Shown here: positions 1-64,000 of the stretch, piece after piece
Numbering within the stretch: position 1 is the first letter of the stretch
Layout: the number at the start of each line of letters is the position of its first letter
Source of the DNA: Salinibacterium sp.
Lineage (GTDB): Bacteria > Actinomycetota > Actinomycetes > Actinomycetales > Microbacteriaceae
DNA: 64,000 nucleotides
Assembly: GCA_019638845.1 (NCBI GenBank)
Contig: JAHBSZ010000003.1
Coordinates: 372,001-436,000, forward strand
Direction of reading: 5' to 3'
The notes under the pieces: model-generated
Seen by the model: only the letters and a program-made list of their open reading frames with translations
Told to the model about the DNA's origin: nothing
The model's database searches: none
Translations under genes and position numbers: made by a program

Positions 1-2273
1 TCATCGAGGAATCGGTCGACCAGCAGCGGAGATCCGGGCGCGATAATCGCCTGATCCTTTACCCGCTCGAAGTAGTCAGCCATCGATTCGGTGTCGTAGA
101 CGATCTCCATCCCGCGGCCGCCCAGCACGTGGCTTGGCCGAACGAGAACTGGATAGCCGATGTTCTCGGCGATTCGGATGGCCTCGTCTCGATCGGTGGC
201 GGTGCCATTCTTGGGCGAGATCAGACCGGCGTTGTCAAGAATTGTGGAGAATAGTCCGCGCTCCTCGGCCAGGTCGATGGCCTCCGGGGTCGTGCCCAAG
301 ATCGGAATCCCTGCGTCCTTGAGCCCCTGAGCCAAACCGAGGGCAGTCTGTCCCCCGAGTTGCACGACGACTCCGACCAGTTCGCCCGACTGGCTCTCTG
401 CGTTGACGATCTCGAGAACATCTTCGAGGGTGAGAGGCTCGAAATAGAGCCTGTCGCTCGTGTCGTAGTCGGTAGACACCGTCTCCGGGTTGCAGTTGAT
501 CATGATGGTCTCGAATCCCGCATCCGAGAGCGCGAAACTCGCGTGCACGCAGGAGTAGTCGAATTCGATGCCCTGGCCGATCCGGTTCGGACCGGACCCG
601 AGAATGACCACCTTGCGACGATCACTCGGAATCACCTCGGTCTCGAGGTCATAGCTCGAGTAGTGGTACGGCGTCAAGGCGGGGAACTCCCCCGCGCAGG
701 TGTCGACGGTCTTGAACACGGGACGGACATTGAGCGCCCACCGGATGCTCCGCACCTCCGCCTCGGTAAGCCCACGAAGTGCGGCGATCTGACTGTCACT
801 GAAGCCGTGGTCCTTCGCGCGACGCAGCAACACCTCGTCGAGCTCCGGCGCGGACGCGACCTCGGCGGCAACCTCGTTGATGAGCTCGATCTGGTCGACG
901 AACCACGGGTCGATCCCGGTCGCGGTGAACACCTCCGCGTTGGTCGCTCCCGCGCGAAGTGCCTGCTGCACCGAGACGATGCGACCGTCGGTGGGTACTG
1001 ACGCGATCGCGAGCAGTGCATCCTTGTCGCCGGGCTCGCCGTCCCAATGGAAGCTGCTCCCGCGCTTCTCGAGCGAGCGCAGCGCCTTCTGAAGCGCCGT
1101 CGAATAGTTGCGACCGATGGCCATGGCCTCGCCGACCGACTTCATGGTCGTCGTGAGCCGCACGTCGGCGGCCGGGAACTTCTCGAAAGCAAAACGCGGA
1201 ACTTTGACCACCACGTAGTCGAGGGTCGGTTCGAAGCTCGCGGGCGTGACCTTGGTAATGTCGTTGGGGATCTCGTCGAGCCGGTACCCGATCGCGAGCT
1301 TGGCGGCAATCTTGGCGATGGGGAATCCGGTCGCCTTCGATGCCAGCGCGCTTGAGCGGGAGACGCGCGGGTTCATCTCGATGACGATGATCCGTCCGTT
1401 GGCGGGATCGACGGCAAACTGGATGTTGCAGCCACCCGTATCGACGCCTACGGCGCGGATGATGTCGATGCCGATATCCCGCATGTTCTGATACTCACGG
1501 TCGGTGAGCGTGAGTGCCGGGGCGACCGTGATCGAATCGCCCGTGTGCACGCCGACCGGGTCGACGTTCTCGATCGAACACACGACGACGGTGTTGTCGG
1601 CGGTGTCGCGCATCAGTTCGAGTTCGTACTCTTTCCAGCCGAGAATGGATTCCTCGAGCAGGACCTCCGAGGTCGGACTCTGGTGCAGACCGTCCGTGAC
1701 CATGCGCACGAGTTCGGCGCGGTCGTAGGCGAATCCAGACCCGAGGCCGCCCATGGTGAACGACGGGCGAATCACGAGAGGGTAGCCGAGATCTTCGGCG
1801 AAGTCGATTGCCTCAGCAACGGTGTGGGCGATGTAGCTCTTCGCCACGTCCGCACCCGCATCAAGCACGAGCTGCTTGAAGATCTGGCGGTCTTCACCCT
1901 TGTTAATCGCCTCGAAATTGGCGCCGATCAGCTCGACGTTGTACTTCTCGAGAATGCCGTGCTTGTGGAGTTCGATCGCCGCGTTCAGTGCAGTCTGCCC
2001 GCCAAGAGTCGGGAGGATCGCGTCTGGTTTCTCCTTCGCGATGATCGTCTCGATGACCTGCCAGGTGATCGGTTCGATGTAGGTTGCGTCGGCGAAATCC
2101 GGGTCCGTCATGATCGTCGCCGGATTCGAGTTCACGAGGATGACGCGCACGCCCTCCTCGCGCAAGACGCGACACGCCTGAGTACCGGAGTAGTCGAACT
2201 CGGCGGCTTGGCCGATCACGATCGGACCGGACCCGATCACGAGGACGGAGGTGATGTCTGCGCGCTTAGGCAC
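1..2273 (-). CDS. carB: Carbamoyl-phosphate synthase large subunit (3' end outside window)
   Basis: CarB uses ammonia delivered by CarA, bicarbonate and 2 ATP to make carbamoyl phosphate for pyrimidine and arginine synthesis. About 757 codons are present of a family length near 1,100. Visible are the first ATP-grasp half starting [20 protein letters not shown], with the NPRVSRSS metal-binding segment, and the start of the second half ([27 protein letters not shown]). The last part of the second ATP-grasp domain and the MGS-like regulatory domain lie beyond the left edge. The start is a GTG at 2273, overlapping the carA stop by 8 nt, so translation is probably coupled. It is the last gene of the pyr operon seen here. 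Confidence 0.97.
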
Positions 2274-3402
2274 GTGCTTCCTTGCTCTTGAGAACGAGAT
2301 CCCTGAATCGGTCAAACAGGTAGTTTGCGTCGTGCGGGCCGGCTGCGGCCTCGGGGTGGTACTGCACCGAGAAGGCCGGGATGTCGAGGGCGTTGAGCCC
2401 CTCGACGACGTTGTCGTTGAGATTGACGTGACTGACCTCGACGCGGCCGAAACCTGCCGGGCTGTCGCTGACGACCCCAATCGGTGCGTCCACCGCGAAC
2501 CCGTGATTGTGGCTCGTGATCTCCGTGCGGCCAGTAGACACATCGACGACCGGCTGGTTGATGCCGCGGTGACCGAACGGAAGCTTGTATGTACCGAATC
2601 CGAGCGCACGACCCAACAGCTGGTTTCCGAAGCAGATGCCAAAGAACGGCAGGTCCGCTCTCAGAATTCCGCGCAGCAACTCGACATGAGCGTCGGATGC
2701 CGCGGGGTCGCCAGGGCCGTTGGAGAAGAATGCCGCGACCGGCCGAATCGCCAACACCTCGTCGAGCGTGACGGACTGCGGCAGAACGTGCACCTCGAAG
2801 CCACGCGCGGCGAGGTAGTTGAGCGTCGAGGTCTTCACGCCCAGGTCAAGAACGGCAACTCGCCCAATGCTGTCTGTGGTGGTGGCGGCGATCACGTAGC
2901 CGTCGGCCGTGGACACCTGTGTCGACAGATTGAGTCCGGTCATGTGTGCCGCGGAACGCACGATCTCGAGTTGATCGTCTGCGGTGAGTTCGGCATCCGG
3001 CCCGGAGAATATTCCGCCGCGCATAGATCCTGCGTCACGCAGACGACGGGTCACCGCGCGCGTGTCAATGCCGCTGATGCCGACAACACCTTCGCTCACG
3101 AGTTGATCGTCGAGCGAACCGGTGGCCCGGTAGTTGGACACGACGCGGCTCGGATCGCGCACGACATAGCCCGAGACCCAGATCCGCGACGACTCAGCGT
3201 CTTCATCGTTCACGCCGGTGTTACCGATATGCGGTGCAGTCATCACGACGATCTGGCCCGCATAACTCGGGTCGGTGATCGTCTCTTGATAGCCGGTCAT
3301 GCCGGTAGCAAAAACCACCTCACCGAGAGTGCGGCCGGTCGCGCCGTACGTGCGACCCGAATAACGGGTGCCATCTTCGAGGACGAGATATGCCGCGGTC
3401 AT
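2266..3402 (-). CDS. carA: Carbamoyl-phosphate synthase small subunit (glutamine amidotransferase)
   Basis: CarA hydrolyses glutamine and channels ammonia to CarB. The 378 aa length is normal. The N-terminal CPSase_sm domain begins [19 protein letters not shown]. The C-terminal class I glutamine amidotransferase has the nucleophile Cys in [12 protein letters not shown] and the His-Glu pair in [12 protein letters not shown], so the full triad is present. The ATG start overlaps the stop of the upstream small membrane protein by 4 nt (ATGA), and its stop overlaps carB by 8 nt. The whole pyrR-to-carB set therefore reads as one translationally coupled operon. Confidence 0.98.
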
Positions 3403-3887
3403 ACTGCCTTTCTGGACATGAGTGAGTCGAACGCCGTCTCGAACCCCACCGGGTCAAGGAGTCGGAAGTAACTGTCGAGCGGCGTGCCGCCGAGGTCCCA
3501 CGCGATGAGCTCGAGCCCACCCCGCTCGACAACCCGATCGATCGTCCACGTTGCAGTGCGTCGGTCCAGAACGGCCGCCCGCGGGATCCACAGGTCATCG
3601 CTACCCGGGCGTTGGACGAGAACACCGGTGTCGGTGAGCGTCACGGACGCGGTACTACGAAAGCCGAGGCCGTGCACGGCAATGCGCTCGAGGGGCTTAC
3701 CGGCGGCAGTGGTTGCCACGTACTTTCCGTCGAAGGTGCCGAGTGCCACACCGGGATCTGGCGGCACCGCGAGAGGAGCAGGGAGGGTGCGCTGACGACG
3801 CTGTCGCGCGCGCCAACCCGCGTACATCAGCACGAGCAACAGGACGAGGAAGGCGATGACGATCGCCATCAGCTGAGGTCTATCCAT
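3399..3887 (-). CDS. Small single-pass membrane protein of the pyr operon (unknown function)
   Basis: This 162 aa protein starts with [10 protein letters not shown] and a hydrophobic segment (about residues 6-23), followed by an Arg-rich stretch (WRARQRRQR), so the bulk should face the cytoplasm. The remainder looks like a small beta-rich, PH-like domain ([28 protein letters not shown]). The ATG at 3887 overlaps the pyrC stop by 8 nt, and the stop overlaps carA by 4 nt. A membrane protein also sits between pyrC and carA in mycobacteria (Rv1382), so the position is conserved. Function is unknown; membrane anchoring or regulation of pyrimidine enzymes would be inference only. Confidence 0.85.
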
Positions 3888-5190
3888 GATGCGCCGCCCT
3901 GGCCACCGTATCGCCGTCGACAAGCTCCCCGTCGAGCACCGTCGCGTACCCGTCGTGCAGGGTGGCAATTACCCGCCCGGGCAACTCGCGCCCGAGATAG
4001 GGAGAGTTGAGGCCCTTGCCGCGGAGGTCGCTCACGGCGAAAGTTCGCGTGGCGCTCGGGTCATAGAGGGTGACATTGGCCGGTGATCCAACACGGAACG
4101 GCGTGTCGTATCCGGAAAGCAGGCCGATCTCCGCGGGCTTGCCCGAGAGCACTCGCGCGACGTCCGACCACCCCAGTTCGCCGGATGCCACGACCGCCGT
4201 GTGCACGACACTCAGAGCCGATTCGAGCCCGACCATGCCGTTCGCCGCTTCATCCCAAGCGCAGTCCTTCGCTTCGACGGGGTGCGGAGCGTGATCGGTA
4301 GCGACGATGTCGATGGTGCCGTCGGCAAGGGCAGCTCGGAGGGCAAGCACATCCTCGTCCCGACGCAGCGGCGGATTGACCTTGAAGCGCGAGTCGTACC
4401 CGCGAGCGAGTTCCTCGGTGAGCAGCAGGTGGTGAGGAGTGGCCTCGGCGGTGACCGCGATCCCCCGCGCCTTCGCCCACCGAATCACATCAACCGAACC
4501 GGCCGTGGAGACATGGCACACGTGGAGCCGGGCCCCGACGTGCTGTGCAAGGAGCACGTCCCGCGCGATGATCGACTCCTCAGCTACCGCAGGCCACCCG
4601 GCGAGACCAAGTTCACTCGACAGGGCTCCCTCGTTCATCTGAGCGCCGAGTGTGAGTCGAGGCTCCTGCGCATGCTGGGCGACGACCCCACCGAACGTCG
4701 TCACGTATTCGAGCGCGCGCCGCATGAGCAGCGCGTCGCTCACACAATGACCATCGTCGGAGAAGACCCGCACCTTCGCGCGGGACTGGGCCATCGCCCC
4801 GATCTCCGAAAGCCGTTCGCCCGCGAGTCCCGCGGTGACCGCTCCGATCGGGCGAACCGTGACGTAGCCATGGCGCGCACCGAGCGCCTGCACCTGCTCG
4901 ACAACCCCCGCGGTGTCCTGCACGGGCAAGGTGTTCGCCATGGCGAACACCGCTGTGAATCCGCCCATCGCTGCGGCGCGGGAACCGGTGAGCACGGTCT
5001 CGCTCTGTTCGAAGCCTGGCTCACGCAAATGAGTGTGCAAGTCGACGAGTCCCGGAAGGGCAATGAGACCGTCAGCGTCGACAGTGGTCGAACCCGTCGA
5101 CGTGTCTTTGTCAACAAAGACACCGTTCTCGATGAACAGGTCGGTGCTTGTACCGTCCGGGAGCGTTGCCCCGGTAATGCGAATGCTCAT
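3880..5190 (-). CDS. pyrC: Dihydroorotase
   Basis: This enzyme cyclises N-carbamoyl-aspartate to dihydroorotate, the third step of UMP synthesis. The 436 aa length fits class I dihydroorotases. The amidohydrolase metal-site motifs are visible: [10 protein letters not shown] near the N terminus, [10 protein letters not shown] in the middle and [10 protein letters not shown] toward the end. The ATG start at 5190 overlaps the pyrB stop by 4 nt, and the stop overlaps the next small membrane protein by 8 nt. Aspartate transcarbamoylase (pyrB) is immediately upstream, as in other actinobacterial pyr operons, where the two proteins often work together. Confidence 0.97.
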
Positions 5191-6131
5191 GCGTCACTCC
5201 CGGACAAAAGGTGAAAGAGCACGGCCATCCTTATCGAGACCCCGTTGGCGACCTGTTCGAGCACTGTCGACTGGGCTGAGTCGGCGGCTCCGGCGGAGAT
5301 CTCCAGGCCACGATTCATCGGGCCGGGGTGCATAACAATGCTACCGGCAGGCAGTCGAGCCACCCGCTCGTCGTCGAGGCCCCACTGCCGTGAATACTCT
5401 CTGGCGCTCGGGAAAAACGAGGCGTTCATCCGTTCGGCCTGAATGCGCAACATCATGACCACGTCGGGGCCCGCATCGACCGCGGCGTCCAGATCGTAGC
5501 CAACGGTCACGGGCCAGCCGCTCGTGTTCACGGGCAACAGCGTGGCCGGGGCCACGAGTCGCAGCGATGCCCCGAGGGTCGTGAGCAGCCAGATGTTCGA
5601 GCGCGCCACCCGCGAGTGCAGGATGTCGCCAACGATGGTGACCGTCGTCCCATCGAGACCGCGCCCCCGCGAATCCGGGCCGTACAGCCGTCGCCTGATC
5701 GTAAAGGCATCGAGCAGTGCCTGCGTGGGGTGCTCATGAGTGCCATCTCCGGCGTTCACGATTCCCGCGTCGATCCAACCACTGTCAGCGAGGACCTTCG
5801 GCGCTCCGCTGGCCGCGTGCCGGATCACCACTACATCCGCACCCATCGCCGCCAAGGTCTGCGCCGTGTCTTTCAAGCTCTCGCCCTTGGAGACGCTGGA
5901 CCCCTTTGCGCTGAAGTTGATGACGTCGGCACTCAGTCGCTTCGCAGCGACCTCGAACGAAACTCGGGTGCGGGTCGAATCTTCGAAGAAGAGGTTGACC
6001 ACGGTCTTGCCCCGCAAGGCTGGGAGCTTCTTGACCTCGCGGTCGGCGACCCCCGCCATATCCTCGGCAACGTCGAGGATCGCGATCGCGTTGTCGCGCG
6101 TGAGGTCCTTGGTGGAGAGCAGGTGCCTCAT
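5187..6131 (-). CDS. pyrB: Aspartate carbamoyltransferase catalytic subunit
   Basis: It condenses carbamoyl phosphate with aspartate, the committed step of pyrimidine synthesis. The 314 aa length is typical. The carbamoyl-phosphate loop [19 protein letters not shown] and the [12 protein letters not shown] motif are intact. No regulatory-subunit gene (pyrI) is nearby, as expected when control is through PyrR. The ATG start overlaps pyrR by 4 nt and the stop overlaps pyrC by 4 nt. Confidence 0.98.
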
Positions 6132-6673
6132 CCGATCGTCACCTCCTCGCTGTCATCGATTTCGCTCAGACGCACATTGATGCGCTCCTCAGCCGAACTC
6201 GGGAGGTTCTTCCCGACGAAATCGGCCCGGATGGGCAATTCACGATGGCCGCGGTCGATGAGTACTGCGAGGCGCACGGCGCGAGGCCGACCGAAGTCGT
6301 TGAGTGCGTCGAGCGCCGCACGAATCGTTCGACCCGAATAGAGCACGTCATCGACGAGAATGACTGTCTTGCCGTCGATGCCACCCGGCGGGATCTCCGT
6401 TGGGCTCGACGCACGGGTCGGATTCTTCGACAAGTCGTCGCGATACATGGTGACATCGAGCGCCCCCACGGCGACGGCGCCTGGCTGGATCCCATCGAGA
6501 ATGGCGCCCAAGCGCCGGGCGAGCAGGACACCACGAGTGGGGATTCCCAAGAGCACGAGGTCTGCCTCGCCATCGACTGACGATAATCCGCGGTTGGACT
6601 CAAGGATCTCGTGAGAGATGCGAGTCAGAGCACGCGCGATGTCAGCCTGCTGCAGCACTGAGCGTGCAGTCAT
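6128..6673 (-). CDS. pyrR: Bifunctional pyr operon regulator / uracil phosphoribosyltransferase
   Basis: PyrR is a PRTase-fold RNA-binding protein that senses UMP/UTP and PRPP and represses pyr expression; it may also convert uracil to UMP. The 181 aa length is standard. The PRPP-binding motif [17 protein letters not shown] lies in the C-terminal half. It is first in the pyr operon, with a strong Shine-Dalgarno (GGAAGGAGGT) and a candidate PyrR-binding hairpin directly upstream of it. That layout suggests repression at translation initiation, as reported for Mycobacterium smegmatis, rather than the terminator-based attenuation of Bacillus. Confidence 0.97.
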
Positions 6674-6687
6674 CCTGACCTCCTTCC

Positions 6688-6703
6688 CCGCCTCTCTGGA
6701 CGG
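6688..6703 (-). promoter_or_regulatory. Candidate PyrR-binding RNA hairpin at the pyrR ribosome binding site
   Basis: On the coding (minus) strand this reads CCGTCCAGAGAGGCGG. It contains TCCAGAGAGGC, which matches the conserved binding loop recognised by PyrR in Bacillus pyr leaders, and CCG/CGG can close a stem. It abuts the Shine-Dalgarno at 6678-6687, 15 nt upstream of the pyrR ATG. No rho-independent terminator is visible between nusB and pyrR, so translational repression is the likelier mode. Confidence 0.75.
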
Positions 6704-6777
6704 AACTTAAAGGAAATCTATTGTGGTCAGTGTACTAGCCTCATCGCCTCAACGGGTACCGCCCACGTCGAGCCAGC

Positions 6778-7191
6778 TCAGACCCGACTGGCCGCGATTC
6801 GGCCGAGCAATCCGTTGACGAAGCCCGCTGAGTCATCGGTACTGTGCACACGAGCAGATTCGACGGCTTCCGAAATCGCGACCGCGTCGGGGACATCGTC
6901 GTTGTAGAGAATCTCCCAGAGTCCGATGCGCACGAGCGCACGATCGACGACAGGCATCCGTGCGATCGTCCAGCCCTGGGAGTAGGTCTCGATGAGTTCG
7001 TCGATCTCGTCACCGTGTTCGGTGATACCCGTCACGATGTCGCGGGCGTAGGGCCACGAGTTCGCGCGCTTCGGGTCGGCATCGTTTCGCGCTTGCTCGG
7101 CGGCAAGTGCTTCGTTTATCGACTCCTCGCGAACATCAGCCCCGTACAGAATGTCGAGAGCGCGCTTGCGTGACTTGGTCCGGGAGCTCAT
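6778..7191 (-). CDS. nusB: Transcription antitermination factor NusB
   Basis: NusB binds boxA RNA with S10 (NusE) in rRNA antitermination complexes. The 137 aa all-helical protein begins MSSRTKSRKRALDILYGADVR and has the family segments MPVVDRALVRIGLWEIL and DVPDAVAISEAVESARVHS. The ATG is at 7191. It follows efp by 29 nt, the usual actinobacterial order. pyrR begins 104 nt further downstream behind its own leader. Confidence 0.96.
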   Translation of the reverse strand: MSSRTKSRKRALDILYGADVREESINEALAAEQARNDADPKRANSWPYARDIVTGITEHGDEIDELIETYSQGWTIARMPVVDRALVRIGLWEILYNDDVPDAVAISEAVESARVHSTDDSAGFVNGLLGRIAASRV

Positions 7192-7212
7192 AGGTCGTTG
7201 CTGTGCTTTCTT

Positions 7213-7232
7213 GTCAACGACTAGTCGTTGAC
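7213..7232. repeat. 20-bp perfect palindrome across the efp stop codon
   Basis: GTCAACGACTAGTCGTTGAC is its own reverse complement and is centred on the TAG stop of efp. In RNA it can fold as an 8-bp stem with a CUAG loop. It has no T-run, so it is not a convincing terminator. It may be a processing or translational-coupling element before nusB. Confidence 0.7.
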
Positions 7233-7784
7233 GCGGCCGAGATACGACCCGTCGCGCGTGTCGACCTTGACCTTGGTGCCCTGTTCGAGGAACAGCGGCA
7301 CCTGAATCTCGTAGCCGGTCTCGACGGTAGCGGGCTTGGTGCCACCGGTCGAGCGATCACCCTGGAGGCCCGGCTCGGTGTACGTGATCTCCAGCACAAC
7401 CGATGCGGGAAGCTCGACATAGAGCGGGTCACCGTTGTGCAGCGCGATGGTCACGTCTTGGTTCTCGAGCATGAAATTGACCGCGTCGCCGACGTTGGCC
7501 GGTGTGAGCGTGATCTGGTCAAAGTTGCCCTTGTCCATGAAGACGTAGTTCTCGCCGTCGGCATATAGGTACTGGAAGTCAGCACGGTCGACAGTCTCGG
7601 TCTCGATCTTGGCGCCAGCATTGAACGTACGGTCGACAACTTTGCCGCTCATGACGTTCTTGACCTTCGTGCGCACGAACGCGCCACCCTTGCCGGGCTT
7701 GACGTGCTGGAAGTCGATGACCGTCCAGAGCTGTCCGTCCATATTGAGGACGACGCCGTTTCTGATATCAGCGGTAGAGGCCAT
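7221..7784 (-). CDS. efp: Translation elongation factor P
   Basis: EF-P binds between the P and E sites and relieves ribosome stalling at polyproline. The 187 aa form has the three expected beta-barrel domains. The domain I tip loop [17 protein letters not shown] carries the conserved lysine (Lys32), which promotes peptide-bond formation. No EpmA/EpmB-type modification genes are seen nearby. The ATG at 7784 is chosen because homology starts at [10 protein letters not shown]; upstream in-frame sequence overlaps aroQ and looks non-coding. nusB follows. Confidence 0.97.
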
Positions 7785-7833
7785 GTGTGATGAATCCGTT
7801 CGTGTCGTCGCGGGTCGAGACCGGCTATCGAGT

Positions 7834-8271
7834 CTACCCGAGCCTGCGCTTGACCAACTGCAGCGCCAAGACATACGAATCGAAACCGAAGCCGGCGATG
7901 ACTCCCGTCGCGACTGCAGAAATGACACTGGTGTGCCGAAACTCCTCGCGTGCGTGCGGGTTCGAAATGTGCACCTCGACGAGCAGCAGGCCCGCCTTGG
8001 TGACGAGAGCCGCGGCATCCCGGAGCGCATAGGAGTAGTGCGTGAAAGCGGCAGGGTTCAGTACTACCGGGCTACGCGCGTCGACTGCGTCATGCAACCA
8101 TCCGATGAGGGTCGCCTCGTCGTCGGTCTGACGCAGATCCAGAGTGAAGCCGGATGCCTCGGCCTCCAACACTCCCCGCAAATCCTCAAGCGTGCCGCTG
8201 CCATAGACATCTGGTTCACGGCTACCGAGCCGCCCGAGGTTGGGGCCGTTGAGAACGAGGACGGTGGTCAC
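7834..8271 (-). CDS. aroQ: Type II 3-dehydroquinate dehydratase
   Basis: It converts 3-dehydroquinate to 3-dehydroshikimate. The 145 aa size is that of the dodecameric type II enzyme. Motifs are [16 protein letters not shown] with the flexible loop and catalytic arginine region, [15 protein letters not shown] with the active-site Asn and His, and [16 protein letters not shown]. The start is GTG at 8271. The gene sits 30 nt after the LysE gene and 49 nt before efp, adding a missing pathway step to the aroECKB cluster. Confidence 0.97.
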
Positions 8272-8301
8272 GTATTCGAGTGTATCGGCGGGGCCGGTCG
8301 A

Positions 8302-8934
8302 TTAGACGCGCGACTCCGCAGCGAGGACGACCCCGAACGCCACAAGGATGCCTCCGGTGACCCGCTCGATCCACGCGGACACCCGCGGCGACGACAGCCA
8401 CTTGCGGGCGAAGTGCGCGGCGAGAATCAGACCGGTGAACCACACGATCGACTCCAGAATATGTACCAGTGCCAGCAGCAGGCCCATCCCCACCGGTGGG
8501 ACTCCAGGCGGAATGAACTGCGGGATGAGCGCGATATAGAACACGCCGACCTTCGGGTTGAGCAAGTTGGTAAGCGCGCCACGCCCGAAGGCGCCCCTCA
8601 ACGTTCCGACCCTCGGCAATGCCTCCGTGATGAGGACGTGCCTACGGAACGACTTCACGATCATGGATGTTCCGAGGTAGGCGAGGTAGAGGGCGCCAAC
8701 GATCTTGAGGATCGTAAACGCGATCTCGGATGCAGCGAGCAGTGCTGCCGCACCGAGTGCCGCCGCCGCGCCCCACACAAACGTTCCGCTGGCGATCCCG
8801 ATCGCGGTCCAGTAGGCGTGCTTGCGAGACTGCACGAGAGCCGATCGAAGGATGAGCGTGCTGTCTGGTCCGGGAATTATCGTGAGCACGCCAGCGAGGA
8901 GGGCGAAGGAGCCCAGTGCCGACGCGAGCGTCAC
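8302..8934 (-). CDS. LysE/RhtB family exporter
   Basis: This 210 aa, about six-TM protein matches the LysE amino-acid exporter superfamily: LLAGVLTIIPGPDSTLILRS at the N terminus, GALTNLLNPKVGVFYIALIPQF in the middle, and a C-terminal TGGILVAFGVVLA helix. The GTG at 8934 overlaps the aroB stop (GTGA) and is preceded by AGGAGGTCGGG, so it is translationally coupled to aroB. The substrate cannot be read from sequence. Lodging inside a shikimate operon suggests, but does not prove, export of an aromatic amino acid or pathway intermediate. Confidence 0.9.
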   Translation of the reverse strand: MTLASALGSFALLAGVLTIIPGPDSTLILRSALVQSRKHAYWTAIGIASGTFVWGAAAALGAAALLAASEIAFTILKIVGALYLAYLGTSMIVKSFRRHVLITEALPRVGTLRGAFGRGALTNLLNPKVGVFYIALIPQFIPPGVPPVGMGLLLALVHILESIVWFTGLILAAHFARKWLSSPRVSAWIERVTGGILVAFGVVLAAESRV

Positions 8935-10007
8935 ACCCCGACCTCCTGATACGCAGTGAACAGCGTGGCCTCTTCCGGCCCCGCGAGTACGCGCGGCTTG
9001 CCGACCTCGTCGAGAACGATGAACCGCATCATCCCTGCCCGCGCCTTCTTGTCTCTCTGCATCGTCGCAAGCAGGGTGTTCCATCGGCCGAGCGGATAGT
9101 CGACGGGCAGGGTGAGGGACGACAGGATACTGCGGTGCCGGTCAACCACGGCATCGGAGAGCGACCCCGCGATGCGACCCAATTCGGCGGCGAAGACCAT
9201 CCCCACCGATACAGCTGCGCCGTGACGCCACCGATAGCGCTCCGCATGTTCGATCGCGTGCCCCAGCGTGTGACCGTAGTTGAGAATCTCCCGTTGGCCA
9301 GACTCCTTGAAGTCCTCGCCCACCACCCGCGCTTTGAGACCGATGGAGAGTTCGACAACCCGACGGAACTCATCAGAGGTGGGGTCGGTTACTCGGTCGA
9401 CATCCGCCTCGACGAGGTCGAGAATCTCGGGTTCGCCGATGAATCCGCACTTCACGATCTCCGCGAACCCGGCGAGGATCTCATTTCGCGGCAACGTATC
9501 GAGCACGTCGAGATCAGCAACGACGGCGGCCGGGGCATAGAACGACCCCACGAGATTTTTTCCCTCGGACGTGTTGATTCCGGTTTTCCCGCCCACTGCC
9601 GCATCGACGATTCCCGCAACGCTTGTGGGGATCTGCACAAGCCGGACTCCCCGTAGCCAGGTCGCCGCGACGAACCCGGCGAGGTCTGTGGTTGCTCCCC
9701 CGCCAAACCCAATGACGGCATCCGTACGGGTGAAGTCGGTCTGCCCCATAATCTGCCAGCAGAATGCGGCGACCTCGACGCGCTTGGCGTCCTCGGCATC
9801 GGGTACTTCGGCAAGCAGCACTTCGTAGCGCTCAGCGAGAAGATCACGCAACTCGTTGGCTTTCGCGCCGAGCGTCGGCGGATGCACGATGAGCACCTTG
9901 GCGACCCGAGGGCCGAGTTGCTCAGCGACGTTGGCAAGGATGCCGCGGCCGACAAGAACGTCGTACGGGTCAACCCCTGCAACCGTGATGACCGTGGTCT
10001 GTGTCAC
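8931..10007 (-). CDS. aroB: 3-dehydroquinate synthase
   Basis: It cyclises DAHP to 3-dehydroquinate using NAD and a metal ion. The 358 aa form shows GGGATTDLAGFVAATWLRG, the nucleotide-site glycine motif, and the metal-binding segment ILNYGHTLGHAIEHAE. The GTG at 10007 is chosen because it overlaps the aroK stop (GTGA). An in-frame ATG at 10022 would add five residues and cannot be excluded. It is translationally coupled to aroK upstream and to the LysE exporter downstream. Confidence 0.97.
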   Translation of the reverse strand: MTQTTVITVAGVDPYDVLVGRGILANVAEQLGPRVAKVLIVHPPTLGAKANELRDLLAERYEVLLAEVPDAEDAKRVEVAAFCWQIMGQTDFTRTDAVIGFGGGATTDLAGFVAATWLRGVRLVQIPTSVAGIVDAAVGGKTGINTSEGKNLVGSFYAPAAVVADLDVLDTLPRNEILAGFAEIVKCGFIGEPEILDLVEADVDRVTDPTSDEFRRVVELSIGLKARVVGEDFKESGQREILNYGHTLGHAIEHAERYRWRHGAAVSVGMVFAAELGRIAGSLSDAVVDRHRSILSSLTLPVDYPLGRWNTLLATMQRDKKARAGMMRFIVLDEVGKPRVLAGPEEATLFTAYQEVGV

Positions 10008-10504
10008 TGAACGTCCAACCAATCCGCAATCTTTCTGGCGACGCCCTCAAGCGGGCGGCGTGATGTATCGATGGTGAGCTGCGAGAGTCGGTCGTAGATC
10101 GGTTGCCGCGCTTGCACGAGCGCCCGCCACGCACCGATCCCGTCCTTGACGAGTGGGCGCTTCCCGCCAGCAATACGCGCCTCGACGGCCTCTGGTGACA
10201 CCGTGAGTTGCACGACCCGAAGTTCGGAGAGGAGGGCTTGAGTGGCGGGGTCGAGCACCGCGCCGCCACCCAGAGTCACGATTGCCTCTTCCCTGAGCGC
10301 CGCGGCAACGACGTCCCGCTCGATCTCCCTGAAGTGCGGTTCACCGTACTTTTCGAAGATCTCAGCGATGGGGCCGTGCGACTCGACAATTCGCCGATCC
10401 GTGTCGATGAGGGGCACGTCCAGCAGCCGCGCCAAACGCTTGCCGGTACGTGTCTTTCCGGCGCCCGGAGCGCCGATCAAGACAACGACGGCGCGCTCAC
10501 TCAC
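10004..10504 (-). CDS. aroK: Shikimate kinase
   Basis: It phosphorylates shikimate. The protein is 166 aa with a Walker A motif [15 protein letters not shown] near the N terminus, the substrate segment DTDRRI, the GGGAV loop and the lid region AGGKRPLV. The GTG start ([11 protein letters not shown]) at 10504 overlaps the aroC stop by 8 nt. Longer in-frame sequence upstream lies in aroC and looks like shadow sequence. aroB follows with a 4-nt overlap. Confidence 0.96.
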
Positions 10505-11702
10505 CGGCAGAGGCCGAGGCCGAAGTGAGGGCATCCGGGATCGAGGCGAGATAGGCCTCGAGATTGCGTTTGGTCTCGCCGAGCGAGTCGCCGCCACATT
10601 TCTCCAGCACCGCGTTGGCGAGCACGAGCGCGACCATGGCTTCGGCAACGACTCCCGCTGCCGGAACCGCGCACACATCGGAACGCTGGTGGTGTGCTTC
10701 AGCGGCACCTCCGGTGGCAACGTCGACCGTACGTAGCGCGTGCGGGACCGTCGAAATCGGCTTCATCGCCGCGCTGACCCGAAGAAGAGTTCCGGTGCTC
10801 ATTCCACCTTCGGTGCCACCCGCGCGATCAGACAGCCGGGTGATTCCGTCGGCACCCATTACAAGTTCATCGTGTGCTTGCGAACCGCGGCGGGCTGCGG
10901 TCGTGAATCCATCGCCAATCTCGACACCCTTGATGGCTTGGATGCCCATCAGTGCGCCAGCAAGCTGCGAGTCGAGGCGCTTGTCCCAGTGAGTGTACGA
11001 ACCCAGCCCCGGCGGCAAACCGTAGGCAAGTACCTCAATGACGCCACCGAGCGTGTCGCCGTCGTCGTGAGCCCGGTCCACCTCGGCGACCATCAATGCC
11101 GACGTCGCCGGATCAAAGCAGCGCAGGAGGTCGGCGTCGAGGGCGGGGACATCCTCCGGCGTGGGCAACGCCGAACCTTCCGGTACGCGCACCGTTCCGA
11201 TCGACAACACATGGCTGACTATGCGAATGCCTAGTTCCGCGAGGAACGAGCGTGCAATCGCTCCGAGCGCGACCCGCGCGGCGGTTTCCCGAGCGCTCGC
11301 GCGCTCCAAAACGTTGCGCGCCTCCGGAAAGTCGTACTTCTGCATCCCCACAAGGTCGGCGTGTCCGGGGCGAGGGCGCGTGAGTGGGGCACCCCGACCC
11401 TTAGGGAACGTATCCGGGTCGACCGGGGTGGCGCTCATGACATCGACCCAACGGTGCCATTCGGTATTGCCGATGCGCAGAGCGATGGGGCTACCCATCG
11501 AGAAACCGAGTCGGATACCGCCACTGATCGTGAGCTCGTCCTGTTCAAACTTCATGCGCGCGCCACGGCCATAGCCGAGTGACCGACGTTTCATGTCCGA
11601 TTGAATAGCCTCGGGCGACACCGGGACGCCCGCAGGGAGGCCCTCCAGAATGGCCACGAGCTCTGGACCGTGCGACTCACCAGCAGTCAACCAACGAAGC
11701 AT
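10497..11702 (-). CDS. aroC: Chorismate synthase
   Basis: It makes chorismate from EPSP using reduced FMN. The protein is 401 aa. Signature motifs are the N-terminal [22 protein letters not shown], the central AREVAARVA-like stretch ([16 protein letters not shown]) and the C-terminal [21 protein letters not shown]. The C terminus is an Ala/Ser-rich tail. The ATG start is 3 nt after the aroE stop and the gene is cotranscribed with aroK. Confidence 0.97.
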
Positions 11703-11705
11703 GCG

Positions 11706-12536
11706 TCAATACTCCCAGACCGACGCGCGCATGGCCGCCACGACGGCGTCCTCGTTGTGGAGCTCGAGATCGGGATCGCCAGCAACGAAGATGCGCACCT
11801 GCCCCACCGCTTGGTTGAGCAGCAGCTCGATTCCGGAAATCACCGTGCCCCCGGCATCCGTCCATTGCCGCGCGAGCTCGCTCGGCCACGGGTCGTACGC
11901 GACATCGAAGAGCACGGATGCCCGCCGTACGCTCTCGGAGAACACGAGGTCGTTCTCGCCGCCCGGCAACGTGCTCACTACCGCGTCGGCAGTTCCGTCC
12001 GGAACGCCCCACGGAACCACGGTGACCTCGATCTCGAGTTCGTCGCCGAGCGTCACGAGCGGGCCCGCCTTTGCGGGATTCCGCGCCGCAAGGACTACCT
12101 GGGTAGCGCCGAGCCCCGCCACCCCGGCGATCACGGACGCTGCGGTGGCACCCGAACCAAGCACATGTACGACCGCGAGGGAGGCCACGCCCGCCTCACG
12201 GAACGAACGCTGCACGCCGTAGACGTCGGTGTTGAAACCGCGTACGCCCGACGCGGTGAACAGTACGGTGTTCGCACCGCCAACCAAGTCCACGAGCGGT
12301 GCTCGCCAATCGAGAAGTGGTATCACCTCCCGCTTGAGCGGCATTGTCAGCGAGAGCCCACGCCAATCGTCGCCCCTCGATGCCATGAAGTCAGGAAGAT
12401 CTTCGCCCGTGATGTCGATCGCCTCGTACTGCCAATCGACGCCGAGCACCCCATAGGCGGCGCGCTGGATCTGCGGTGACTTCGAATGCGAGATCGGCGA
12501 TCCCAACACAGCGAGCTTCGAGCGTGCGCTATCCAC
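11706..12536 (-). CDS. aroE: Shikimate dehydrogenase (AroE family)
   Basis: It reduces 3-dehydroshikimate with NADPH. The 276 aa protein has the substrate site LGSPISHSKSPQIQRAAY, the catalytic-region sequence SLTMPLKREVIPLLD, GGANTVLF and FNTDVYG, and a dinucleotide-binding loop VLGSGATAAS. The start is GTG at 12536, 9 nt after the mltG stop. Together with aroC, aroK, aroB and aroQ it gives five of the seven shikimate steps in this window; DAHP synthase and EPSP synthase are elsewhere. Confidence 0.96.
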   Translation of the reverse strand: MDSARSKLAVLGSPISHSKSPQIQRAAYGVLGVDWQYEAIDITGEDLPDFMASRGDDWRGLSLTMPLKREVIPLLDWRAPLVDLVGGANTVLFTASGVRGFNTDVYGVQRSFREAGVASLAVVHVLGSGATAASVIAGVAGLGATQVVLAARNPAKAGPLVTLGDELEIEVTVVPWGVPDGTADAVVSTLPGGENDLVFSESVRRASVLFDVAYDPWPSELARQWTDAGGTVISGIELLLNQAVGQVRIFVAGDPDLELHNEDAVVAAMRASVWEY

Positions 12537-12545
12537 AAGCCATAC

Positions 12546-13985
12546 TCACTGGCAGTACGTGGCGTTCTCGGCGCTCGCGTCACACCAGGCCAGTAGCTGG
12601 TCCACTGCCGTCTGGTGTTCGTCCGCGGTCTCGGAGAAGACCGTCTCCCCCGTCGCCAGGTTGATCGGCACAAAGAAGAGCCACGGACCGTCAGCCGGGT
12701 GCAGGGCCGCGTTGATCGCGTCATCCCCTGGCAAACCGATCGGCCCCACCGGGAGGCCGGGGTTCGCGTAGGTGTTGTAGAGGTTCGAGGCATCCGCGCG
12801 CTCTTCGGGCTCTGTCCACACGCTGTCCAGACGACCAGTCCCATACGCGACCGTGGCATCGGACTGAAGGTTGATTCCCTGTTCGATGCGATTCTGGAAA
12901 ACCCGGGAAATTTTGGCGAAGTCATCGATATTCGAACCAGCTTCGCGCTGAATTATCGATGCCAGGCGAACCACGTCCCAGCGCTGATCGACCGAGACTC
13001 CGGCCTTGTCCAAGCGAGACATCATTTCGTCGACAAGCCTTTGCAGGATGTCGTGTGCGGTTTCGGTGCCATCGAGTTCGTACGTCGCCGGGAAGAGGAA
13101 GCCTTCTAGGGTCGTCGCTTCGGCGGGGAGCCCAAACGAAGAGACGTCTGCCGCCGCCGCTTGAACTTCTTCGAGAGGGATGCCGGTCGTTGCCGCGATC
13201 GTCTCCAGCGCGTTAGGTAGCACCGTACCCTCGGTGATGAGCAGGCGGTCAGTGACCTTGTTCGCCTCGTCTTGCAGAGCAGCAACCGCAGACGCGGCGC
13301 TCATTTGTTTCTGAAGACTCCAGTTTCCCGGAGTGAACGTGATGTCGGGGTTCTCGACGAGGTAGTTGTATACCGCGTCATACGTCATTGTTACGCCCGC
13401 TTCGTGCAGGGTTACTGCGACGTCGGAACCGATGTCGCCCGACTTAATCGAGACGATAGTCTCCTCGCCGTTGCCGGTTCCCTCGAAGTCGTTGGGCAAC
13501 GGAATTCCCAGCAGCGCTCGAACCTGCTCGTTGTAGTTGAACCAGCCGTAGGCTGCGACACCTCCAGCCGCACCAAGGACCAGCACGATCGGCAATGTGA
13601 TCTTCAGCCAGAGCAGGCTGCGCTTCTTCTTGGGCGCTCCAGACCCGGTGCGGGATCCGCCGCCTCCGTTGCTGGAACCACCACGCCCGCCACGGCGCTT
13701 ACCCTCGCTCTCGCGAGCGGCCCGACGACTCATCGGTTGATCCGCCGGCACCTCGGGATAGGCCTGAGTTGGCGGATAGCGGTCGGCTGCAGCCGAGGCA
13801 GCCACCGGCTCCGCAGGCGGGGTTGCGTCGGCGAAGAGGTCCGCGAACGGGTCTTCGGATGCCGGAGCTTGTTCGGTCGATGGCGGTGCCGCCACAGGTG
13901 CTGCTTCGGGCGTTGCTTCGGGCGCGGAATCCTCGTTCGTCGGCTTTGGTGTGAAGAGGTCTTCCCAGCTCGGTTCGTTCGCCAT
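12546..13985 (-). CDS. mltG: Endolytic peptidoglycan transglycosylase MltG
   Basis: MltG cuts nascent glycan strands at the membrane. The 479 aa protein has a long disordered N-terminal region rich in Pro/Ala/Glu (about 1-85), a basic Gly/Ser/Arg stretch ending PKKKRS, one TM segment (about 130-147) and an extracytoplasmic LysM-like plus YceG domain. The catalytic glutamate lies in ASIIQREAGSNIDDFAK. The long acidic cytoplasmic tail is typical of actinobacterial MltG and may be a protein-interaction or phosphorylation region (inference). The ATG is at 13985. Confidence 0.95.
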   Translation of the reverse strand: MANEPSWEDLFTPKPTNEDSAPEATPEAAPVAAPPSTEQAPASEDPFADLFADATPPAEPVAASAAADRYPPTQAYPEVPADQPMSRRAARESEGKRRGGRGGSSNGGGGSRTGSGAPKKKRSLLWLKITLPIVLVLGAAGGVAAYGWFNYNEQVRALLGIPLPNDFEGTGNGEETIVSIKSGDIGSDVAVTLHEAGVTMTYDAVYNYLVENPDITFTPGNWSLQKQMSAASAVAALQDEANKVTDRLLITEGTVLPNALETIAATTGIPLEEVQAAAADVSSFGLPAEATTLEGFLFPATYELDGTETAHDILQRLVDEMMSRLDKAGVSVDQRWDVVRLASIIQREAGSNIDDFAKISRVFQNRIEQGINLQSDATVAYGTGRLDSVWTEPEERADASNLYNTYANPGLPVGPIGLPGDDAINAALHPADGPWLFFVPINLATGETVFSETADEHQTAVDQLLAWCDASAENATYCQ

Positions 13986-13987
13986 AC

Positions 13988-14464
13988 CTATGGTCCTTCG
14001 TCCGGGTCTGCACGGGGCGGATCAACAATGGCGCCGGGTGGTGAATCGGCCGAACGCTCGAAGTCGAGGGCGTGCTGCAAAATTATAACGGCGGCAACCT
14101 GATCAATCACGGAACGCGAGTTTCGCGACGTTCGTCCGGATGCCCGCAGCGCCGCTTGCGCGGACACCGTCGACAGCCGCTCATCGACCATTCGCACCGG
14201 TGCCGGCTGCACGCTCGCAAGTTCGCGTGCAAACTCTCGAGCATCCTGCGTGGACGCGGTCTCGCGCCCAGACAGTGCGATCGGCAGGCCAACCACGAAC
14301 TCGACGACGTCCCATTCGATTCCGAGTTCGGCTATCCGGGCCAGATCACCGGGACCTCGTTTCACCGTCTCCACGGGCGTCGCGAGCATTCCGTACGGAT
14401 CGCTGCGGGCCACGCCGATCCGCGCTGTTCCCACATCGACGCCGAGGCGCACTCCCGACCGCAC
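13988..14464 (-). CDS. ruvX: YqgF/RuvX-family Holliday-junction resolvase-like nuclease
   Basis: This 158 aa RNase H-fold protein belongs to the YqgF family, implicated in 16S rRNA 5' end maturation and Holliday-junction resolution. Visible are VRLGVDVGTARIGVARSDPYG (catalytic Asp), VEFVVGLPIALSG, VRMVDERLSTVSA (catalytic Glu) and VIDQVAAVIILQ (catalytic Asp). The GTG at 14464 is chosen because it overlaps the alaS stop and the family starts at this point; a second GTG 12 nt downstream is possible. It is the partner gene between alaS and mltG in most actinobacteria. Confidence 0.93.
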   Translation of the reverse strand: MRSGVRLGVDVGTARIGVARSDPYGMLATPVETVKRGPGDLARIAELGIEWDVVEFVVGLPIALSGRETASTQDAREFARELASVQPAPVRMVDERLSTVSAQAALRASGRTSRNSRSVIDQVAAVIILQHALDFERSADSPPGAIVDPPRADPDEGP

Positions 14465-14468
14465 AGTC

Positions 14469-17123
14469 CTAACCCGCGATGGCCGCGGTGATCGCGTCGA
14501 GAGCAGACGGAATCGCGGCGAGGTCAGCCCCGCCACCTTGGGCTATATCGTCCTTGCCGCCGCCGCCACCACCGAGAATGCCGGCAGCGGTCTTCGCCAA
14601 CGCACCAGCCTTAACCCCTGCGGCGCGCGAGGCTTCGTTCGTAGCAACAATCACCGCGGGCTTGCCCGCGACATCCGCGGCAAGAGCGACGACCGCCGCG
14701 TCAGCTCCGAGCTGTCCACGCAGGCCGGTTACCAAGCCGCGCAGGTCGTCAGCCGAACCGAGGGATCCCACGTACTCGGCAACGAGCGAGATCGCTCCGA
14801 CTCTACGAGCGGTAGCAACGAGCGCGGGTATCCGCTGACCCAATTGCGCAGACTCGTAATCGGCGATCTTCCGTTCAGCGGCCTTAAGGTCTGCCACCAG
14901 CGACGCAATCCGATCGGGCAACTGCTCCCGCGGGGTCTTGAGCGTACTTGTCAGTTCGGAGACGATAGCGCGCTCGGCGGCCAGATCGCGGAAAGCCTCG
15001 ATCCCTACGAGCGACTCGATGCGTCGATTGGACGAGCCAACCGACGACTCACCGACAAGATTGATGAGTCCGACCTCAGAGGAGCGCGTCACGTGAGTGC
15101 CCGCACACAACTCGAGCGACCACGGACCACCGATCTCCACGACTCGCACTGTGTCGCCATACTTCTCGCTGAACAGCGCCATCGCGCCGAGGGCTTTCGC
15201 CTGATCCAACGGCAGGATCCGCGTGGTGACCTCGAGGTTGTCACGCACAGCGTTGTTGGCGACCTCTTCGATCTCGGTCTTCGTCGCATGCGACAGCGCC
15301 TGATTCCAGGAGAAGTCGAGGCGCATGTAGCCGGCCTTGTTGTATGAACCGGATTGGTGCGCGTCCGGGCCGAGGATCTGGCGCAGGGCAGCGTGAATCA
15401 AGTGGGTGGCGGAGTGCGCCTGCGTTGCGCCACGACGCCATTCCGGATCGACGATGCTCGTCGCGGCATCCCCCACACCCACCTCACCCGAGGTCACCTG
15501 CACCTTATGGCTCACAAGTCCCTTGACCGGGCGCTGCACATCGAGAACCTCGAGCTCGAAGCCCGCGCCGACGATCGTGCCGGCATCGGCCTCCTGGCCA
15601 CCCGATTCCGGGTACAGCGAGGTTTCCGCGAGGATGACCTCCGCAATCTGTCCTGCCGTAGCCTTCGTCACCGATTCCCCGTCGACGATGAGCCCGAGCA
15701 CGCTCGTCTCGGTCGTGAGGTAGTCGTAGCCCGTGAAGACGGTCTCGCCCTGTGCGCGGAAAGCGCTGTAGACCGAGAGATCGGCGAGGTGCTGCTTCTT
15801 CGACTTCGCATCGGCCTTTGCGATGGTGCGCTGGTGATTCATGAGCGAATCGAAGGCGTCGCGGTCGATGTTGAGCCCGGCTTCTTCGGCAATCTCGAGC
15901 GTGAGGTCGATCGGGAAGCCGTACGTGTCGTGCAAGAGGAACGTCGTGTCGGCAGGCAATTCCTTCGCGCCCGCCTGCTGGGCACGGGAGACCGCGAGGT
16001 CGAGGATGCTCGTGCCGCTCGCGAGCGTGCGCAGGAAGGTCTCCTCCTCCGCGAGAGCAAGGCGTGAGATGCGGTCGAAGTCGCTAGAAACCTCGGGGTA
16101 CTGCGCCTTCATCGCGTCACGGGACGCGGGAAACAGTTCGGCGAATGTCGGGTCTTCGACACCCAGAAGTCGCATGGAGCGGACCGTGCGGCGCATGAGA
16201 CGGCGCAGGATGTAGCCGCGACCATCGTTCGCAGGAGCAACACCGTCTGACATGAGCATGAGACTTGAGCGAACGTGGTCGGCGATGACGCGCATCCGGA
16301 CATCATCAACATGATTGGCACCGTACTTGCGCTTCGACAATTCCGCAGCCTTGTCGAGAACCGGGCGAACTTGGTCGATCTCGTACATGTTCTCGACGCC
16401 CTGTTTGAGGAACGCGACGCGCTCCATGCCCATACCGGTGTCGATGTTCTTCTTCGGCAGCTCGCCGAGGATCTCGAAGTTCTTGCCGCTCCCTTCGCCA
16501 CGCAGATACTGCATGAAGACGAGATTCCAGATTTCCACGTATCGGTCATCATCGGTGGCGGGACCGCCGTCGATTCCGTACTCAGGGCCGCGGTCGAAGA
16601 AGATCTCCGAGCAGGGGCCGGCCGGGCCAGGTTGGCCGGTGGACCAGTAGTTGGTGTCCATGTCGAGGCGTTGGATGCGTTCATCCGGAAGCCCAGCGGT
16701 CTTCTTCCAAAAGTTGACCGCATCATCGTCGTCTTTGTAAACCGTGACCCAGAGATCCTTTGGTTCGAAGCCGAGCCCACCCTCCGACTCGCTACTGGTA
16801 AGGAGCTCCCATGCGTACTCGATCGCCTGTTCCTTGAAGTAGTCGCCAAACGAGAAGTTGCCGTTCATTTGGAAGAACGTGCCGTGACGGGGCGTCTTAC
16901 CGACCTCCTCGATATCGAGGGTTCGGATGCACTTCTGCACGCTTGTCGCGCGTGGATACGGCGCCGGGACCAGCCCGGTGAGGTAAGGCACGAACGGGAC
17001 CATACCGGCGACAGTGAAGAGCAGTGTGGGATCGTCGCTCACCAACGACGCGGAGGGCACGATGGTGTGCCCGCGGTCGCCGAAATAGTTGAGCCAGCGG
17101 TTCTGGATGTCAGCGGTGTACAT
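14469..17123 (-). CDS. alaS: Alanyl-tRNA synthetase
   Basis: It charges tRNA-Ala and edits Ser/Gly mischarging. The 884 aa length is full. The class II catalytic core starts at the N terminus (HTIVPSASLVSDDPTLLFTV). The editing domain has HSATHLIHAALRQ and CAGTHVTRSSEVG, both metal-site halves. The C-terminal C-Ala/DHHA1 region has GGGGGGKDDIAQGG. ATG at 17123. A hairpin in the leader (17127-17158) can cover the AGGA Shine-Dalgarno. Confidence 0.98.
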   Translation of the reverse strand: MYTADIQNRWLNYFGDRGHTIVPSASLVSDDPTLLFTVAGMVPFVPYLTGLVPAPYPRATSVQKCIRTLDIEEVGKTPRHGTFFQMNGNFSFGDYFKEQAIEYAWELLTSSESEGGLGFEPKDLWVTVYKDDDDAVNFWKKTAGLPDERIQRLDMDTNYWSTGQPGPAGPCSEIFFDRGPEYGIDGGPATDDDRYVEIWNLVFMQYLRGEGSGKNFEILGELPKKNIDTGMGMERVAFLKQGVENMYEIDQVRPVLDKAAELSKRKYGANHVDDVRMRVIADHVRSSLMLMSDGVAPANDGRGYILRRLMRRTVRSMRLLGVEDPTFAELFPASRDAMKAQYPEVSSDFDRISRLALAEEETFLRTLASGTSILDLAVSRAQQAGAKELPADTTFLLHDTYGFPIDLTLEIAEEAGLNIDRDAFDSLMNHQRTIAKADAKSKKQHLADLSVYSAFRAQGETVFTGYDYLTTETSVLGLIVDGESVTKATAGQIAEVILAETSLYPESGGQEADAGTIVGAGFELEVLDVQRPVKGLVSHKVQVTSGEVGVGDAATSIVDPEWRRGATQAHSATHLIHAALRQILGPDAHQSGSYNKAGYMRLDFSWNQALSHATKTEIEEVANNAVRDNLEVTTRILPLDQAKALGAMALFSEKYGDTVRVVEIGGPWSLELCAGTHVTRSSEVGLINLVGESSVGSSNRRIESLVGIEAFRDLAAERAIVSELTSTLKTPREQLPDRIASLVADLKAAERKIADYESAQLGQRIPALVATARRVGAISLVAEYVGSLGSADDLRGLVTGLRGQLGADAAVVALAADVAGKPAVIVATNEASRAAGVKAGALAKTAAGILGGGGGGKDDIAQGGGADLAAIPSALDAITAAIAG

Positions 17124-17126
17124 GGT

Positions 17127-17158
17127 GGTCCTGGAGTATGTAGTCGGACGACAGGACC
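17127..17158 (-). promoter_or_regulatory. RBS-sequestering hairpin in the alaS leader
   Basis: On the minus strand GGTCCTG (17158-17152) pairs perfectly with CAGGACC (17133-17127) across an 18-nt loop. The 3' arm contains AGGA, the only Shine-Dalgarno-like sequence before the alaS ATG at 17123. Folding would therefore block initiation. The sequence shows the pairing; a regulatory role is inference. Confidence 0.45.
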
Positions 17159-17180
17159 CGGCGGTCGAGCCTGTCGAGAT

Positions 17181-17405
17181 CTAGCGGGAGCGTTTGAGGT
17201 CGGCGATAACGTCTTCGGCCTCGGCCACGGCAGCGCGCAATTCGGCTTCGCGGGCCTTGTAGCCGTCGACCACGGCGCTGCCGAACTCCTTGGCCTTGCT
17301 GTCAACATCGTCGAAGAACTTCTTGCCCTCTGGGGTCTTCGAGACCTGGTGGGCGACGACGAAACCGGCGACAACGCCAGCGGCGAGCAAAAGAATGCCC
17401 TTCAT
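17181..17405 (-). CDS. Small YtxH-like membrane protein
   Basis: This 74 aa protein has one N-terminal TM helix (MKGILLLAAGVVAGFVVAHQ) and a charged helical tail (KAKEFGSAVVDGYKAREAEL), resembling short YtxH/DUF-type envelope proteins. The ATG is at 17405, preceded by AAGGAGCTC. It lies 57 nt upstream of alaS and 49 nt downstream of the DUF948 gene, a pairing common upstream of alaS in actinobacteria. Function is unknown. Confidence 0.8.
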   Translation of the reverse strand: MKGILLLAAGVVAGFVVAHQVSKTPEGKKFFDDVDSKAKEFGSAVVDGYKAREAELRAAVAEAEDVIADLKRSR

Positions 17406-17454
17406 GATGAGCTCCTTGGTGAGTCGATGGTGCGGATGGAAGAGTGCTTCCAGC

Positions 17455-17832
17455 TTAGTTCTTCGACGCGCGACGCTTCCGGTCTGGACGTAGGCCGAGC
17501 ACTGCCGCGCGTACGCCCGCGGAGAACCCGGCGAGCTTGATGAGCGGACCGCCAACGGTTGCGGCAAACAGCGCCACGAGCGCGGACACGTTGCCGGTCG
17601 TCTCCTCGACACTGCTTGTGATCGAGTCGACCCGGGCGAGTTGTTTGTTTGTCTCGCTGATCGTGGTGGTTGCTTCCTCAAGCAACGGGGTGATGTTGTC
17701 GCTGAGCCCCTTGATCGCGTCGCTCGTCTCGTCAAAAACGCGACCAAGTTTCACGAGCGGCACCGCAAGTAGGCCCACGAGCACCGCGAAGATTCCGGCC
17801 GCGATGAGTCCCGCAATGTCTCCACCAGTCAT
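17455..17832 (-). CDS. DUF948 domain-containing membrane protein
   Basis: This 125 aa protein has an N-terminal TM helix (GDIAGLIAAGIFAVLVGLLAVPLVKLG), then a coiled-coil-like helix rich in Thr/Ser/Asp (FDETSDAIKGLSDNITPLLEEA), a second hydrophobic stretch (LVALFAATVGGPLIKLAGF) and a basic tail. This is the DUF948 pattern, known from methyl-accepting-like but signalling-free envelope proteins. The ATG at 17832 begins MTGGDIAG. The neighbours are rpsD upstream and YtxH downstream. The function of the family is not established. Confidence 0.83.
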   Translation of the reverse strand: MTGGDIAGLIAAGIFAVLVGLLAVPLVKLGRVFDETSDAIKGLSDNITPLLEEATTTISETNKQLARVDSITSSVEETTGNVSALVALFAATVGGPLIKLAGFSAGVRAAVLGLRPDRKRRASKN

Positions 17833-17861
17833 GGCACCAACCCTAACGTTCTCGCCGCGAC

Positions 17862-17941
17862 CGAAAACGCAGGAGAAACGGCGCGGACGGGCATCCGGAT
17901 GCACAAAGCCGCCCGTACAGCGAAAATCTCCTGCGTTTTCG
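17862..17941. repeat. 80-bp inverted-arm element, copy 1
   Basis: The left arm CGAAAACGCAGGAGA (17862-17876) and right arm TCTCCTGCGTTTTCG (17927-17941) are perfect reverse complements; one more base pair extends each side. The core is exactly 50 nt and holds ACGGGC/GCCCGT (17887-17892 with 17911-17916) and the palindrome GCATCCGGATGC (17891-17902). It sits between the DUF948 start and the rpsD terminator. Two more copies of the same overall length occur near 55.2 and 56.3 kb. Confidence 0.85.
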
Positions 17942-17950
17942 GCGCAACAC

Positions 17951-17983
17951 AAAAGGGGCCGCGGCCGAAGCCACGACCCCTTT
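17951..17983 (-). terminator. Rho-independent terminator of rpsD
   Basis: On the minus strand AAAGGGGTCGTGGC pairs with GCCGCGGCCCCTTT across a TTCG tetraloop: 14 pairs, two of them G-U. It is followed by TGTGTTG, 13 nt after the rpsD stop. This is the strongest terminator in the window. Confidence 0.85.
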
Positions 17984-17996
17984 CGGGTGAATCGAG

Positions 17997-18626
17997 TTAG
18001 CGAGCCGCGTAGTACTCGACGACGAGCTGAACTTCGCAGGTCACGGGAACCTCGGAGCGCTTCGGGCGACGCACGAGACGTGCCTGGAGCTTGTCGATCT
18101 CGACCTCGAGGTAGCCCGGGGTCTTCGGGAGCACGTCGACGTGGCCACCGGCAGCGGCGACCTGGAAGATCTCCATGCCCTCGCTGCGCGGCTTGACGTG
18201 AACGAGCTGGCCCGGCTTGACGCGGAACGACGGGCGGTCGACGAGCTGGCCATCGACGAGGATGTGGCGGTGCACGACCATCTGGCGCGACTGCGCTGTG
18301 GTACGGGCGATCGCGGAGCGAACGAGAATCGCATCGAGACGCATCTCGAGCTGCTCGACCAAGTTCTCACCGGTCAGACCGGCGGCCTTGCGGGCCTCTT
18401 CGAACTGGATCTTGAGCTGGGCCTCGCGGATGCCGTACTGGGCGCGCAGGCGCTGCTTCTCGCGAAGACGAACCGCGTAGTCGCTGTCTTGCTTGCGCTT
18501 GGTGCGGCCGTGCTCACCGGGAGCGTATGGGCGCTTCTCGAGGTACTTGGCAGCCTTCGGAGTGAGGGCGATGCCCAGCGCACGCGAGAGGCGGGTCTTG
18601 CTACGGGTACGTGACTTGGTAGACAC
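17997..18626 (-). CDS. rpsD: 30S ribosomal protein S4
   Basis: S4 nucleates 30S assembly by binding the five-way junction of 16S rRNA. The protein is 209 aa with the basic N-terminal domain (STKSRTRSKTRLSRALG, KYLEKRPYAPGEHG) and the S4 RNA-binding domain (LEMRLDAILVRSAIARTTAQ, VVHRHILVDGQLVDRPS). The zinc-coordinating Cys cluster of some S4 forms is absent. The GTG at 18626 follows AAGGAACCT and gives the family length. It is monocistronic here, away from the alpha operon, with a 272-nt leader and its own terminator. Confidence 0.98.
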   Translation of the reverse strand: MSTKSRTRSKTRLSRALGIALTPKAAKYLEKRPYAPGEHGRTKRKQDSDYAVRLREKQRLRAQYGIREAQLKIQFEEARKAAGLTGENLVEQLEMRLDAILVRSAIARTTAQSRQMVVHRHILVDGQLVDRPSFRVKPGQLVHVKPRSEGMEIFQVAAAGGHVDVLPKTPGYLEVEIDKLQARLVRRPKRSEVPVTCEVQLVVEYYAAR

Positions 18627-18898
18627 AGGTTCCTTACTTGTCTGAGAACAGGGAATCCGGATGCTCGCGAGCACGCATGCGCGCGCAAAACAATTCCGGT
18701 GAAAAGTAGAGGGATGACCTTGCGGAACCCGATCGGCTAAATGACCAGAGTTCCTCGACCCATGATTTCGTTGCAGCCGCGCGCGAAAATCAGATCTTAG
18801 GCGGGGTCAAGGTTATCACAGCGTCGGGCTCAGAGGACTCGCAACACATACGCCGCCTCCCCCGGTGAGGCTCACGTTAGTGAGCGAGATTCGCTAAG
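18627..18898 (-). promoter_or_regulatory. Long structured leader / promoter region of rpsD
   Basis: This is the longest gene-free stretch in the window. It must hold the rpsD promoter; a TTGACC element is visible on the minus strand near 18806-18811, but no convincing -10 was found at standard spacing. Nearer the gene is a GC palindrome TGCTCGCGAGCA (18662-18673) beside an alternating GCGCGC run. A small hairpin GCTCAC-GTTA-GTGAGC (18870-18885) lies just past the rarA stop and may help end rarA transcription. S4 commonly autoregulates its mRNA. Confidence 0.4.
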
Positions 18899-20227
18899 TC
18901 AATCCCCCCGAATTATCGCCCTGAGCTTCTCCAAACGAGCGGACACATCGCGCTCGTTCCCATTGTTCGTCGGCGCGTAGTATTCGATACCCGCCAGCTC
19001 GTCGGGCAGGTATTGCTGGGCGAGCACGCCGAAGTCAGAGTCGTGTGCGTACTTGTATCCCTTGCCGTGCCCGAGCCGTTTCGCGCCGGGGTAGTGAGCG
19101 TCTCGCAAGTGTTTGGGCACGCGGCCGATCTTGCCCGCGCGCACGTCGGCAATCGCGGCATCCAGCGCCATGTACGCCGCGTTCGACTTAGGCGCTGTCG
19201 CAAGATACACGACCGCTTCGGCAAGCGGAATACGGCCCTCAGGCATGCCGATCAGTTGCACCGCGTCGGCGGCGGCCATGGCAACAACGAGCGCTTGAGG
19301 ATCAGCCATCCCGATGTCTTCGGCGGCACTGATGATCACCCTGCGAGCGATGAAGCGTGGATCCTCCCCCGCCTCGATCATTCTGGCGAGGTAGTGCAGC
19401 GCTGCATCCACGTCAGAGCCACGCACCGACTTGATGAACGCACTGATGACGTCGTAGTGTTCGTCCCCCTGCCGGTCGTATCGCAGCAGTGCCCGGTCGA
19501 CCGCCGACGAGACGATCGACACCGTGACCACGGGCTTGCCGTCGCCCTCGTTCGATGCCGACGCGACAAGCGCCGACGCCTCCAAGGCCGTGAGGGCACG
19601 GCGGGCATCGCCCGACGAGAGCCGGATGATCGCCGCCCGCGCTTCGGGATCGAGCACGATCGCGTCTGAAAGGCCACGGGCATCCTTGACCGCCCTGTCG
19701 ATTACGGTGCCAAGGTCATCCTCACTGAGCTGCTCCAGCGTGAGGAGAAGCGAACGCGACAGCAGCGGGGAGATCACAGAGAACGAAGGATTCTCGGTGG
19801 TCGCCGCGATGAGGATTACCCAGCCGTTCTCTACCCCCGGGAGCAGCGCGTCTTGCTGCGCCTTCGAGAACCGGTGAATCTCATCGAGGAAGAGCACCGT
19901 GGTGAGTCCATACAGGTCGCGGCTGGAGAGGGCCTCCTCCATGACCTGGCGCACGTCGCGTACGCCAGCACTCACCGCGGAGAGCTCGACGAACTTGCGA
20001 CCCGAGCCGTGCGCTATCGCCTTCGCGAGCGTGGTCTTGCCTGTACCCGGAGGGCCCCAGAGGATGATCGACACCGCACCCTGTTCACCCGAACGATCCG
20101 ACGCCAGGCTCACGAGTGGTGATCCGGGAGTAAGCAGGTGCTTTTGGCCGGCAATCTCGTCAAGCCGCTGCGGTCTCATCCGTACCGCGAGGGGCGTGGC
20201 CCCGCCGCGCAGTCCGGGTTGATCCAT
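18899..20227 (-). CDS. rarA: Replication-associated recombination protein A (AAA ATPase)
   Basis: This 442 aa protein belongs to the RarA/MgsA/WRNIP1 family, which acts at stalled replication forks. Walker A is [19 protein letters not shown], Walker B is [20 protein letters not shown], and sensor 1 is [13 protein letters not shown]. The C-terminal tetramerisation domain includes [20 protein letters not shown] and [24 protein letters not shown] at 20227. It is divergent from the cyclophilin gene across a 74-nt intergenic region. Confidence 0.96.
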
Positions 20228-20301
20228 GTCGCCATGCTAACCGGACAGGCTCACCCGGCTGGGTATCGTAAAGTTCTCGGTGACCGTCAACTGGAGGAAT
20301 T

Positions 20302-21090
20302 GTGGCTGCGAGTAAGAACACCGAGCGCGAAGCGCGTGAGGCCCGCGAGCGTTTGCGCCGCTACAACGCCCGACAGAGCGTGCACTCGCACCAGCTCGCC
20401 CGACGCAAGCGCGACAACATGCTCGCCATCGGCGCCGTCGTTGTCGTGGCCGCACTCGCCACCGTCGCTCAGCTGTTCTACTTCAACGGTGGACCGGGTA
20501 CACCGACCCCCGCGCCCTCCGCCTCGCCCAGCGCTGCGGCCGCGCCTGCCAATGTCGGGGACGTACCGGACCCGTCCCTCGCCGAAGGCCGTGACTGGAC
20601 CGGCGAGATGACGCTCAACGACGTGCCACTCGGCATTACCCTGAACGGCGCATTGGCTCCGCAGGCAGTCTCATCGTTCGTGGCATCCGTGCAGTCTGGT
20701 TTCTACATCGGCACGACGTGCCATCGTCTTGTGCAGAGCGACTCTGCGAACCTGCTGCAGTGCGGTTCGTTCGACGGCACCGGTGCCACCGACCCGACCT
20801 ACAGTTTCGGACCGATCGAAAACGCTGCTGTGGGCGGCATCTACCCCACCGCGACGATCGCGATGGCTCGCGCCAGCAACAATGCGTACAGCAATGGTCG
20901 CCAGTTCTTCATCGTGCTGTCCGATTCGGTGATTCCGGATGACTCGGCAGGTGGTTACACGGTCATCGGGACCGTCACCACTGGGCTAGACCAACTCATC
21001 GCTCAGATCACCTCGGCCGGGGTTCTCGAAGGTGCCACAGACGGACTACCCGCCGTAGCTACCACCATTACTGCGCTCACGATCCAATAA
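20302..21090 (+). CDS. Membrane-anchored cyclophilin-type peptidyl-prolyl isomerase
   Basis: The 262 aa protein begins with a charged cytoplasmic helix (NTEREAREARERLRRYNARQ), then one TM segment (about 42-60), a Pro/Ala/Ser linker (GTPTPAPSASPSAAAAP) and an extracytoplasmic cyclophilin domain (FYIGTTCHRLVQSDSANLLQCG, TIAMARASNNAYSNGRQFFIV). The usual catalytic Arg of the FHR motif appears as CHR, so the Arg is kept. The start is GTG at 20302 behind GGAGGAATT. It probably assists folding of exported proteins. A weak hairpin follows the stop. Confidence 0.9.
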   Translation: MAASKNTEREAREARERLRRYNARQSVHSHQLARRKRDNMLAIGAVVVVAALATVAQLFYFNGGPGTPTPAPSASPSAAAAPANVGDVPDPSLAEGRDWTGEMTLNDVPLGITLNGALAPQAVSSFVASVQSGFYIGTTCHRLVQSDSANLLQCGSFDGTGATDPTYSFGPIENAAVGGIYPTATIAMARASNNAYSNGRQFFIVLSDSVIPDDSAGGYTVIGTVTTGLDQLIAQITSAGVLEGATDGLPAVATTITALTIQ

Positions 21091-21183
21091 CACCCCCGCG
21101 GCGCTTTCGCGGCTTGCCATAAGCTTGAGTCCGCTCGCAGGGCGACACTTCCCGACCAAAGACGAACAGCAAGGGTGATTCAC

Positions 21184-22416
21184 GTGGCGACAGACGATCA
21201 GGCTCCATGGGGCCGCGTCGACGAGACCGGAACCGTCTATGTGCGTGAGGAGTCGGGCGAGCGTGTGGTGGGCCAATACCCGGACGGCACGCCCGAGGAG
21301 GCCCTCGCATATTTCGAGCGGAAGTTTACCGAACTTGCCGGTCAAGTGACCTTGGTCGAGCAGCGCGCCAAACGCGGCGCGCCGGCGGCTGACATCGCTA
21401 AGACGGTCAAGGCTCTGTCGGCAACGCTCGACGGCGCGAACGCGGTCGGCAACCTTGCGATTCTCAAGGCACGAGTCGAAGCGCTCGTTGGCACGGTCAC
21501 AGAGCTGACCGAGAAGCAGACCGAGGAATCGAAGGCCGCAGTCGCCGCTGCCCTCACCGAGCGTGAGGCACTCGTGGTCGAAGCCGAAACACTCGCGGCT
21601 CAAGATCCGGCCAAAGCTCAGTGGAAGCAAGTGACCGCCACCGTCGACGAGATCTTTGCCCGCTGGCAGAAGCATCAGGCCGAGGGGCCGCGCCTGCCGA
21701 AGAACGAGGCGAACGAACTGTGGAAGCGATTCCGTGCGGCACGCGCCACCATCGACGGGCACCGCAAAGCATTCTTCGCAGAACTCGATTCGGTGCACAA
21801 GGATGCACGGGCAACCAAACAGGCTCTCGTCGAGAAAGCTCAGGCTCTCGTCGGCAAGGGAGCGGATGGCATCCCCGCCTACCGCGGCCTCCTCGACCAG
21901 TGGAAAGCCGCCGGCCGCGCGGGAAAGAAGTTTGACGACGCACTGTGGGCCGCGTTCAAGGAAGCTGGCGACGCGCTGTACGCAGCAAAGGGTGAAATCG
22001 ACGCGAAAGACAATGTCGAGTTCAGCGCCAATCTCGAGGCCAAGGAAGCCCTGCTCATCGAGGCGGAGCCGATTCTCGCCGAGACTGACCGAGTGCGCGC
22101 CAAAGACGCTCTGGCAGGCATCCAGCGCCGCTGGGACAAGATCGGGAAAGTCCCGCGAGACAAGGTGAAGGTCGTCGAGGATCGACTGCGACGCATCGAG
22201 ACGGCGGTTCGCAAGCTCGATGAGGATCACTGGCAGAAGAACAACCCGGAACGCCAAGAGCGGGAGTCGGGCTTCCTCGGCCAGCTCAACGACGCCATCG
22301 CCAAACTCGAGAGCGAGCTCGCCGACGCGAAAGCGTCCGGCGACAAGAAGAGGATTGCCGACGCTCAGGAGGCGCTCGAGGCTCGCAAGGCGTGGCTCGG
22401 GGCACTCGGAAAGTAG
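21184..22416 (+). CDS. DUF349 domain-containing protein
   Basis: This is a 410 aa, highly charged, largely helical protein with several DUF349 repeats, each having a W-K/R-x-G-type core: DEIFARWQKHQAEGPRL, LLDQWKAAGRAGKKFDDALW, GIQRRWDKIGKVPRDKVKVV. No membrane segment or signal peptide is present. The GTG at 21184 is preferred because it has AAGGG at 8-nt spacing; an in-frame GTG at 21175 has no usable ribosome binding site. Function is not established; DUF349 proteins are often regulated with rsh-linked genes, and rsh is close downstream on the other strand. Confidence 0.88.
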   Translation: MATDDQAPWGRVDETGTVYVREESGERVVGQYPDGTPEEALAYFERKFTELAGQVTLVEQRAKRGAPAADIAKTVKALSATLDGANAVGNLAILKARVEALVGTVTELTEKQTEESKAAVAAALTEREALVVEAETLAAQDPAKAQWKQVTATVDEIFARWQKHQAEGPRLPKNEANELWKRFRAARATIDGHRKAFFAELDSVHKDARATKQALVEKAQALVGKGADGIPAYRGLLDQWKAAGRAGKKFDDALWAAFKEAGDALYAAKGEIDAKDNVEFSANLEAKEALLIEAEPILAETDRVRAKDALAGIQRRWDKIGKVPRDKVKVVEDRLRRIETAVRKLDEDHWQKNNPERQERESGFLGQLNDAIAKLESELADAKASGDKKRIADAQEALEARKAWLGALGK

Positions 22417-22475
22417 CTCTCCACCGATCCGACGCGTTTCGTCCGTTCGGGCGATGGGCGCGCGACGATTAGCGG

Positions 22476-23000
22476 ATGCGCCTCCCGTCAGTGCTCTCTG
22501 AGCGCAATCTACCGGCACCCGAACTCTATGCGGCACGCCTCGACGGCGACCTGTTCGCCATCGATGGCTGTTTCTCGCCGGTGGACGAGATCGAACAGCC
22601 ACGGCACCGCGCGGCCGCTGCACACGCGGGGCTCGCACCACGGCTGATCGCCGAGCAGTTGTCCGCGGCCTGGGTGTGGGGCGCTCTCGATTCACCTCCC
22701 ACGCACCACCAGTTCTGCGTAGCCACCGGGGCTCGAGTTAGTCACTCCCCCGCCCTCTGGATGACCGTGCGCGAGGTCGTCATCACCACACACGAGATCG
22801 ACGTCCTCAACGGCAACGCCGTCACGAGTCGGCTCCGCACCGCTATCGACCTCGCGCGTTTCGCCACGACCGAACCTGAGGTACTGCTGAGGCTCTCGGT
22901 CGACCTCACGACTGCGATCGATCTCATCGATGCGCGACGGAACCTGCCGAACAAACGACAGGCAATAGCCCTACTCGAACGGGCGATCAGCCGGAGTTGA
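22476..23000 (+). CDS. AbiEi-like hypothetical protein without nuclease domain
   Basis: This 174 aa protein has no membrane segment. It looks like the central domain of the AbiEi/DUF559 proteins common in Microbacteriaceae: a segment on DNA-protein-like fold (APRLIAEQLSAAWVWGAL), then VREVVITTHEIDVLNGNAV and TSRLRTAIDLARFATTEPE. It lacks both the N-terminal winged-helix and the C-terminal PD-(D/E)XK part seen in the gene at 55267-56199. ATG at 22476. Its last 14 nt overlap the 3' end of rsh tail to tail. Assignment to the AbiEi superfamily rests on pattern resemblance only. Confidence 0.7.
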   Translation: MRLPSVLSERNLPAPELYAARLDGDLFAIDGCFSPVDEIEQPRHRAAAAHAGLAPRLIAEQLSAAWVWGALDSPPTHHQFCVATGARVSHSPALWMTVREVVITTHEIDVLNGNAVTSRLRTAIDLARFATTEPEVLLRLSVDLTTAIDLIDARRNLPNKRQAIALLERAISRS

Positions 23001-25242
23001 CCCGATAGACGTCGTAGACGGCGTCGATTCGGCGCACCGCGTTCAGTACGCGGTCGAGATGAGTGGTGTCACCCATCTCGAATACGAAACGGCTGAGCGC
23101 GAGACGCTCGCTCGACGTAGAGACCGTCGCGGAGAGGATGTTGACGTGGTTCTCGCTGAGCACTCGCGTGACATCCGAGAGCAGTCCGGCTCGGTCGAGA
23201 GCCTCCACTTGAATCTGCACCATGAAGACAGTCTTCGAACTCGGCGCCCAATCGACGTCGATCATCCGTTCGGGTTCCTGGAGCAAGGCCACAACGTTCT
23301 TGCAGTCGCTGCGATGCACGGAGACTCCCGCTCCGCGCGTGACGAACCCCACGACGTCATCGCCGGGAACCGGGGTGCAGCATTTCGCCAGCTTGACGAG
23401 AATGTCTGGTGCTCCCCGCACCAACACGCCCGAGTCGCTGTTTTTGAGGGCGCGGCTGCGACCCTTGGGAACAAACTCGATCTCGGCGTCTTCGGTGTCG
23501 GCTTGCGTGTGCAGCGTCGCGAGAACCTTCTCGATCACTGACTGGGTAGAGACGTGTCCTTCGCCGACCGCCGCATAGAGCGCAGTGACGTCGTCGTAGC
23601 GCATCTGTGACGCGACCTCGGCAAACGAGTCCTGGTTCATGAGCTTCTGCAAGGGAAGGTTCTGCTTGCGCATGGCGCGAGCTATCGCATCCTTGCCGCC
23701 CTCGATCGCCTCGTCACGGCGTTCCTTGGTAAACCAAGCACGGATCTTGTTCCGCGCCCTCGTGCTCTTGACGAAATTCAACCAGTCTTGGCTGGGTGCT
23801 GCGTCCGGATTCTTCGACGTGAACACCTCGACCGAATCACCGCTGTTGAGGGTGCTTTCGAGTGGCACGAGTCGCCCGTTGACCTTGGCACCCATGGTGC
23901 GATGGCCGACCTCGGTGTGCACGGCATAGGCGAAATCGACCGGAGTCGCGCCTGCGGGAAGGCCGATTACCTTGCCCTGGGGAGTGAAGACGTAGACCTC
24001 CTTCGCTCCGATTTCGAAGCGCAGCGAATCGAGGAACTCCCCCGGATCTTCCGTCTCGGCCTGCCAGTCGGTGATATGCGCGAGCCACGCCATGTCGCCG
24101 TCGTCCCGACCGGAACTACCGTCATCGCCCTTGTGTCCGTTGACTCGCGCCTTGTACTTCCAGTGCGCAGCGACACCGAACTCGGCCCGTTGGTGCATCT
24201 CGTGAGTACGGATTTGAATCTCCACGGCGCGACCCTGTGGGCCGATCACGGTGGTGTGCAACGACTGGTAAAGATTGAACTTGGGGGTCGCGATGTAATC
24301 CTTGAAGCGCCCGGGAATCGGATTCCACCGCGCGTGAATCGACCCCAGCACCGCGTAACAATCGCGCACCGAATTGACCAAGATCCGGATGCCCGTCAGG
24401 TCGTAGATCTCGTCGAACTCACGACCGCGCACGATCATCTTCTGGTAGATCGAGTAGTACTGCTTCGGGCGACCAGCGACCGAGCCCTTGATCTTCGCTG
24501 CCTTGAGGTCTTCCCCCACCGCGTCGATTACTTGCTGTACGAACTCCTCGCGCTGCGGGGTGCGTTGTTTGACGAGGCTCTCGATTTCGACGTACAGCTT
24601 CGGGTGGAGAACGGCGAACGACAGATCTTCGAGCTCGAGCTTGATGGCCTGGATTCCCAGCCGATGCGCCAGCGGCGCATAGATCTCGAGCGTCTCCTGC
24701 GCTTTCCTGGTTGCCGAGGCCTCCTCGACGAACCCCCAGGTGCGTGCATTGTGCAGCCGGTCGGCGAGCTTGATGACGAGCACGCGGATGTCTTTCGACA
24801 TCGCGACGATCATCTTTCGCACGGTCTCTGCTTGTGCGCTGTCGCCGTACTTGACCTTATCCAGCTTCGTGACACCATCGACGAGCATGGCGATCTCGTC
24901 GCCGAAGTCTTTGCGAAGCATGTCGAGGTTGTACTCGGTGTCTTCGACGGTGTCATGCAACAGTGCTGCGGCAAGGGTCTTCGCCCCGATGCCGAGATCA
25001 GCAAGGATCTGTGCAACGGCGACGGGGTGAGTGATATACGGCTCGCCGCTCTTACGCTTCTGGCCGGCGTGGGCCTTTTCGGCGGCCGAATAGGCCCGCT
25101 CGATGAGTGCCACGTCCGCTTTGGGGTGGTGCGTGCGCACCGTGCGGATCAGGCGATCGACCGCCCCAGCGGGCTGGGCGCGGGAGAAGAGACGCGGCAG
25201 AAGGGTGCGCAGAGAAGCAGTGCTCTGCGTCGTCTCCGTCAT
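22987..25242 (-). CDS. rel: Bifunctional (p)ppGpp synthetase/hydrolase Rsh
   Basis: It makes and degrades (p)ppGpp, controlling the stringent response. The 751 aa protein has the HD hydrolase domain with AAALLHDTVEDTEYNLDML (about 91-109), the synthetase domain (VRGREFDEIYDLTGIRILVN, PKFNLYQSLHTTVIG), a TGS domain (VYVFTPQGKVIGLPAGATPV) and a C-terminal ACT domain. The intact HDTVED motif indicates an active hydrolase, and this is probably the organism's main long RSH enzyme. ATG at 25242 behind GCAGGAGGTG. Downstream it overlaps the AbiEi-like gene by 14 nt. Confidence 0.97.
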   Translation of the reverse strand: MTETTQSTASLRTLLPRLFSRAQPAGAVDRLIRTVRTHHPKADVALIERAYSAAEKAHAGQKRKSGEPYITHPVAVAQILADLGIGAKTLAAALLHDTVEDTEYNLDMLRKDFGDEIAMLVDGVTKLDKVKYGDSAQAETVRKMIVAMSKDIRVLVIKLADRLHNARTWGFVEEASATRKAQETLEIYAPLAHRLGIQAIKLELEDLSFAVLHPKLYVEIESLVKQRTPQREEFVQQVIDAVGEDLKAAKIKGSVAGRPKQYYSIYQKMIVRGREFDEIYDLTGIRILVNSVRDCYAVLGSIHARWNPIPGRFKDYIATPKFNLYQSLHTTVIGPQGRAVEIQIRTHEMHQRAEFGVAAHWKYKARVNGHKGDDGSSGRDDGDMAWLAHITDWQAETEDPGEFLDSLRFEIGAKEVYVFTPQGKVIGLPAGATPVDFAYAVHTEVGHRTMGAKVNGRLVPLESTLNSGDSVEVFTSKNPDAAPSQDWLNFVKSTRARNKIRAWFTKERRDEAIEGGKDAIARAMRKQNLPLQKLMNQDSFAEVASQMRYDDVTALYAAVGEGHVSTQSVIEKVLATLHTQADTEDAEIEFVPKGRSRALKNSDSGVLVRGAPDILVKLAKCCTPVPGDDVVGFVTRGAGVSVHRSDCKNVVALLQEPERMIDVDWAPSSKTVFMVQIQVEALDRAGLLSDVTRVLSENHVNILSATVSTSSERLALSRFVFEMGDTTHLDRVLNAVRRIDAVYDVYRVNSG

Positions 25243-25314
25243 GAGAGCACCTCCTGCGGCAAGTCTAAGCTTTCCGGGCTTGCAGGGCTTGTCGTCACGG
25301 AGGTGTCAGCCGGC

Positions 25315-25650
25315 TCAGACGGTGTCGCTGTTGGGGGTGAGTGCCCCGCCGACCTGTGCCCACGCGACCATGCCGCCGACCACGTTGACGGCGTCGACTC
25401 CCTCGGCACGAAGGAACGCCGTGGCGCGCAGTGAACGCATGCCGCTGTGGCAGATGACGAGCACCTGTTGGCCCACCGGCACGTCGCTCAGCCGAGCCTG
25501 GAGCTCAGAGAGCGGCAGGAGCCGGGCATCCGGGGCATGGCCTAGGTCCCACTCGTTCTGCTCACGAACGTCGAGAAGTACCGTGCCGGCCGCGACAAGC
25601 TCCATTGCTTCCTCCGGGGCGACCTGAGGCAGATCGTCGGATTCGGTCAC
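25315..25650 (-). CDS. Single-domain rhodanese-like sulfurtransferase
   Basis: This 111 aa protein is one rhodanese domain with the active-site loop VICHSGMRSLRAT (Cys nucleophile) and CH2A-like segment LLDVREQNEWDLGHAPDA. No signal peptide is present. The start is GTG at 25650, 2 nt after the secF stop, so it is probably cotranscribed with secDF. In mycobacteria the gene between secF and rel is apt; here the slot holds a rhodanese. The sulfur acceptor is unknown. Confidence 0.9.
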   Translation of the reverse strand: MTESDDLPQVAPEEAMELVAAGTVLLDVREQNEWDLGHAPDARLLPLSELQARLSDVPVGQQVLVICHSGMRSLRATAFLRAEGVDAVNVVGGMVAWAQVGGALTPNSDTV

Positions 25651-25652
25651 TC

Positions 25653-26660
25653 TCAGCGCACCGCGCCCGAGGTAGTGCGCGCGACTGCTGCGGTCTTCTT
25701 CTTGTCTGCAGCGCGCACGATCGTCTCGTTCTGACGGAAGGTCGCGTACAACGGCGCGGCGATGAAGATCGTCGAATAGGTTCCGACGAGCACCCCGATG
25801 AACAGTGCAAGTGAGATATCCCGCAGCGTTCCCGCGCCCAAGACAAACGCGCCGATGAACAGAATCGAGCCGATGGGAAGCAGCGCCACCACCGAGGTGT
25901 TGATCGAACGTACCAGGGTCTGGTTGACCGCGAGGTTTACCGACTCGCCAAAGGTGAGAGCGGTTCCCTCAGAGGTGTTCTCGCGAATCTTGTCGAACAC
26001 CACGACGGTGTCATAGAGCGAGTATCCGAGGATCGTCAGGAATCCGATCACCGCGGCGGGCGTGACCTCGAAGCCGAGAATTCCATAGACACCAGCAGTG
26101 ATGATCAGGTCATGGAACAGCGCAATAAGCGCTGCCATCGCCATCTTCCACGTTCTGAAGTAGAGCGCCATGACTATTGCCGCAAGCAGGATGAACACGA
26201 TGAGTGCCGTGAGCGCCTGACGGGTGATGTCGGCACCCCACGTAGCGCCAATGAACGAGGAGGTGACCTCGTCAGTGCTGACGTCGTAGGTGGCCGCGAG
26301 TGCATCACGGATCTTGTCGGAGTCGGTGTTCTCGAGAAGATCGGTCTGGATACGAACCGAGCTGCCACCGTTGACGATCGAGATCTTGGGCGTCGCGCCG
26401 GGCGTGACGCTTCTTACCGCGTCGGACGCAAGGCTCTGGTCAATCGATCCATCAGCCGTCTTCGCTGGGTTGGACACGGTGAATTCTGAACCACCACTGA
26501 ACTCGATGCCGAAGACGAAACCGCCACGAAGGAAAGGAACGACGATCGCAGCGATGACCATCACGATGGCAATCGAGAACCAAATCCTGCGGCGCTTGAC
26601 GAAGTCAAACGAACGCTTGCCTGTGTAAAGGTCATTGCCGAACTGGGAGAAGCTAGCCAT
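25653..26660 (-). CDS. secF: Protein translocase subunit SecF
   Basis: SecF works with SecD to drive Sec export using the proton gradient. This 335 aa, six-TM protein shows GGFVFGIEFSGGSEFTV near the N terminus, a short P1-type loop, and the RND core GFLTILGYSLYDTVVVFDKIREN and LVRSINTSVVALLPIGSILF. The ATG at 26660 overlaps the secD stop by 1 nt. The C-terminal tail is basic. Confidence 0.97.
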   Translation of the reverse strand: MASFSQFGNDLYTGKRSFDFVKRRRIWFSIAIVMVIAAIVVPFLRGGFVFGIEFSGGSEFTVSNPAKTADGSIDQSLASDAVRSVTPGATPKISIVNGGSSVRIQTDLLENTDSDKIRDALAATYDVSTDEVTSSFIGATWGADITRQALTALIVFILLAAIVMALYFRTWKMAMAALIALFHDLIITAGVYGILGFEVTPAAVIGFLTILGYSLYDTVVVFDKIRENTSEGTALTFGESVNLAVNQTLVRSINTSVVALLPIGSILFIGAFVLGAGTLRDISLALFIGVLVGTYSTIFIAAPLYATFRQNETIVRAADKKKTAAVARTTSGAVR

Positions 26661-28384
26661 CAGGAATCCTTCCCCTTGTTGCGCGCGGCATCGAACTCGG
26701 CGGCCTTACGCTCTGCGATCGTCTGGCGTTTAGCCGCTTCACGGCTGCTCGCTGCCTGCTTCGCGGCTGGCACGCCGACGGGCGCACGGAACTGTGCCCG
26801 CCCGCGGTATACCGCACCCAGAGCCGATGCATCGAGCCCACTCAGCGGATGCCCTTCGCCGAAGAACTTCGTGCGAGCAAGCAACTGCAAGATGGGATGC
26901 GTGAAGAGCGATACCACGATGATGTCGACGACAGTTGTGACGCCGAGGGTGAGCGCGAACCCACGGACGTTACCGACAGCGAGCGCGAACAGGATGCCCG
27001 CAGCCAGGAAGTTGACGGAGTCGGACGCCAAGATCGTGCGGATTGCGCGCTTCCATCCCGCTTCAACCGCGGACTCGAGACCGCGCCCATCGCGCAGTTC
27101 GTCTCGAATGCGCTCGAAGTACACGATGAATGAGTCGGCGGTGATACCAATGGCCACGATAAGGCCAGCAACACCCGCGAGCGACAACCGGAAGCCCATC
27201 AAGAGCACCAGTAGGTAGGTGATTGCCGCTGCGACGACGAGAGATGCGATCGTCACGAACCCGAGTGTTCGGTACTGAATGAGCGAGTAGACGACGACCA
27301 AGATCAACCCGATGAGACCCGCGAGGAGCCCGCTCACGAGCTGCGCCGAACCAAGCGTGGCGGAGATCGTGTCGTTCGACTGCACTTCGAAGCTGATCGG
27401 GAGCGCACCGAACTTGAGCTGATCGGCAAGAGTCTTCGCAGATTCCTGAGTGAACGAGCCACTGATCTGAGGCTTGCCATCGCTGATCACCGCTTGCGTG
27501 GAGGGGGCCGAAATGACCTTGCCGTCCAGCACGATCGCGAACCGGTTTCGCACCGTGTCAGTGGTGATGTAGCTATACAGCCGGGAAGTGACGTCGGCGA
27601 ACTCCTGTGTGCCCTTGGCGTTGAAGGTGATGAACACACCCCATACACCCGTGCTCACACCCTGGCTGTTGCCGATAAGCCCGCTCGTCGCGTCAGAGAT
27701 GTCCTCACCGGAGATCTCGACCGGGCCGAGGATGTACTTGAAGCTACCGTCGGTCTCGCAGGTGATCAGCGGTTCGTCCGCCGGAGCGACATTGGTCTGC
27801 ACCTTGTCGAGAGTTGAACAGTCGAAGTTGTTGTATTCCTCGAGCAATGCCGGGCTTACCCAATTCGGGTCGCTCGCGTCGGTCGGGGTCACGGTCGGGG
27901 TGGTCGCGAGGGAAGGATCAGGCGTCGGGGTTGCCGATGCGCTTGAGCCATCCGTCGGGGTATCGGTGTTCCCGATCGTGCTCACTGACGCTGAGGTCGT
28001 GTAGATCACGGGCCGGAACTCGAGCTTCGCTGACGATTCGATGCGACGGAGAGTCTCATCATCGGGGCGACCCGGGATGGAGACCACGATGTTGCGTGTG
28101 CCCTGAGTGTTGATCTCCGCTTCGGAAACACCGCTCGCGTCGATGCGCTGGCGAATGATCGCCACTGCCTGGTCGAGCTGCTCCTGAGTTACCTCTTGCC
28201 CGCTCTCCAGCTTGGGCGCAAGGATGATCTGCGTGCCACCCTCGAGGTCGAGGGCGAGCTTGGGAGCCCAGCTTCCTCCGGTGGACAGCACTTGAGCGAG
28301 GTTCGCCCCACCGAGGAGGAGTGCGATGACTCCGAGCCCGATGAGTGCGTTCACCGCCTTGCGCGCGGACGTAGATCTTGCCAC
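26660..28384 (-). CDS. secD: Protein translocase subunit SecD
   Basis: SecD is the partner of SecF in proton-driven translocation. The 574 aa protein has TM1 (about 13-32), the DLEGGTQIILAPK motif, the large extracytoplasmic P1 domain and a C-terminal RND-type membrane domain (LSLAGVAGLIVAIGITADSFIVYFERIRDE). The P1 domain holds a Ser/Thr/Pro/Asp-rich low-complexity insertion at about 131-172 (TPTPDPSLATTPTVTPTD), of a kind seen in actinobacterial SecD and probably a flexible linker. The start is GTG at 28384. Confidence 0.97.
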   Translation of the reverse strand: MARSTSARKAVNALIGLGVIALLLGGANLAQVLSTGGSWAPKLALDLEGGTQIILAPKLESGQEVTQEQLDQAVAIIRQRIDASGVSEAEINTQGTRNIVVSIPGRPDDETLRRIESSAKLEFRPVIYTTSASVSTIGNTDTPTDGSSASATPTPDPSLATTPTVTPTDASDPNWVSPALLEEYNNFDCSTLDKVQTNVAPADEPLITCETDGSFKYILGPVEISGEDISDATSGLIGNSQGVSTGVWGVFITFNAKGTQEFADVTSRLYSYITTDTVRNRFAIVLDGKVISAPSTQAVISDGKPQISGSFTQESAKTLADQLKFGALPISFEVQSNDTISATLGSAQLVSGLLAGLIGLILVVVYSLIQYRTLGFVTIASLVVAAAITYLLVLLMGFRLSLAGVAGLIVAIGITADSFIVYFERIRDELRDGRGLESAVEAGWKRAIRTILASDSVNFLAAGILFALAVGNVRGFALTLGVTTVVDIIVVSLFTHPILQLLARTKFFGEGHPLSGLDASALGAVYRGRAQFRAPVGVPAAKQAASSREAAKRQTIAERKAAEFDAARNKGKDS

Positions 28385-28492
28385 CAGTGCAACTCAGCTT
28401 TCTGTGCGGGCCGGCGAGCGAAGCGCGCGGGCACCCGAAGAGGCGCTAGCCGAACTACGGGTTCGTAGCGGGCTAGCACCCAAGAGTAGTGC

Positions 28493-28948
28493 TTACTCCG
28501 CGGACTTCTTGGTCGTACGACGCGCGGGCTTCTTAATCTCGCTAGCGGCCTCGTCGACGCGCTCGCCGTACTGGGGCTCGCCCGAGTTCTTCGCACTCTC
28601 GCGCTCGGCCTCTTCGCGGTTAGCAATCGCCATGGCTTCCTCGACCGAGCGGGGAGTGCCGTCAGCCGCGGTTCCGGCGGTTTCCTCGACGACCTTGGCG
28701 ATCGTCTGGCTGTGTACGCGCACGATGGTCTTCGGCGCAATCTGAAGCTCAGCGACCTTGCTGACCTCGTCGATCGAGATGAGCTTTCCGAACAGCCCAA
28801 AGTTCGTCATGACATCCGCTCCGGGAACGATCTGCTTGCGCAAGTCCTCCTGCTGAGCCTTGCGCTTGCGGCTGTTGCGGAACATAAAGAAGATGAGCAC
28901 GCCGAGAACGGCGAGCATCGCAATAGTGATCGGGTCAATAGTGGGCAT
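28493..28948 (-). CDS. yajC: Preprotein translocase accessory subunit YajC
   Basis: The 151 aa protein has one N-terminal TM helix (PITIAMLAVLGVLIFFMFRNSRKRK), the conserved LRKQIVPGADVMTNFGLFGKL and VRVHSQTIAKVVEE segments, and a long acidic/basic C-terminal tail ending KKPARRTTKKSAE that is longer than in E. coli. ATG at 28948. It stands 108 nt before secD and 70 nt after ruvB, in the usual ruvCAB-yajC-secDF order. Confidence 0.95.
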   Translation of the reverse strand: MPTIDPITIAMLAVLGVLIFFMFRNSRKRKAQQEDLRKQIVPGADVMTNFGLFGKLISIDEVSKVAELQIAPKTIVRVHSQTIAKVVEETAGTAADGTPRSVEEAMAIANREEAERESAKNSGEPQYGERVDEAASEIKKPARRTTKKSAE

Positions 28949-28979
28949 GAGTTACCTTCCAAAAGGGAGTCCGTAGGCC

Positions 28980-29000
28980 GGCAAGTTTATGCAGCTTGCC
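28980..29000 (-). terminator. Weak hairpin between ruvB and yajC
   Basis: GGCAAG (28980-28985) and CTTGCC (28995-29000) form a 6-bp stem with a 9-nt loop 18 nt after the ruvB stop. There is no T-tract, so it is at most a partial terminator or an mRNA-stability hairpin. Confidence 0.3.
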
Positions 29001-29018
29001 TGAAGGGCCACCTGAGAA

Positions 29019-30056
29019 TTATAGGTCATCTCCGAAGAGCCCCACCGAGCGGTGGGCGCTGGCGGGCGTCAGGCCGAAGTGTTTCCACGCCTCACGGGTT
29101 GCCACTCGACCTCGTGGGGTCCGGGTGAGAAGCCCGATTCGGACGAGAAACGGCTCGACAACAGACTCGATCGTGTCGGCTTCCTCCCCCACCGATACCG
29201 CGAGCGTGTTGAGCCCCACCGGTCCCCCATCAAACCGCGTGAGCACGGTCTGCATGACGGCCCGGTCGAGTCGGTCGAGGCCTAGCTCATCGACGTCGTA
29301 CAGCTCGAGAGCGGCGTGTACCGCCTGCAGTGTCGCACCCGTTCCGTGCACCAGCGCGTAGTCACGCACGCGACGCAGAAGGCGATTGGCGATGCGTGGG
29401 GTTCCCCGGCAGCGTCCGGCGATCTCTGCGAGCGCCTCTCTATCGATCTCGAGCTCAAGCAGCGCTGCCGCACGCACCAGCACCTGCTCAAGCTCCGACT
29501 CCGCATAGAACTCTAGATGCGCGGTGAACCCGAAACGATCGCGCAACGGGTTGGGAAGCATTCCCGAGCGCGTGGTCGCACCGACAAGAGTGAACGGAGC
29601 CAGGTCAAGGGGAATGGAGGTCGCCCCCGCCCCCTTGCCAACCATGATGTCGATGCGGAAATCCTCCATGGCGAGGTACAGCATTTCTTCGGCCGATCGC
29701 GCCATCCGATGGATCTCGTCGATGAAAAGCACCTCGCCGGGGACGAGCGACGAGAGCACCGCCGCCAAATCCCCGGCATGCTGAATGGCCGGCCCACTCG
29801 ACATCCGCAGGGGCCGGTTGCCCTCGTACGCGATGATCATTGCCAGCGTGGTCTTCCCGAGACCGGGAGGCCCTGCGAGCAGGATGTGGTCGGGCGTGCG
29901 ATTCTGCATGGTCGCCGCCTGCAACAGCAATTGCAGCTGACCGCGAACCTTGTGTTGGCCGACGAATTCCGCGAGCGATCGAGGGCGAAGCGCACCCTCG
30001 AAAGCGAGCTCGGCTTCCGACTCCGGGGTTGGGCGCACGATCGACTCATCCGTCAT
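29019..30056 (-). CDS. ruvB: Holliday junction branch migration ATPase RuvB
   Basis: RuvB is the hexameric motor of RuvAB. The 345 aa protein has Walker [19 protein letters not shown], Walker [17 protein letters not shown], sensor 1 [13 protein letters not shown] and the C-terminal winged helix with [19 protein letters not shown]. The ATG at 30056 overlaps the ruvA stop by 4 nt; longer in-frame sequence upstream lies inside ruvA and is not coding. Confidence 0.98.
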
Positions 30057-30667
30057 GAGGACACCTGCTGGGGCCCAAGGCGCGCGAGCGCGAGCCGAAG
30101 CAGCGTCGGCACGGCACCACGATCGGTGTCTGAGGCATCGGCCAGCGCATCCTCGACCGCCTGCATTGCCACGCGCTCGGGCCAACCGAGACCCACAAGC
30201 GCGACGGTGACGTTATCGCTAACCGACGAGGTGCGAGCGGGAGCGGATGCCCGCGCCGATGTCTGGAGTCCCGCGAGCTTTCCCGCGAGAGAGACGACTA
30301 TCAGCTTGGCCGTCTTGGGGCCGATCCCACTCACCTTGCGGAAGGCGGAGTCATCCTCCAGCGCCACTGCTTGTGCGATCTGCGCCGGCGCCATCACCGC
30401 AAGCACACCCATGGCGCTTTTCGGGCCGACGCCGGTAACACCGCGCAGCAGGTCAAAGACGATGAGTTCTTCTGCCTCCGCAAAACCGAACAGCGAGAGG
30501 TCGTCTTCACGAACGATCAGTGCCGTGCGCACAGTCGCTTCCGCGCCAACGCGCAGCGAGAGTGCGTGAGGGGGCGTTACCTGAATCGACAGCCCGATGC
30601 CGCCGACCTCAATCACCACGGACGAGCCCGCCGCGGCGAGAACCGTGCCACGAATCGAGGAGATCAT
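30053..30667 (-). CDS. ruvA: Holliday junction DNA helicase subunit RuvA
   Basis: RuvA binds four-way junctions and loads RuvB. The 204 aa protein has domain I ([23 protein letters not shown]), tandem helix-hairpin-helix motifs ([19 protein letters not shown] and [17 protein letters not shown]), an Ala/Ser linker and a C-terminal RuvB-contact domain ([21 protein letters not shown]). The ATG at 30667 overlaps the ruvC stop (ATGA). Confidence 0.98.
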
Positions 30668-31218
30668 ACGTGTGCCGCCCGCTCGGCGGCCCGCCAGGCG
30701 CGTTGGGCGGGCGTGAGCGCTCCGCCCCGAACGACGACCGCAGGGCCCTTCCAGGCGTGGCACAGGGCGATAGCGAGCGCGTCCGCGGCATCGGCCGGCC
30801 TAGGCATCTCGCTAAGCCCGAGCACCTTTGCCACCATCGTGCCGACTTGCTTCTTGTCGGCAGAACCGTAACCGGTTATGGCTGCCTTCACCTCGCTCGG
30901 CGTGTGCAGGCCGACCGTAAGCCCTCGAGAAGCGGCAAGGTGTAGCGCAACGCCGCTCGCTTGGGCAGTACCCATGACGGTACGCAGGTTGTGCTGGGCG
31001 AACATGCGCTCGATGCCCACCGCCGCGGGCGAGAAGCTGTCGAGAACGTCTTCGATTCCGCGTGCGATAGCGAGGAGTCGCTGTTCAAGAGGCAGATCAG
31101 GGGGCGTCACGATGACCCCGACATGCACGAGCGTGGCCGTGCGGGTTGCCGAGACATCCACGACACCGATGCCGCATCGGGTGAGACCTGGATCGATCCC
31201 GAGAACCCGTAGCGACAT
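30664..31218 (-). CDS. ruvC: Crossover junction endodeoxyribonuclease RuvC
   Basis: RuvC resolves Holliday junctions. The 184 aa protein has catalytic acids in [14 protein letters not shown] (Asp), [11 protein letters not shown] (Glu) and [16 protein letters not shown] (two Asp). ATG at 31218, 4 nt after the yebC stop. No LexA-type box was seen in the short upstream gap, so any SOS control would have to lie upstream of yebC. Confidence 0.97.
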
Positions 31219-31222
31219 ACCC

Positions 31223-31981
31223 CTATTCTTCGTCCAACTCCGCTTGAACCTCGGGCGACACGTCGTAATTCGAATATATGTTCTGCACGTCGTCGGAATC
31301 TTCGAGTGCATCGATGAGCCGCATAACTTTGCGCGCGGTATCTGCATCGACATCGACGGTCAGGTTCGGAACGAACTCGGCTTCGGACGAGTCGTAGTCG
31401 ATTCCGGCCGACTGGAGCGCTTCACGAGTCGCAACAAGGTGTGCGGTGTCGGTGATGACTTCGAAGCCTGCACCGCGGTCGGTGACCTCTTCAGCGCCGG
31501 CATCGAGAACAGCGAGCAGGATGTCGTCCTCGGTGACAGCATCGGTCTTCGTGATCGAGATAACGCCCTTGCGAGTGAAGTTGTAGGCAACGCTACCGGG
31601 GTCGGCCAAGTTGCCGCCATTGCGGCTCATGAGCGTGCGGACATCCGCAGCGGCCCGGTTCTTGTTGTCTGTAAGACACTCGACAAGCAGCGCCACACCG
31701 CCCGGCCCGTAGCCCTCGTACATGATCGTCATGTAGTCGACGGCCTCACCGAGCTGACCCGAGCCGCGCTTGACCGCGGAGTCGATGTTCGAGTTCGGAA
31801 CCGAGGTCTTCTTCGCCTTCTGGATCGCGTCGACAAGCGTCGGGTTGCCCGACAGATCGGCGCCGCCCATCTTGGCTGCAACCTCGATGTTCTTGATGAG
31901 TTTGGCGAACGACTTGGCACGGCGAGAGTCTTTAATCGCCTTCTGGTGCTTGGTGGTTGCCCATTTGGAGTGGCCTGACAT
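31223..31981 (-). CDS. yebC: YebC/PmpR family protein
   Basis: The 252 aa protein starts [25 protein letters not shown], the family signature, and continues with [21 protein letters not shown] and [19 protein letters not shown]. YebC proteins are described as transcription regulators and, more recently, as ribosome-associated factors that relieve proline stalling; which applies here cannot be told. The acidic C terminus ends QAELDEE. ATG at 31981. The gene order pdxT ... yebC-ruvCAB is conserved in actinobacteria. Confidence 0.95.
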
Positions 31982-32009
31982 GGTGAACATTCTAGGTAAC
32001 ATCGCCAGC

Positions 32010-32423
32010 GTGCCCGGTCACTGGTTCAGAATTCGCTACGCGCAGAACGCGCTGACGCGTTCTCTCGGCGTTCCCGTTGAGTCGTTGACGCCCCCGCTGG
32101 CAGCTACCGCTATGGTTCTGTTTCAGCGTGACTACCGTCCACAGCACGCCGAACTTGACGAGCTGTGGTGCACCTGGCGCCCCGGCGCCGACTCCTTCCA
32201 CTTCGCGTTCGAGCGCCGGATGCACCGCCACGACCACAGCCCGGCAACACTGTCCCTCAGCTTCTGCGTGGCACTCACGCCCACACGGCAGGGGCTTACG
32301 GGCTCGACCTTGGTCGTCACGGAACGGGATGCCACAGCGACCGACGGCTACCGCGCAGTCGTTCGCGCAGGCCTGCTCGACAGCGCGATCAGTTTTCGCG
32401 GAGGCGAACCCCTGACGACCTGA
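32010..32423 (+). CDS. Hypothetical protein (small, plus strand)
   Basis: This 137 aa reading frame ([20 protein letters not shown] ... [12 protein letters not shown]) fills the interval between yebC and the next minus-strand gene. It uses G/C-rich third positions and a protein-like residue mix (Trp, Phe, His, Asp spread evenly), unlike the Arg/Ser-rich shadows around it. There is no TM segment or recognised motif. The GTG at 32010 is a guess: AGGT is 12 nt upstream, and an ATG at 31980 would overlap the yebC start. The 3' end overlaps the convergent neighbour by 35 nt. It could still be non-coding. Confidence 0.5.
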
Positions 32424-32997
32424 GTTCGAGTTGGGCGAGCGCGCGCATGACCTTGTCGTCGCCCCGTCGCCATGCCGCCATCGCATCGGGGTCAACCGCA
32501 GACAGCGCCGAGATTTTCTGCGTTGCGAGTGCCCGCAAGGCGAGCAGGTCGATTCCTGCGCCAGAGTTCGCAATCGCTTTGGCTCGGCCCGCCCTGCGCG
32601 CGAACCGGATGCGCGGTACCAGCCACAGCACGAGAATCATCAGTATCGGCAGTGCGGAAATACCGATCCCCAATCCAGTAGCGAGTTGGTTCACGGCAAC
32701 CTGCTGACTTTGGCCGGCCGCCTCGAGAGCTTGACCTGCGCCACTGGCACCGTCGAACGGCGCGCGGACGCCGCCACCGATCAACGGAATTCCGCCGAGT
32801 GTGTCGCCCACCTCGGTCATGGTCTCCTTGAATCCCGCGCCCGCCTGCTCCATTTGCACCCCGAAGTCTGCGAGGTTTTCAACGAGCTGGTAGACGGTGA
32901 TCCCCAGCCACACCCATGCCGCAATGGTGGCGAGTGCGAGTACGTCGCCGATGATCTGGCGGGTCCGGCGCGGTGCAAAATCCGAGTACAGGGTCAT
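32389..32997 (-). CDS. Membrane protein of unknown function (two TM segments)
   Basis: The 202 aa protein starts MTLYSDFAPRRTRQIIGDVL. TM1 is about 18-38 (ALATIAAWVWLGITVYQLV), followed by an extracytoplasmic segment rich in Gly (GGIPLIGGGVRAPFDGASG), TM2 about 113-132 (GISALPILMILVLWLVPRIR) and a basic cytoplasmic tail with [21 protein letters not shown]. No family is recognised with confidence. The ATG at 32997 leaves 14 nt to the DUF402 gene, so it probably ends that operon. Confidence 0.8.
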   Translation of the reverse strand: MTLYSDFAPRRTRQIIGDVLALATIAAWVWLGITVYQLVENLADFGVQMEQAGAGFKETMTEVGDTLGGIPLIGGGVRAPFDGASGAGQALEAAGQSQQVAVNQLATGLGIGISALPILMILVLWLVPRIRFARRAGRAKAIANSGAGIDLLALRALATQKISALSAVDPDAMAAWRRGDDKVMRALAQLELRSSGVRLREN

Positions 32998-33011
32998 GCC
33001 TCTACCGTAGG

Positions 33012-33623
33012 TCAGCGGGGCTCGTCCCAACCGGGCTGAAGCGTCGGAACTGACAGATGTTCCGGCGGCAGCCAGTCGTCCCAGTCGGCATCGAAAGGCC
33101 AGGTACGCCGCTCCACCATGGCCACGGCATCCGTACCCGCCTGCATAATGCGGGTGATCTGTTCAGCCGAGAAACGACCGGATACCGCGGCCCACTCCAA
33201 CTCGTCTTCGTCTTTGTAGCGCCAACTCGCGCCATCGTCGGCGACAACCACGTCAAGGATCCAATCCTCCGTGTCGAACCCCGCACTGGATCGTAGCCAC
33301 GGCTCTTCGAGGTTGACGTACCACGCGGTCGACCATGCTCGACCACGCCCCAGCCAACGCCAGGTCGACCACGGCTCACCGCGACGGTGGACGCGCGCAA
33401 CACCGTCGCCCGTCCAGACTCCGGACGCGAAACCGGTGTGGACAGTACCCGGCTCGAGATTGCGGCCACGAGGCCCGCCCTTGGGGCGCGTGGAGTGCAT
33501 CCCCACCGACTGACTGAGCTCGAAAGTGACGATGACGTCGGCACTGTCGTGCAGCAGGAACACCGGATGAGCCGACTCAACGTGCGCCTCGTGCATCCAG
33601 CGCAGGTTGACGACCTCAGGCAC
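33012..33623 (-). CDS. DUF402 domain-containing protein
   Basis: The 203 aa protein fits the DUF402 fold (relatives include FomD-type nucleotide phosphatases): YVNLEEPWLRSSAGFDTEDWILD followed by ASWRYKDEDELEWAAVSGRFS, where the acidic residues could hold a metal. The GTG at 33623 overlaps the pdxT stop by 8 nt. No substrate can be inferred. Linkage to the PLP synthase genes suggests co-expression only. Confidence 0.85.
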   Translation of the reverse strand: MPEVVNLRWMHEAHVESAHPVFLLHDSADVIVTFELSQSVGMHSTRPKGGPRGRNLEPGTVHTGFASGVWTGDGVARVHRRGEPWSTWRWLGRGRAWSTAWYVNLEEPWLRSSAGFDTEDWILDVVVADDGASWRYKDEDELEWAAVSGRFSAEQITRIMQAGTDAVAMVERRTWPFDADWDDWLPPEHLSVPTLQPGWDEPR

Positions 33624-34224
33624 TGCGGACCTTCGCGAGGAAGTATTCGTGGAAACGAGTTTCGCCCGTGATTTCAGGGTGGAACGAGGTGCCCACGAGG
33701 TTTCCCTGTTCGACCGCGACAACTCGACCGTCGGCCAGCGCTGCCAATGCGGTGGCCTTCTCACCTACCGCTTCGACGATCGGAGCGCGAATGAACACCG
33801 CGTGCACCGGTGGGTCACCGAGCACCGGAACGTCCAGATCCGTCTCGAAAGAGTCGAGTTGTGATCCGAACGCATTCCTCCGGACGACGAGGTCAAAGCC
33901 CCCCAGCGTCTGTTGCCCGTCGATCGCGTCGAGCACCGTGTCTGCGAGCATGATGAGACCAGCGCACGTGCCGTAGACGGGCATCCCCGACGAAATCGCA
34001 GCCTTCAACGGCTCGGCGAGGCCGAACATTCGGCTGAGCTTGTCCATGACGCTGGACTCGCCACCCGGAATCACGAGTCCGTTGATACGCTCAAGCTCCT
34101 CCGGACGCTTGACCGGTATGGCCTCAGCGCCCAAGCCGTTCAGAACCGCGAGGTGCTCACGGAAGTCGCCCTGAAGGGCTAGGACACCGACCAGGGGCCG
34201 CTGAGCCGTCGAACTACCAGCCAC
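33616..34224 (-). CDS. pdxT: Pyridoxal 5'-phosphate synthase glutaminase subunit PdxT
   Basis: PdxT hydrolyses glutamine and passes ammonia to PdxS. The 202 aa protein has [30 protein letters not shown], the nucleophile Cys in [13 protein letters not shown] and the His-Glu of [19 protein letters not shown]. The GTG at 34224 is chosen because it overlaps the pdxS stop by 11 nt and gives the family length. Confidence 0.97.
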
Positions 34225-35101
34225 GCTCGGCGAGGCGGTGCGGCGCGGCGAGGTCAGACACGTTGATGCCCACCATTGCCTCACCCAGTCCGCGCGATGC
34301 CTCCGCGATAACATCGGCGTCCTCGTAGAACGTTGTCGCTTTGACGATCGCCGCAGCGCGTTGCGCAGGATTACCCGACTTGAAGATTCCCGAGCCGACG
34401 AACACGCCGTCAGCACCGAGCTGCATCATGAGGGCTGCATCAGCGGGGGTCGCGACGCCGCCAGCCGTGAAGAGTACGACGGGAAGTTTGCCCGCTTCGG
34501 CCACTTCGCGCACGAGTTCGTACGGTGCCTGGAGCTCCTTCGCCGCCACGTAGAGCTCGTCCTTCGAACGACCCTTCAGTGCGGCGATCTCGCCGAGAAT
34601 CGTGCGGATGTGCTTGGTCGCCTCCGAGACATCCCCCGTGCCAGCTTCGCCCTTGGAACGGATCATGGCTGCGCCCTCGGTGATGCGTCGCAGTGCTTCG
34701 CCGAGGTTCGTCGCGCCGCACACGAACGGCACGGAGAAGTTCCACTTGTCGATGTGGTTGACGTAGTCGGCGGGGCTGAGCACCTCTGACTCGTCGATGT
34801 AGTCGACCTTGAGCGCCTGAAGAATCTGCGCCTCAACGAAGTGGCCGATGCGTGCCTTCGCCATCACCGGAATCGACACGGCGGCAATGATTCCATCGAT
34901 GAGGTCGGGGTCGCTCATTCGCGCTACCCCACCCTGCGACCGGATGTCTGCGGGCACTCGCTCGAGCGCCATGACTGCCACAGCTCCCGCATCTTCGGCG
35001 ATCTTCGCTTGGTCGGCGTTGACGACGTCCATGATGACGCCACCCTTGAGCATTTCGGCCAGTCCGCGCTTGACGCGGCTCGTGCCCAGTTCTTCAGTCA
35101 T
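34214..35101 (-). CDS. pdxS: Pyridoxal 5'-phosphate synthase lyase subunit PdxS
   Basis: PdxS builds PLP from ribose 5-phosphate, glyceraldehyde 3-phosphate and ammonia. The 295 aa TIM barrel shows [60 protein letters not shown] and [23 protein letters not shown] at 35101. With pdxT it gives the DXP-independent route to vitamin B6. Confidence 0.98.
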
Positions 35102-35169
35102 ATTCCTAGATTCTACTGTGAGGGCCGCGGCACCCGCCGCTGCCAATCGTGAATGCGTGGCCCGAGCAC

Positions 35170-35736
35170 TCAGGTTCGGGGCCACGCGGTGGCGATCTCT
35201 TCCCGCACATCGCCGAGCAACCGTGGAATGGCTTTCGTGCCGGCGATGATGGGGAAGAAATTCGAGTCCGTCGACCAGCGAGGCACGACGTGCTGGTGAA
35301 GGTGATCTGCAATACCGGCACCGGCGATGCGACCTTGGTTCATGCCGATATTGAAGCCCTGAACCTTCGCCGTTTCGGTGAGCACCCGCATTGCTACCTG
35401 AGTCAGGCTACCCATTTCGGCGATCTCCTCCGCAGTAGCAACGTCATACGTCGCAACATGACGGTACGGGCACACGAGCAGGTGACCGCTGTTATACGGG
35501 AAGAGATTCAGAAGCGCGTAGGCGTGCTTTCCCCGTGCGACGATGAGGGCCTGCTCATCCGTCAGATTCGGCGCCTCGCAGAACGGGCACTCGTCATCTG
35601 CAGGGGCCGCCGCATGGTTCGACTCGATATACGCGAAACGGTACGGCGTCCAGAGCCGCTGGAAGGCATCAGGGACGGCGGCAAACGATGCTGCGCGCTC
35701 CCCCTCGCCGAGCTCGGTTCCGTCGTAGTCGCGCAC
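35170..35736 (-). CDS. HIT family nucleotide hydrolase/transferase
   Basis: The 188 aa protein has the histidine triad [14 protein letters not shown] and N-terminal CPFCEAP with a possible zinc site. It belongs to the Ap4A phosphorylase/hydrolase-like actinobacterial HIT group (homologous in position to Rv2613c next to thrS). The start is GTG at 35736, 3 nt after the thrS stop, so it is cotranscribed. The nucleotide substrate is not evident. Confidence 0.92.
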
Positions 35737-35739
35737 GGG

Positions 35740-37707
35740 TTAGACCTGTACGTGGTCGGCGATGGCTTTAGATATCCGAGCGATCGCATCGGGGATCGGG
35801 ACGCCGTTCTCTTGCGTGCCGTCACGGAAGCGGAAGCTCACCGAGCCGTTCTTCGCATCTTCCTCACCAGCGATCAGCTGGAACGGGACCTTCATCGTGG
35901 CGTGGGTGCGGATCTTCTTCTGCATCCGCTCACTCGATGCGTCGAGTTCTGCGCGCACGCCGACATCCTTGAGTTGCTGGATGACGTCGCCGAGGTAATC
36001 CTCGTACGCCTCGGCCACGGGGATGCCCACCACCTGCACGGGCGACAGCCACACCGGGAAGGCCCCCGCGTAGTGCTCGAGCAGGATTGCGAAGAAGCGC
36101 TCGATCGATCCGAACAGGGCGCGGTGGATCATGATCGGGCGCTGCTTGGTGCCGTCTTTGTCGGTGAACTCAAGGTCGAAGCGCTCCGGCAGGTTCACAT
36201 CGACCTGCACTGTCGAGAGCTGCCAGGTGCGACCGATCGCGTCCTTAGTTTTGAGATCGATCTTCGGGCCATAGAACGCGGCCTCGCCGGGAACTTCGGT
36301 GAACTTAAGACCGCTCTTGACCGCGACATTGCGCAGCGCGTTCGTCGAATAGTCCCAAAACTCGTCTGAGCCGATCCACTTCGACTTCTCGTCGTCCTTC
36401 ATGGAGAGTTCGAGTTCGAAGTCGTCGAGCCCGAAGTCGCGCAACATCGAGATGACGAAGTCGATGACCTTTGACACCTCGTCTTCAAGCTGATCGGGCG
36501 TGACGAAGAGGTGGGAGTCATCTTGGGTGAAGCCTCGCACCCGAGTGAGGCCGTGCAGGGCTCCCGAGAGCTCGTTGCGATATACGGTGCCGTTCTCCGC
36601 AAGACGCATGGGCAGGTCGCGGTAACTGCGACCGCGCTCTTTGTAAATAAGGATGTGCATGGGGCAGTTCATGGGCTTGAGGTAGTAGTCGACGCCCTGC
36701 CTGGTGATGTGGCCGTCGGCGTCGACCTCCTCGTCCATGACGATCGGCGGGAACATGCCCTCTTTATAGGTGACGAGGTGATTGGACTGAAGGAAGAGGT
36801 CCTGTTTCGCGATATGCGGCGTGTACACGTAGCTGTAGCCGGCCTCGCGGTGGCGCCGCAGGGCGTGCTGCTCGATCTCCTGACGTATGATCCCGCCGCG
36901 GGGGTGCCACACGGAAAGGCCCGAACCGATCTCCTCTGGGAACGAGAACAGGTCGAGTTCCTTGCCCAGCTTTCGGTGATCGCGTTTGGCCGCCTCTGCC
37001 TGACGTTCCTGGTACTCGCGCAGTTCGTCCTTGGTTGGCCACGCGGTTCCGTAGATGCGCTGGAGCTGCTTGTTCTTCTCCGAACCTCGCCAATAGGCTG
37101 CCGCGTTGCGTACGAGCGACCAGCCGTTGCCGATCATCCGGGTATTCGGAAGGTGCGGGCCGCGGCACAGGTCTTTCCAGTAGACCTCGCCGGTCTTGCC
37201 ATCGACATTGTCGTAGATCGTCAGCTCACTGCCACCGACCTCGACGCTCTCGCCATCGTTACCGGAAGGCTCGGTATCGCCCGCACCCTTGAGACCGATG
37301 AGTTCGAGCTTGTACGGCTCGTCGGCAAGCTCGGCGCGCGCGTCGGCTTCGGTCACGACGCGACGCTGGAAACGCTGCCCCTGACGGATGATCCGGTCCA
37401 TCGCCTTGCTGATCGCCTTGAGATCCTCCGGCTGCAACGGCTCGGCGACATCGAAGTCGTAGTAGAAGCCGTCTGTCACCGGCGGACCGATGCCGAGCTT
37501 CGCCTCGGGATTGATCGATTGCACAGCCTGCGCCAACACATGGGCTGCGGAGTGCCGGAGCACGTTGAGCCCATCAGGCGAGTCGATGGTGACGGGCTCG
37601 ACGGTGTCCGTCTCAGTGGTCGTCGCAGCAAGATCTTTGAGCTCACCATTGACGCGCATGGCGACGACGTTGCGGTCGGTAAACAGGTCGAATCCGGTCT
37701 TACTCAC
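35740..37707 (-). CDS. thrS: Threonyl-tRNA synthetase
   Basis: It charges tRNA-Thr. The 655 aa class II enzyme has a TGS region at the N terminus, the editing/SAD domain with [13 protein letters not shown], motif 2 area [27 protein letters not shown], zinc-site residues around [14 protein letters not shown], and the C-terminal anticodon domain ([20 protein letters not shown]). The GTG at 37707 is used; an ATG 48 nt downstream ([10 protein letters not shown]) is a possible alternative start. It heads the HIT-pdxST direction operon. Confidence 0.97.
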
Positions 37708-37759
37708 TCTGCAACTTTAGCCGGGTGTTGAGCGGAGAAATTCGACGCAGCAACCTGCC

Positions 37760-38953
37760 CTAGCCGAGCCCCAATGCAGACCACAGCGCCGACATCCACT
37801 CCACGACGATGGGCCGGTCGAAAGCGGCAAGCCACGCGATGGCAACTTGTGCAACTGCCACCACGTTGAGAAGCGCGGTAGTGCCACGCTGTTTGGCCGC
37901 CGGAATCAGCGCGATTGCAAGCACCGTCATCATGATGAACGTGTTGCCTGCCGAACCCGGCGCGATAAGTCCCGCAACGAACGCCACCAGAATTGCCACG
38001 AACACGAGCGACGCGACGGGGATCGCCTTCCAGCGCCCGACAATGACGCCAGACAGCCATGCGCTCACCACAGGCGCCAACAACAGCCATCCGGTCAGTG
38101 ATGCGAATAGGGCGGGCAACCCTGCCAGGCGGCCGTCAGCACCGTCGAGCATCCCGACCCCGACCTCGCCCAAGGGATTATGAAGAAAGACGAGATTGAG
38201 CAGCATGAGGGCGCCAATAGCGGCCAGCGTCGGATAGGCGACCACCAACAGCACGGAAGCGCGCGCTCCTGCCTGACCGCGTCGCTTCAGTACAAGAAAG
38301 GGAACAGCCGCGAGTGCGGTGAGTACATAGAGAAGTCCCGACGTGTCGCTCAATGTCGAGAGCGCGAAGAAGATTCCGGCCCGAAATCCCGACTGGGTAT
38401 TGCCCCACGTGACGAAACGGACAATGTCTGCGATCCCGAGACCAAAGAAAATGAGGCCCACGAAGCCCGCGAAATTCTCGGTGGCCGTGTAGAAGAACAG
38501 CGGGTTTGCGGCGAGGGCGATCATCAGGATGTTCGATGTCGATCGATGAAAACGGCGTTGCACCATGATCTCGCCGAGCTTCTGGAGGAAAACGCCCGCC
38601 ACGAGGCTGCCGAGTACGGCCAAACCAAGTCGACCCCCAGGGGTAAGGGCCGCAATCAGAGTGGTGATCGGCGGATAGATCTCCCCCAGCCAGACAACAT
38701 CGGCTCGGGTCCAGTCGATCAGGCTGACTCGTTCGACGAGCGCCGCATTCGGCGTGCCGTCGATAGGAGTTCCGACGCCGTACACGAGCGCGGTTGCTAC
38801 CAAGAACGGCAACGAGTACAGGGCGCGTACAAGCCACCGAATGCCCCGTCGCCGAGGATACGGATCGATCTGGCTGCGCCCGCGGGAGGTCGCCGCGAGG
38901 TGTCGCGGGGGACGCATCGCGGGCGCCTCAGTGGTACTGGTTAGTAAGGCCAT
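37760..38953 (-). CDS. Polytopic membrane protein paired with a GT2 polysaccharide synthase
   Basis: The 397 aa protein has a basic cytoplasmic N terminus and about 9-10 TM helices (ALYSLPFLVATALVYGVG, LGLAVLGSLVAGVFLQKLG, GFVGLIFFGLGIADIVRFV and others). The first loop contains DWTRADVVWLGEIYPP, reminiscent of the acidic loop of GT-C glycosyltransferases, but no GT-C family can be named. The ATG at 38953 overlaps the GT2 stop by 26 nt, so both are made together. It probably helps make or export the GT2 product (inference). Confidence 0.8.
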   Translation of the reverse strand: MALLTSTTEAPAMRPPRHLAATSRGRSQIDPYPRRRGIRWLVRALYSLPFLVATALVYGVGTPIDGTPNAALVERVSLIDWTRADVVWLGEIYPPITTLIAALTPGGRLGLAVLGSLVAGVFLQKLGEIMVQRRFHRSTSNILMIALAANPLFFYTATENFAGFVGLIFFGLGIADIVRFVTWGNTQSGFRAGIFFALSTLSDTSGLLYVLTALAAVPFLVLKRRGQAGARASVLLVVAYPTLAAIGALMLLNLVFLHNPLGEVGVGMLDGADGRLAGLPALFASLTGWLLLAPVVSAWLSGVIVGRWKAIPVASLVFVAILVAFVAGLIAPGSAGNTFIMMTVLAIALIPAAKQRGTTALLNVVAVAQVAIAWLAAFDRPIVVEWMSALWSALGLG

Positions 38954-40775
38954 GATCGGTCTTCTCCCAGTAGTGCGGACGGGTCAGTAGTTGCCACAAA
39001 CCCTTGTATGCGGCGATTGAGTGAAGCAGCCAATACAGCGGATTCAGTAGAGCCCAGAGGATGAGCCCGAAAGCGCCTCGTTTGAAGGGGCCCATCATTG
39101 ACAGATAGACGATGATGGCGTTGCCCAGCACGAAGTTTGCGAGGCTTACCCACAACACCCAGACCGGGAAAAAGGACGAGATGAACTCGGTGGGCGCGAG
39201 GAATGTGACTGCCGTCACGATATAGAACGGCAATACCGCGAGGAACGTCGCTGGCGTACCAGCGATGAGCAGTACGAAACTCAGGAAGCGTTTCACCCCG
39301 ATGCTGGCGATGAGCCGAATCGGAGACCGCGCGTGAACCAGAGTGGTCTGCATGTAGCCCTTGATCCACCGGCTTCGCTGCCTGATGAAGTTCGGAACCG
39401 ACGTGTTGGCCTCTTCCATCGTCGTGGAGTTGATGACTCCGACGCGGTATCCGAGCGCGCTGGCGCGGATGCCCAGATCCGCGTCCTCCGTGACGTTGTA
39501 GGGGTCCCATCCCCCGAGTTCGATGAGTGCGGTGGTGCGGAAGTGGTTCGATGTGCCGCCGAGCGGGATCGGGAGGTCGTGGGCATCCAGACCTGCCAGC
39601 ATGTAGTCGAACCAGTAGCTGTACTCGAGAGTGAACATCCGAGTGAGCACGTTCTCGTCAGCGTTGAAGAAGTTGAGCGATGCCTGCACACAGACCGTGT
39701 GGTCGCCACCCCGGCGGAAGGCGATGAAGGCCTTCTTGAGTTGGTCGGGATCTGGAGTGTCCTCGGCGTCATAGATCACGAGGTAGTCCCCCGTCGCGAA
39801 GAACAGTCCAACGTTGCAGGCACGCGGCTTGGTCTGCGGATGTCCCTTCGGAACCGTGATCACATGAAAGTGATCAGGGGCATTCGCCGCAGCAAACGCG
39901 TCTCTGGTTTCGGTGTCCTCCTCTTCAACGAGGATCAGGATCTCGAGCTTTTCGGTGGGCCAGTCAAGCCCGCCAAGATTGTCGACAAGTTGGGCGACGA
40001 TATTGGCTTCTTTGAACACGGGAACGAGCACGGTGTACCGCGGTAGATCCTCGTCATTGAGGCGGCCCACTTCGGCGTCGGTGACACGCTCGACGACGTC
40101 GTACTTGGCGCCGCGCAGCGAGATAAAGAATTTGAAGGCAGTACCGGCGAGGAAGATGAAGCTCGCCACTCCGAGAATCGCCGCAACGGTACCAGTCGTC
40201 CACAGGATGAGGGCCACGAGCAACAGCGCCAACCCGAGCGCGATGCCGACCTTCTGGGCGCGCGAGAACACCACTCGCGCAGATAACCGGGGATTCTGTC
40301 GCCACAGGTCATCGGCCGCTTGGTTCGCGATCTCCGGCGCGAAGATCCTCAGTATCGCTCGCTTGATCTCCCACGAGGTCGCCACCGCGAAGACGGCTGG
40401 TGTCCCGAGTGCGGTCTCGATCTCGCGAGTGCGCTCCTCGTCGGGGACACGAGCGGTAGCGACCACAGTCGCTCCGCTGGGCAACCGGTAAAGCGGGAGC
40501 CAGTTGGCCGCGATGAGATCCTGGCCAGAGAACTGACGTACTAGAGAATCGTCGACAAGCCGGAGGTTGGCCCTATCCAATTCCCAGTCGAAGACCATGA
40601 GGTCGAGCAGTCGAGCCTCATCGAGCATCCCGAGGTGGATGAGCGTTTCATCAATATGCGCGCCCGTGCGGGCCTTGGCTGCCCGCGCAAGCGCCAACTG
40701 TTCCCGCGTGACGAGGTCGCTCATGAGGAGCATGCCGGCAAAAGCATGGCTCTGTACTGACGTTCCCCCAGCCAT
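38928..40775 (-). CDS. Processive family 2 glycosyltransferase with N-terminal MshEN-like domain
   Basis: The 615 aa protein has an MshEN/GSPII_E-N-like domain at about 12-146, two TM helices (about 177-218), a cytoplasmic GT2 catalytic domain and four C-terminal TM helices. Catalytic features are DAED at 336-339, TEDAD at 429-433 and the QRSRW motif at 466-470, as in cellulose- and hyaluronan-type synthases. The c-di-GMP-contact positions of the MshEN repeats look degenerate (His for Arg, Asp or Lys for Gln). ATG at 40775. It is followed by a membrane partner gene. It probably makes a cell-surface polysaccharide; the sugar is unknown. Confidence 0.88.
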   Translation of the reverse strand: MAGGTSVQSHAFAGMLLMSDLVTREQLALARAAKARTGAHIDETLIHLGMLDEARLLDLMVFDWELDRANLRLVDDSLVRQFSGQDLIAANWLPLYRLPSGATVVATARVPDEERTREIETALGTPAVFAVATSWEIKRAILRIFAPEIANQAADDLWRQNPRLSARVVFSRAQKVGIALGLALLLVALILWTTGTVAAILGVASFIFLAGTAFKFFISLRGAKYDVVERVTDAEVGRLNDEDLPRYTVLVPVFKEANIVAQLVDNLGGLDWPTEKLEILILVEEEDTETRDAFAAANAPDHFHVITVPKGHPQTKPRACNVGLFFATGDYLVIYDAEDTPDPDQLKKAFIAFRRGGDHTVCVQASLNFFNADENVLTRMFTLEYSYWFDYMLAGLDAHDLPIPLGGTSNHFRTTALIELGGWDPYNVTEDADLGIRASALGYRVGVINSTTMEEANTSVPNFIRQRSRWIKGYMQTTLVHARSPIRLIASIGVKRFLSFVLLIAGTPATFLAVLPFYIVTAVTFLAPTEFISSFFPVWVLWVSLANFVLGNAIIVYLSMMGPFKRGAFGLILWALLNPLYWLLHSIAAYKGLWQLLTRPHYWEKTDHGLTNQYH

Positions 40776-40875
40776 GTATCAATGCTCAGCGCGCCTAATA
40801 CTCGCCGCAACCCCCCAAAAGGCCCGTTGCGCGAACGGCACGCGCCGTGACCTCGCGCGAGAAGGCTTAAACCAG

Positions 40876-40905
40876 AAATGACCCGGACGTGGGTCCGAGT
40901 CATTT
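40876..40905 (-). terminator. Terminator of the Gly-Cys-Val tRNA operon
   Basis: On the minus strand AAATGACTCGGAC pairs with GTCCGGGTCATTT (one mismatch) around a CCAC loop, starting 3 nt after the encoded CCA of tRNA-Val and followed by CTGGTTT. It is a convincing intrinsic terminator separating the tRNAs from the GT2 gene. Confidence 0.8.
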
Positions 40906-40908
40906 CAC

Positions 40909-40983
40909 TGGTGGGCGGTACTGGGATCGAACCAGCGACCTCTTCCGTGTCAGGGAAGCGCGCTACCGCTGCGCCAACCGCCC
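40909..40983 (-). tRNA. tRNA-Val (anticodon GAC), CCA encoded
   Basis: The minus strand reads GGGCGGTTGGCGCAGCGG for the 5' acceptor and D arm. The anticodon stem CTTCC/GGAAG encloses CTGACAC, giving anticodon GAC (Val, GUC/GUU). The T loop is GGTTCGATCC. The acceptor closes as ACCGCCC-A and the gene encodes the 3' CCA. It is last of three tandem tRNAs. Confidence 0.97.
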
Positions 40984-41024
40984 ATAGGTCATACATTTCT
41001 CGAGTGCTCCGGGGAACACTTTCG

Positions 41025-41095
41025 AGGTGACGACCGGATTTGAACCGGTGTACACGGCTTTGCAGGCCGTTGCCTCGCCTCTCGGCCACGCCACC
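41025..41095 (-). tRNA. tRNA-Cys (anticodon GCA)
   Basis: The minus strand starts GGTGGCGTGGCCGAGAGG. The anticodon loop CTGCAAA gives GCA (Cys). The T arm is CCGGTTCAAATCCGG, and the acceptor CGTCACC has discriminator U, as expected for tRNA-Cys. No CCA is encoded. It is the middle gene of the Gly-Cys-Val set. Confidence 0.97.
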
Positions 41096-41133
41096 GCGTG
41101 CAGAAATGTCAGCAGAACTGACACTCCTACTCG

Positions 41134-41205
41134 AGCGGATGACGAGATTCGAACTCGCGACCCTCACCTTGGCAAGGTGATGCGCTACCACTGCGCCACA
41201 TCCGC
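41134..41205 (-). tRNA. tRNA-Gly (anticodon GCC)
   Basis: The minus strand starts GCGGATGTGGCGCAGTGG. The anticodon arm TCACC-TTGCCAA-GGTGA gives GCC (Gly). The T arm is CGAGTTCGAATCTCG, the acceptor CATCCGC, with discriminator U. No CCA is encoded. It is first in the tRNA operon, just downstream of a good promoter. Confidence 0.97.
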
Positions 41206-41231
41206 ATGCCCGCATTTCTGCGTGCTAGATG

Positions 41232-41261
41232 ACTGTAGCCGATACCGACGAACCTAGCCAA
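41232..41261 (-). promoter_or_regulatory. Sigma-70-type promoter of the tRNA operon
   Basis: On the minus strand TTGGCT (41261-41256), an 18-nt spacer and TACAGT (41237-41232) match the -35 and -10 elements. The -10 lies 26 nt before the first base of tRNA-Gly, a fitting distance for a short 5' leader. Confidence 0.6.
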
Positions 41262-41306
41262 TCGTGTGACAGGCGGGTCGCATTCCTGTGGCAGGATTGT
41301 TTCCGC

Positions 41307-41379
41307 GGGCGATTGGCGCAGTTGGTAGCGCGCTTCCTTCACACGGAAGAGGTCATCGGTTCGAGTCCGGTATCGCCCA
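41307..41379 (+). tRNA. tRNA-Val (anticodon CAC)
   Basis: The plus strand reads GGGCGATTGGCGCAGTTGG. The anticodon arm CTTCC-TTCACAC-GGAAG gives CAC (Val, GUG). The T arm is TCGGTTCGAGTCCGG, the acceptor ATCGCCC with discriminator A; CCA is not encoded. It is divergent from the Gly-Cys-Val operon and 24 nt upstream of the EI24 gene. Confidence 0.97.
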
Positions 41380-41403
41380 CCGCTCACATTCGGGGAGGTC
41401 GCT

Positions 41404-42180
41404 GTGAAGCGCATCCGTGAGTTCTTCGTCGGAGTCAGTCTGCTGTTTCGAGGGTTCGCTACGTGGCGCACGGCACCCGGTCTCATGGTCCTCGGATTGA
41501 TTCCGGCGGTCATCGTCGCAGCCGCCCTCACGATCGGCCTGGTTATCCTCGCGATCAACGTCGAGTGGGTCGCCTCCGCCGTGACTCCCTTCGCTGACAA
41601 CTGGGACCGCATCTGGCGTGACATCGCCCGGGTGGCAATCGCAATCGCGTTCGTGGTCGCCGCGATCCTCTTGGTTTCCTTCACCTTCACCACGATCACG
41701 TTGATTGTCGGGCAACCGTTCTACGAGCTCGTATGGCGTCACGCCGAGTCCCGGTTCGGGCTCGTGCCCGCCAAAGCTCCCGGATTCTGGAAGGCGACCG
41801 GGCTGGGCCTCATCAACGGGTTGCGGATGCTCATCCCCACGATCCTCATCGGCATCGTGCTGTTCGCACTCGGGTTGGTGCCCATCGTCGGGGTGATTCT
41901 CGCCGCCATCCTCGGCGCATTCGTCGGTGGATGGCTGCTCGCCCTCGAACTCACCGGCCTCGCGTTCGACGCTCGCGGCCTCACCTTCGCGCAGCGGCGA
42001 GCAGCGCTCCGTGCGCGTCGTCCGTTGGCGCTCGGTTTTGGTGCTGCCGCCTACCTGCTGTTCCTCGTGCCGCTGGGCGCGGTGTTCGTGATGCCGGCGG
42101 CTGTCGCGGGATCCGTACTGCTTACCCGACGCACCCTGGGTGAGGACTCCCCTATCGCGGTCGCCCAAACCGCGTTGTAA
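41404..42180 (+). CDS. EI24 domain-containing (CysZ-like) membrane protein
   Basis: This 258 aa polytopic protein matches the EI24 family (relatives include the sulfate permease CysZ): RTAPGLMVLGLIPAVIVAAAL, TTITLIVGQPFYELVWRHAE, GLGLINGLRMLIPTILIGIVL and WLLALELTGLAFDARGLTF. The start is GTG at 41404 behind GGAGGTCGCT. No transport substrate can be assigned from sequence. Its 3' end overlaps the DUF2071 gene by 29 nt, tail to tail. Confidence 0.88.
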   Translation: MKRIREFFVGVSLLFRGFATWRTAPGLMVLGLIPAVIVAAALTIGLVILAINVEWVASAVTPFADNWDRIWRDIARVAIAIAFVVAAILLVSFTFTTITLIVGQPFYELVWRHAESRFGLVPAKAPGFWKATGLGLINGLRMLIPTILIGIVLFALGLVPIVGVILAAILGAFVGGWLLALELTGLAFDARGLTFAQRRAALRARRPLALGFGAAAYLLFLVPLGAVFVMPAAVAGSVLLTRRTLGEDSPIAVAQTAL

Positions 42181-42868
42181 CCCCTTCGCTGTAGAGCACC
42201 GAGTCCGGCGCTCTATCCGTGAGTCCGGGAATTCCGGCGCGTTCGAGCAAGGTGTCATCGAGGTACTCGAGTGATGCTGCCACGAGGGGCCACGGTTCAT
42301 GATGGTTGGGCAGATAGTTGGTTCTTCCGAACCGGGTCGTGAACAACGCCCAACGCGCGGTGAGGAAATCAGCAGTCGCATCCCCGCCGATGACCTCAGT
42401 CCCCGGCCGGGCCACAATGTGTGACCTGCCTTGCCCTCGGTGGCGCGTCGAACAGTACTCGATGAGCCCATCGTGCTCGACAAGTGAGGTGCGCGACCAG
42501 AAGTACGGAATCGAGAAGGCCGCTCGGGCAGCCATCACCGCCGCGAGTCTCGACGCCTCGAGCGACAGGAACACCACCCCCCTGCGCCCACGCTCATCGA
42601 CGCCGTACAACCGCACGTTGATCTCCGTGAACTCGCCGAAGTAGGGCACAACGGGCCCACCGAGCAGAGTCGCGCGATCGAGATAGAACGCAATCAGGCC
42701 AACCCAACTCGATCCGTCGTGCTCGTCGGGCCGAACGCCCGCAGGAAACAGCGGGGCAAGCTCGGCGGCCTCGACTCGCCAGTGCAGGAAGGTGAGCTTC
42801 GACCACCTCTGGCTGGCAACCGCCCGCCCGGACAGGGCGGGGGCCACGGCGCTGATCGGCTCGATCAC
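42152..42868 (-). CDS. DUF2071 (YqjF-like) protein
   Basis: The 238 aa protein matches DUF2071: SQRWSKLTFLHWRVEAAELAPLFP, VGLIAFYLDRATLLGGPVVPYFGEF, then VFLSLEASRLAAVMAARAAF and a Trp-rich C-terminal part (NHHEPWPLVAASLEYLDD). No catalytic motif is apparent and the family function is unknown. The GTG at 42868 overlaps the stop of the Amt-like paralogue (GTGA), so they are coupled. Confidence 0.88.
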   Translation of the reverse strand: MIEPISAVAPALSGRAVASQRWSKLTFLHWRVEAAELAPLFPAGVRPDEHDGSSWVGLIAFYLDRATLLGGPVVPYFGEFTEINVRLYGVDERGRRGVVFLSLEASRLAAVMAARAAFSIPYFWSRTSLVEHDGLIEYCSTRHRGQGRSHIVARPGTEVIGGDATADFLTARWALFTTRFGRTNYLPNHHEPWPLVAASLEYLDDTLLERAGIPGLTDRAPDSVLYSEGVTTRFGRPR

Positions 42869-43920
42869 GTCGCCGCGAACCGTCGCCCGACGAGCGCCAT
42901 CACGAAACGCAGGACCAACCAGAGCCCCACCGAAATGAGCGTGGAGTACAGGGCCACGAGCACCGTCCCAACCACTTGATTGAGGATGAGCGACAGTGAG
43001 CCGGTGAACAGGAATCCCATGCCCGTACCAAGAAGCCCGAGAACCACAATCCCTACCGACGCGGCAACGAGATGTGATCCGACGACGAACCACTGCTGAC
43101 GTCGGGTCGCCCCGACTCGACGGAGGGTGACGATACACGCCGCTCCCCCGGCAAGGATGCCCGCGGCCGCGGCCGAAACCGGCGTGAACAGTGGGGCGCC
43201 CGCGGTCACGGCGACGAGCCCACTGACGAGCCCTCCGGCGACCGCATTGAGGGTCGTGGAGCGATGGCTCAACCGCTGAATGAACAACCACCCCACCACT
43301 CCGCCTGTCGCACCCACCAGCCCGTTGAGCAGGATGCTTGGAGTCACGTCGTCAATGGCCAGTTCGGCACCCACCAGCCACGCAAGCCAGCCGAGGCACA
43401 AACCGACCATCGCGACAAGGCCGGTCATTCGACCGATGGATGCGGTTCGCAATCGCGGACCGCCAAGTAGCAGCACGCCCAGTGCTGCGGCCCCCGCGGA
43501 GACGTTGACGGCAAGGGACCCGCCGTGATCAATGGGCTGGATGCTGATCGGCCACGACGCCGCATACGGCGCGAAGGTGAGGATCGCCGTCGGAACGAAC
43601 ACAAGGCCGCTCCACGCCAGCGCGAACACCAACGTGGCGACGATCGCGCCGCCAGCAGCGCGCACCGCGATCGTCGCGAGATACGCGGCAACCCCGGCGA
43701 GAGCGGCTATGGGCAAGAAGAGATCGTCTTGCACTTCGGGCGCGAGCCACGGCGCCAACACGACCCAGGCCACCACACCGGCAGCAGCACAGCCGAGGGA
43801 GAGCAGGACTGAGCGGCGCCACGGTGCCGCGGGGAGCATCCGTGCATCGACTACCGCAAGCGAAACAAGCACGACAAGGATCGCCGTAACGGAAGCCGTC
43901 ACCACAATCCAGTTATTCAC
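42865..43920 (-). CDS. Degenerate ammonium-transporter-like membrane protein
   Basis: This is a 351 aa polytopic protein. Although diverged, its middle and end align by eye with the neighbouring Amt: GGSLAVNVSAGAAALGVLLLG with GGTAVHINAGAAALALALVLG, and VVGSHLVAASVGIVVLG with VVGIHLVGGLVGTLYLG. The first pore histidine is Asn139 here; the second, His283, is kept. The N-terminal helices and about 70 residues differ from Amt. The start is GTG at 43920 behind AAGGGGG. A terminator separates it from amt. It may be an ammonium sensor or a different channel, or a decaying copy. Confidence 0.75.
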   Translation of the reverse strand: MNNWIVVTASVTAILVVLVSLAVVDARMLPAAPWRRSVLLSLGCAAAGVVAWVVLAPWLAPEVQDDLFLPIAALAGVAAYLATIAVRAAGGAIVATLVFALAWSGLVFVPTAILTFAPYAASWPISIQPIDHGGSLAVNVSAGAAALGVLLLGGPRLRTASIGRMTGLVAMVGLCLGWLAWLVGAELAIDDVTPSILLNGLVGATGGVVGWLFIQRLSHRSTTLNAVAGGLVSGLVAVTAGAPLFTPVSAAAAGILAGGAACIVTLRRVGATRRQQWFVVGSHLVAASVGIVVLGLLGTGMGFLFTGSLSLILNQVVGTVLVALYSTLISVGLWLVLRFVMALVGRRFAAT

Positions 43921-43943
43921 GTGCCCCCTTTAGGACAAACAGT

Positions 43944-43975
43944 AAAGGGTGCCGCTCTTTCGAGCGGCACCCTTT
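43944..43975 (-). terminator. Terminator downstream of amt
   Basis: AAAGGGTGCCGCTC (43944-43957) and GAGCGGCACCCTTT (43962-43975) form a perfect 14-bp stem with a 4-nt loop, 17 nt after the amt stop. The trailing sequence on the minus strand is ACTGTTTG, a weak T-tract. It separates amt from the Amt-like gene. Confidence 0.82.
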
Positions 43976-43992
43976 AGCAGTGTGTTGTCTGG

Positions 43993-45261
43993 TTACGCCT
44001 TGGCCTCGGCCAGTACGTATCCTTCTTCGCCGTGCACGACGAGGTCAATTCCGGCAACTTCATCTTCGTTCTTGATGCGGAAGCCGATCGTCTTCTCGAT
44101 GATGAATCCGATCACGAACGCGATGACGAAGGAGTAGATCAGCACCGAGAGGGCCGCGATGGCCTGAACCAGAAGCTGGCTGCCGTCGGCGCCGTAGACA
44201 AGGCCGGTGCCGTTCGCGAAGAACCCGAGGTACAGCGTGCCGACCAGACCACCAACGAGGTGGATGCCCACCACATCAAGCGAGTCATCGAAGCCGAGCT
44301 TGAACTTGAGGTCGATTGCGAGAGCACAAATCACACCGGCGAGAGCGCCAAGGACAAGGGCCCATCCGGGGGTGAGCGAGCCACACGCCGGGGTGATTGC
44401 GACGAGGCCAGCAACAGCACCGGAAGCAGCTCCCACGGAGGTCGGCTTGCCGTCCTTGATCTTCTCGACGACGAGCCACGTGAGAAGCGCTGCGGCAGGG
44501 GCAACGATGGTGTTCACGAAAGCGAGTGCAGCAGTGTTGTCAGCCGCGAGTTCTGATCCCGCGTTGAATCCGAACCAACCGAACCACAGGAGACCCGCGC
44601 CCAGCAGCACGAACGGCGGGTTGTGAGGAACCGAGATGCCCTTGGCGAATCCGACACGCTTACCCAAAACAAGGGCGAGAGCCAAGGCGGCCGCACCAGC
44701 GTTGATGTGCACGGCGGTACCACCGGCGAAGTCGATGGTGCCAACGCCGAAGACATCCTGCAGGCCGTGAGTCAACCAGCCGCCATAGGCGAACGAGCCG
44801 TCATCGGCGAGACCGAAGTTGAAGACCCAGCTTGCGACCGGGAAGTACACGACGGTCGCCCAGATTCCGGCGAAGATCATCCACGACCCGAACTTGGCGC
44901 GGTCAGCGATCGCACCGGAGACCAGCGCCACCGTGATAATCGCGAACGTCGCCTGGAAAGCGACGAAGGCGAGCGGCGGGAATGCTGCTCCGTCGGGCGT
45001 CTCGAGAAGATTGCTCAGGAAGATCGCGCCGGTGTCGATCGACCACGGGAAGATCGTTCCCTCGGCGCCGGGGAATGCGATCGCGTAGCCGTAGATGGCC
45101 CACAGAACACCGATGAGGCCGATGGCCCCGAAGCTCATCATCATCATGCTGATGACGGACTTCGCTTTGACGAGCCCGCCGTAGAAGAATGCCAGGCCGG
45201 GCGTCATCAACAGCACGAGCGCTGCTGCGAGCAGAAGGAAGGCCGTATTGCCTTGATCCAT
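43993..45261 (-). CDS. amt: Ammonium transporter
   Basis: This 422 aa Amt/MEP/Rh channel is expected to have 11 TM helices. The pore histidines are His185 (GGTAVHINAGA) and His334 (VVGIHLVGG). The conserved Asp-rich entry and signature DFAGGTAVHINAGAAAL is intact, as is FGFNAGSELAADNTAALAF. ATG at 45261 behind AAAGAGAGG. No glnK/glnD genes follow, unlike many actinobacteria. Upstream lies a tandem GlnR-like operator, which predicts induction under nitrogen limitation. Confidence 0.97.
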   Translation of the reverse strand: MDQGNTAFLLLAAALVLLMTPGLAFFYGGLVKAKSVISMMMMSFGAIGLIGVLWAIYGYAIAFPGAEGTIFPWSIDTGAIFLSNLLETPDGAAFPPLAFVAFQATFAIITVALVSGAIADRAKFGSWMIFAGIWATVVYFPVASWVFNFGLADDGSFAYGGWLTHGLQDVFGVGTIDFAGGTAVHINAGAAALALALVLGKRVGFAKGISVPHNPPFVLLGAGLLWFGWFGFNAGSELAADNTAALAFVNTIVAPAAALLTWLVVEKIKDGKPTSVGAASGAVAGLVAITPACGSLTPGWALVLGALAGVICALAIDLKFKLGFDDSLDVVGIHLVGGLVGTLYLGFFANGTGLVYGADGSQLLVQAIAALSVLIYSFVIAFVIGFIIEKTIGFRIKNEDEVAGIDLVVHGEEGYVLAEAKA

Positions 45262-45360
45262 TGTGAACCTCTCTTTGTTACATGCGAAGGATGCACCGTC
45301 TGACCAAGACGCAGGGAATGAGTCAGACCTCGGGTACGCAGCCCAGTTTGGGGGGGTGAA

Positions 45361-45398
45361 GTTTCGCCGCGTGTGTCTGGGTGTTTCGAAACTGTTAC
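45361..45398 (-). promoter_or_regulatory. Tandem GlnR-type operator upstream of amt
   Basis: On the minus strand the region reads GTAAC-n6-GAAAC (45398-45383), a 6-nt gap, then ACACA-n6-GAAAC (45376-45361). This is the a-site/b-site layout of actinobacterial GlnR boxes (gTnAc-n6-GaAAc repeated every 22 nt), with the first site perfect and the second keeping only the GAAAC half. It ends 99 nt before the amt start codon. Confidence 0.7.
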
Positions 45399-45460
45399 GC
45401 GATAGACGCCCGTGTAAACATCGTGTTTCGTGCCGCCGCCGGTTCGCCGAGAAAAAGCGA

Positions 45461-46474
45461 TCAGTCTGCGTTGGTCAACGCAACCAACCGCGACACCGCG
45501 CGGAGGTACTTCTTTCGGTAGCCGCCCGCGAGCATTTCTTCCGGAAACACCTCATCGAGGGGCGTGCCTTCCGCCGCGATCCGTACTTGGGCGTCGTAGA
45601 GACGATCCACGAACGCGACGAACCGCAGGGCATCCGTCTGATTCGCGAATGGGTGGACGCCCGTGAGGCCGACCGCGGACAGCCCCTCCACGAGCGTGAC
45701 GTAGCGGGAAGGATGAACGCTACCCAAGTGAGTGAGCACGTCGTCGAATCGATCGAGCGTCGTCGCGCCGCCGATCCGTTCGACATCGGCTGCGGCATCC
45801 GCGCTGACTTTCGCGTGAGCGTCGGTATCACGACGCCGATAATCGAGTCCGTCAATCCGCATGATCGTGAAGCGGGCCGCAAGCGAATCTATTTCCCGAA
45901 GAAAGTCCTGTGCCGCGAAACGCCCCTCGCCGAGCGCGTTCGGTGGCGTGTTGGAGGTCGCCGCGATCCGAGTGCCCGTGTCGGCGAGGGCCCCGAGTAG
46001 CCGAGCCATGAGCCTGGTATCGCCCGGATCGTCGAGTTCGAACTCGTCGATGCAGACAAGCGACGCGCCCTTGAGGAGAGCCACGGATGCCGCGTAGCCG
46101 AGTGCCCCGACGAGTGCGGTGTACTCGATGAAGGTTCCGAAGTACTTGCGGCCGGGCGCCGCGTGCCAGAGTGCCGCAAGCAAGTGGGTCTTGCCAACGC
46201 CGAATCCGCCATCGAGATAGATTCCGGATGGCCCATCCGGCGTCCTCTTCCGGCCAAAGATGCCGCTCTTGCCCGGAGTCCACTCTGCAACAAAGTTGCG
46301 GATCGCCGCGACGGCCGCACCCTGAGTCGGATAATCACGGTCGGGCCGGTACGAGTCGAGAGTGGCCGAGGCGAATTGGCGCGGGGGCACGAGCTGCGCG
46401 ACCATCTGGGCGCCAGAGAGCTCAGGCGAGCGGTCGACGAGACGCCCGGGTTTCACCGGTACTTCGGCACTCAT
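45461..46474 (-). CDS. zapE: ZapE/AFG1-family P-loop ATPase
   Basis: The 337 aa protein is an AFG1/ZapE-type ATPase; E. coli ZapE acts at the division ring, but the role in actinobacteria is not established. Walker A is YLDGGFGVGKTHLLAALWHA, Walker B is LVCIDEFELDDPGDTRLM, sensor region IAATSNTPPNALGEGRF, and the C-terminal FVDRLYDAQVRIAAEGTPLDEVF is conserved. The ATG at 46474 begins MSAEVPVKPG. It is divergent from the sulfurtransferase gene. Confidence 0.92.
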   Translation of the reverse strand: MSAEVPVKPGRLVDRSPELSGAQMVAQLVPPRQFASATLDSYRPDRDYPTQGAAVAAIRNFVAEWTPGKSGIFGRKRTPDGPSGIYLDGGFGVGKTHLLAALWHAAPGRKYFGTFIEYTALVGALGYAASVALLKGASLVCIDEFELDDPGDTRLMARLLGALADTGTRIAATSNTPPNALGEGRFAAQDFLREIDSLAARFTIMRIDGLDYRRRDTDAHAKVSADAAADVERIGGATTLDRFDDVLTHLGSVHPSRYVTLVEGLSAVGLTGVHPFANQTDALRFVAFVDRLYDAQVRIAAEGTPLDEVFPEEMLAGGYRKKYLRAVSRLVALTNAD

Positions 46475-46541
46475 GGAAATCAGCCTCGGTATGTGTCGAA
46501 GTCTTACGACATGGGCAACGCTGACGCGTAGCCTGTCTTTA

Positions 46542-46580
46542 GGGAGTGATTCAAGCCTAGCTGGATCAGCTGGCACTCCC
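46542..46580 (+). promoter_or_regulatory. Two-tier hairpin in the sulfurtransferase leader
   Basis: GGGAGTG (46542-46548) pairs with CACTCCC (46574-46580), enclosing a second small hairpin AGCTG-gat-CAGCT (46559-46571). It ends 20 nt before the Shine-Dalgarno of the sulfurtransferase. Whether it works as RNA or as an operator is unknown. Confidence 0.4.
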
Positions 46581-46611
46581 TTCCGTCACAGTCCAAACCG
46601 GAGGTACCACC

Positions 46612-47529
46612 ATGACCGTCGAGGTCGATTCAGCTGCGCAGTTCACCGATTTCGCCCACCCTGAGCGGCTTGTCTCCGGTGAATGGCTCGAAGCCCACCT
46701 CGGCACGCCGGGGCTCGTGGTCGTGGAATCCGACGAGGATGTCCTGCTCTATGAGACCGGACACATTCCCACCGCGGTGAAGATCGATTGGCACACCGAC
46801 CTCAACGACCCGGTCGAACGCGACTACATCGACGGTGCCGGCTTTGCCAAGCTCCTCGGGTCCAAGGGGATCACCCGGGATACCACGGTCGTCATCTACG
46901 GCGACAAGAACAACTGGTGGGCCGCCTATGCGCTGTGGGTCTTCTCCCTGTTCGGTCACGAAGACGTCCGCCTTCTTGATGGTGGCCGCGCGAAGTGGGA
47001 GCTGGACGGCCGCGCGTACACAACCGATCCCGAGTCTGCGGTGGCGGTCGACTACCCGGTCGTCGAACGTGACGACAGCGCGATTCGCGCGTACAAGGAC
47101 GACGTACTCGCTCATCTCGGCAACCCGCTCATCGATGTTCGCTCTCCCGAAGAGTTCAGCGGCGCGCGCACCACTGCCCCTGCCTATCCCGAAGAGGGAT
47201 CACTGCGCGCCGGACACATCCCCAGCGCGGTTAACATTCCCTGGGCACGGGCCGCCGCCGAGGATGGCACGTTCCGGCCGCTCGACCAACTCAACGCCCT
47301 GTACCGGGATGAAGCCGGGCTCAAGGACGGCGACGATATCGTCGCCTACTGCCGCATCGGGGAACGCTCGAGCCACACTTGGTTTGTACTCACCCACCTG
47401 TTGGGCTTCGAGGGCGTCCGCAACTATGACGGCTCGTGGACAGAGTGGGGATCCGCAGTCCGCGTGCCGATCGTCAAGGGCACCGAGCCCGGCGCGGTGC
47501 CGGTCGGTCGCTCGCAAACTGCTAAGTAG
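46612..47529 (+). CDS. Two-domain sulfurtransferase (thiosulfate or mercaptopyruvate)
   Basis: The 305 aa protein has two rhodanese domains, the N-terminal one inactive-type and the C-terminal one with the active-site loop [17 protein letters not shown] (Cys nucleophile). CRIGERSS is the form usual in thiosulfate sulfurtransferases of actinobacteria. ATG at 46612 behind GGAGGTACC. sufE follows after 9 nt, so the two probably form a sulfur-handling unit that passes persulfide sulfur. Confidence 0.93.
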
Positions 47530-47538
47530 GCTCGACGA

Positions 47539-47973
47539 GTGACCGATCTACCCGAGCAGCTTGCCGAGATCCGAGACGATTTTCTCGGGCTCGAGATCAA
47601 GGAGCGACTTCAACTTCTTCTGGAGTTCTCGAACGAGCTGCCCGCGCTACCCGACCGATATGCCGATCATCCGGACCTCTTCGAGCGTGTGGAGGAGTGC
47701 CAGTCGCCCGTGTTTATCTTCGTCGAGGTCGACGAATCCGACATCGTCCACGTCTTCGCGATGGCGCCCAAGGAGGCGCCAACAACTCGAGGGTTTGCGT
47801 CGATCCTGGCGCAGGGGCTCGCTGGCCTGACGGCCACGGAGGTGCTCGATGTTTCCGACGACTTCCCGCAAGGGCTCGGGCTCACCGAGGCGGTGAGCCC
47901 GCTGCGGATCCGAGGGATGACGGCGATGCTCGCCCGCATCAAACGGCAAGTGCGGGAAAAGATCGCCGCGTGA
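47539..47973 (+). CDS. sufE: SufE family sulfur-transfer protein
   Basis: The 144 aa protein matches SufE, which accepts sulfur from a cysteine desulfurase. The sulfur-carrying Cys is in RVEECQSPVFIFVEV, and the C-terminal LSPLRIRGM-like segment (VSPLRIRGMTAMLARIKRQ) is present. The start is GTG at 47539. No sufS or suf operon is in the window; the neighbour is a sulfurtransferase, which may be the donor instead (inference). Its stop overlaps the next start. Confidence 0.93.
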   Translation: MTDLPEQLAEIRDDFLGLEIKERLQLLLEFSNELPALPDRYADHPDLFERVEECQSPVFIFVEVDESDIVHVFAMAPKEAPTTRGFASILAQGLAGLTATEVLDVSDDFPQGLGLTEAVSPLRIRGMTAMLARIKRQVREKIAA

Positions 47974-48689
47974 TCCTTCGGCGCGTGCATCCGGATCCGG
48001 TAGAAAGCGTCGAACTGGATTCCGCTAGCTCGCGGGAACGCCTGCTCGAGCTCTATCAGCCCGAGTCGACTCCGTGGCTGCGCCTGAACCTCGTCACAAG
48101 CGTGAGTGGCAGTGCTGCTGGTTCTGATGGCACCTCGGAGACCCTCACGAGCACCGTCGACCGACTCATCCTTGGCGTGATTCGGGAACTCGCGGATGTC
48201 GTACTCGTGGGAGCAGAATCCGTGCGCGCCGAAGGCTATCTGCGCCCGAAGCGCGCACCGCTCGCCGTGGTTACCGGTAGCGGCAACCTCGAAGGGCATC
48301 GGATTGACAGCGGCGATGCTGTGCCGCCCGTCGTCGTATTGTGCCCGGCGACAGCGGTCGACCGTGTGTCGAAGACACTGGGGCCGGCCGACGTCATCGT
48401 GGTGCCCGACAGCGATGGCCACATGGCGCCGCACGACATCATCGGAGCGTTGCGAAAGCGCCGTTTCGCGTCGATCGTGTGCGAAGGCGGCCCGGGGCTG
48501 GCCCGCCAGCTGATAGTGGCGGGGCTTGTCGACGAGGTGTGCCTGACCACGAGCCCACGGCTCACCGGGCTGACGCTTCCCCTCTTCGGCACTGAGTCGT
48601 TCGCCGAGGTGAAAGTGTCATTGAGCCAACTATTGGTCGATGATGAGAGTTCGCTCTATGCCCGCTGGGCAGTAGCCCGAGACCTCTAG
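47970..48689 (+). CDS. RibD C-terminal-like (pyrimidine) reductase
   Basis: The 239 aa protein matches the reductase half of RibD: LRLNLVTSVSGSAAGSDGTSE, DRLILGVIRELADVVLVGAESVRAEGYLRP and a C-terminal CEGGPGLARQLIVAGLVDEVCL. It has no deaminase domain. Such stand-alone actinobacterial proteins are often annotated as pyrimidine reductases but their substrate is rarely proven. The GTG at 47970 overlaps the sufE stop (GTGA). Convergent with the alpha/beta hydrolase gene, overlapping by 4 nt. Confidence 0.9.
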   Translation: MILRRVHPDPVESVELDSASSRERLLELYQPESTPWLRLNLVTSVSGSAAGSDGTSETLTSTVDRLILGVIRELADVVLVGAESVRAEGYLRPKRAPLAVVTGSGNLEGHRIDSGDAVPPVVVLCPATAVDRVSKTLGPADVIVVPDSDGHMAPHDIIGALRKRRFASIVCEGGPGLARQLIVAGLVDEVCLTTSPRLTGLTLPLFGTESFAEVKVSLSQLLVDDESSLYARWAVARDL

Positions 48690-49864
48690 CCGAGGCGATC
48701 GAGCCAGCGCCGGATATCGGTGTTCCACCGATCGGGATCGTAGTTCCACAGTCGGGTGTGGCGGGCGGTCGTGAACTCGTCGAATGTCACGATGTCCGGT
48801 CGAGCCAGGGCGAGCGCCCGTGAGGCAGTCGAGGGAATGAAGTCATCACCGTCGCTGTGCAAGAGAAGGATGGGTTTGGTGAGCTCATTCGCTCGCGTGA
48901 CGAGGTCGAGTCGTTTCACATCGATGGGCGCCGACAAGCCCACGAGCGCAGTGCTCCACCGACTGGACAGCAGCGCGATGACTGCGGATCGCACGGGCTT
49001 CGGAAGCCGATAGACCATTCCCTGATAGTTCAAGGCGGTGATCCAATCGACCACCGGCGAATCCAGAACGACACCCGCCACGCTCTCGGCAAGCGGCGAA
49101 CGAGTGACCGCTTGAAGCACCGTTGCCCCACCCATGGACCAACCCATGAGCACGATACTCGTCGCCCCGTGATCGAGGGCATACCGCATCCCGGCTTCGA
49201 TGTCTTTCCACTCGGTGTCGCCCAGCGAATATCGGTGATCAGGCGTGGATGGCGCGTCGCCGTCGTTGCGGTAGCTCAGAAGTAACGAGTTGTACCCTTC
49301 ATCGCGGAAGACGGGGACCGCCCGAAGAGTCTCTTGTCGCCGCACGGCGCGACCGTGCACCCCGATCATCCACCGCGTAGATGCTGCCGCTGCAGGAACG
49401 TACCAGGCGGGGGCCGGCCCGAACTCAGTGGTCACGAGAACATCGTCAAACGGGAGCTCGAGGTCGGCAGGACCGAGGTAGAACCATCCCCCCAGTCTCC
49501 CGCGCGTCGCGGCGTGAAGGTCCCCAAAGTCGACCGCGATCAGCTGCCTGGTGACAGTATCGGCGGTATAGCTGACTATCTCGCCAACCCGCGCGTGCCC
49601 GCGGTCTTGCTGAAACCAGAGGCTATAGCGGCCGGGCGTCATCGAGTCGAGCGTCACGGACAGTGTCACAGTGGCGTCGTCGAACGCGAGAATCTTGACA
49701 TCCTCGATCGGCCTGGTTGGCGGAGTGATCACCGTGCGGGCGAAGACAACCGCGAGGACGCCAGCACCGATCAACGCGCCCGCGACCAGGGCGCCCGCCC
49801 CGATCGCCGCTGTTGCAACTGCGCGCCCGGAAATGGGAAAAAGATGCGGTCCTTGACTAGCCAT
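48686..49864 (-). CDS. Membrane-anchored alpha/beta hydrolase
   Basis: The 392 aa protein has one N-terminal TM helix (about 11-43, rich in Ala/Gly) and an extracytoplasmic alpha/beta-hydrolase domain. The nucleophile elbow is GWSMGGAT (Ser), with the oxyanion-side GVHGRAVRRQET, an Asp in HSDGDDFIP and the likely catalytic His in TARHTRLW. The ATG at 49864 is supported by AGGAG 5 nt upstream. The substrate is unknown. Confidence 0.88.
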   Translation of the reverse strand: MASQGPHLFPISGRAVATAAIGAGALVAGALIGAGVLAVVFARTVITPPTRPIEDVKILAFDDATVTLSVTLDSMTPGRYSLWFQQDRGHARVGEIVSYTADTVTRQLIAVDFGDLHAATRGRLGGWFYLGPADLELPFDDVLVTTEFGPAPAWYVPAAAASTRWMIGVHGRAVRRQETLRAVPVFRDEGYNSLLLSYRNDGDAPSTPDHRYSLGDTEWKDIEAGMRYALDHGATSIVLMGWSMGGATVLQAVTRSPLAESVAGVVLDSPVVDWITALNYQGMVYRLPKPVRSAVIALLSSRWSTALVGLSAPIDVKRLDLVTRANELTKPILLLHSDGDDFIPSTASRALALARPDIVTFDEFTTARHTRLWNYDPDRWNTDIRRWLDRLG

Positions 49865-49933
49865 CGTTGCTCCTGCAGTCCGGAAGCGGCGTGCCTCTAT
49901 GTGGAAACTCCCATTCAAGCCTAATCTTCACTC

Positions 49934-50530
49934 GTGTCCGAGTCGTCCCTGGGAACCCCGCTTCCCCACGCATTTGAGGCCGCGCTGCGGTCTCTCAAGC
50001 GCGCGGAGACGCGCTCCGAGCTCGCGGTAGCCGAGATTCCGGCGCCGGGAACCCTCGCCCCTTGGTCGTTCGCGCTCGCCGCCGACGTCACGCCCGCACG
50101 TCACGGCAGCGACTCTGAACTCGGAACGGGCCGGTTCGTGCTTCTGTACGATCCGGACGAACCAGATGCTTGGGGCGGCGCATTCCGAGTGATTTGTTAC
50201 GCCCAAGCGCCGCTTGAGACTGAGATGGGGGATGACCCCTTCCTCTTGGATGTCGCGTGGTCGTGGCTTGTCGACGCGCTCGATGCACGCGGGGCGAAGT
50301 ACACCGCCGCAAGCGGGACAGCGACACGAATTCTCTCCACCGGATTCGGCGAACTCAAGGCCCAGGGCGACGGCGCTCAGGTTGAATTGCGCGCCTCCTG
50401 GACCCCTGCGAACTCCGACCTCGCCGCTCATGTGGAAGGCTGGGGTGAGCTATTGTGCATGCTCGCCGGTCTTCCGCCGGCGATTGAGGGAGTGAGCCTG
50501 TTGTCTGCGCGCCGAGTAGGACGTGAGTAG
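49934..50530 (+). CDS. DUF3000 domain-containing protein
   Basis: The 198 aa protein matches DUF3000, an actinobacterial family of unknown function: PHAFEAALRSLKRAETRSELAVAEIPAP, LAPWSFALAADV, then DAWGGAFRVICYAQAPLETEMG and LLDVAWSWLVDAL. The start is GTG at 49934. It is followed, with an 8-nt overlap, by the RNase D-like gene, the order seen in mycobacteria (Rv2680-Rv2681) just before dxs. Confidence 0.92.
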   Translation: MSESSLGTPLPHAFEAALRSLKRAETRSELAVAEIPAPGTLAPWSFALAADVTPARHGSDSELGTGRFVLLYDPDEPDAWGGAFRVICYAQAPLETEMGDDPFLLDVAWSWLVDALDARGAKYTAASGTATRILSTGFGELKAQGDGAQVELRASWTPANSDLAAHVEGWGELLCMLAGLPPAIEGVSLLSARRVGRE

Positions 50531-51779
50531 CACGGACGAGCACGCCATCGAAGCGACGCCCGCGACTCCCGTTCAGGCTGAACATGTCGAAGTGGATGTC
50601 ATTGACACCCGCGAGGGCTATCTCGCGGCGGTAGCGGCGATTGCCGCGGGCGAAGGACCTATCGCAATCGATGCGGAGCGGGCATCCGGCTACCGCTATT
50701 CGCAACGCGCTTATCTCATTCAGATCTTCCGGAGGGGTTCGGGGACGTTTCTGCTCGACCCACCCGCAATCGGGTCACTCGTCGAATTGAACGACGTGAT
50801 CGCGGGCGAAGAGTGGATTCTGCACGCAGCCAGCCAAGACCTCACCTGTCTCCGTGAGGTCGGTCTCGACCCCACGTCGCTGTTCGACACCGAGCTGGCG
50901 GCGCGACTTGCCGGGCTCCCCCGGGTGGGACTCGGCGCGGTTGTCGAGGACCTCCTGGGCATCCACCTCGCCAAGGAGCACTCTGCGGCCGACTGGTCGA
51001 CGCGACCGCTGCCGCAGGCATGGCTCGTCTATGCGGCCCTCGATGTCGAACTCCTGATCGATCTGCGTGAAGCTCTCGCCGAAGTTCTCGAGCGAGACGG
51101 CAAGACCGATATCGCTCAGCAAGAGTTCACCTCGGTTCTCGAGCGCGACTTTGTCATCGTTCGCCCCGAACCGTGGCGCCGCCTGAGCGGAGTCCACGCC
51201 ATCCGCGGCGGGCGGAATCTCGCCGTAGCGCGCGAGCTGTGGCAGGCACGCGACGGATACGCTCGTGAAATCGACACAGCGCCCGGACGCCTCGTGCCCG
51301 ATTCAGCGCTCGTCGCTGCCGCTCGAGTACTTCCCGATACCAAACGTGATCTTGCAAGCCTCAAGGAGTTCACGGGCCGCGCCAGTCGTTCGCAGATCGA
51401 CAGGTGGTGGAACGCCATCCAACTCGGAATGACGACTGAAGATCTGCCCGTCTTGCGGCCGGCCACCGACACCATGCCCCCGCCACGCGTCTGGTCGGAC
51501 AAGAACCCTGAGGCTGACAAGCGACTCAAGGCGGCACGAGCCGCAGTCACCGAAATTGCGAACGCGATGTCGATCCCCGTCGAGAACCTCCTCACCCCGG
51601 AACTTCTGCGTCGCGTGGCTTGGTCGCCGCCCTCCCCTGCCGACGCCGAGACACTGACAACGGTGCTCCGCGAGCTCGGTGCGCGCGACTGGCAGCTTGA
51701 CGCAACGGCACAGGTAATTGCCGATGCCTTTGTCGAGGCTAGCCAAACTGTTGAGGACCCTCCCGAGGCTACTTCGTAG
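50523..51779 (+). CDS. RNase D-like 3'-5' exonuclease with HRDC domain
   Basis: The 418 aa protein has a DEDD exonuclease domain: AIDAERASGYRYSQRAYL (Asp/Glu), HAASQDLTCLREVGLDP (Asp) and LVYAALDVELLIDL (Tyr...Asp), so the catalytic set is complete. An HRDC domain covers about residues 205-285, followed by a basic C-terminal part. The start is GTG at 50523, overlapping DUF3000. It likely trims structured RNA 3' ends. The next genes are a fatty-acid pair and, in relatives, dxs. Confidence 0.92.
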   Translation: MSSTDEHAIEATPATPVQAEHVEVDVIDTREGYLAAVAAIAAGEGPIAIDAERASGYRYSQRAYLIQIFRRGSGTFLLDPPAIGSLVELNDVIAGEEWILHAASQDLTCLREVGLDPTSLFDTELAARLAGLPRVGLGAVVEDLLGIHLAKEHSAADWSTRPLPQAWLVYAALDVELLIDLREALAEVLERDGKTDIAQQEFTSVLERDFVIVRPEPWRRLSGVHAIRGGRNLAVARELWQARDGYAREIDTAPGRLVPDSALVAAARVLPDTKRDLASLKEFTGRASRSQIDRWWNAIQLGMTTEDLPVLRPATDTMPPPRVWSDKNPEADKRLKAARAAVTEIANAMSIPVENLLTPELLRRVAWSPPSPADAETLTTVLRELGARDWQLDATAQVIADAFVEASQTVEDPPEATS

Positions 51780-51855
51780 GAAGAATCAAACGATTCCCCC
51801 ACGTAATTTCGCGAGCTTAGGCTGGTGAAACACGCAAGACGATAGTGGAGGCATT

Positions 51856-53067
51856 GTGGCCCAGAGAGAATCAACGCAGCGAGCCGAAGTCGTATTCGTA
51901 GATGGCGTTCGCACCCCCTTCGGCCGGGCCGGAGAAAAGGGGATGTATTGGAACACCCGCGCGGACGACCTCGTCGTCAAGGCCATGATCGGGCTTCTCG
52001 AGCGCAACACAAGCATTCCCAAAGATCGCTACGACGACGTCGCCATCGCTGCAACAACGCAGACAGGTGACCAGGGGCTCACGATCGGTCGCTCCGCAGC
52101 GCTGCTCGCGGGGTTGCCCAAGTCTGTTCCCGGCTACGCTATCGACCGCATGTGCGCGGGAGGGATGACCTCCGTGACGACCATCGCCGGAGCGATCGGC
52201 TTCGGCGCCTACGACATCGGCATCGCCGGTGGCGTCGAACACATGGGCCGTCATCCGATGGGGTCGGGCGTCGATCCGAACCCACGCTTCCTTGCGGAGA
52301 AATTGGTCAGTAGCGAAGCGCTCAACATGGGCAACACCGCCGAGCGCATTCACGACCGTTTCCCGAAGCTGACGAAGGAACGCGCCGACAGGTTCGCGTT
52401 CGCAAGCCAACACAAGGCCGCGGCAGCCTATGAGAATGGCAAGTTGCAGCCCGATCTGATCCCGGTGGCCACGCGTAGCGAAGCCGGTTGGGGCATGGCC
52501 ACCCGCGACGAGGCTCTGCGGCCCGAGACCACGCTGGAGGGTCTCGCGGGCCTCAAGACGCCATTCCGACCACACGGTCGCGTTACGGCCGGAAACTCTT
52601 CTGGCCTCAACGATGGCGCCACTGCCTCCATCATCGCGAGCGCGGATGCCGCAAAGGAATTCGGTCTTACACCGAAGATGCGGCTCGTGAGCTTCGCGTT
52701 TGCCGGTGTCGAGCCCGAGATCATGGGAATCGGACCGGTGCCCTCCACCGAGAAGGCTCTTCGCAAGGCGGGTCTCACAATCGACGACATCGGCCTTTTC
52801 GAACTCAACGAGGCATTCGCGGTGCAGGTGCTCTCGTTCCTCGACCACTTCGGAGTGGCGGACGATGACCCTCGAGTGAACCTGTGGGGTGGCGCGATCG
52901 CCATGGGTCATCCCTTGGCGTCATCGGGCGTGCGCCTGATGATCCAACTCGCGGCCCAATTCGCCGAGCGCCCCGATGTGCGGTACGGCCTCACAGCCAT
53001 GTGCGTTGGGCTCGGTCAGGGTGGATCCGTTATCTGGGAGAACCCGAACTACAAGGGAGCCAAATAA
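51856..53067 (+). CDS. fadA: Acetyl-CoA acyltransferase (3-ketoacyl-CoA thiolase)
   Basis: The 403 aa thiolase cleaves 3-ketoacyl-CoA in beta-oxidation. The nucleophile is Cys100 (DRMCAGGMTS). Other motifs are NEAFAVQVLSF, GGAIAMGHPLASSGVR (His) and MCVGLGQGGSVIWE (second Cys). The start is GTG at 51856 behind GGAGG. Its stop overlaps fadB by 1 nt, so FadA and FadB are made as a pair. Confidence 0.95.
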   Translation: MAQRESTQRAEVVFVDGVRTPFGRAGEKGMYWNTRADDLVVKAMIGLLERNTSIPKDRYDDVAIAATTQTGDQGLTIGRSAALLAGLPKSVPGYAIDRMCAGGMTSVTTIAGAIGFGAYDIGIAGGVEHMGRHPMGSGVDPNPRFLAEKLVSSEALNMGNTAERIHDRFPKLTKERADRFAFASQHKAAAAYENGKLQPDLIPVATRSEAGWGMATRDEALRPETTLEGLAGLKTPFRPHGRVTAGNSSGLNDGATASIIASADAAKEFGLTPKMRLVSFAFAGVEPEIMGIGPVPSTEKALRKAGLTIDDIGLFELNEAFAVQVLSFLDHFGVADDDPRVNLWGGAIAMGHPLASSGVRLMIQLAAQFAERPDVRYGLTAMCVGLGQGGSVIWENPNYKGAK

Positions 53068-55199
53068 TGGCAACGACGGCCACCGATTTCGACAAGCTTG
53101 CTTCGCTCGATCCGGATGAGGTGATCACGCACTCCTTCGTTCGTGACATCCCCATCTCGGGCGGCAAGGTTCTCGCGCTAGTCACCCTGGACAACGGCAA
53201 GGATCACACTCGCCCGAACACCCTCGGACCAAAGACCCTTCTTGAGTTCGCCAGCGTTCTTGATGAGCAGCGGTCTCGCGCGACGCAGGGCGAAATCCAC
53301 GGGCTCGCGGTCACCGGTAAGCCGTTCATCTTCGCCGCTGGCGCCGATCTGTCCAAAGTCAGCGACATCCCGGACTACGAGACCGGCAAGAAGATGGCCC
53401 AACTCGGCCACTGGGCACTCGGCAAGCTCGGCGAGCTCGGCGTTCCCTCGTTCACCTTCATCAACGGGCTCGCGCTCGGTGGTGGCGTCGAGATTCCGCT
53501 CAACTCCGACTACCGCACCATCGACAGCTCCGTGCCTGCCTTGGCCCTTCCCGAAGTCTTCTTGGGGATCATTCCCGGCTGGGGTGGCGCATGGCTTCTG
53601 CCCAACCTGATCGGTATCGAGAACGCCCTCGAGGTGGTCATCTCCAACCCGCTCAAGAACAACCGGATGCTCCGGGGACCGCAAGCATTCGAGCTCGGGA
53701 TCGCCGACGCGATGTTCGGACCTGCGACCTTCCTTGAGGAGTCCATCCAGTGGGCCGACGGGGTTATCAACGGAAAGGTCAAGGTCAAACGCCCCCACGA
53801 ACCGGGCAAGATCGAACGAGTCGCGAAGTGGGACATCGCCATTGGCATCGCTCAGAAGACGCTCGAAAGCCGCATCGGGAAAGTCGCGAAGTCCCCTTAC
53901 CGAGCCCTTGATCTCCTCAAGGCTGCCAAGAATACTTCCCGCGCCGAAGGCTTTGCCGCCGAAGACGAGGCACTGGCCGATCTCATCTCAGGCGATCAGT
54001 TTCACGCCTCGATCTATGCCTTCAACCTCGTGCAGAAGCGGGCAAAGCGCCCCGCCGGCGCTCCGGACAAGGCGCTCGCTCAGAAGGTCACCAAGGTTGG
54101 CGTCATCGGCGCAGGTCTCATGGCCCGCCAGTTCGCGCTTCTGTTTGTGCGTCGACTCCAAGTACCCGTTGTGATCACCGATCTCGACCAGACTCGCGTT
54201 GACGAGGGCGTCGCCAACATCCACAAGGAGATCCATGACCTGCTCGCAAAGGGTCGAATCTCGCAGGATGAGTCGAACCGACTCGAAGCGCTCGTCAGCG
54301 GCACTACCGACAAGGCCGACTTCGCCGACTGCGATTGGGTGATCGAGGCGATCTTCGAGGAGCTCGACGCCAAACAGAAGGTGTTCGCGGATGTCGAACA
54401 GTACATCTCCCCCGAGGCGATTCTGGCCACGAACACGTCGTCCCTTTCTGTGGAACAGATCGGCGCGAAGTTGAAGCACCCGGAGCGCGTTGTGGGATTC
54501 CACTTCTTCAACCCGGTCGCCGTTATGCCGCTTATCGAGGTCGTAAAGACTCCCCACACCACGGACGTCGCGCTCGCAACCGCAATGGCCACCGCGGCAG
54601 CGCTGCGTAAGACCGCGGTGATCACCACCGATACCCCCGGATTCGTGGTTAACCGCATCTTGGCCAAGGTTTTGGGCGAAGCAATGCACGCTGTCGATAC
54701 CGGAACACCGTTCGAGGTCGTCGAGGAGTCAACCCGTCCGTTCGGGCTCCCCATGACACCGTTCGAGCTGCTGGAGCTGGTCGGTCTTAAGGTCGGCGCC
54801 CACGTGCTCGATACACATCACGCGGCGTTCCCTGACCGATTCTTCGAGAGCAAGAACCTGCACAAACTCGCCGAACTTGGGCACATCTTCGAGCGCGACG
54901 CCAAGGGGAAGATCAAAGGCATCGACAAGAAGGCGCTCGCGATCGTCGCTGGTGGCACCACACCGATGACGACTGAGGAGCTGCAGAAGCGCATCGAAGA
55001 CGGCCTAGCCGACGAGATTCACCGGATGCTCGACACCAATGTTGTGGCAGGTGCCGAAGACATCGACCTGTGCCTGATTTTGGGCGCTGGCTATCCCTTC
55101 CAGATGGGCGGTGTCACGCCATACCTCGACCGCGTTGGCGCATCCGAGCGTACCTTCGGCGACACCTTCCACCATCCGAAGATTGTCGGGGTGAAGTAG
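53067..55199 (+). CDS. fadB: 3-hydroxyacyl-CoA dehydrogenase / enoyl-CoA hydratase
   Basis: The 710 aa bifunctional protein has an enoyl-CoA hydratase half with the oxyanion segment IFAAGADLSKV and both catalytic Glu (GGGVEIPLNSDYR and LPEVFLGIIPGWGG). The dehydrogenase half has the NAD loop VGVIGAGLMARQFALLF and catalytic His in GFHFFNPVAVMPLIE. It hydrates and oxidises enoyl-CoA for FadA. ATG at 53067. A repeat element begins 27 nt after the stop. Confidence 0.95.
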   Translation: MATTATDFDKLASLDPDEVITHSFVRDIPISGGKVLALVTLDNGKDHTRPNTLGPKTLLEFASVLDEQRSRATQGEIHGLAVTGKPFIFAAGADLSKVSDIPDYETGKKMAQLGHWALGKLGELGVPSFTFINGLALGGGVEIPLNSDYRTIDSSVPALALPEVFLGIIPGWGGAWLLPNLIGIENALEVVISNPLKNNRMLRGPQAFELGIADAMFGPATFLEESIQWADGVINGKVKVKRPHEPGKIERVAKWDIAIGIAQKTLESRIGKVAKSPYRALDLLKAAKNTSRAEGFAAEDEALADLISGDQFHASIYAFNLVQKRAKRPAGAPDKALAQKVTKVGVIGAGLMARQFALLFVRRLQVPVVITDLDQTRVDEGVANIHKEIHDLLAKGRISQDESNRLEALVSGTTDKADFADCDWVIEAIFEELDAKQKVFADVEQYISPEAILATNTSSLSVEQIGAKLKHPERVVGFHFFNPVAVMPLIEVVKTPHTTDVALATAMATAAALRKTAVITTDTPGFVVNRILAKVLGEAMHAVDTGTPFEVVEESTRPFGLPMTPFELLELVGLKVGAHVLDTHHAAFPDRFFESKNLHKLAELGHIFERDAKGKIKGIDKKALAIVAGGTTPMTTEELQKRIEDGLADEIHRMLDTNVVAGAEDIDLCLILGAGYPFQMGGVTPYLDRVGASERTFGDTFHHPKIVGVK

Positions 55200-55225
55200 C
55201 CGCGCGCTGCCTCGCCGCCGCCTGG

Positions 55226-55305
55226 CGAAAACGCAGGAGTTTTGGTCGAAATTGCCCGCTGCGAGTTCACGACGGCTGTTCCGCAGCGGATCTCCTGCGT
55301 TTTCG
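55226..55305. repeat. 80-bp inverted-arm element, copy 2
   Basis: The arms CGAAAACGCAGGAG (55226-55239) and CTCCTGCGTTTTCG (55292-55305) are reverse complements. The core between the 15-nt arms is again exactly 50 nt, unrelated in sequence to copies 1 and 3, and contains CCGCTGCG/CGCAGCGG (55256-55263 with 55282-55289). It lies between fadB and the DUF559 gene and runs into the last codons of the latter. Confidence 0.85.
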
Positions 55306-56199
55306 ACCAGCGTAAGGGCGGTACGGATGTCGCAGACGGTGCGCCACGAGGGCAGCATCGTCTGCGATCGCGCGTTCGATGGCGGCAAGTACCCGTGGCC
55401 AGTCCCTGTATAGCTGTCGATAGGTGACGCGAAGAGTACGGTATCCCCACGCCGCCATGACCAGATCGCGGTCGCGATCGCGTTCCCACCCTTCGGGCTC
55501 GCCGTGTTGGGAGCCGTCAATCTCCAGAAACGTGTGCGGTCCAAGTTGAAAGTCGAGTCGGAGGCCGCCGACCTCAACTTGCTGAACGCAGCGGATTCCA
55601 GCATCCGCGAGCCACAGCCGAGCGAATGTCTCGCCATGTGCTTCGTCTAGGGCGCTGATCAAGTTCCGCCATTCACGCGCTCGCACAGGAGCTAGATCAA
55701 ATAGGCGATCAAGGGCTTCTGGGCTAATCGCTCGAGCGTGAAGCGCGGCGCCACAGGCAGCGACCGAGATATCCCTACCCTCTGTTCGCAGCACGCTAAG
55801 CAATGCTTCTACCACCGTGACCCGCCACGCGCTACGCGCGAGGGTCACCGTCCAATGCACGGTCGCACCATCGCGACGTGACAGCCGCAGCCGACGATCA
55901 CTTGGATGTCTAAGTCGACTCGACGTGGGCTTGACCGCGACGTGCAACATCGCGGGGCGCGGCACCCGTAGCCCGTAGGACTCGAGCGCAGAGAGCGCGG
56001 TCAGCTGTCCCCCCACCCGGACCGCTCGGATACCGAGCTCTGGCGCATCCGGGACCGTGTACCAGCCGTGCCGCACTCGGAGGACACATTTGCGGTCGAG
56101 CGCTTGCCTGAGCTGGGCATCCGTGAACCCGAGTGCAAGCAGATCACGGCGTCTCAGGAACAGGCCACGGTCACGGATCGCGCGTTCGACAGGGAGCAT
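55267..56199 (-). CDS. AbiEi-type winged-helix protein with C-terminal DUF559 nuclease-like domain
   Basis: The 310 aa protein starts MLPVERAIRDRGLFLRRRDL, resembling the N-terminal DNA-binding domain of AbiEi antitoxins, and continues with a middle domain (VKPTSSRLRHPSDRRLRLSRR). The C-terminal DUF559/Vsr-like domain has LRLDFQLGPHTFLEIDG, where Asp216, Glu226 and Asp228 fit a PD-(D/E)XK site, then GWERDRDRDLVMAAWGYRTLR. ATG at 56199; a TTG at 56223 would add eight residues. It is Arg-rich and flanked by copies of the 80-bp element on both sides. Function is unknown. Confidence 0.8.
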   Translation of the reverse strand: MLPVERAIRDRGLFLRRRDLLALGFTDAQLRQALDRKCVLRVRHGWYTVPDAPELGIRAVRVGGQLTALSALESYGLRVPRPAMLHVAVKPTSSRLRHPSDRRLRLSRRDGATVHWTVTLARSAWRVTVVEALLSVLRTEGRDISVAACGAALHARAISPEALDRLFDLAPVRAREWRNLISALDEAHGETFARLWLADAGIRCVQQVEVGGLRLDFQLGPHTFLEIDGSQHGEPEGWERDRDRDLVMAAWGYRTLRVTYRQLYRDWPRVLAAIERAIADDAALVAHRLRHPYRPYAGRKRRRSAAEQPS

Positions 56200-56272
56200 T
56201 CGTCCACGTTGCCGCGCCCCCAAGTCACGCGGCAGCGCGGACGGCTACCCGTGGAAAGCCGCGCCGCCGCAC

Positions 56273-56352
56273 CGAAAACGCAGGAGAAGTTGCCGCCGAA
56301 GCAAGTTTCGGCACTATTCGAGTGCGAGCCGGACCATTTTCCTGCGTTTTGA
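56273..56352. repeat. 80-bp inverted-arm element, copy 3
   Basis: The left arm CGAAAACGCAGGAGA is identical to copy 1; the right arm TCCTGCGTTTT (56340-56350) pairs over 11 bp, with the last two bases changed (GA for CG). The core is again 50 nt and contains GCCGAA/TTCGGC (56295-56300 with 56307-56312). It sits between the start of the DUF559 gene and the TetR gene. Confidence 0.8.
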
Positions 56353-56402
56353 GTTCGCGCCTCAGGACCCTTGTGCAAGCGAATGTTGGATGTTGCGCCT
56401 TT

Positions 56403-56417
56403 TTCGAACATGTTCAA
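56403..56417 (+). promoter_or_regulatory. Palindromic operator candidate of the TetR gene
   Basis: TTCGAACATGTTCAA contains the perfect palindrome GAACATGTTC (56406-56415) with near-symmetric flanks, ending 11 nt before the TetR ATG. A self-regulating TetR commonly binds such a site. It is not a LexA box, because GAAC and GTTC are 2 nt apart rather than 4. Confidence 0.5.
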
Positions 56418-56427
56418 TAATGGCGAT

Positions 56428-57081
56428 ATGGGTAAAAGCGAGCAGACACGCCAGGCAATATCTGAGATCGCGCTGCGGTCATTCGCCGAGCGCGGATACG
56501 AAGCGACGACGATCCGTCTCATCGCCTCCGAGGCGGGCATCTCCGTCGGAAATGCGTACTACTACTTCCCCACCAAGAACCACATGGTGCAGGAGCTTTA
56601 CGTGCGGGTGCAGACGGAGCATCGCGACCTCGCACAATCACGGATGCTCGGAGTCACTGATCTCGCACAGCGCCTCGAGATCGTGCTCATGGCCGGGCTC
56701 GACTCGCTCGCCTCCTACCATGACTCGGCGCCCGGATTCCTTGCCGCCGCGATTAGCCCGCTGTCGGCGGTGAACCCTCTTTCACCGGAATCGAGTGCCG
56801 CGCGAGATATCGTCGTCGGACTGTTCGCTGAGCTCGTGTCGGGATCGACGACGGTAGTCCCGGCGTATCTCAGGGAGCGGCTTCCCGAGGTGCTGTGGCT
56901 CGCGTATCTGGGTCTCGCACTGTTCTGGGTGTACGACACCTCGCCGGGGCAGGCTAAGAGCCACCGACTCGTAACGCGGGCAGTGCGGCTCTTCGGCAGC
57001 CTCCTGCCGCTCGCAAGGCTTCCGCTGCTACGGGGACCCATCGCGGAAGCGCTCGACATCGTCATCGAGGCGCGATCGTGA
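56428..57081 (+). CDS. TetR family transcriptional regulator
   Basis: The 217 aa protein has an N-terminal TetR helix-turn-helix: TRQAISEIALRSFAERGYEATTIRLIASEAG followed by SVGNAYYYFPTKNHMVQELY. The C-terminal ligand domain is hydrophobic and not diagnostic. The ATG at 56428 (MGKSEQTRQ) is preferred over an in-frame upstream start because the operator-like palindrome sits just before it. It is coupled to the next membrane protein (GTGA overlap). Confidence 0.92.
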   Translation: MGKSEQTRQAISEIALRSFAERGYEATTIRLIASEAGISVGNAYYYFPTKNHMVQELYVRVQTEHRDLAQSRMLGVTDLAQRLEIVLMAGLDSLASYHDSAPGFLAAAISPLSAVNPLSPESSAARDIVVGLFAELVSGSTTVVPAYLRERLPEVLWLAYLGLALFWVYDTSPGQAKSHRLVTRAVRLFGSLLPLARLPLLRGPIAEALDIVIEARS

Positions 57082-57578
57082 CCCAACCTAGCCCGGCAGC
57101 TCTTGCCCTACTCGCACGTCCCACCTGGTCCGACGTGGCGAGAGGGGCACTCGCGCAGTGGCTCATCTTCGTGCCCCTGCTCAGCGTTCTGCTGTTTCTC
57201 GCATGGTTGCCAGACGGTCCCGGCGCGTCGCTCGCAGCACTCTTGTCGCCTCTCTACAGCGCGGCCGTGGGCGCCGTTGTAACTTTCTGCATCGGCGTCC
57301 CCCTCGCAAAACTACTCGCTCGACTGCTTGCCAAGACCACCGTCTGGCGCGTCCATCTGGCAGCCTTTCTCGGATTGGGCTTCATCCTCGCCGCACTCAT
57401 CATCCACCTGTGGATGTTTGCGACGGGATCGTTGTGGGACAGCACCGCGTGGTGGGGCTCAATGTCGACCTTTCTGCCAATCGCATCCGCCGCCGCACTC
57501 TCGGTGGGCGCAGGGTGGGGTATCGCGTGGCGACACGCTGTCGTGGCCGAGAGGGTGCTACCGCTCGTCGCGCAGTGA
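57078..57578 (+). CDS. Four-TM membrane protein coupled to the TetR regulator
   Basis: The 166 aa protein has four predicted TM helices: ALAQWLIFVPLLSVLLFLAWL, SPLYSAAVGAVVTFCIGVPL, HLAAFLGLGFILAALIIHLW and FLPIASAAALSVGAGWGIAW. No family is recognised. The start is GTG at 57078, overlapping the TetR stop by 4 nt. It is probably the TetR target. Its 3' end overlaps dxs by 21 nt, tail to tail. Confidence 0.8.
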   Translation: MTQPSPAALALLARPTWSDVARGALAQWLIFVPLLSVLLFLAWLPDGPGASLAALLSPLYSAAVGAVVTFCIGVPLAKLLARLLAKTTVWRVHLAAFLGLGFILAALIIHLWMFATGSLWDSTAWWGSMSTFLPIASAAALSVGAGWGIAWRHAVVAERVLPLVAQ

Positions 57579-59498
57579 CTCACTCACGCTCTCGACCGGC
57601 AATGGGCGTGCGACCGGAATCTTGCTGCCGAGCACTTGTGCGACGACATCGCGAGCGATCGCCTGTGGGGTGAGCCCGACCTGCTCAAGAATGAAGTCCC
57701 GACTGCCGTGCGGCAGGAATTGGTCGGGGAGTCCGAGCTCGGTGACGGCCGTATCGACACCCGCGGCCCGCAGGTCCTGACGGATACGCGTGCCGACTCC
57801 TCCGACGCGAACTCCATCCTCGATCGTAATCACGATCCGGTGCTCGGCCGCAAAGTCGATGACGCTCCGCGCCACGGGCACTACCCAGCGCGGGTCGATC
57901 ACGGTTGCGCCGATCCCCTGCGCCGCGAGTCGTTCGGCCACCTGCAGGCCAATCTTCGCCATCGGGCCGACCGTCACGATGAGCACGTCTTTGTGGGGCG
58001 CCTCACGAAGCACGTCAACACCGTCGGCGGTGCGACGTACCGCGTCATACTCCGTGCCAACGCTGCCCTTCGAGAAGCGCACGACCGTCGGGCCGTCGTC
58101 GACGAGTACCGCTTCGCCCAGTTCTTCACGGAGACGTGAGGCATCACGGGGAGCCGCGATCCGGATGCTGGGTACCACCTGGAGGATCGCGAGATCCCAC
58201 ATTCCGTGGTGGCTGGGGCCGTCCGGGCCGGTGACACCTGCCCGGTCGAGCACGAACGTGACGCCCGCCTTGTGGAGTGCGACGTCCATGAGAATCTGAT
58301 CGAACGCGCGGTTCGCGAAGGTCGCGTACATGGCGACCACCGGATGCAGCCCGCCATACGCGAGGCCCGCTGCAGACGTTACCGCGTGCTGTTCGGCGAT
58401 TCCCACGTCGAATACCCGCCGCGGAAACCGCTCAGCGAACTTGTACAAGCCAGTGGGTCGCAGCATCGCGGCGGTGATACCGACAAGTCGCTCGTTCCCC
58501 TCCGCCAAGTGCACGATCTCGTCAGCAAACACACTCGTCCACGACGGCTTGCTGGCGGTCTCGGTGGGCTCGCCGGTCTCGGGGTCAATCTGGCCAACCG
58601 CGTGGAATTGGTCAGCGGTATCGAGAAGGGCCGGCTGATAACCGCGACCCTTCTCGGTAATGGCGTGCACGATGACGGGCGCGCCATAGTTCTTGGCCTG
58701 TTCGAGCGCCTCAGTAAGGGCCTTGATGTCGTGGCCGTGCACCGGGCCGAGATATTTGATATCGAGGTTCGAGTAGAGCGCTTCGTTGTTGGTCAACCTC
58801 GAGAGGAATCCGTGAGTTCCACCGCGGATGCCTCGGTACAAGGCCCTGCCCGCAGGACCGAGCTTGAAGAACACTTTTCGGCTCGTGGAGTACAGGCTCC
58901 GGTACGACCGACGCGTGCGGACGTTGTTGAGGAAGTGAGCCATGCCACCGATGGTCGGGGCATAGGAACGCCCATTGTCATTGACGATAATCACGAGGTT
59001 GCGACTGTTGTCATCGCTGATGTTGTTGAGTGCCTCCCACGTCATCCCGCCCGTGAGCGCGCCATCGCCGACGACCGCGACCACATGTCGGTCGGCATGA
59101 CCGGTCATTGTGTACGCCCGTGAGATGCCATCCGCCCACGAGAGCGAACTCGATGCGTGAGAACTTTCGACAATGTCGTGTGGGCTCTCAGACCGTTGGG
59201 GGTAGCCCGCGAGGCCATCCTCCTCGCGCAGTTTGCTGAAGTCCTGGCGGCCGGTGAGCAGCTTGTGGACGTAACTTTGGTGCCCCGTGTCGAACACGAT
59301 GGCATCGTGAGGAGAGTCGAACACCCGATGCATGGCAATGGTCAATTCAACGACGCCTAGGTTGGGGCCAAGGTGTCCACCGGTCTTCGAAACCTCTCGA
59401 ACGAGAAACTCCCGCACCTCGGCCGCGAGCTCAACAAGCTGCTTCTGCGACAACGAATCGAGGTCCCTCGGACCGTGAATTTGGTCAAGCAGAGTCAT
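57558..59498 (-). CDS. dxs: 1-deoxy-D-xylulose-5-phosphate synthase
   Basis: It condenses pyruvate and glyceraldehyde 3-phosphate, the first step of the MEP isoprenoid pathway; it uses thiamine diphosphate. The 646 aa protein has VVGDGALTGGMTWEALNNI (ThDP/Mg site), DTGHQSYVHKLLTGR, and the transketolase C-terminal parts DVGIAEQHAVTSAAGLAYGG and DGPSHHGMWDLAIL. ATG at 59498, 36 nt after the acnA stop, so it may be cotranscribed with acnA. Confidence 0.97.
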   Translation of the reverse strand: MTLLDQIHGPRDLDSLSQKQLVELAAEVREFLVREVSKTGGHLGPNLGVVELTIAMHRVFDSPHDAIVFDTGHQSYVHKLLTGRQDFSKLREEDGLAGYPQRSESPHDIVESSHASSSLSWADGISRAYTMTGHADRHVVAVVGDGALTGGMTWEALNNISDDNSRNLVIIVNDNGRSYAPTIGGMAHFLNNVRTRRSYRSLYSTSRKVFFKLGPAGRALYRGIRGGTHGFLSRLTNNEALYSNLDIKYLGPVHGHDIKALTEALEQAKNYGAPVIVHAITEKGRGYQPALLDTADQFHAVGQIDPETGEPTETASKPSWTSVFADEIVHLAEGNERLVGITAAMLRPTGLYKFAERFPRRVFDVGIAEQHAVTSAAGLAYGGLHPVVAMYATFANRAFDQILMDVALHKAGVTFVLDRAGVTGPDGPSHHGMWDLAILQVVPSIRIAAPRDASRLREELGEAVLVDDGPTVVRFSKGSVGTEYDAVRRTADGVDVLREAPHKDVLIVTVGPMAKIGLQVAERLAAQGIGATVIDPRWVVPVARSVIDFAAEHRIVITIEDGVRVGGVGTRIRQDLRAAGVDTAVTELGLPDQFLPHGSRDFILEQVGLTPQAIARDVVAQVLGSKIPVARPLPVESVSESLRDER

Positions 59499-59534
59499 AC
59501 TCCGACCCTACGCCACGACGTCGCGCAGCACCGC

Positions 59535-62351
59535 CTAGACGAGGCTCCGCAGCACGTACTGAAGGATGCCACCGTTGCGGTAGTAGTCCGCCTCCCCAGG
59601 TGTGTCGATGCGGACAATCGCGTCGAACTCAATGGGCGACTTCCCCGTGGGCGAGTGTTCGCTCGGAGTGGCTGTGACATGAACGGTCTTCGGCGTCACG
59701 CCCTCGTTGAGCTTCTCGATCCCCGTGATGTCGAAGATCTCCGTGCCATCGAGTCCGAGGCTGTCGGCGGTCTGCCCGGTCGGGAACTGAAGCGGGATGA
59801 CTCCCATGCCGATGAGGTTTGAGCGGTGAATGCGCTCGAAGCTCTCGGTAATAACCGCCTTGACGCCCAGCAAGCTCGTGCCCTTTGCCGCCCAGTCTCG
59901 GCTTGAGCCCGAACCGTACTCTTTGCCGCCAAGGACGACGAGTGGGATGCCCGCACTCTGGTAGTTCTGGCTCGCGTCGTAGATGAACGCCTGGTCACCA
60001 GCAGCACTCGTGAAGTCGCGCGTGTAGCTGCCCTCAACGTTATCGAGGAGCTGGTTGCGCAACCGGATGTTGCCGAAGGTCCCCCGAATCATCACCTCGT
60101 GGTTGCCGCGCCGGGATCCGTAGGAGTTGTAGTCCTTGCGGTCGATGCCGTGCTCGTCCAGGTATTTTCCTGCTGGGCTATCGGCCTTGATGGAACCGGC
60201 CGGGCTGATGTGGTCGGTGGTTACCGAATCCCCGAGCTTCGCGAGGGCGCGCGCCCCATGGATGTCGGTGACCGGCGAGGTCTCGAGCGTCATGCCGTCG
60301 AAGTACGGGGGCTTGCGCACGTAGGTGGACTCGGAGTCCCATTCGAACGTGGAGCCTTCTGGCGTCGGAAGGGAGCGCCAACGCTCGTCGCCGTCGAACA
60401 CCGCCGCGTACTGGGTGTCGAACATCCCGGTGTCGATCGACGTATCGATGGTGCGCTGCACCTCGGCAGAGTCGGGCCAGATGTCCTTGAGGAAGACGTC
60501 GTTGCCTGCGGCGTCCTGGCCGAGGGCATCCGTGTCGAAATCGAAATTCATCGTTCCCGCCAGCGCGTAAGCGATGACGAGAGGAGGCGACGCGAGGTAG
60601 TTCATCTTCACGTCAGGATTGATGCGACCCTCAAAGTTGCGGTTTCCCGAGAGTACGGCCGTGACCGCGAGGTCGCTCTCGTTGACTGCTGCCGAAATCT
60701 CGTCGAGGAGGGGGCCGGAGTTGCCGATGCAGGTGGTGCATCCGTAGCCGACCGTGTAGAAGCCCAGAGCCTCGAGGTCGTCGGTGAGGCCAGCTTTCGC
60801 GTAGTAGTCGGTGACCACTTTGGAACCGGGTGCAAGCGTGGTCTTGACCCACGGCTTGGCCTTGAGCCCCTTCTTCGCTGCGTTTCGAGCGAGCAGACCC
60901 GCCGCGAGCATGACGCTCGGGTTGGACGTATTCGTGCATGACGTGATGGCAGCGATCGCAACTGCGCCGTGGTCGAGCGTGAACTCGGTTCCGTCAGCAA
61001 GCGCGACCTTTGTCGGCTTGGATGCGCCACTCGGGGCGCTACTGACGTGCGAGTGTGCGAGCTCGTGAGCGGTGTCTTCGTCTTGAGGAGTGAAGCCGAC
61101 CGGGTCGGACGCCGGGAAAGTGGCCTCGACTGCTTCGTCAACGTGGGACATGGAGACGTCGGCATAGTTGCCGAGATCGATCTCGAACTGGCTCTTTGCG
61201 TTGGTCAGTTCGATGCGGTCTTGAGGGCGCTTGGGGCCTGCGATCGAAGGAACGACGGTCGCGAGGTCGAGCTCCATGTACTCGCTGTAGCTGGCCTCCT
61301 TCGACGGGTCGTGCCACAAGGACTGAAGCTTGCTGTACTGCTCGACAAGCGCCACCTGCTCCTCGCTGCGACCGGTGAGGCGAAGGTAGTCGAGGGTGAC
61401 ATCATCGATCGGGAACATTGCGGCCGTCGAGCCGAACTCGGGGCTCATGTTGCCGATCGTGGCACGGTTGGCCAGTGGAACTTGGGCCACGCCTTCGCCA
61501 TAGAACTCGACAAACTTGCCGACGACGCCCTGCTTGCGCAGCATCTGGGTGATAGTGAGCACCACATCGGTGGCAGTTACCCCTGCCGGGATCGCCCCTG
61601 AGAGCTTGAACCCAACGACCTTCGGGATGAGCATCGACACTGGCTGGCCCAACATTGCGGCTTCTGCCTCGATGCCGCCCACACCCCAGCCCAGCACACC
61701 GAGCCCGTTCACCATCGTGGTGTGGGAGTCCGTACCAACGCAGGTGTCAGGGTACGCGCGAAGCACGCCGTCAACGGTGCGCGGGAAGATCACCTTCGCG
61801 AGGTGCTCGATGTTGACTTGGTGCACGATGCCAGTGCCGGGCGGGACAACTTTGAAGTCATCGAACGCGGTCTGGCCCCAGCGCAAGAACTGGTAGCGCT
61901 CCCCGTTTCGCTCGTACTCGAGTTCGACGTTGCGCTCGAGAGCATTTTCGGTGCCGAACAGGTCTGCGATCACCGAATGGTCGATCACCATCTCAGCGGG
62001 CGATAGCGGGTTGATCTTTGTCGGATCGCCGCCGAGTGCAGCCATCGCCTCACGCATTGTGGCGAGGTCGACGATGCACGGAACGCCCGTGAAGTCCTGC
62101 ATCACGACACGGGCCGGCGTGAACTGGATCTCGGTGTCAGGTTCGGCGGTGGGCTGCCAGCCGCCGAGCGTCTCGATCTGCGCCTTCGTTACGTTGGCTC
62201 CGTCTTCGGTGCGCAAGAGGTTCTCGAGAAGCACCTTGAGGCTGAAGGGGAGCTTGTCGAAGCCTGGGACGGCATCGATCCGGAACACCTCGTAGTCGGT
62301 CGACCCGACCGTGAGGGTGTCTTTCGACCCAAAGCTGTTCACTGCTGACAT
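59535..62351 (-). CDS. acnA: Aconitate hydratase
   Basis: It interconverts citrate and isocitrate in the TCA cycle. The 938 aa AcnA-type protein has the [4Fe-4S] cysteines in [14 protein letters not shown] and [13 protein letters not shown], and the C-terminal swivel domain ([21 protein letters not shown]). ATG at 62351 behind AGGG. No acnR-type regulator follows. Upstream are a 26-bp palindrome and a partial DtxR-like box. Confidence 0.97.
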
Positions 62352-62403
62352 GTCGTCTCCCTTGCTGACCTACGTGCAATCCTTGCGGCCCACCTGACTC
62401 GCG

Positions 62404-62422
62404 GCTAGCAAGGCAAGCCTAA
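62404..62422 (-). promoter_or_regulatory. Partial DtxR/IdeR-like iron box upstream of acnA
   Basis: On the minus strand TTAGGCTTGCCTTGCTAGC matches 11 of 19 positions of the DtxR consensus, mainly in the first half (TTAGG, core GCCT). It is 53 nt upstream of the acnA start. Acn is indirectly iron-regulated in corynebacteria, so the site is plausible, but the second half is poor. Confidence 0.3.
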
Positions 62423-62460
62423 GACCGTGGCGCTCGATACGTCCGCGGCACTGCCACCGG

Positions 62461-62486
62461 AAAGTATCTTGATATCAAGATACTTT
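62461..62486. promoter_or_regulatory. 26-bp perfect palindrome between the P-type ATPase and acnA
   Basis: The half-site AAAGTATCTTGAT is mirrored exactly to give 26 bp of perfect dyad symmetry. It is AT-rich in a GC-rich region. It starts 110 nt upstream of the acnA start codon and ends 4 nt before the ATPase stop codon. The TATCTTGA half resembles MarR-type operators. It could also act as a terminator-like hairpin after the ATPase gene. Confidence 0.6.
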
Positions 62487-62490
62487 AGCA

Positions 62491-64000
62491 CTACACCCGG
62501 TCGTAGATGAGTCCGCGCCGCCGGGCGTTTCGGTAGAACAGTTCGATGGCTACCGCCCCGAGAGCACCCGCGACCACACCGATCGCAAGGGGTGGCTCGA
62601 CACGCAGCGGCATGGCAAAGAAGTCGCGCGCGAACGGCACGGATACTGCGAAGAGGAAGATTGCGAGCATCGAGGCCAGAAGCAGTGCTCGCCAGCCGTC
62701 GAGCGGTCTCGTCAGCACGGAGAGTACCCAGAACGCCGTTATCCAGAGGCCGATCGTCGTAATCGCCCTTGCTTGATCGGGATCCGTGACCGTGCGCGCT
62801 AGCGCGTAGGCCCCGATCGTGACCGTCGCCGCTATGAGCCCGGTGGGGGCGGCATAACGCAACAGCCGACCGAGGATGCCCGGATGGTAGATCCGCCGGT
62901 TCGGGGCGAGTGCGAGGAAGAACGCCGGAATTCCGATCGTAAGCGTGGATACCAGAGTGAGTTGACGTGGCAGAAAGGGGAACTGCCACAGCAGCAACGC
63001 GAACACGATGGCAAAACTGATGCCGTACACGGTCTTCGCGAGAAACAGGCTGGCCACCCGCTCCACATTTGCAATCACTTGCCGGCCGTATGCGAGAACA
63101 CTCGGCAACTGCGCGAACTCGTTGTTCAGCAACACGACTCGAGCGACCGCCTTTGATGCGCTGGTCCCCGAGCCCATAGCGATGCCGAGATCGGCGTCTT
63201 TGATGGCCATCGCGTCGTTCACTCCATCGCCGGTCATTGCGACGGTATGACCGTCCTCCTGCAAGACCCGAACGATCGCTCGCTTCTGATCGGGACTCAC
63301 CCGGCCGAAGATGCTGTGGGCCTCTAAAGCTGCGCGCAAGTCCGCATCGTTGGACAGGGTAGAAGCGTCGATCGACGTCTCCCCCACTCCGAGTCCTTCG
63401 GCGAGGGCTGCCACTGTGACGGGGTTGTCACCCGAGATGATGAGGCACCGCACGCCCTGCTCGGCGAAGAAGGTGAGGGTGGCCGCCGCATCCGGCCGAA
63501 TGGTTTCTCCGAAGAGCAATACTGCGACCGGAACTACCGATCCGAGGTCGAGATCGTCGGGATCGGGCAACGATGCAACCCGGGCCAGGGCGAGCGTTCG
63601 GTGCCCTACCGCAGCGTGTCGGGCGGCATGCGCCGCGGCATCCGGATGCCCGGCAAGAACGCGTTCGGGAGCACCGAGCACCCACGCGGTCTGCTCACCA
63701 TTGCTGATGCACTCGAGTGCGCTGAATGCTCGGCTGCTGGCAAAGGGAAGCCGTTGGCCGACTCGGGCACCCATCTCAGGGAAGCTCTCAGTGAGTGATC
63801 GGGCCGTCGCGTTGGCCTCGTCCACGCGAGCGAAGAGAGAAAGCGCGGCCTCCATATGGTCGTCACTTCCGAACGAATCTGCGCGCAGGTACGCGACATC
63901 GCCGCTCGTGAGAGTTCCAGTTTTGTCGAGGCACAGCACGTCGACACGGGCGAGAATCTCGACCGCGGCGAGTTCCTGAATCAAGACTCGCTGCCGAGCG
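62491..64000 (-). CDS. Cation-translocating P-type ATPase, CtpE-like (5' end outside window)
   Basis: About 503 codons of the C-terminal part are present. The phosphorylation motif DVLCLDKTGTLTSGDVAY, the VAMTGDGVNDAMAIKDADLG hinge motif and the six C-terminal TM helices are visible. The segment LVSTLTIGIPAFFLALAPNRR is like mycobacterial CtpE, a calcium-uptake P-type ATPase. The N-terminal actuator and first TM helices lie beyond the right edge. It ends 4 nt from the palindrome before acnA. The ion is inferred, not shown. Confidence 0.92.
   Translation of the reverse strand, partial: ARQRVLIQELAAVEILARVDVLCLDKTGTLTSGDVAYLRADSFGSDDHMEAALSLFARVDEANATARSLTESFPEMGARVGQRLPFASSRAFSALECISNGEQTAWVLGAPERVLAGHPDAAAHAARHAAVGHRTLALARVASLPDPDDLDLGSVVPVAVLLFGETIRPDAAATLTFFAEQGVRCLIISGDNPVTVAALAEGLGVGETSIDASTLSNDADLRAALEAHSIFGRVSPDQKRAIVRVLQEDGHTVAMTGDGVNDAMAIKDADLGIAMGSGTSASKAVARVVLLNNEFAQLPSVLAYGRQVIANVERVASLFLAKTVYGISFAIVFALLLWQFPFLPRQLTLVSTLTIGIPAFFLALAPNRRIYHPGILGRLLRYAAPTGLIAATVTIGAYALARTVTDPDQARAITTIGLWITAFWVLSVLTRPLDGWRALLLASMLAIFLFAVSVPFARDFFAMPLRVEPPLAIGVVAGALGAVAIELFYRNARRRGLIYDRV

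Follow-up and report, generated by a model that had tools for sequence, protein, structure and literature searches.

Palindromic dyads around DUF559 nuclease genes of the Microbacteriaceae: an apparent REP-like repeat system with a different enzyme

A DUF559 nuclease gene of Salinibacterium sp. is bracketed by two 80-nt palindromic dyads, and across the Microbacteriaceae solitary dyads are found mainly in genomes that hold a matching gene. Together, gene and dyads resemble a REP-type repeat system that spreads itself and is driven by another type of enzyme. They probably form a REPtron-like pair, in which a nuclease with the Vsr fold replaces the HUH transposase and recognises the palindromic dyads.

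Gene and dyads in the window

The window is a stretch of 64,000 nt from this organism. Its relevant features are the following.

17862..17941, no strand: element C, a solitary 80-nt dyad
55226..55305, no strand: element A, an 80-nt dyad with arms CGAAAACGCAGGAG and CTCCTGCGTTTTCG, lying across the gene's 3' end
55267..56199, minus strand: DUF559 gene; the 310-aa product has a winged-helix/AbiEi-like N-terminal part and a DUF559/Vsr-like PD-(D/E)XK nuclease domain
55291..55305, minus strand: arm of element A in frame, giving the C-terminal tail RKRRR
55366..55599, minus strand: DUF559 nuclease domain (Pfam PF04480), residues 201-278 counted from the ATG
56050..56175, minus strand: weak AbiEi_4 match (PF13338, E 0.026), residues 9-50, within the predicted winged helix
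56273..56352, no strand: element B, an 80-nt dyad with arms AAAACGCAGGA and TCCTGCGTTTT, 73 nt upstream of the ATG

The first-pass annotation had placed one dyad over the 3' end of the gene, a second 73 nt upstream of its ATG and a third, solitary one 37 kb away, and all three placements were borne out. Element A covers the last 39 nt of the gene. The start of the gene is taken as the conserved ATG; the list of open reading frames begins it instead at a TTG, at 56223.

The arms of the window dyads consist of CGAAAACGCAGGAG and its reverse complement, with one arm shorter. A pattern search of the window for AAAACGCAGGA with at most one mismatch gave 8 matches against 0.75 expected, a number reached by none of 100 shuffles of the window, and the six exact matches make up three inverted pairs, which are elements A, B and C. 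As single-stranded DNA, each of these dyads folds better than all of its 200 shuffles (z of -5.4 for A, -3.7 for B and -6.1 for C). The window also contains a 58-nt inverted pair, 84% complementary, at 40910-40967 and 41324-41381; it resembles two similar tRNA genes in opposite orientation.

Over its full length, the window genome (G000, 2.96 Mb in 13 contigs) has seven intact dyads, one of them at the in-place purK site described below. Three further arms stand singly, and the best partner of each, near the right spacing, carries 2, 2 and 3 mismatches respectively. The reversed arm pattern served as a control and gave no match in the same sequence searches. Dyad length, taken as the span between the outer ends of the arm pair, was determined for 95 distinct dyads of two arm classes from fetched loci with a pattern that permits 71-81 nt: 58 are 77 nt long, 33 are 76 nt and 4 are 78 nt. 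Outside this set, a dyad in G008 measures 75 nt, and G104 has an unlike palindrome that measures 65 nt. The arms are about 14-20 nt in length, their similarity exceeds that of shuffles up to about position 21, and their pitch is fixed at 65-66 nt. Exact copies vary from 1 to 73 per genome, a range obtained with exact-arm patterns that overlook decayed copies and, for several of the surveyed genomes, from fragmented assemblies. As for target-site duplication, no excess of direct repeats was detected directly at the ends of the 95 dyads.

Two further arrangements have been observed. A 74-nt dyad of another arm type, AATTCAGG, occurs in G404 (L210, about 13540-13640) in a stretch that is absent from G277. 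In L059, to the right of position 3809, tandem GTTTTGGGTGCGCGGGGAC repeats begin within the right arm of a dyad.

The nuclease and its domains

The DUF559 model (PF04480) matches the protein with 27.7 bits, above its cut-off of 20.6, and REase_MTES_1575 (PF18741) with 32.9 bits, below its cut-off of 38.2. The gene had been labelled AbiEi/DUF559; the second half of that label stands, and for the first half the AbiEi_4 match is only weak. The AbiEi models of PADLOC match the window protein down to E 2.8e-6. No AbiEii partner was found in a scan of four adjacent genes, which are fadB-like, TetR, a gene that has no Pfam match, and dxs.

The PD-(D/E)XK-type site that had been read from the sequence (Asp216, Glu226 and Asp228) is invariant in all three residues across 13 aligned sequences, the window protein among them. 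E190, which lies just before the DUF559 match and was absent from the earlier list of residues, is likewise invariant in the 13. Residues ~182-283 of the predicted structure match Vsr and I-Bth0305I, and the catalytic domain, as modelled, has a Vsr/homing-endonuclease-like fold. Nuclease folds of the Vsr type also go by the name EDxHD. Nicking or cutting of DNA by the nuclease is plausible because Vsr and the homing endonucleases have this fold. The N-terminal DNA-binding domain of the first-pass annotation is recovered as a winged helix in the predicted structure (residues 1-51), and this is the candidate domain for binding the arms.

In all 13 genes compared (that of the window and 12 from a protein search), an arm lies near the coding end in the same frame; 12 of these arms are exact, and the remaining one has a single mismatch. 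The RKRR tail is kept in 12 of the 13 aligned genes; by the genetic code, AAAACG-CA-GGAG, AAAACG-AA-GGAG and AAAACG-AC-GGAG arms all encode RKRR.

Bracketing and covariation of arms and protein

It had been asked earlier whether DUF559/AbiEi genes elsewhere are bracketed more often than other genes, and they are. The strict test used requires each flank of a gene to hold an inverted repeat 70-92 nt long, with arms that share a 7-mer. It was passed by 29 of 53 evaluable genes versus 2 of 159 other long ORFs of the fetched regions, these control ORFs being predicted by length only, with duplicates and family members removed. In the subfamily, which has 26 genes, 24 could be evaluated and 15 of them passed; among the paralogs of the genus (31 fetched; L035 and L087 left out) 14 of 29 passed. 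Nine subfamily genes and 15 paralogs failed.

Arms were compared for 28 genes, namely 27 of the 29 that passed plus L113; L032 and L082, with arms unlike the GGA form, were omitted. The two arms of a gene mostly agree (L075 is an exception), and the ends are mostly CAGGA or ACGGA. Arm distance follows protein distance across the 28 genes, with a Mantel r of 0.57 for the whole protein, 0.56 for residues 1-100 and 0.46 for the nuclease, none of which was reached in 5000 permutations. Since shared ancestry contributes to this correlation, it speaks for co-evolution and not for contact.

Distribution of gene and dyads

In the window's genus, 3 of 27 genomes have a close homolog (E < 1e-100), and these contain 7, 19 and 8 dyads. 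Among 23 other genomes of the genus that were searched by pattern (G040 included, G041 left out), dyads occur only in G018, with 2 copies in an assembly that is 87% complete.

A wider survey covered 398 genomes of the Microbacteriaceae. The gene, called at E <= 1e-42 (a threshold fixed once the genus search had been done), was found in 23 of them and dyads of the AAAACG[AC][AC]GGA class in 25. Both are present in 16 genomes, the gene alone in 7 and the dyads alone in 9. Dyads thus occur in 16/23 gene-bearing genomes versus 9/375 others (Fisher p 3e-17, a value that ignores kinship). In two of the 16, G175 and G377, the gene found carries other arms, and the two dyads in each are therefore unmatched to the gene.

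In three of the genomes with the gene alone, G277, G350 and G404, arms of the sequence AATTCGACGGA bracket it. When this sequence, read from the gene flanks alone, was searched for, 23, 15 and 26 copies were found in exactly these three genomes; it is absent from the other 395 of the 398, including six others of the carriers' genus, in a set that leaves outside G013, whose distant paralog L089 has almost this arm. The dependence of the repeats on the gene that had been proposed is supported by the family counts and by the AATTCGACGGA result alike. Further arm types accompany the gene in G066 and G082, and in G209 and G257 the gene is present with no intact arm pair.

L089 (G013:C75), a paralog in the window's genus with 35% identity, has CAATTCGACGGA as its arm sequence, which is almost that of the g94 genes. 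This likeness may be either convergence or shared origin.

Dyads without the gene have been detected in G230 (12 copies), G186 and G424 (11 each), G348 (8), G110 (6), G151 (2), and G080, G194 and G243 (1 each). Six of these assemblies (G230, G186, G110, G151, G194 and G243) are 98-99% complete; either loss of the gene, a failure to detect it, or persistence of dyads in its absence would account for them. The nine dyad-only genomes speak against a strict dependence of the dyads on the gene. What the counts establish is an association of gene with dyads, and recognition of the arms by the protein is implied.

Movement and turnover of the dyads

The sequence between the arms can reveal whether dyads are copies of one another. 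The 48-nt interiors of the G318 copies align with a mean score of 10.1, versus -1.0 for shuffles (sd 3.0), and those of G101 with 6.4 versus -3.9 (sd 3.4); being above the shuffles, these copies descend from each other. Interiors in G004 (2.5 vs -1.3) and G008 (2.1 vs -3.0) are slightly above shuffles. Those of the window genome are close to shuffles (0.8 vs -0.5, sd 2.6), and there is thus no sign of recent spread there. The g94 interiors (11.7 vs -3.3) were not counted, as three related genomes with orthologous copies had been pooled.

Dyads are also found inserted within a gene. The manA product of G318 has two in-frame dyad insertions (PKTKEI...SFxFG; L173:19616-19699 and 19046-19129), with extra residues around them, and these are absent from 4/4 congeners compared. 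In G085, which belongs to another genus, a dyad lies in manA near the second of the G318 places (L111:2638-2714). Judged from the sequences, the in-frame insertions show movement of dyads, and we infer that the nuclease mobilises them. The in-frame manA dyads of two genera recall the Rickettsia palindromic elements within genes.

At the site of the nuclease gene itself, about 1650 nt separate the flanking alignments in G318, versus about 307 nt in G183, a congener that lacks the gene; their genus is not that of the window. Turnover of the dyads is slow, since G277 and G404, which are about 90% identical, share 4/4 elements compared. A Y1/RAYT transposase (PF01797) was detected in none of 26 carrier genomes by a search that was positive in 5 of 14 named control genomes. 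The bracketing, the gene-dependent repeats and this lack of RAYT in the 26 genomes favour the suggestion of the first-pass annotation, a REP/RAYT-like system with a different enzyme.

A different kind of site occurs within purK of the window genome (L057:4223-4303). It is dyad-shaped, and its interior is native PurK sequence: residues 4-98 of the PurK N-terminal domain match positions 3-98 of the 98 in the Pfam model. An insertion was considered for this dyad and is ruled out by the native coding sequence of the interior. Ungapped 81-nt windows could be placed in 29/29 scored purK genes, that of G018 being cut and therefore unscored. Of the 18 genomes that carry dyads, 10 show an arm agreement of 20-22 of 22 at exact spacing; the other 8 carriers, like all 11 non-carriers, reach 16 of 22 at most. 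In G318 and G348 both the dyads and the purK arms belong to the AAAACGAAGGA class, in contrast to G000 and G063, where the purK class again matches the genome. The purK arms would fit either of two origins, selected binding sites or in-place writing of the arms.

Sites of this kind invite an alternative in which dyads are useful to the host, as operators or for chromosome organisation or protection, and are bound by a protein whose nuclease domain moves none of them; the sites would arise in place by selection, with arms that track the specificity of the protein. Exact spacing in native coding sequence, with an arm class matching that of the genome, agrees with this, as does the observation that dyads adjoining the orthologs in G000, G004 and G008 keep their arms and differ in their interiors. 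The alternative is weakened by the homologous interiors in G318 and G101 and by the whole dyads in frame in manA, because selected single sites would not copy an interior; nor does an operator require that the gene be bracketed on both sides. We regard it as unlikely, though worth keeping in mind.

DUF559 genes in other phyla

A plasmid collection was searched with a DUF559 consensus, and 35 records were obtained. NZ_CP119142.1, NZ_CP119140.1, NZ_CP141089.1 and NZ_OL790696.1 are of chromosome size (2.2 and 4.8-4.9 Mb) and filed as plasmids. Hairpins with stems of 8-11 (stem >=8, within ~500 nt of the gene) lie beside 11 of the 12 stand-alone DUF559 genes that were fetched. In annotated 49-kb stretches of five replicons, picked from the 12 because they are annotated, GC-rich hairpins stand on both sides of the DUF559 gene in 4/5 cases versus 4/211 other genes.

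Some of these hairpins are preceded directly by CGTC or TGTC. The tag is found at 8 of the 29 hairpins at the 12 DUF559 loci, all in three loci: S. meliloti (3/3), Sinorhizobium K101 (3/3) and N. gonorrhoeae (2/5) (L225, L226, L227). The 18 hairpins at the remaining nine loci are without it. Elsewhere on the five replicons it occurs at 3 of 56 hairpins, two of which are the same S. meliloti palindrome. The association of DUF559 genes with palindromes probably extends beyond the Microbacteriaceae, in a small sample whose palindromes differ in form.

In Deinococcus sp. NW-56 and D. proteolyticus, a DUF559 unit with terminal inverted repeats, judged by eye (L228:1400-1870 and L229:1400-1870), occupies different points of the same hpa operon, in the orientation opposite to that of the operon genes. 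The NW-56 site is empty in D. proteolyticus, where both genes overlap. Such a unit would be expected if the gene and its two flanking dyads made up a small insertion sequence of the ordinary kind, from which the solitary dyads derive as miniatures. The window genome and two relatives, among the matches listed, share a gene locus unlike that of most others, which agrees with this second alternative. It is nonetheless very improbable. The close homolog occurs once in 22/23 family genomes with a match, up to five candidates having been scored per genome (G314 has a second match, E 3.5e-44), and most sources, among the matches listed, hold the gene at one common locus; L142 has neither locus, and this comparison counts one contig twice under two names. 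No plasmid match and only one weak phage match were found for the gene, each flank alone is a complete dyad, and target-site duplication was not seen at the 95 dyads. From the shared loci and their exceptions it follows that the gene is mostly vertical and has moved at least once; it is mostly single-copy, mostly vertically inherited and chromosomal.

Hardly any credence can be given to a third alternative, that DUF559 proteins are very-short-patch mismatch-repair or defence nucleases with terminators or chance neighbours as flanking palindromes: the predicted Vsr-like fold, the description of the MTES_1575 REase as a Vsr-family domain (PMC3710099) and the Caulobacter DUF559 protein VsrA, which sets off a DNA-damage response in vivo that its authors read as mismatch repair (PMC12907096), would accord with it, but the arms, unlike terminators, are gene-specific, covary with the protein and recur genome-wide mainly with the gene.

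Proposed mechanism

For the REPtron-like pair that we favour, the following scheme can be envisaged. The winged-helix N-terminal part would bind one arm each, as a dimer either on a pair of arms with their fixed distance of 65-66 nt or at the base of an extruded hairpin. The PD-(D/E)XK domain would nick at the foot of the arm, and nicking would free or copy the 80-nt unit, to be inserted elsewhere. Insertion would be left to host functions, and the gaps would be closed by replication or repair of the host. The arms adjoining the gene may also regulate it. In this scheme, the DUF559 enzyme would occupy the place of the HUH Y1 transposase (RAYT) in known REP systems.

A broader generalisation is offered tentatively, as something that may or may not hold. 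DUF559 proteins, a widespread family, could constitute a REP-associated enzyme class in addition to the HUH one: nucleases of the Vsr/homing-endonuclease fold by which short palindromic dyads are mobilised without a covalent tyrosine intermediate, in Actinomycetota, Pseudomonadota and Deinococcota. Among them might be the enzymes that the CGTC-tagged REPs are missing, and in some cases, such as purK, arms would be created or rewritten in place.

REP-like palindromes are common in bacterial genomes. A link between repeats and nuclease would give DUF559 a function and explain the origin of some orphan palindromes. It would also offer a simple two-part system, with one gene, one 80-nt site and a specificity that can be read from the arms, in which REP movement is directly testable. 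The finding bears as well on the recent mismatch-repair reading of the Caulobacter protein (PMC12907096).

Comparison with known systems

In a literature search that placed subscription papers and preprints outside its scope, no report was found that links DUF559 with inverted repeats or REPs. The dedicated REP enzymes described in the REP literature covered are HUH transposases only, and the CGTC-tagged group is said there to be without any.

Several known systems share single traits with the one described here. The window protein differs from I-Bth0305I and Vsr in its winged-helix N-terminus and its flanking dyads, and no mismatch-repair or homing context was seen around the window gene. Unlike the AbiE toxin-antitoxin system, to which AbiEi belongs, there is no AbiEii nucleotidyltransferase among the four neighbours scanned. 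A classical insertion sequence differs in its target-site duplication; as for copies of the gene unit, there is one match in 22/23 family genomes, and the Deinococcus unit occupies different places in two species.

The CGTC-tagged REPs, which include the Rickettsia palindromic elements, are short palindromes, often in inverted dimers and some within genes; PMC3733652 describes them without a dedicated transposase and records them in S. meliloti and Neisseria. The CGTC/TGTC before the stems beside the DUF559 genes of S. meliloti, Sinorhizobium K101 and N. gonorrhoeae resembles their tag. However, where CGTC-tagged REPs are described with stems of 8-9 bp that start with A/T pairs, the DUF559-side stems are 9-11 bp and start with C, and the Microbacteriaceae dyads also differ from these REPs in form. 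Rhizobium intergenic mosaic elements (RIME) are elements of about 100 nt made of two palindromes. The S. meliloti DUF559 gene, with palindromes 76 nt apart upstream, is reminiscent of this form.

The closest likeness is to REPtrons, or REPIN-RAYT systems. In these, a single-copy chromosomal enzyme gene lies beside its cognate palindromes, the repeats form inverted doublets with conserved ends, their presence follows that of the gene, and every enzyme is paired with a repeat class of its own (PMC3116915, PMC8266576). Similarly, the DUF559 gene is flanked by cognate palindromes, dispersed inverted doublets are tied to the gene, and enzyme and repeat co-evolve. The differences lie in the arms of about 14-20 nt with their fixed pitch of 65-66 nt, in the copy number of 1-73 per genome, which is lower than the >100 given as usual for REPs in PMC2817692, and above all in the enzyme, a winged-helix protein with a DUF559/Vsr-like PD-(D/E)XK domain in place of an HUH Y1 transposase. 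Because the defining enzyme differs, the DUF559 system is not a member of the REPtrons, though it probably works like one.
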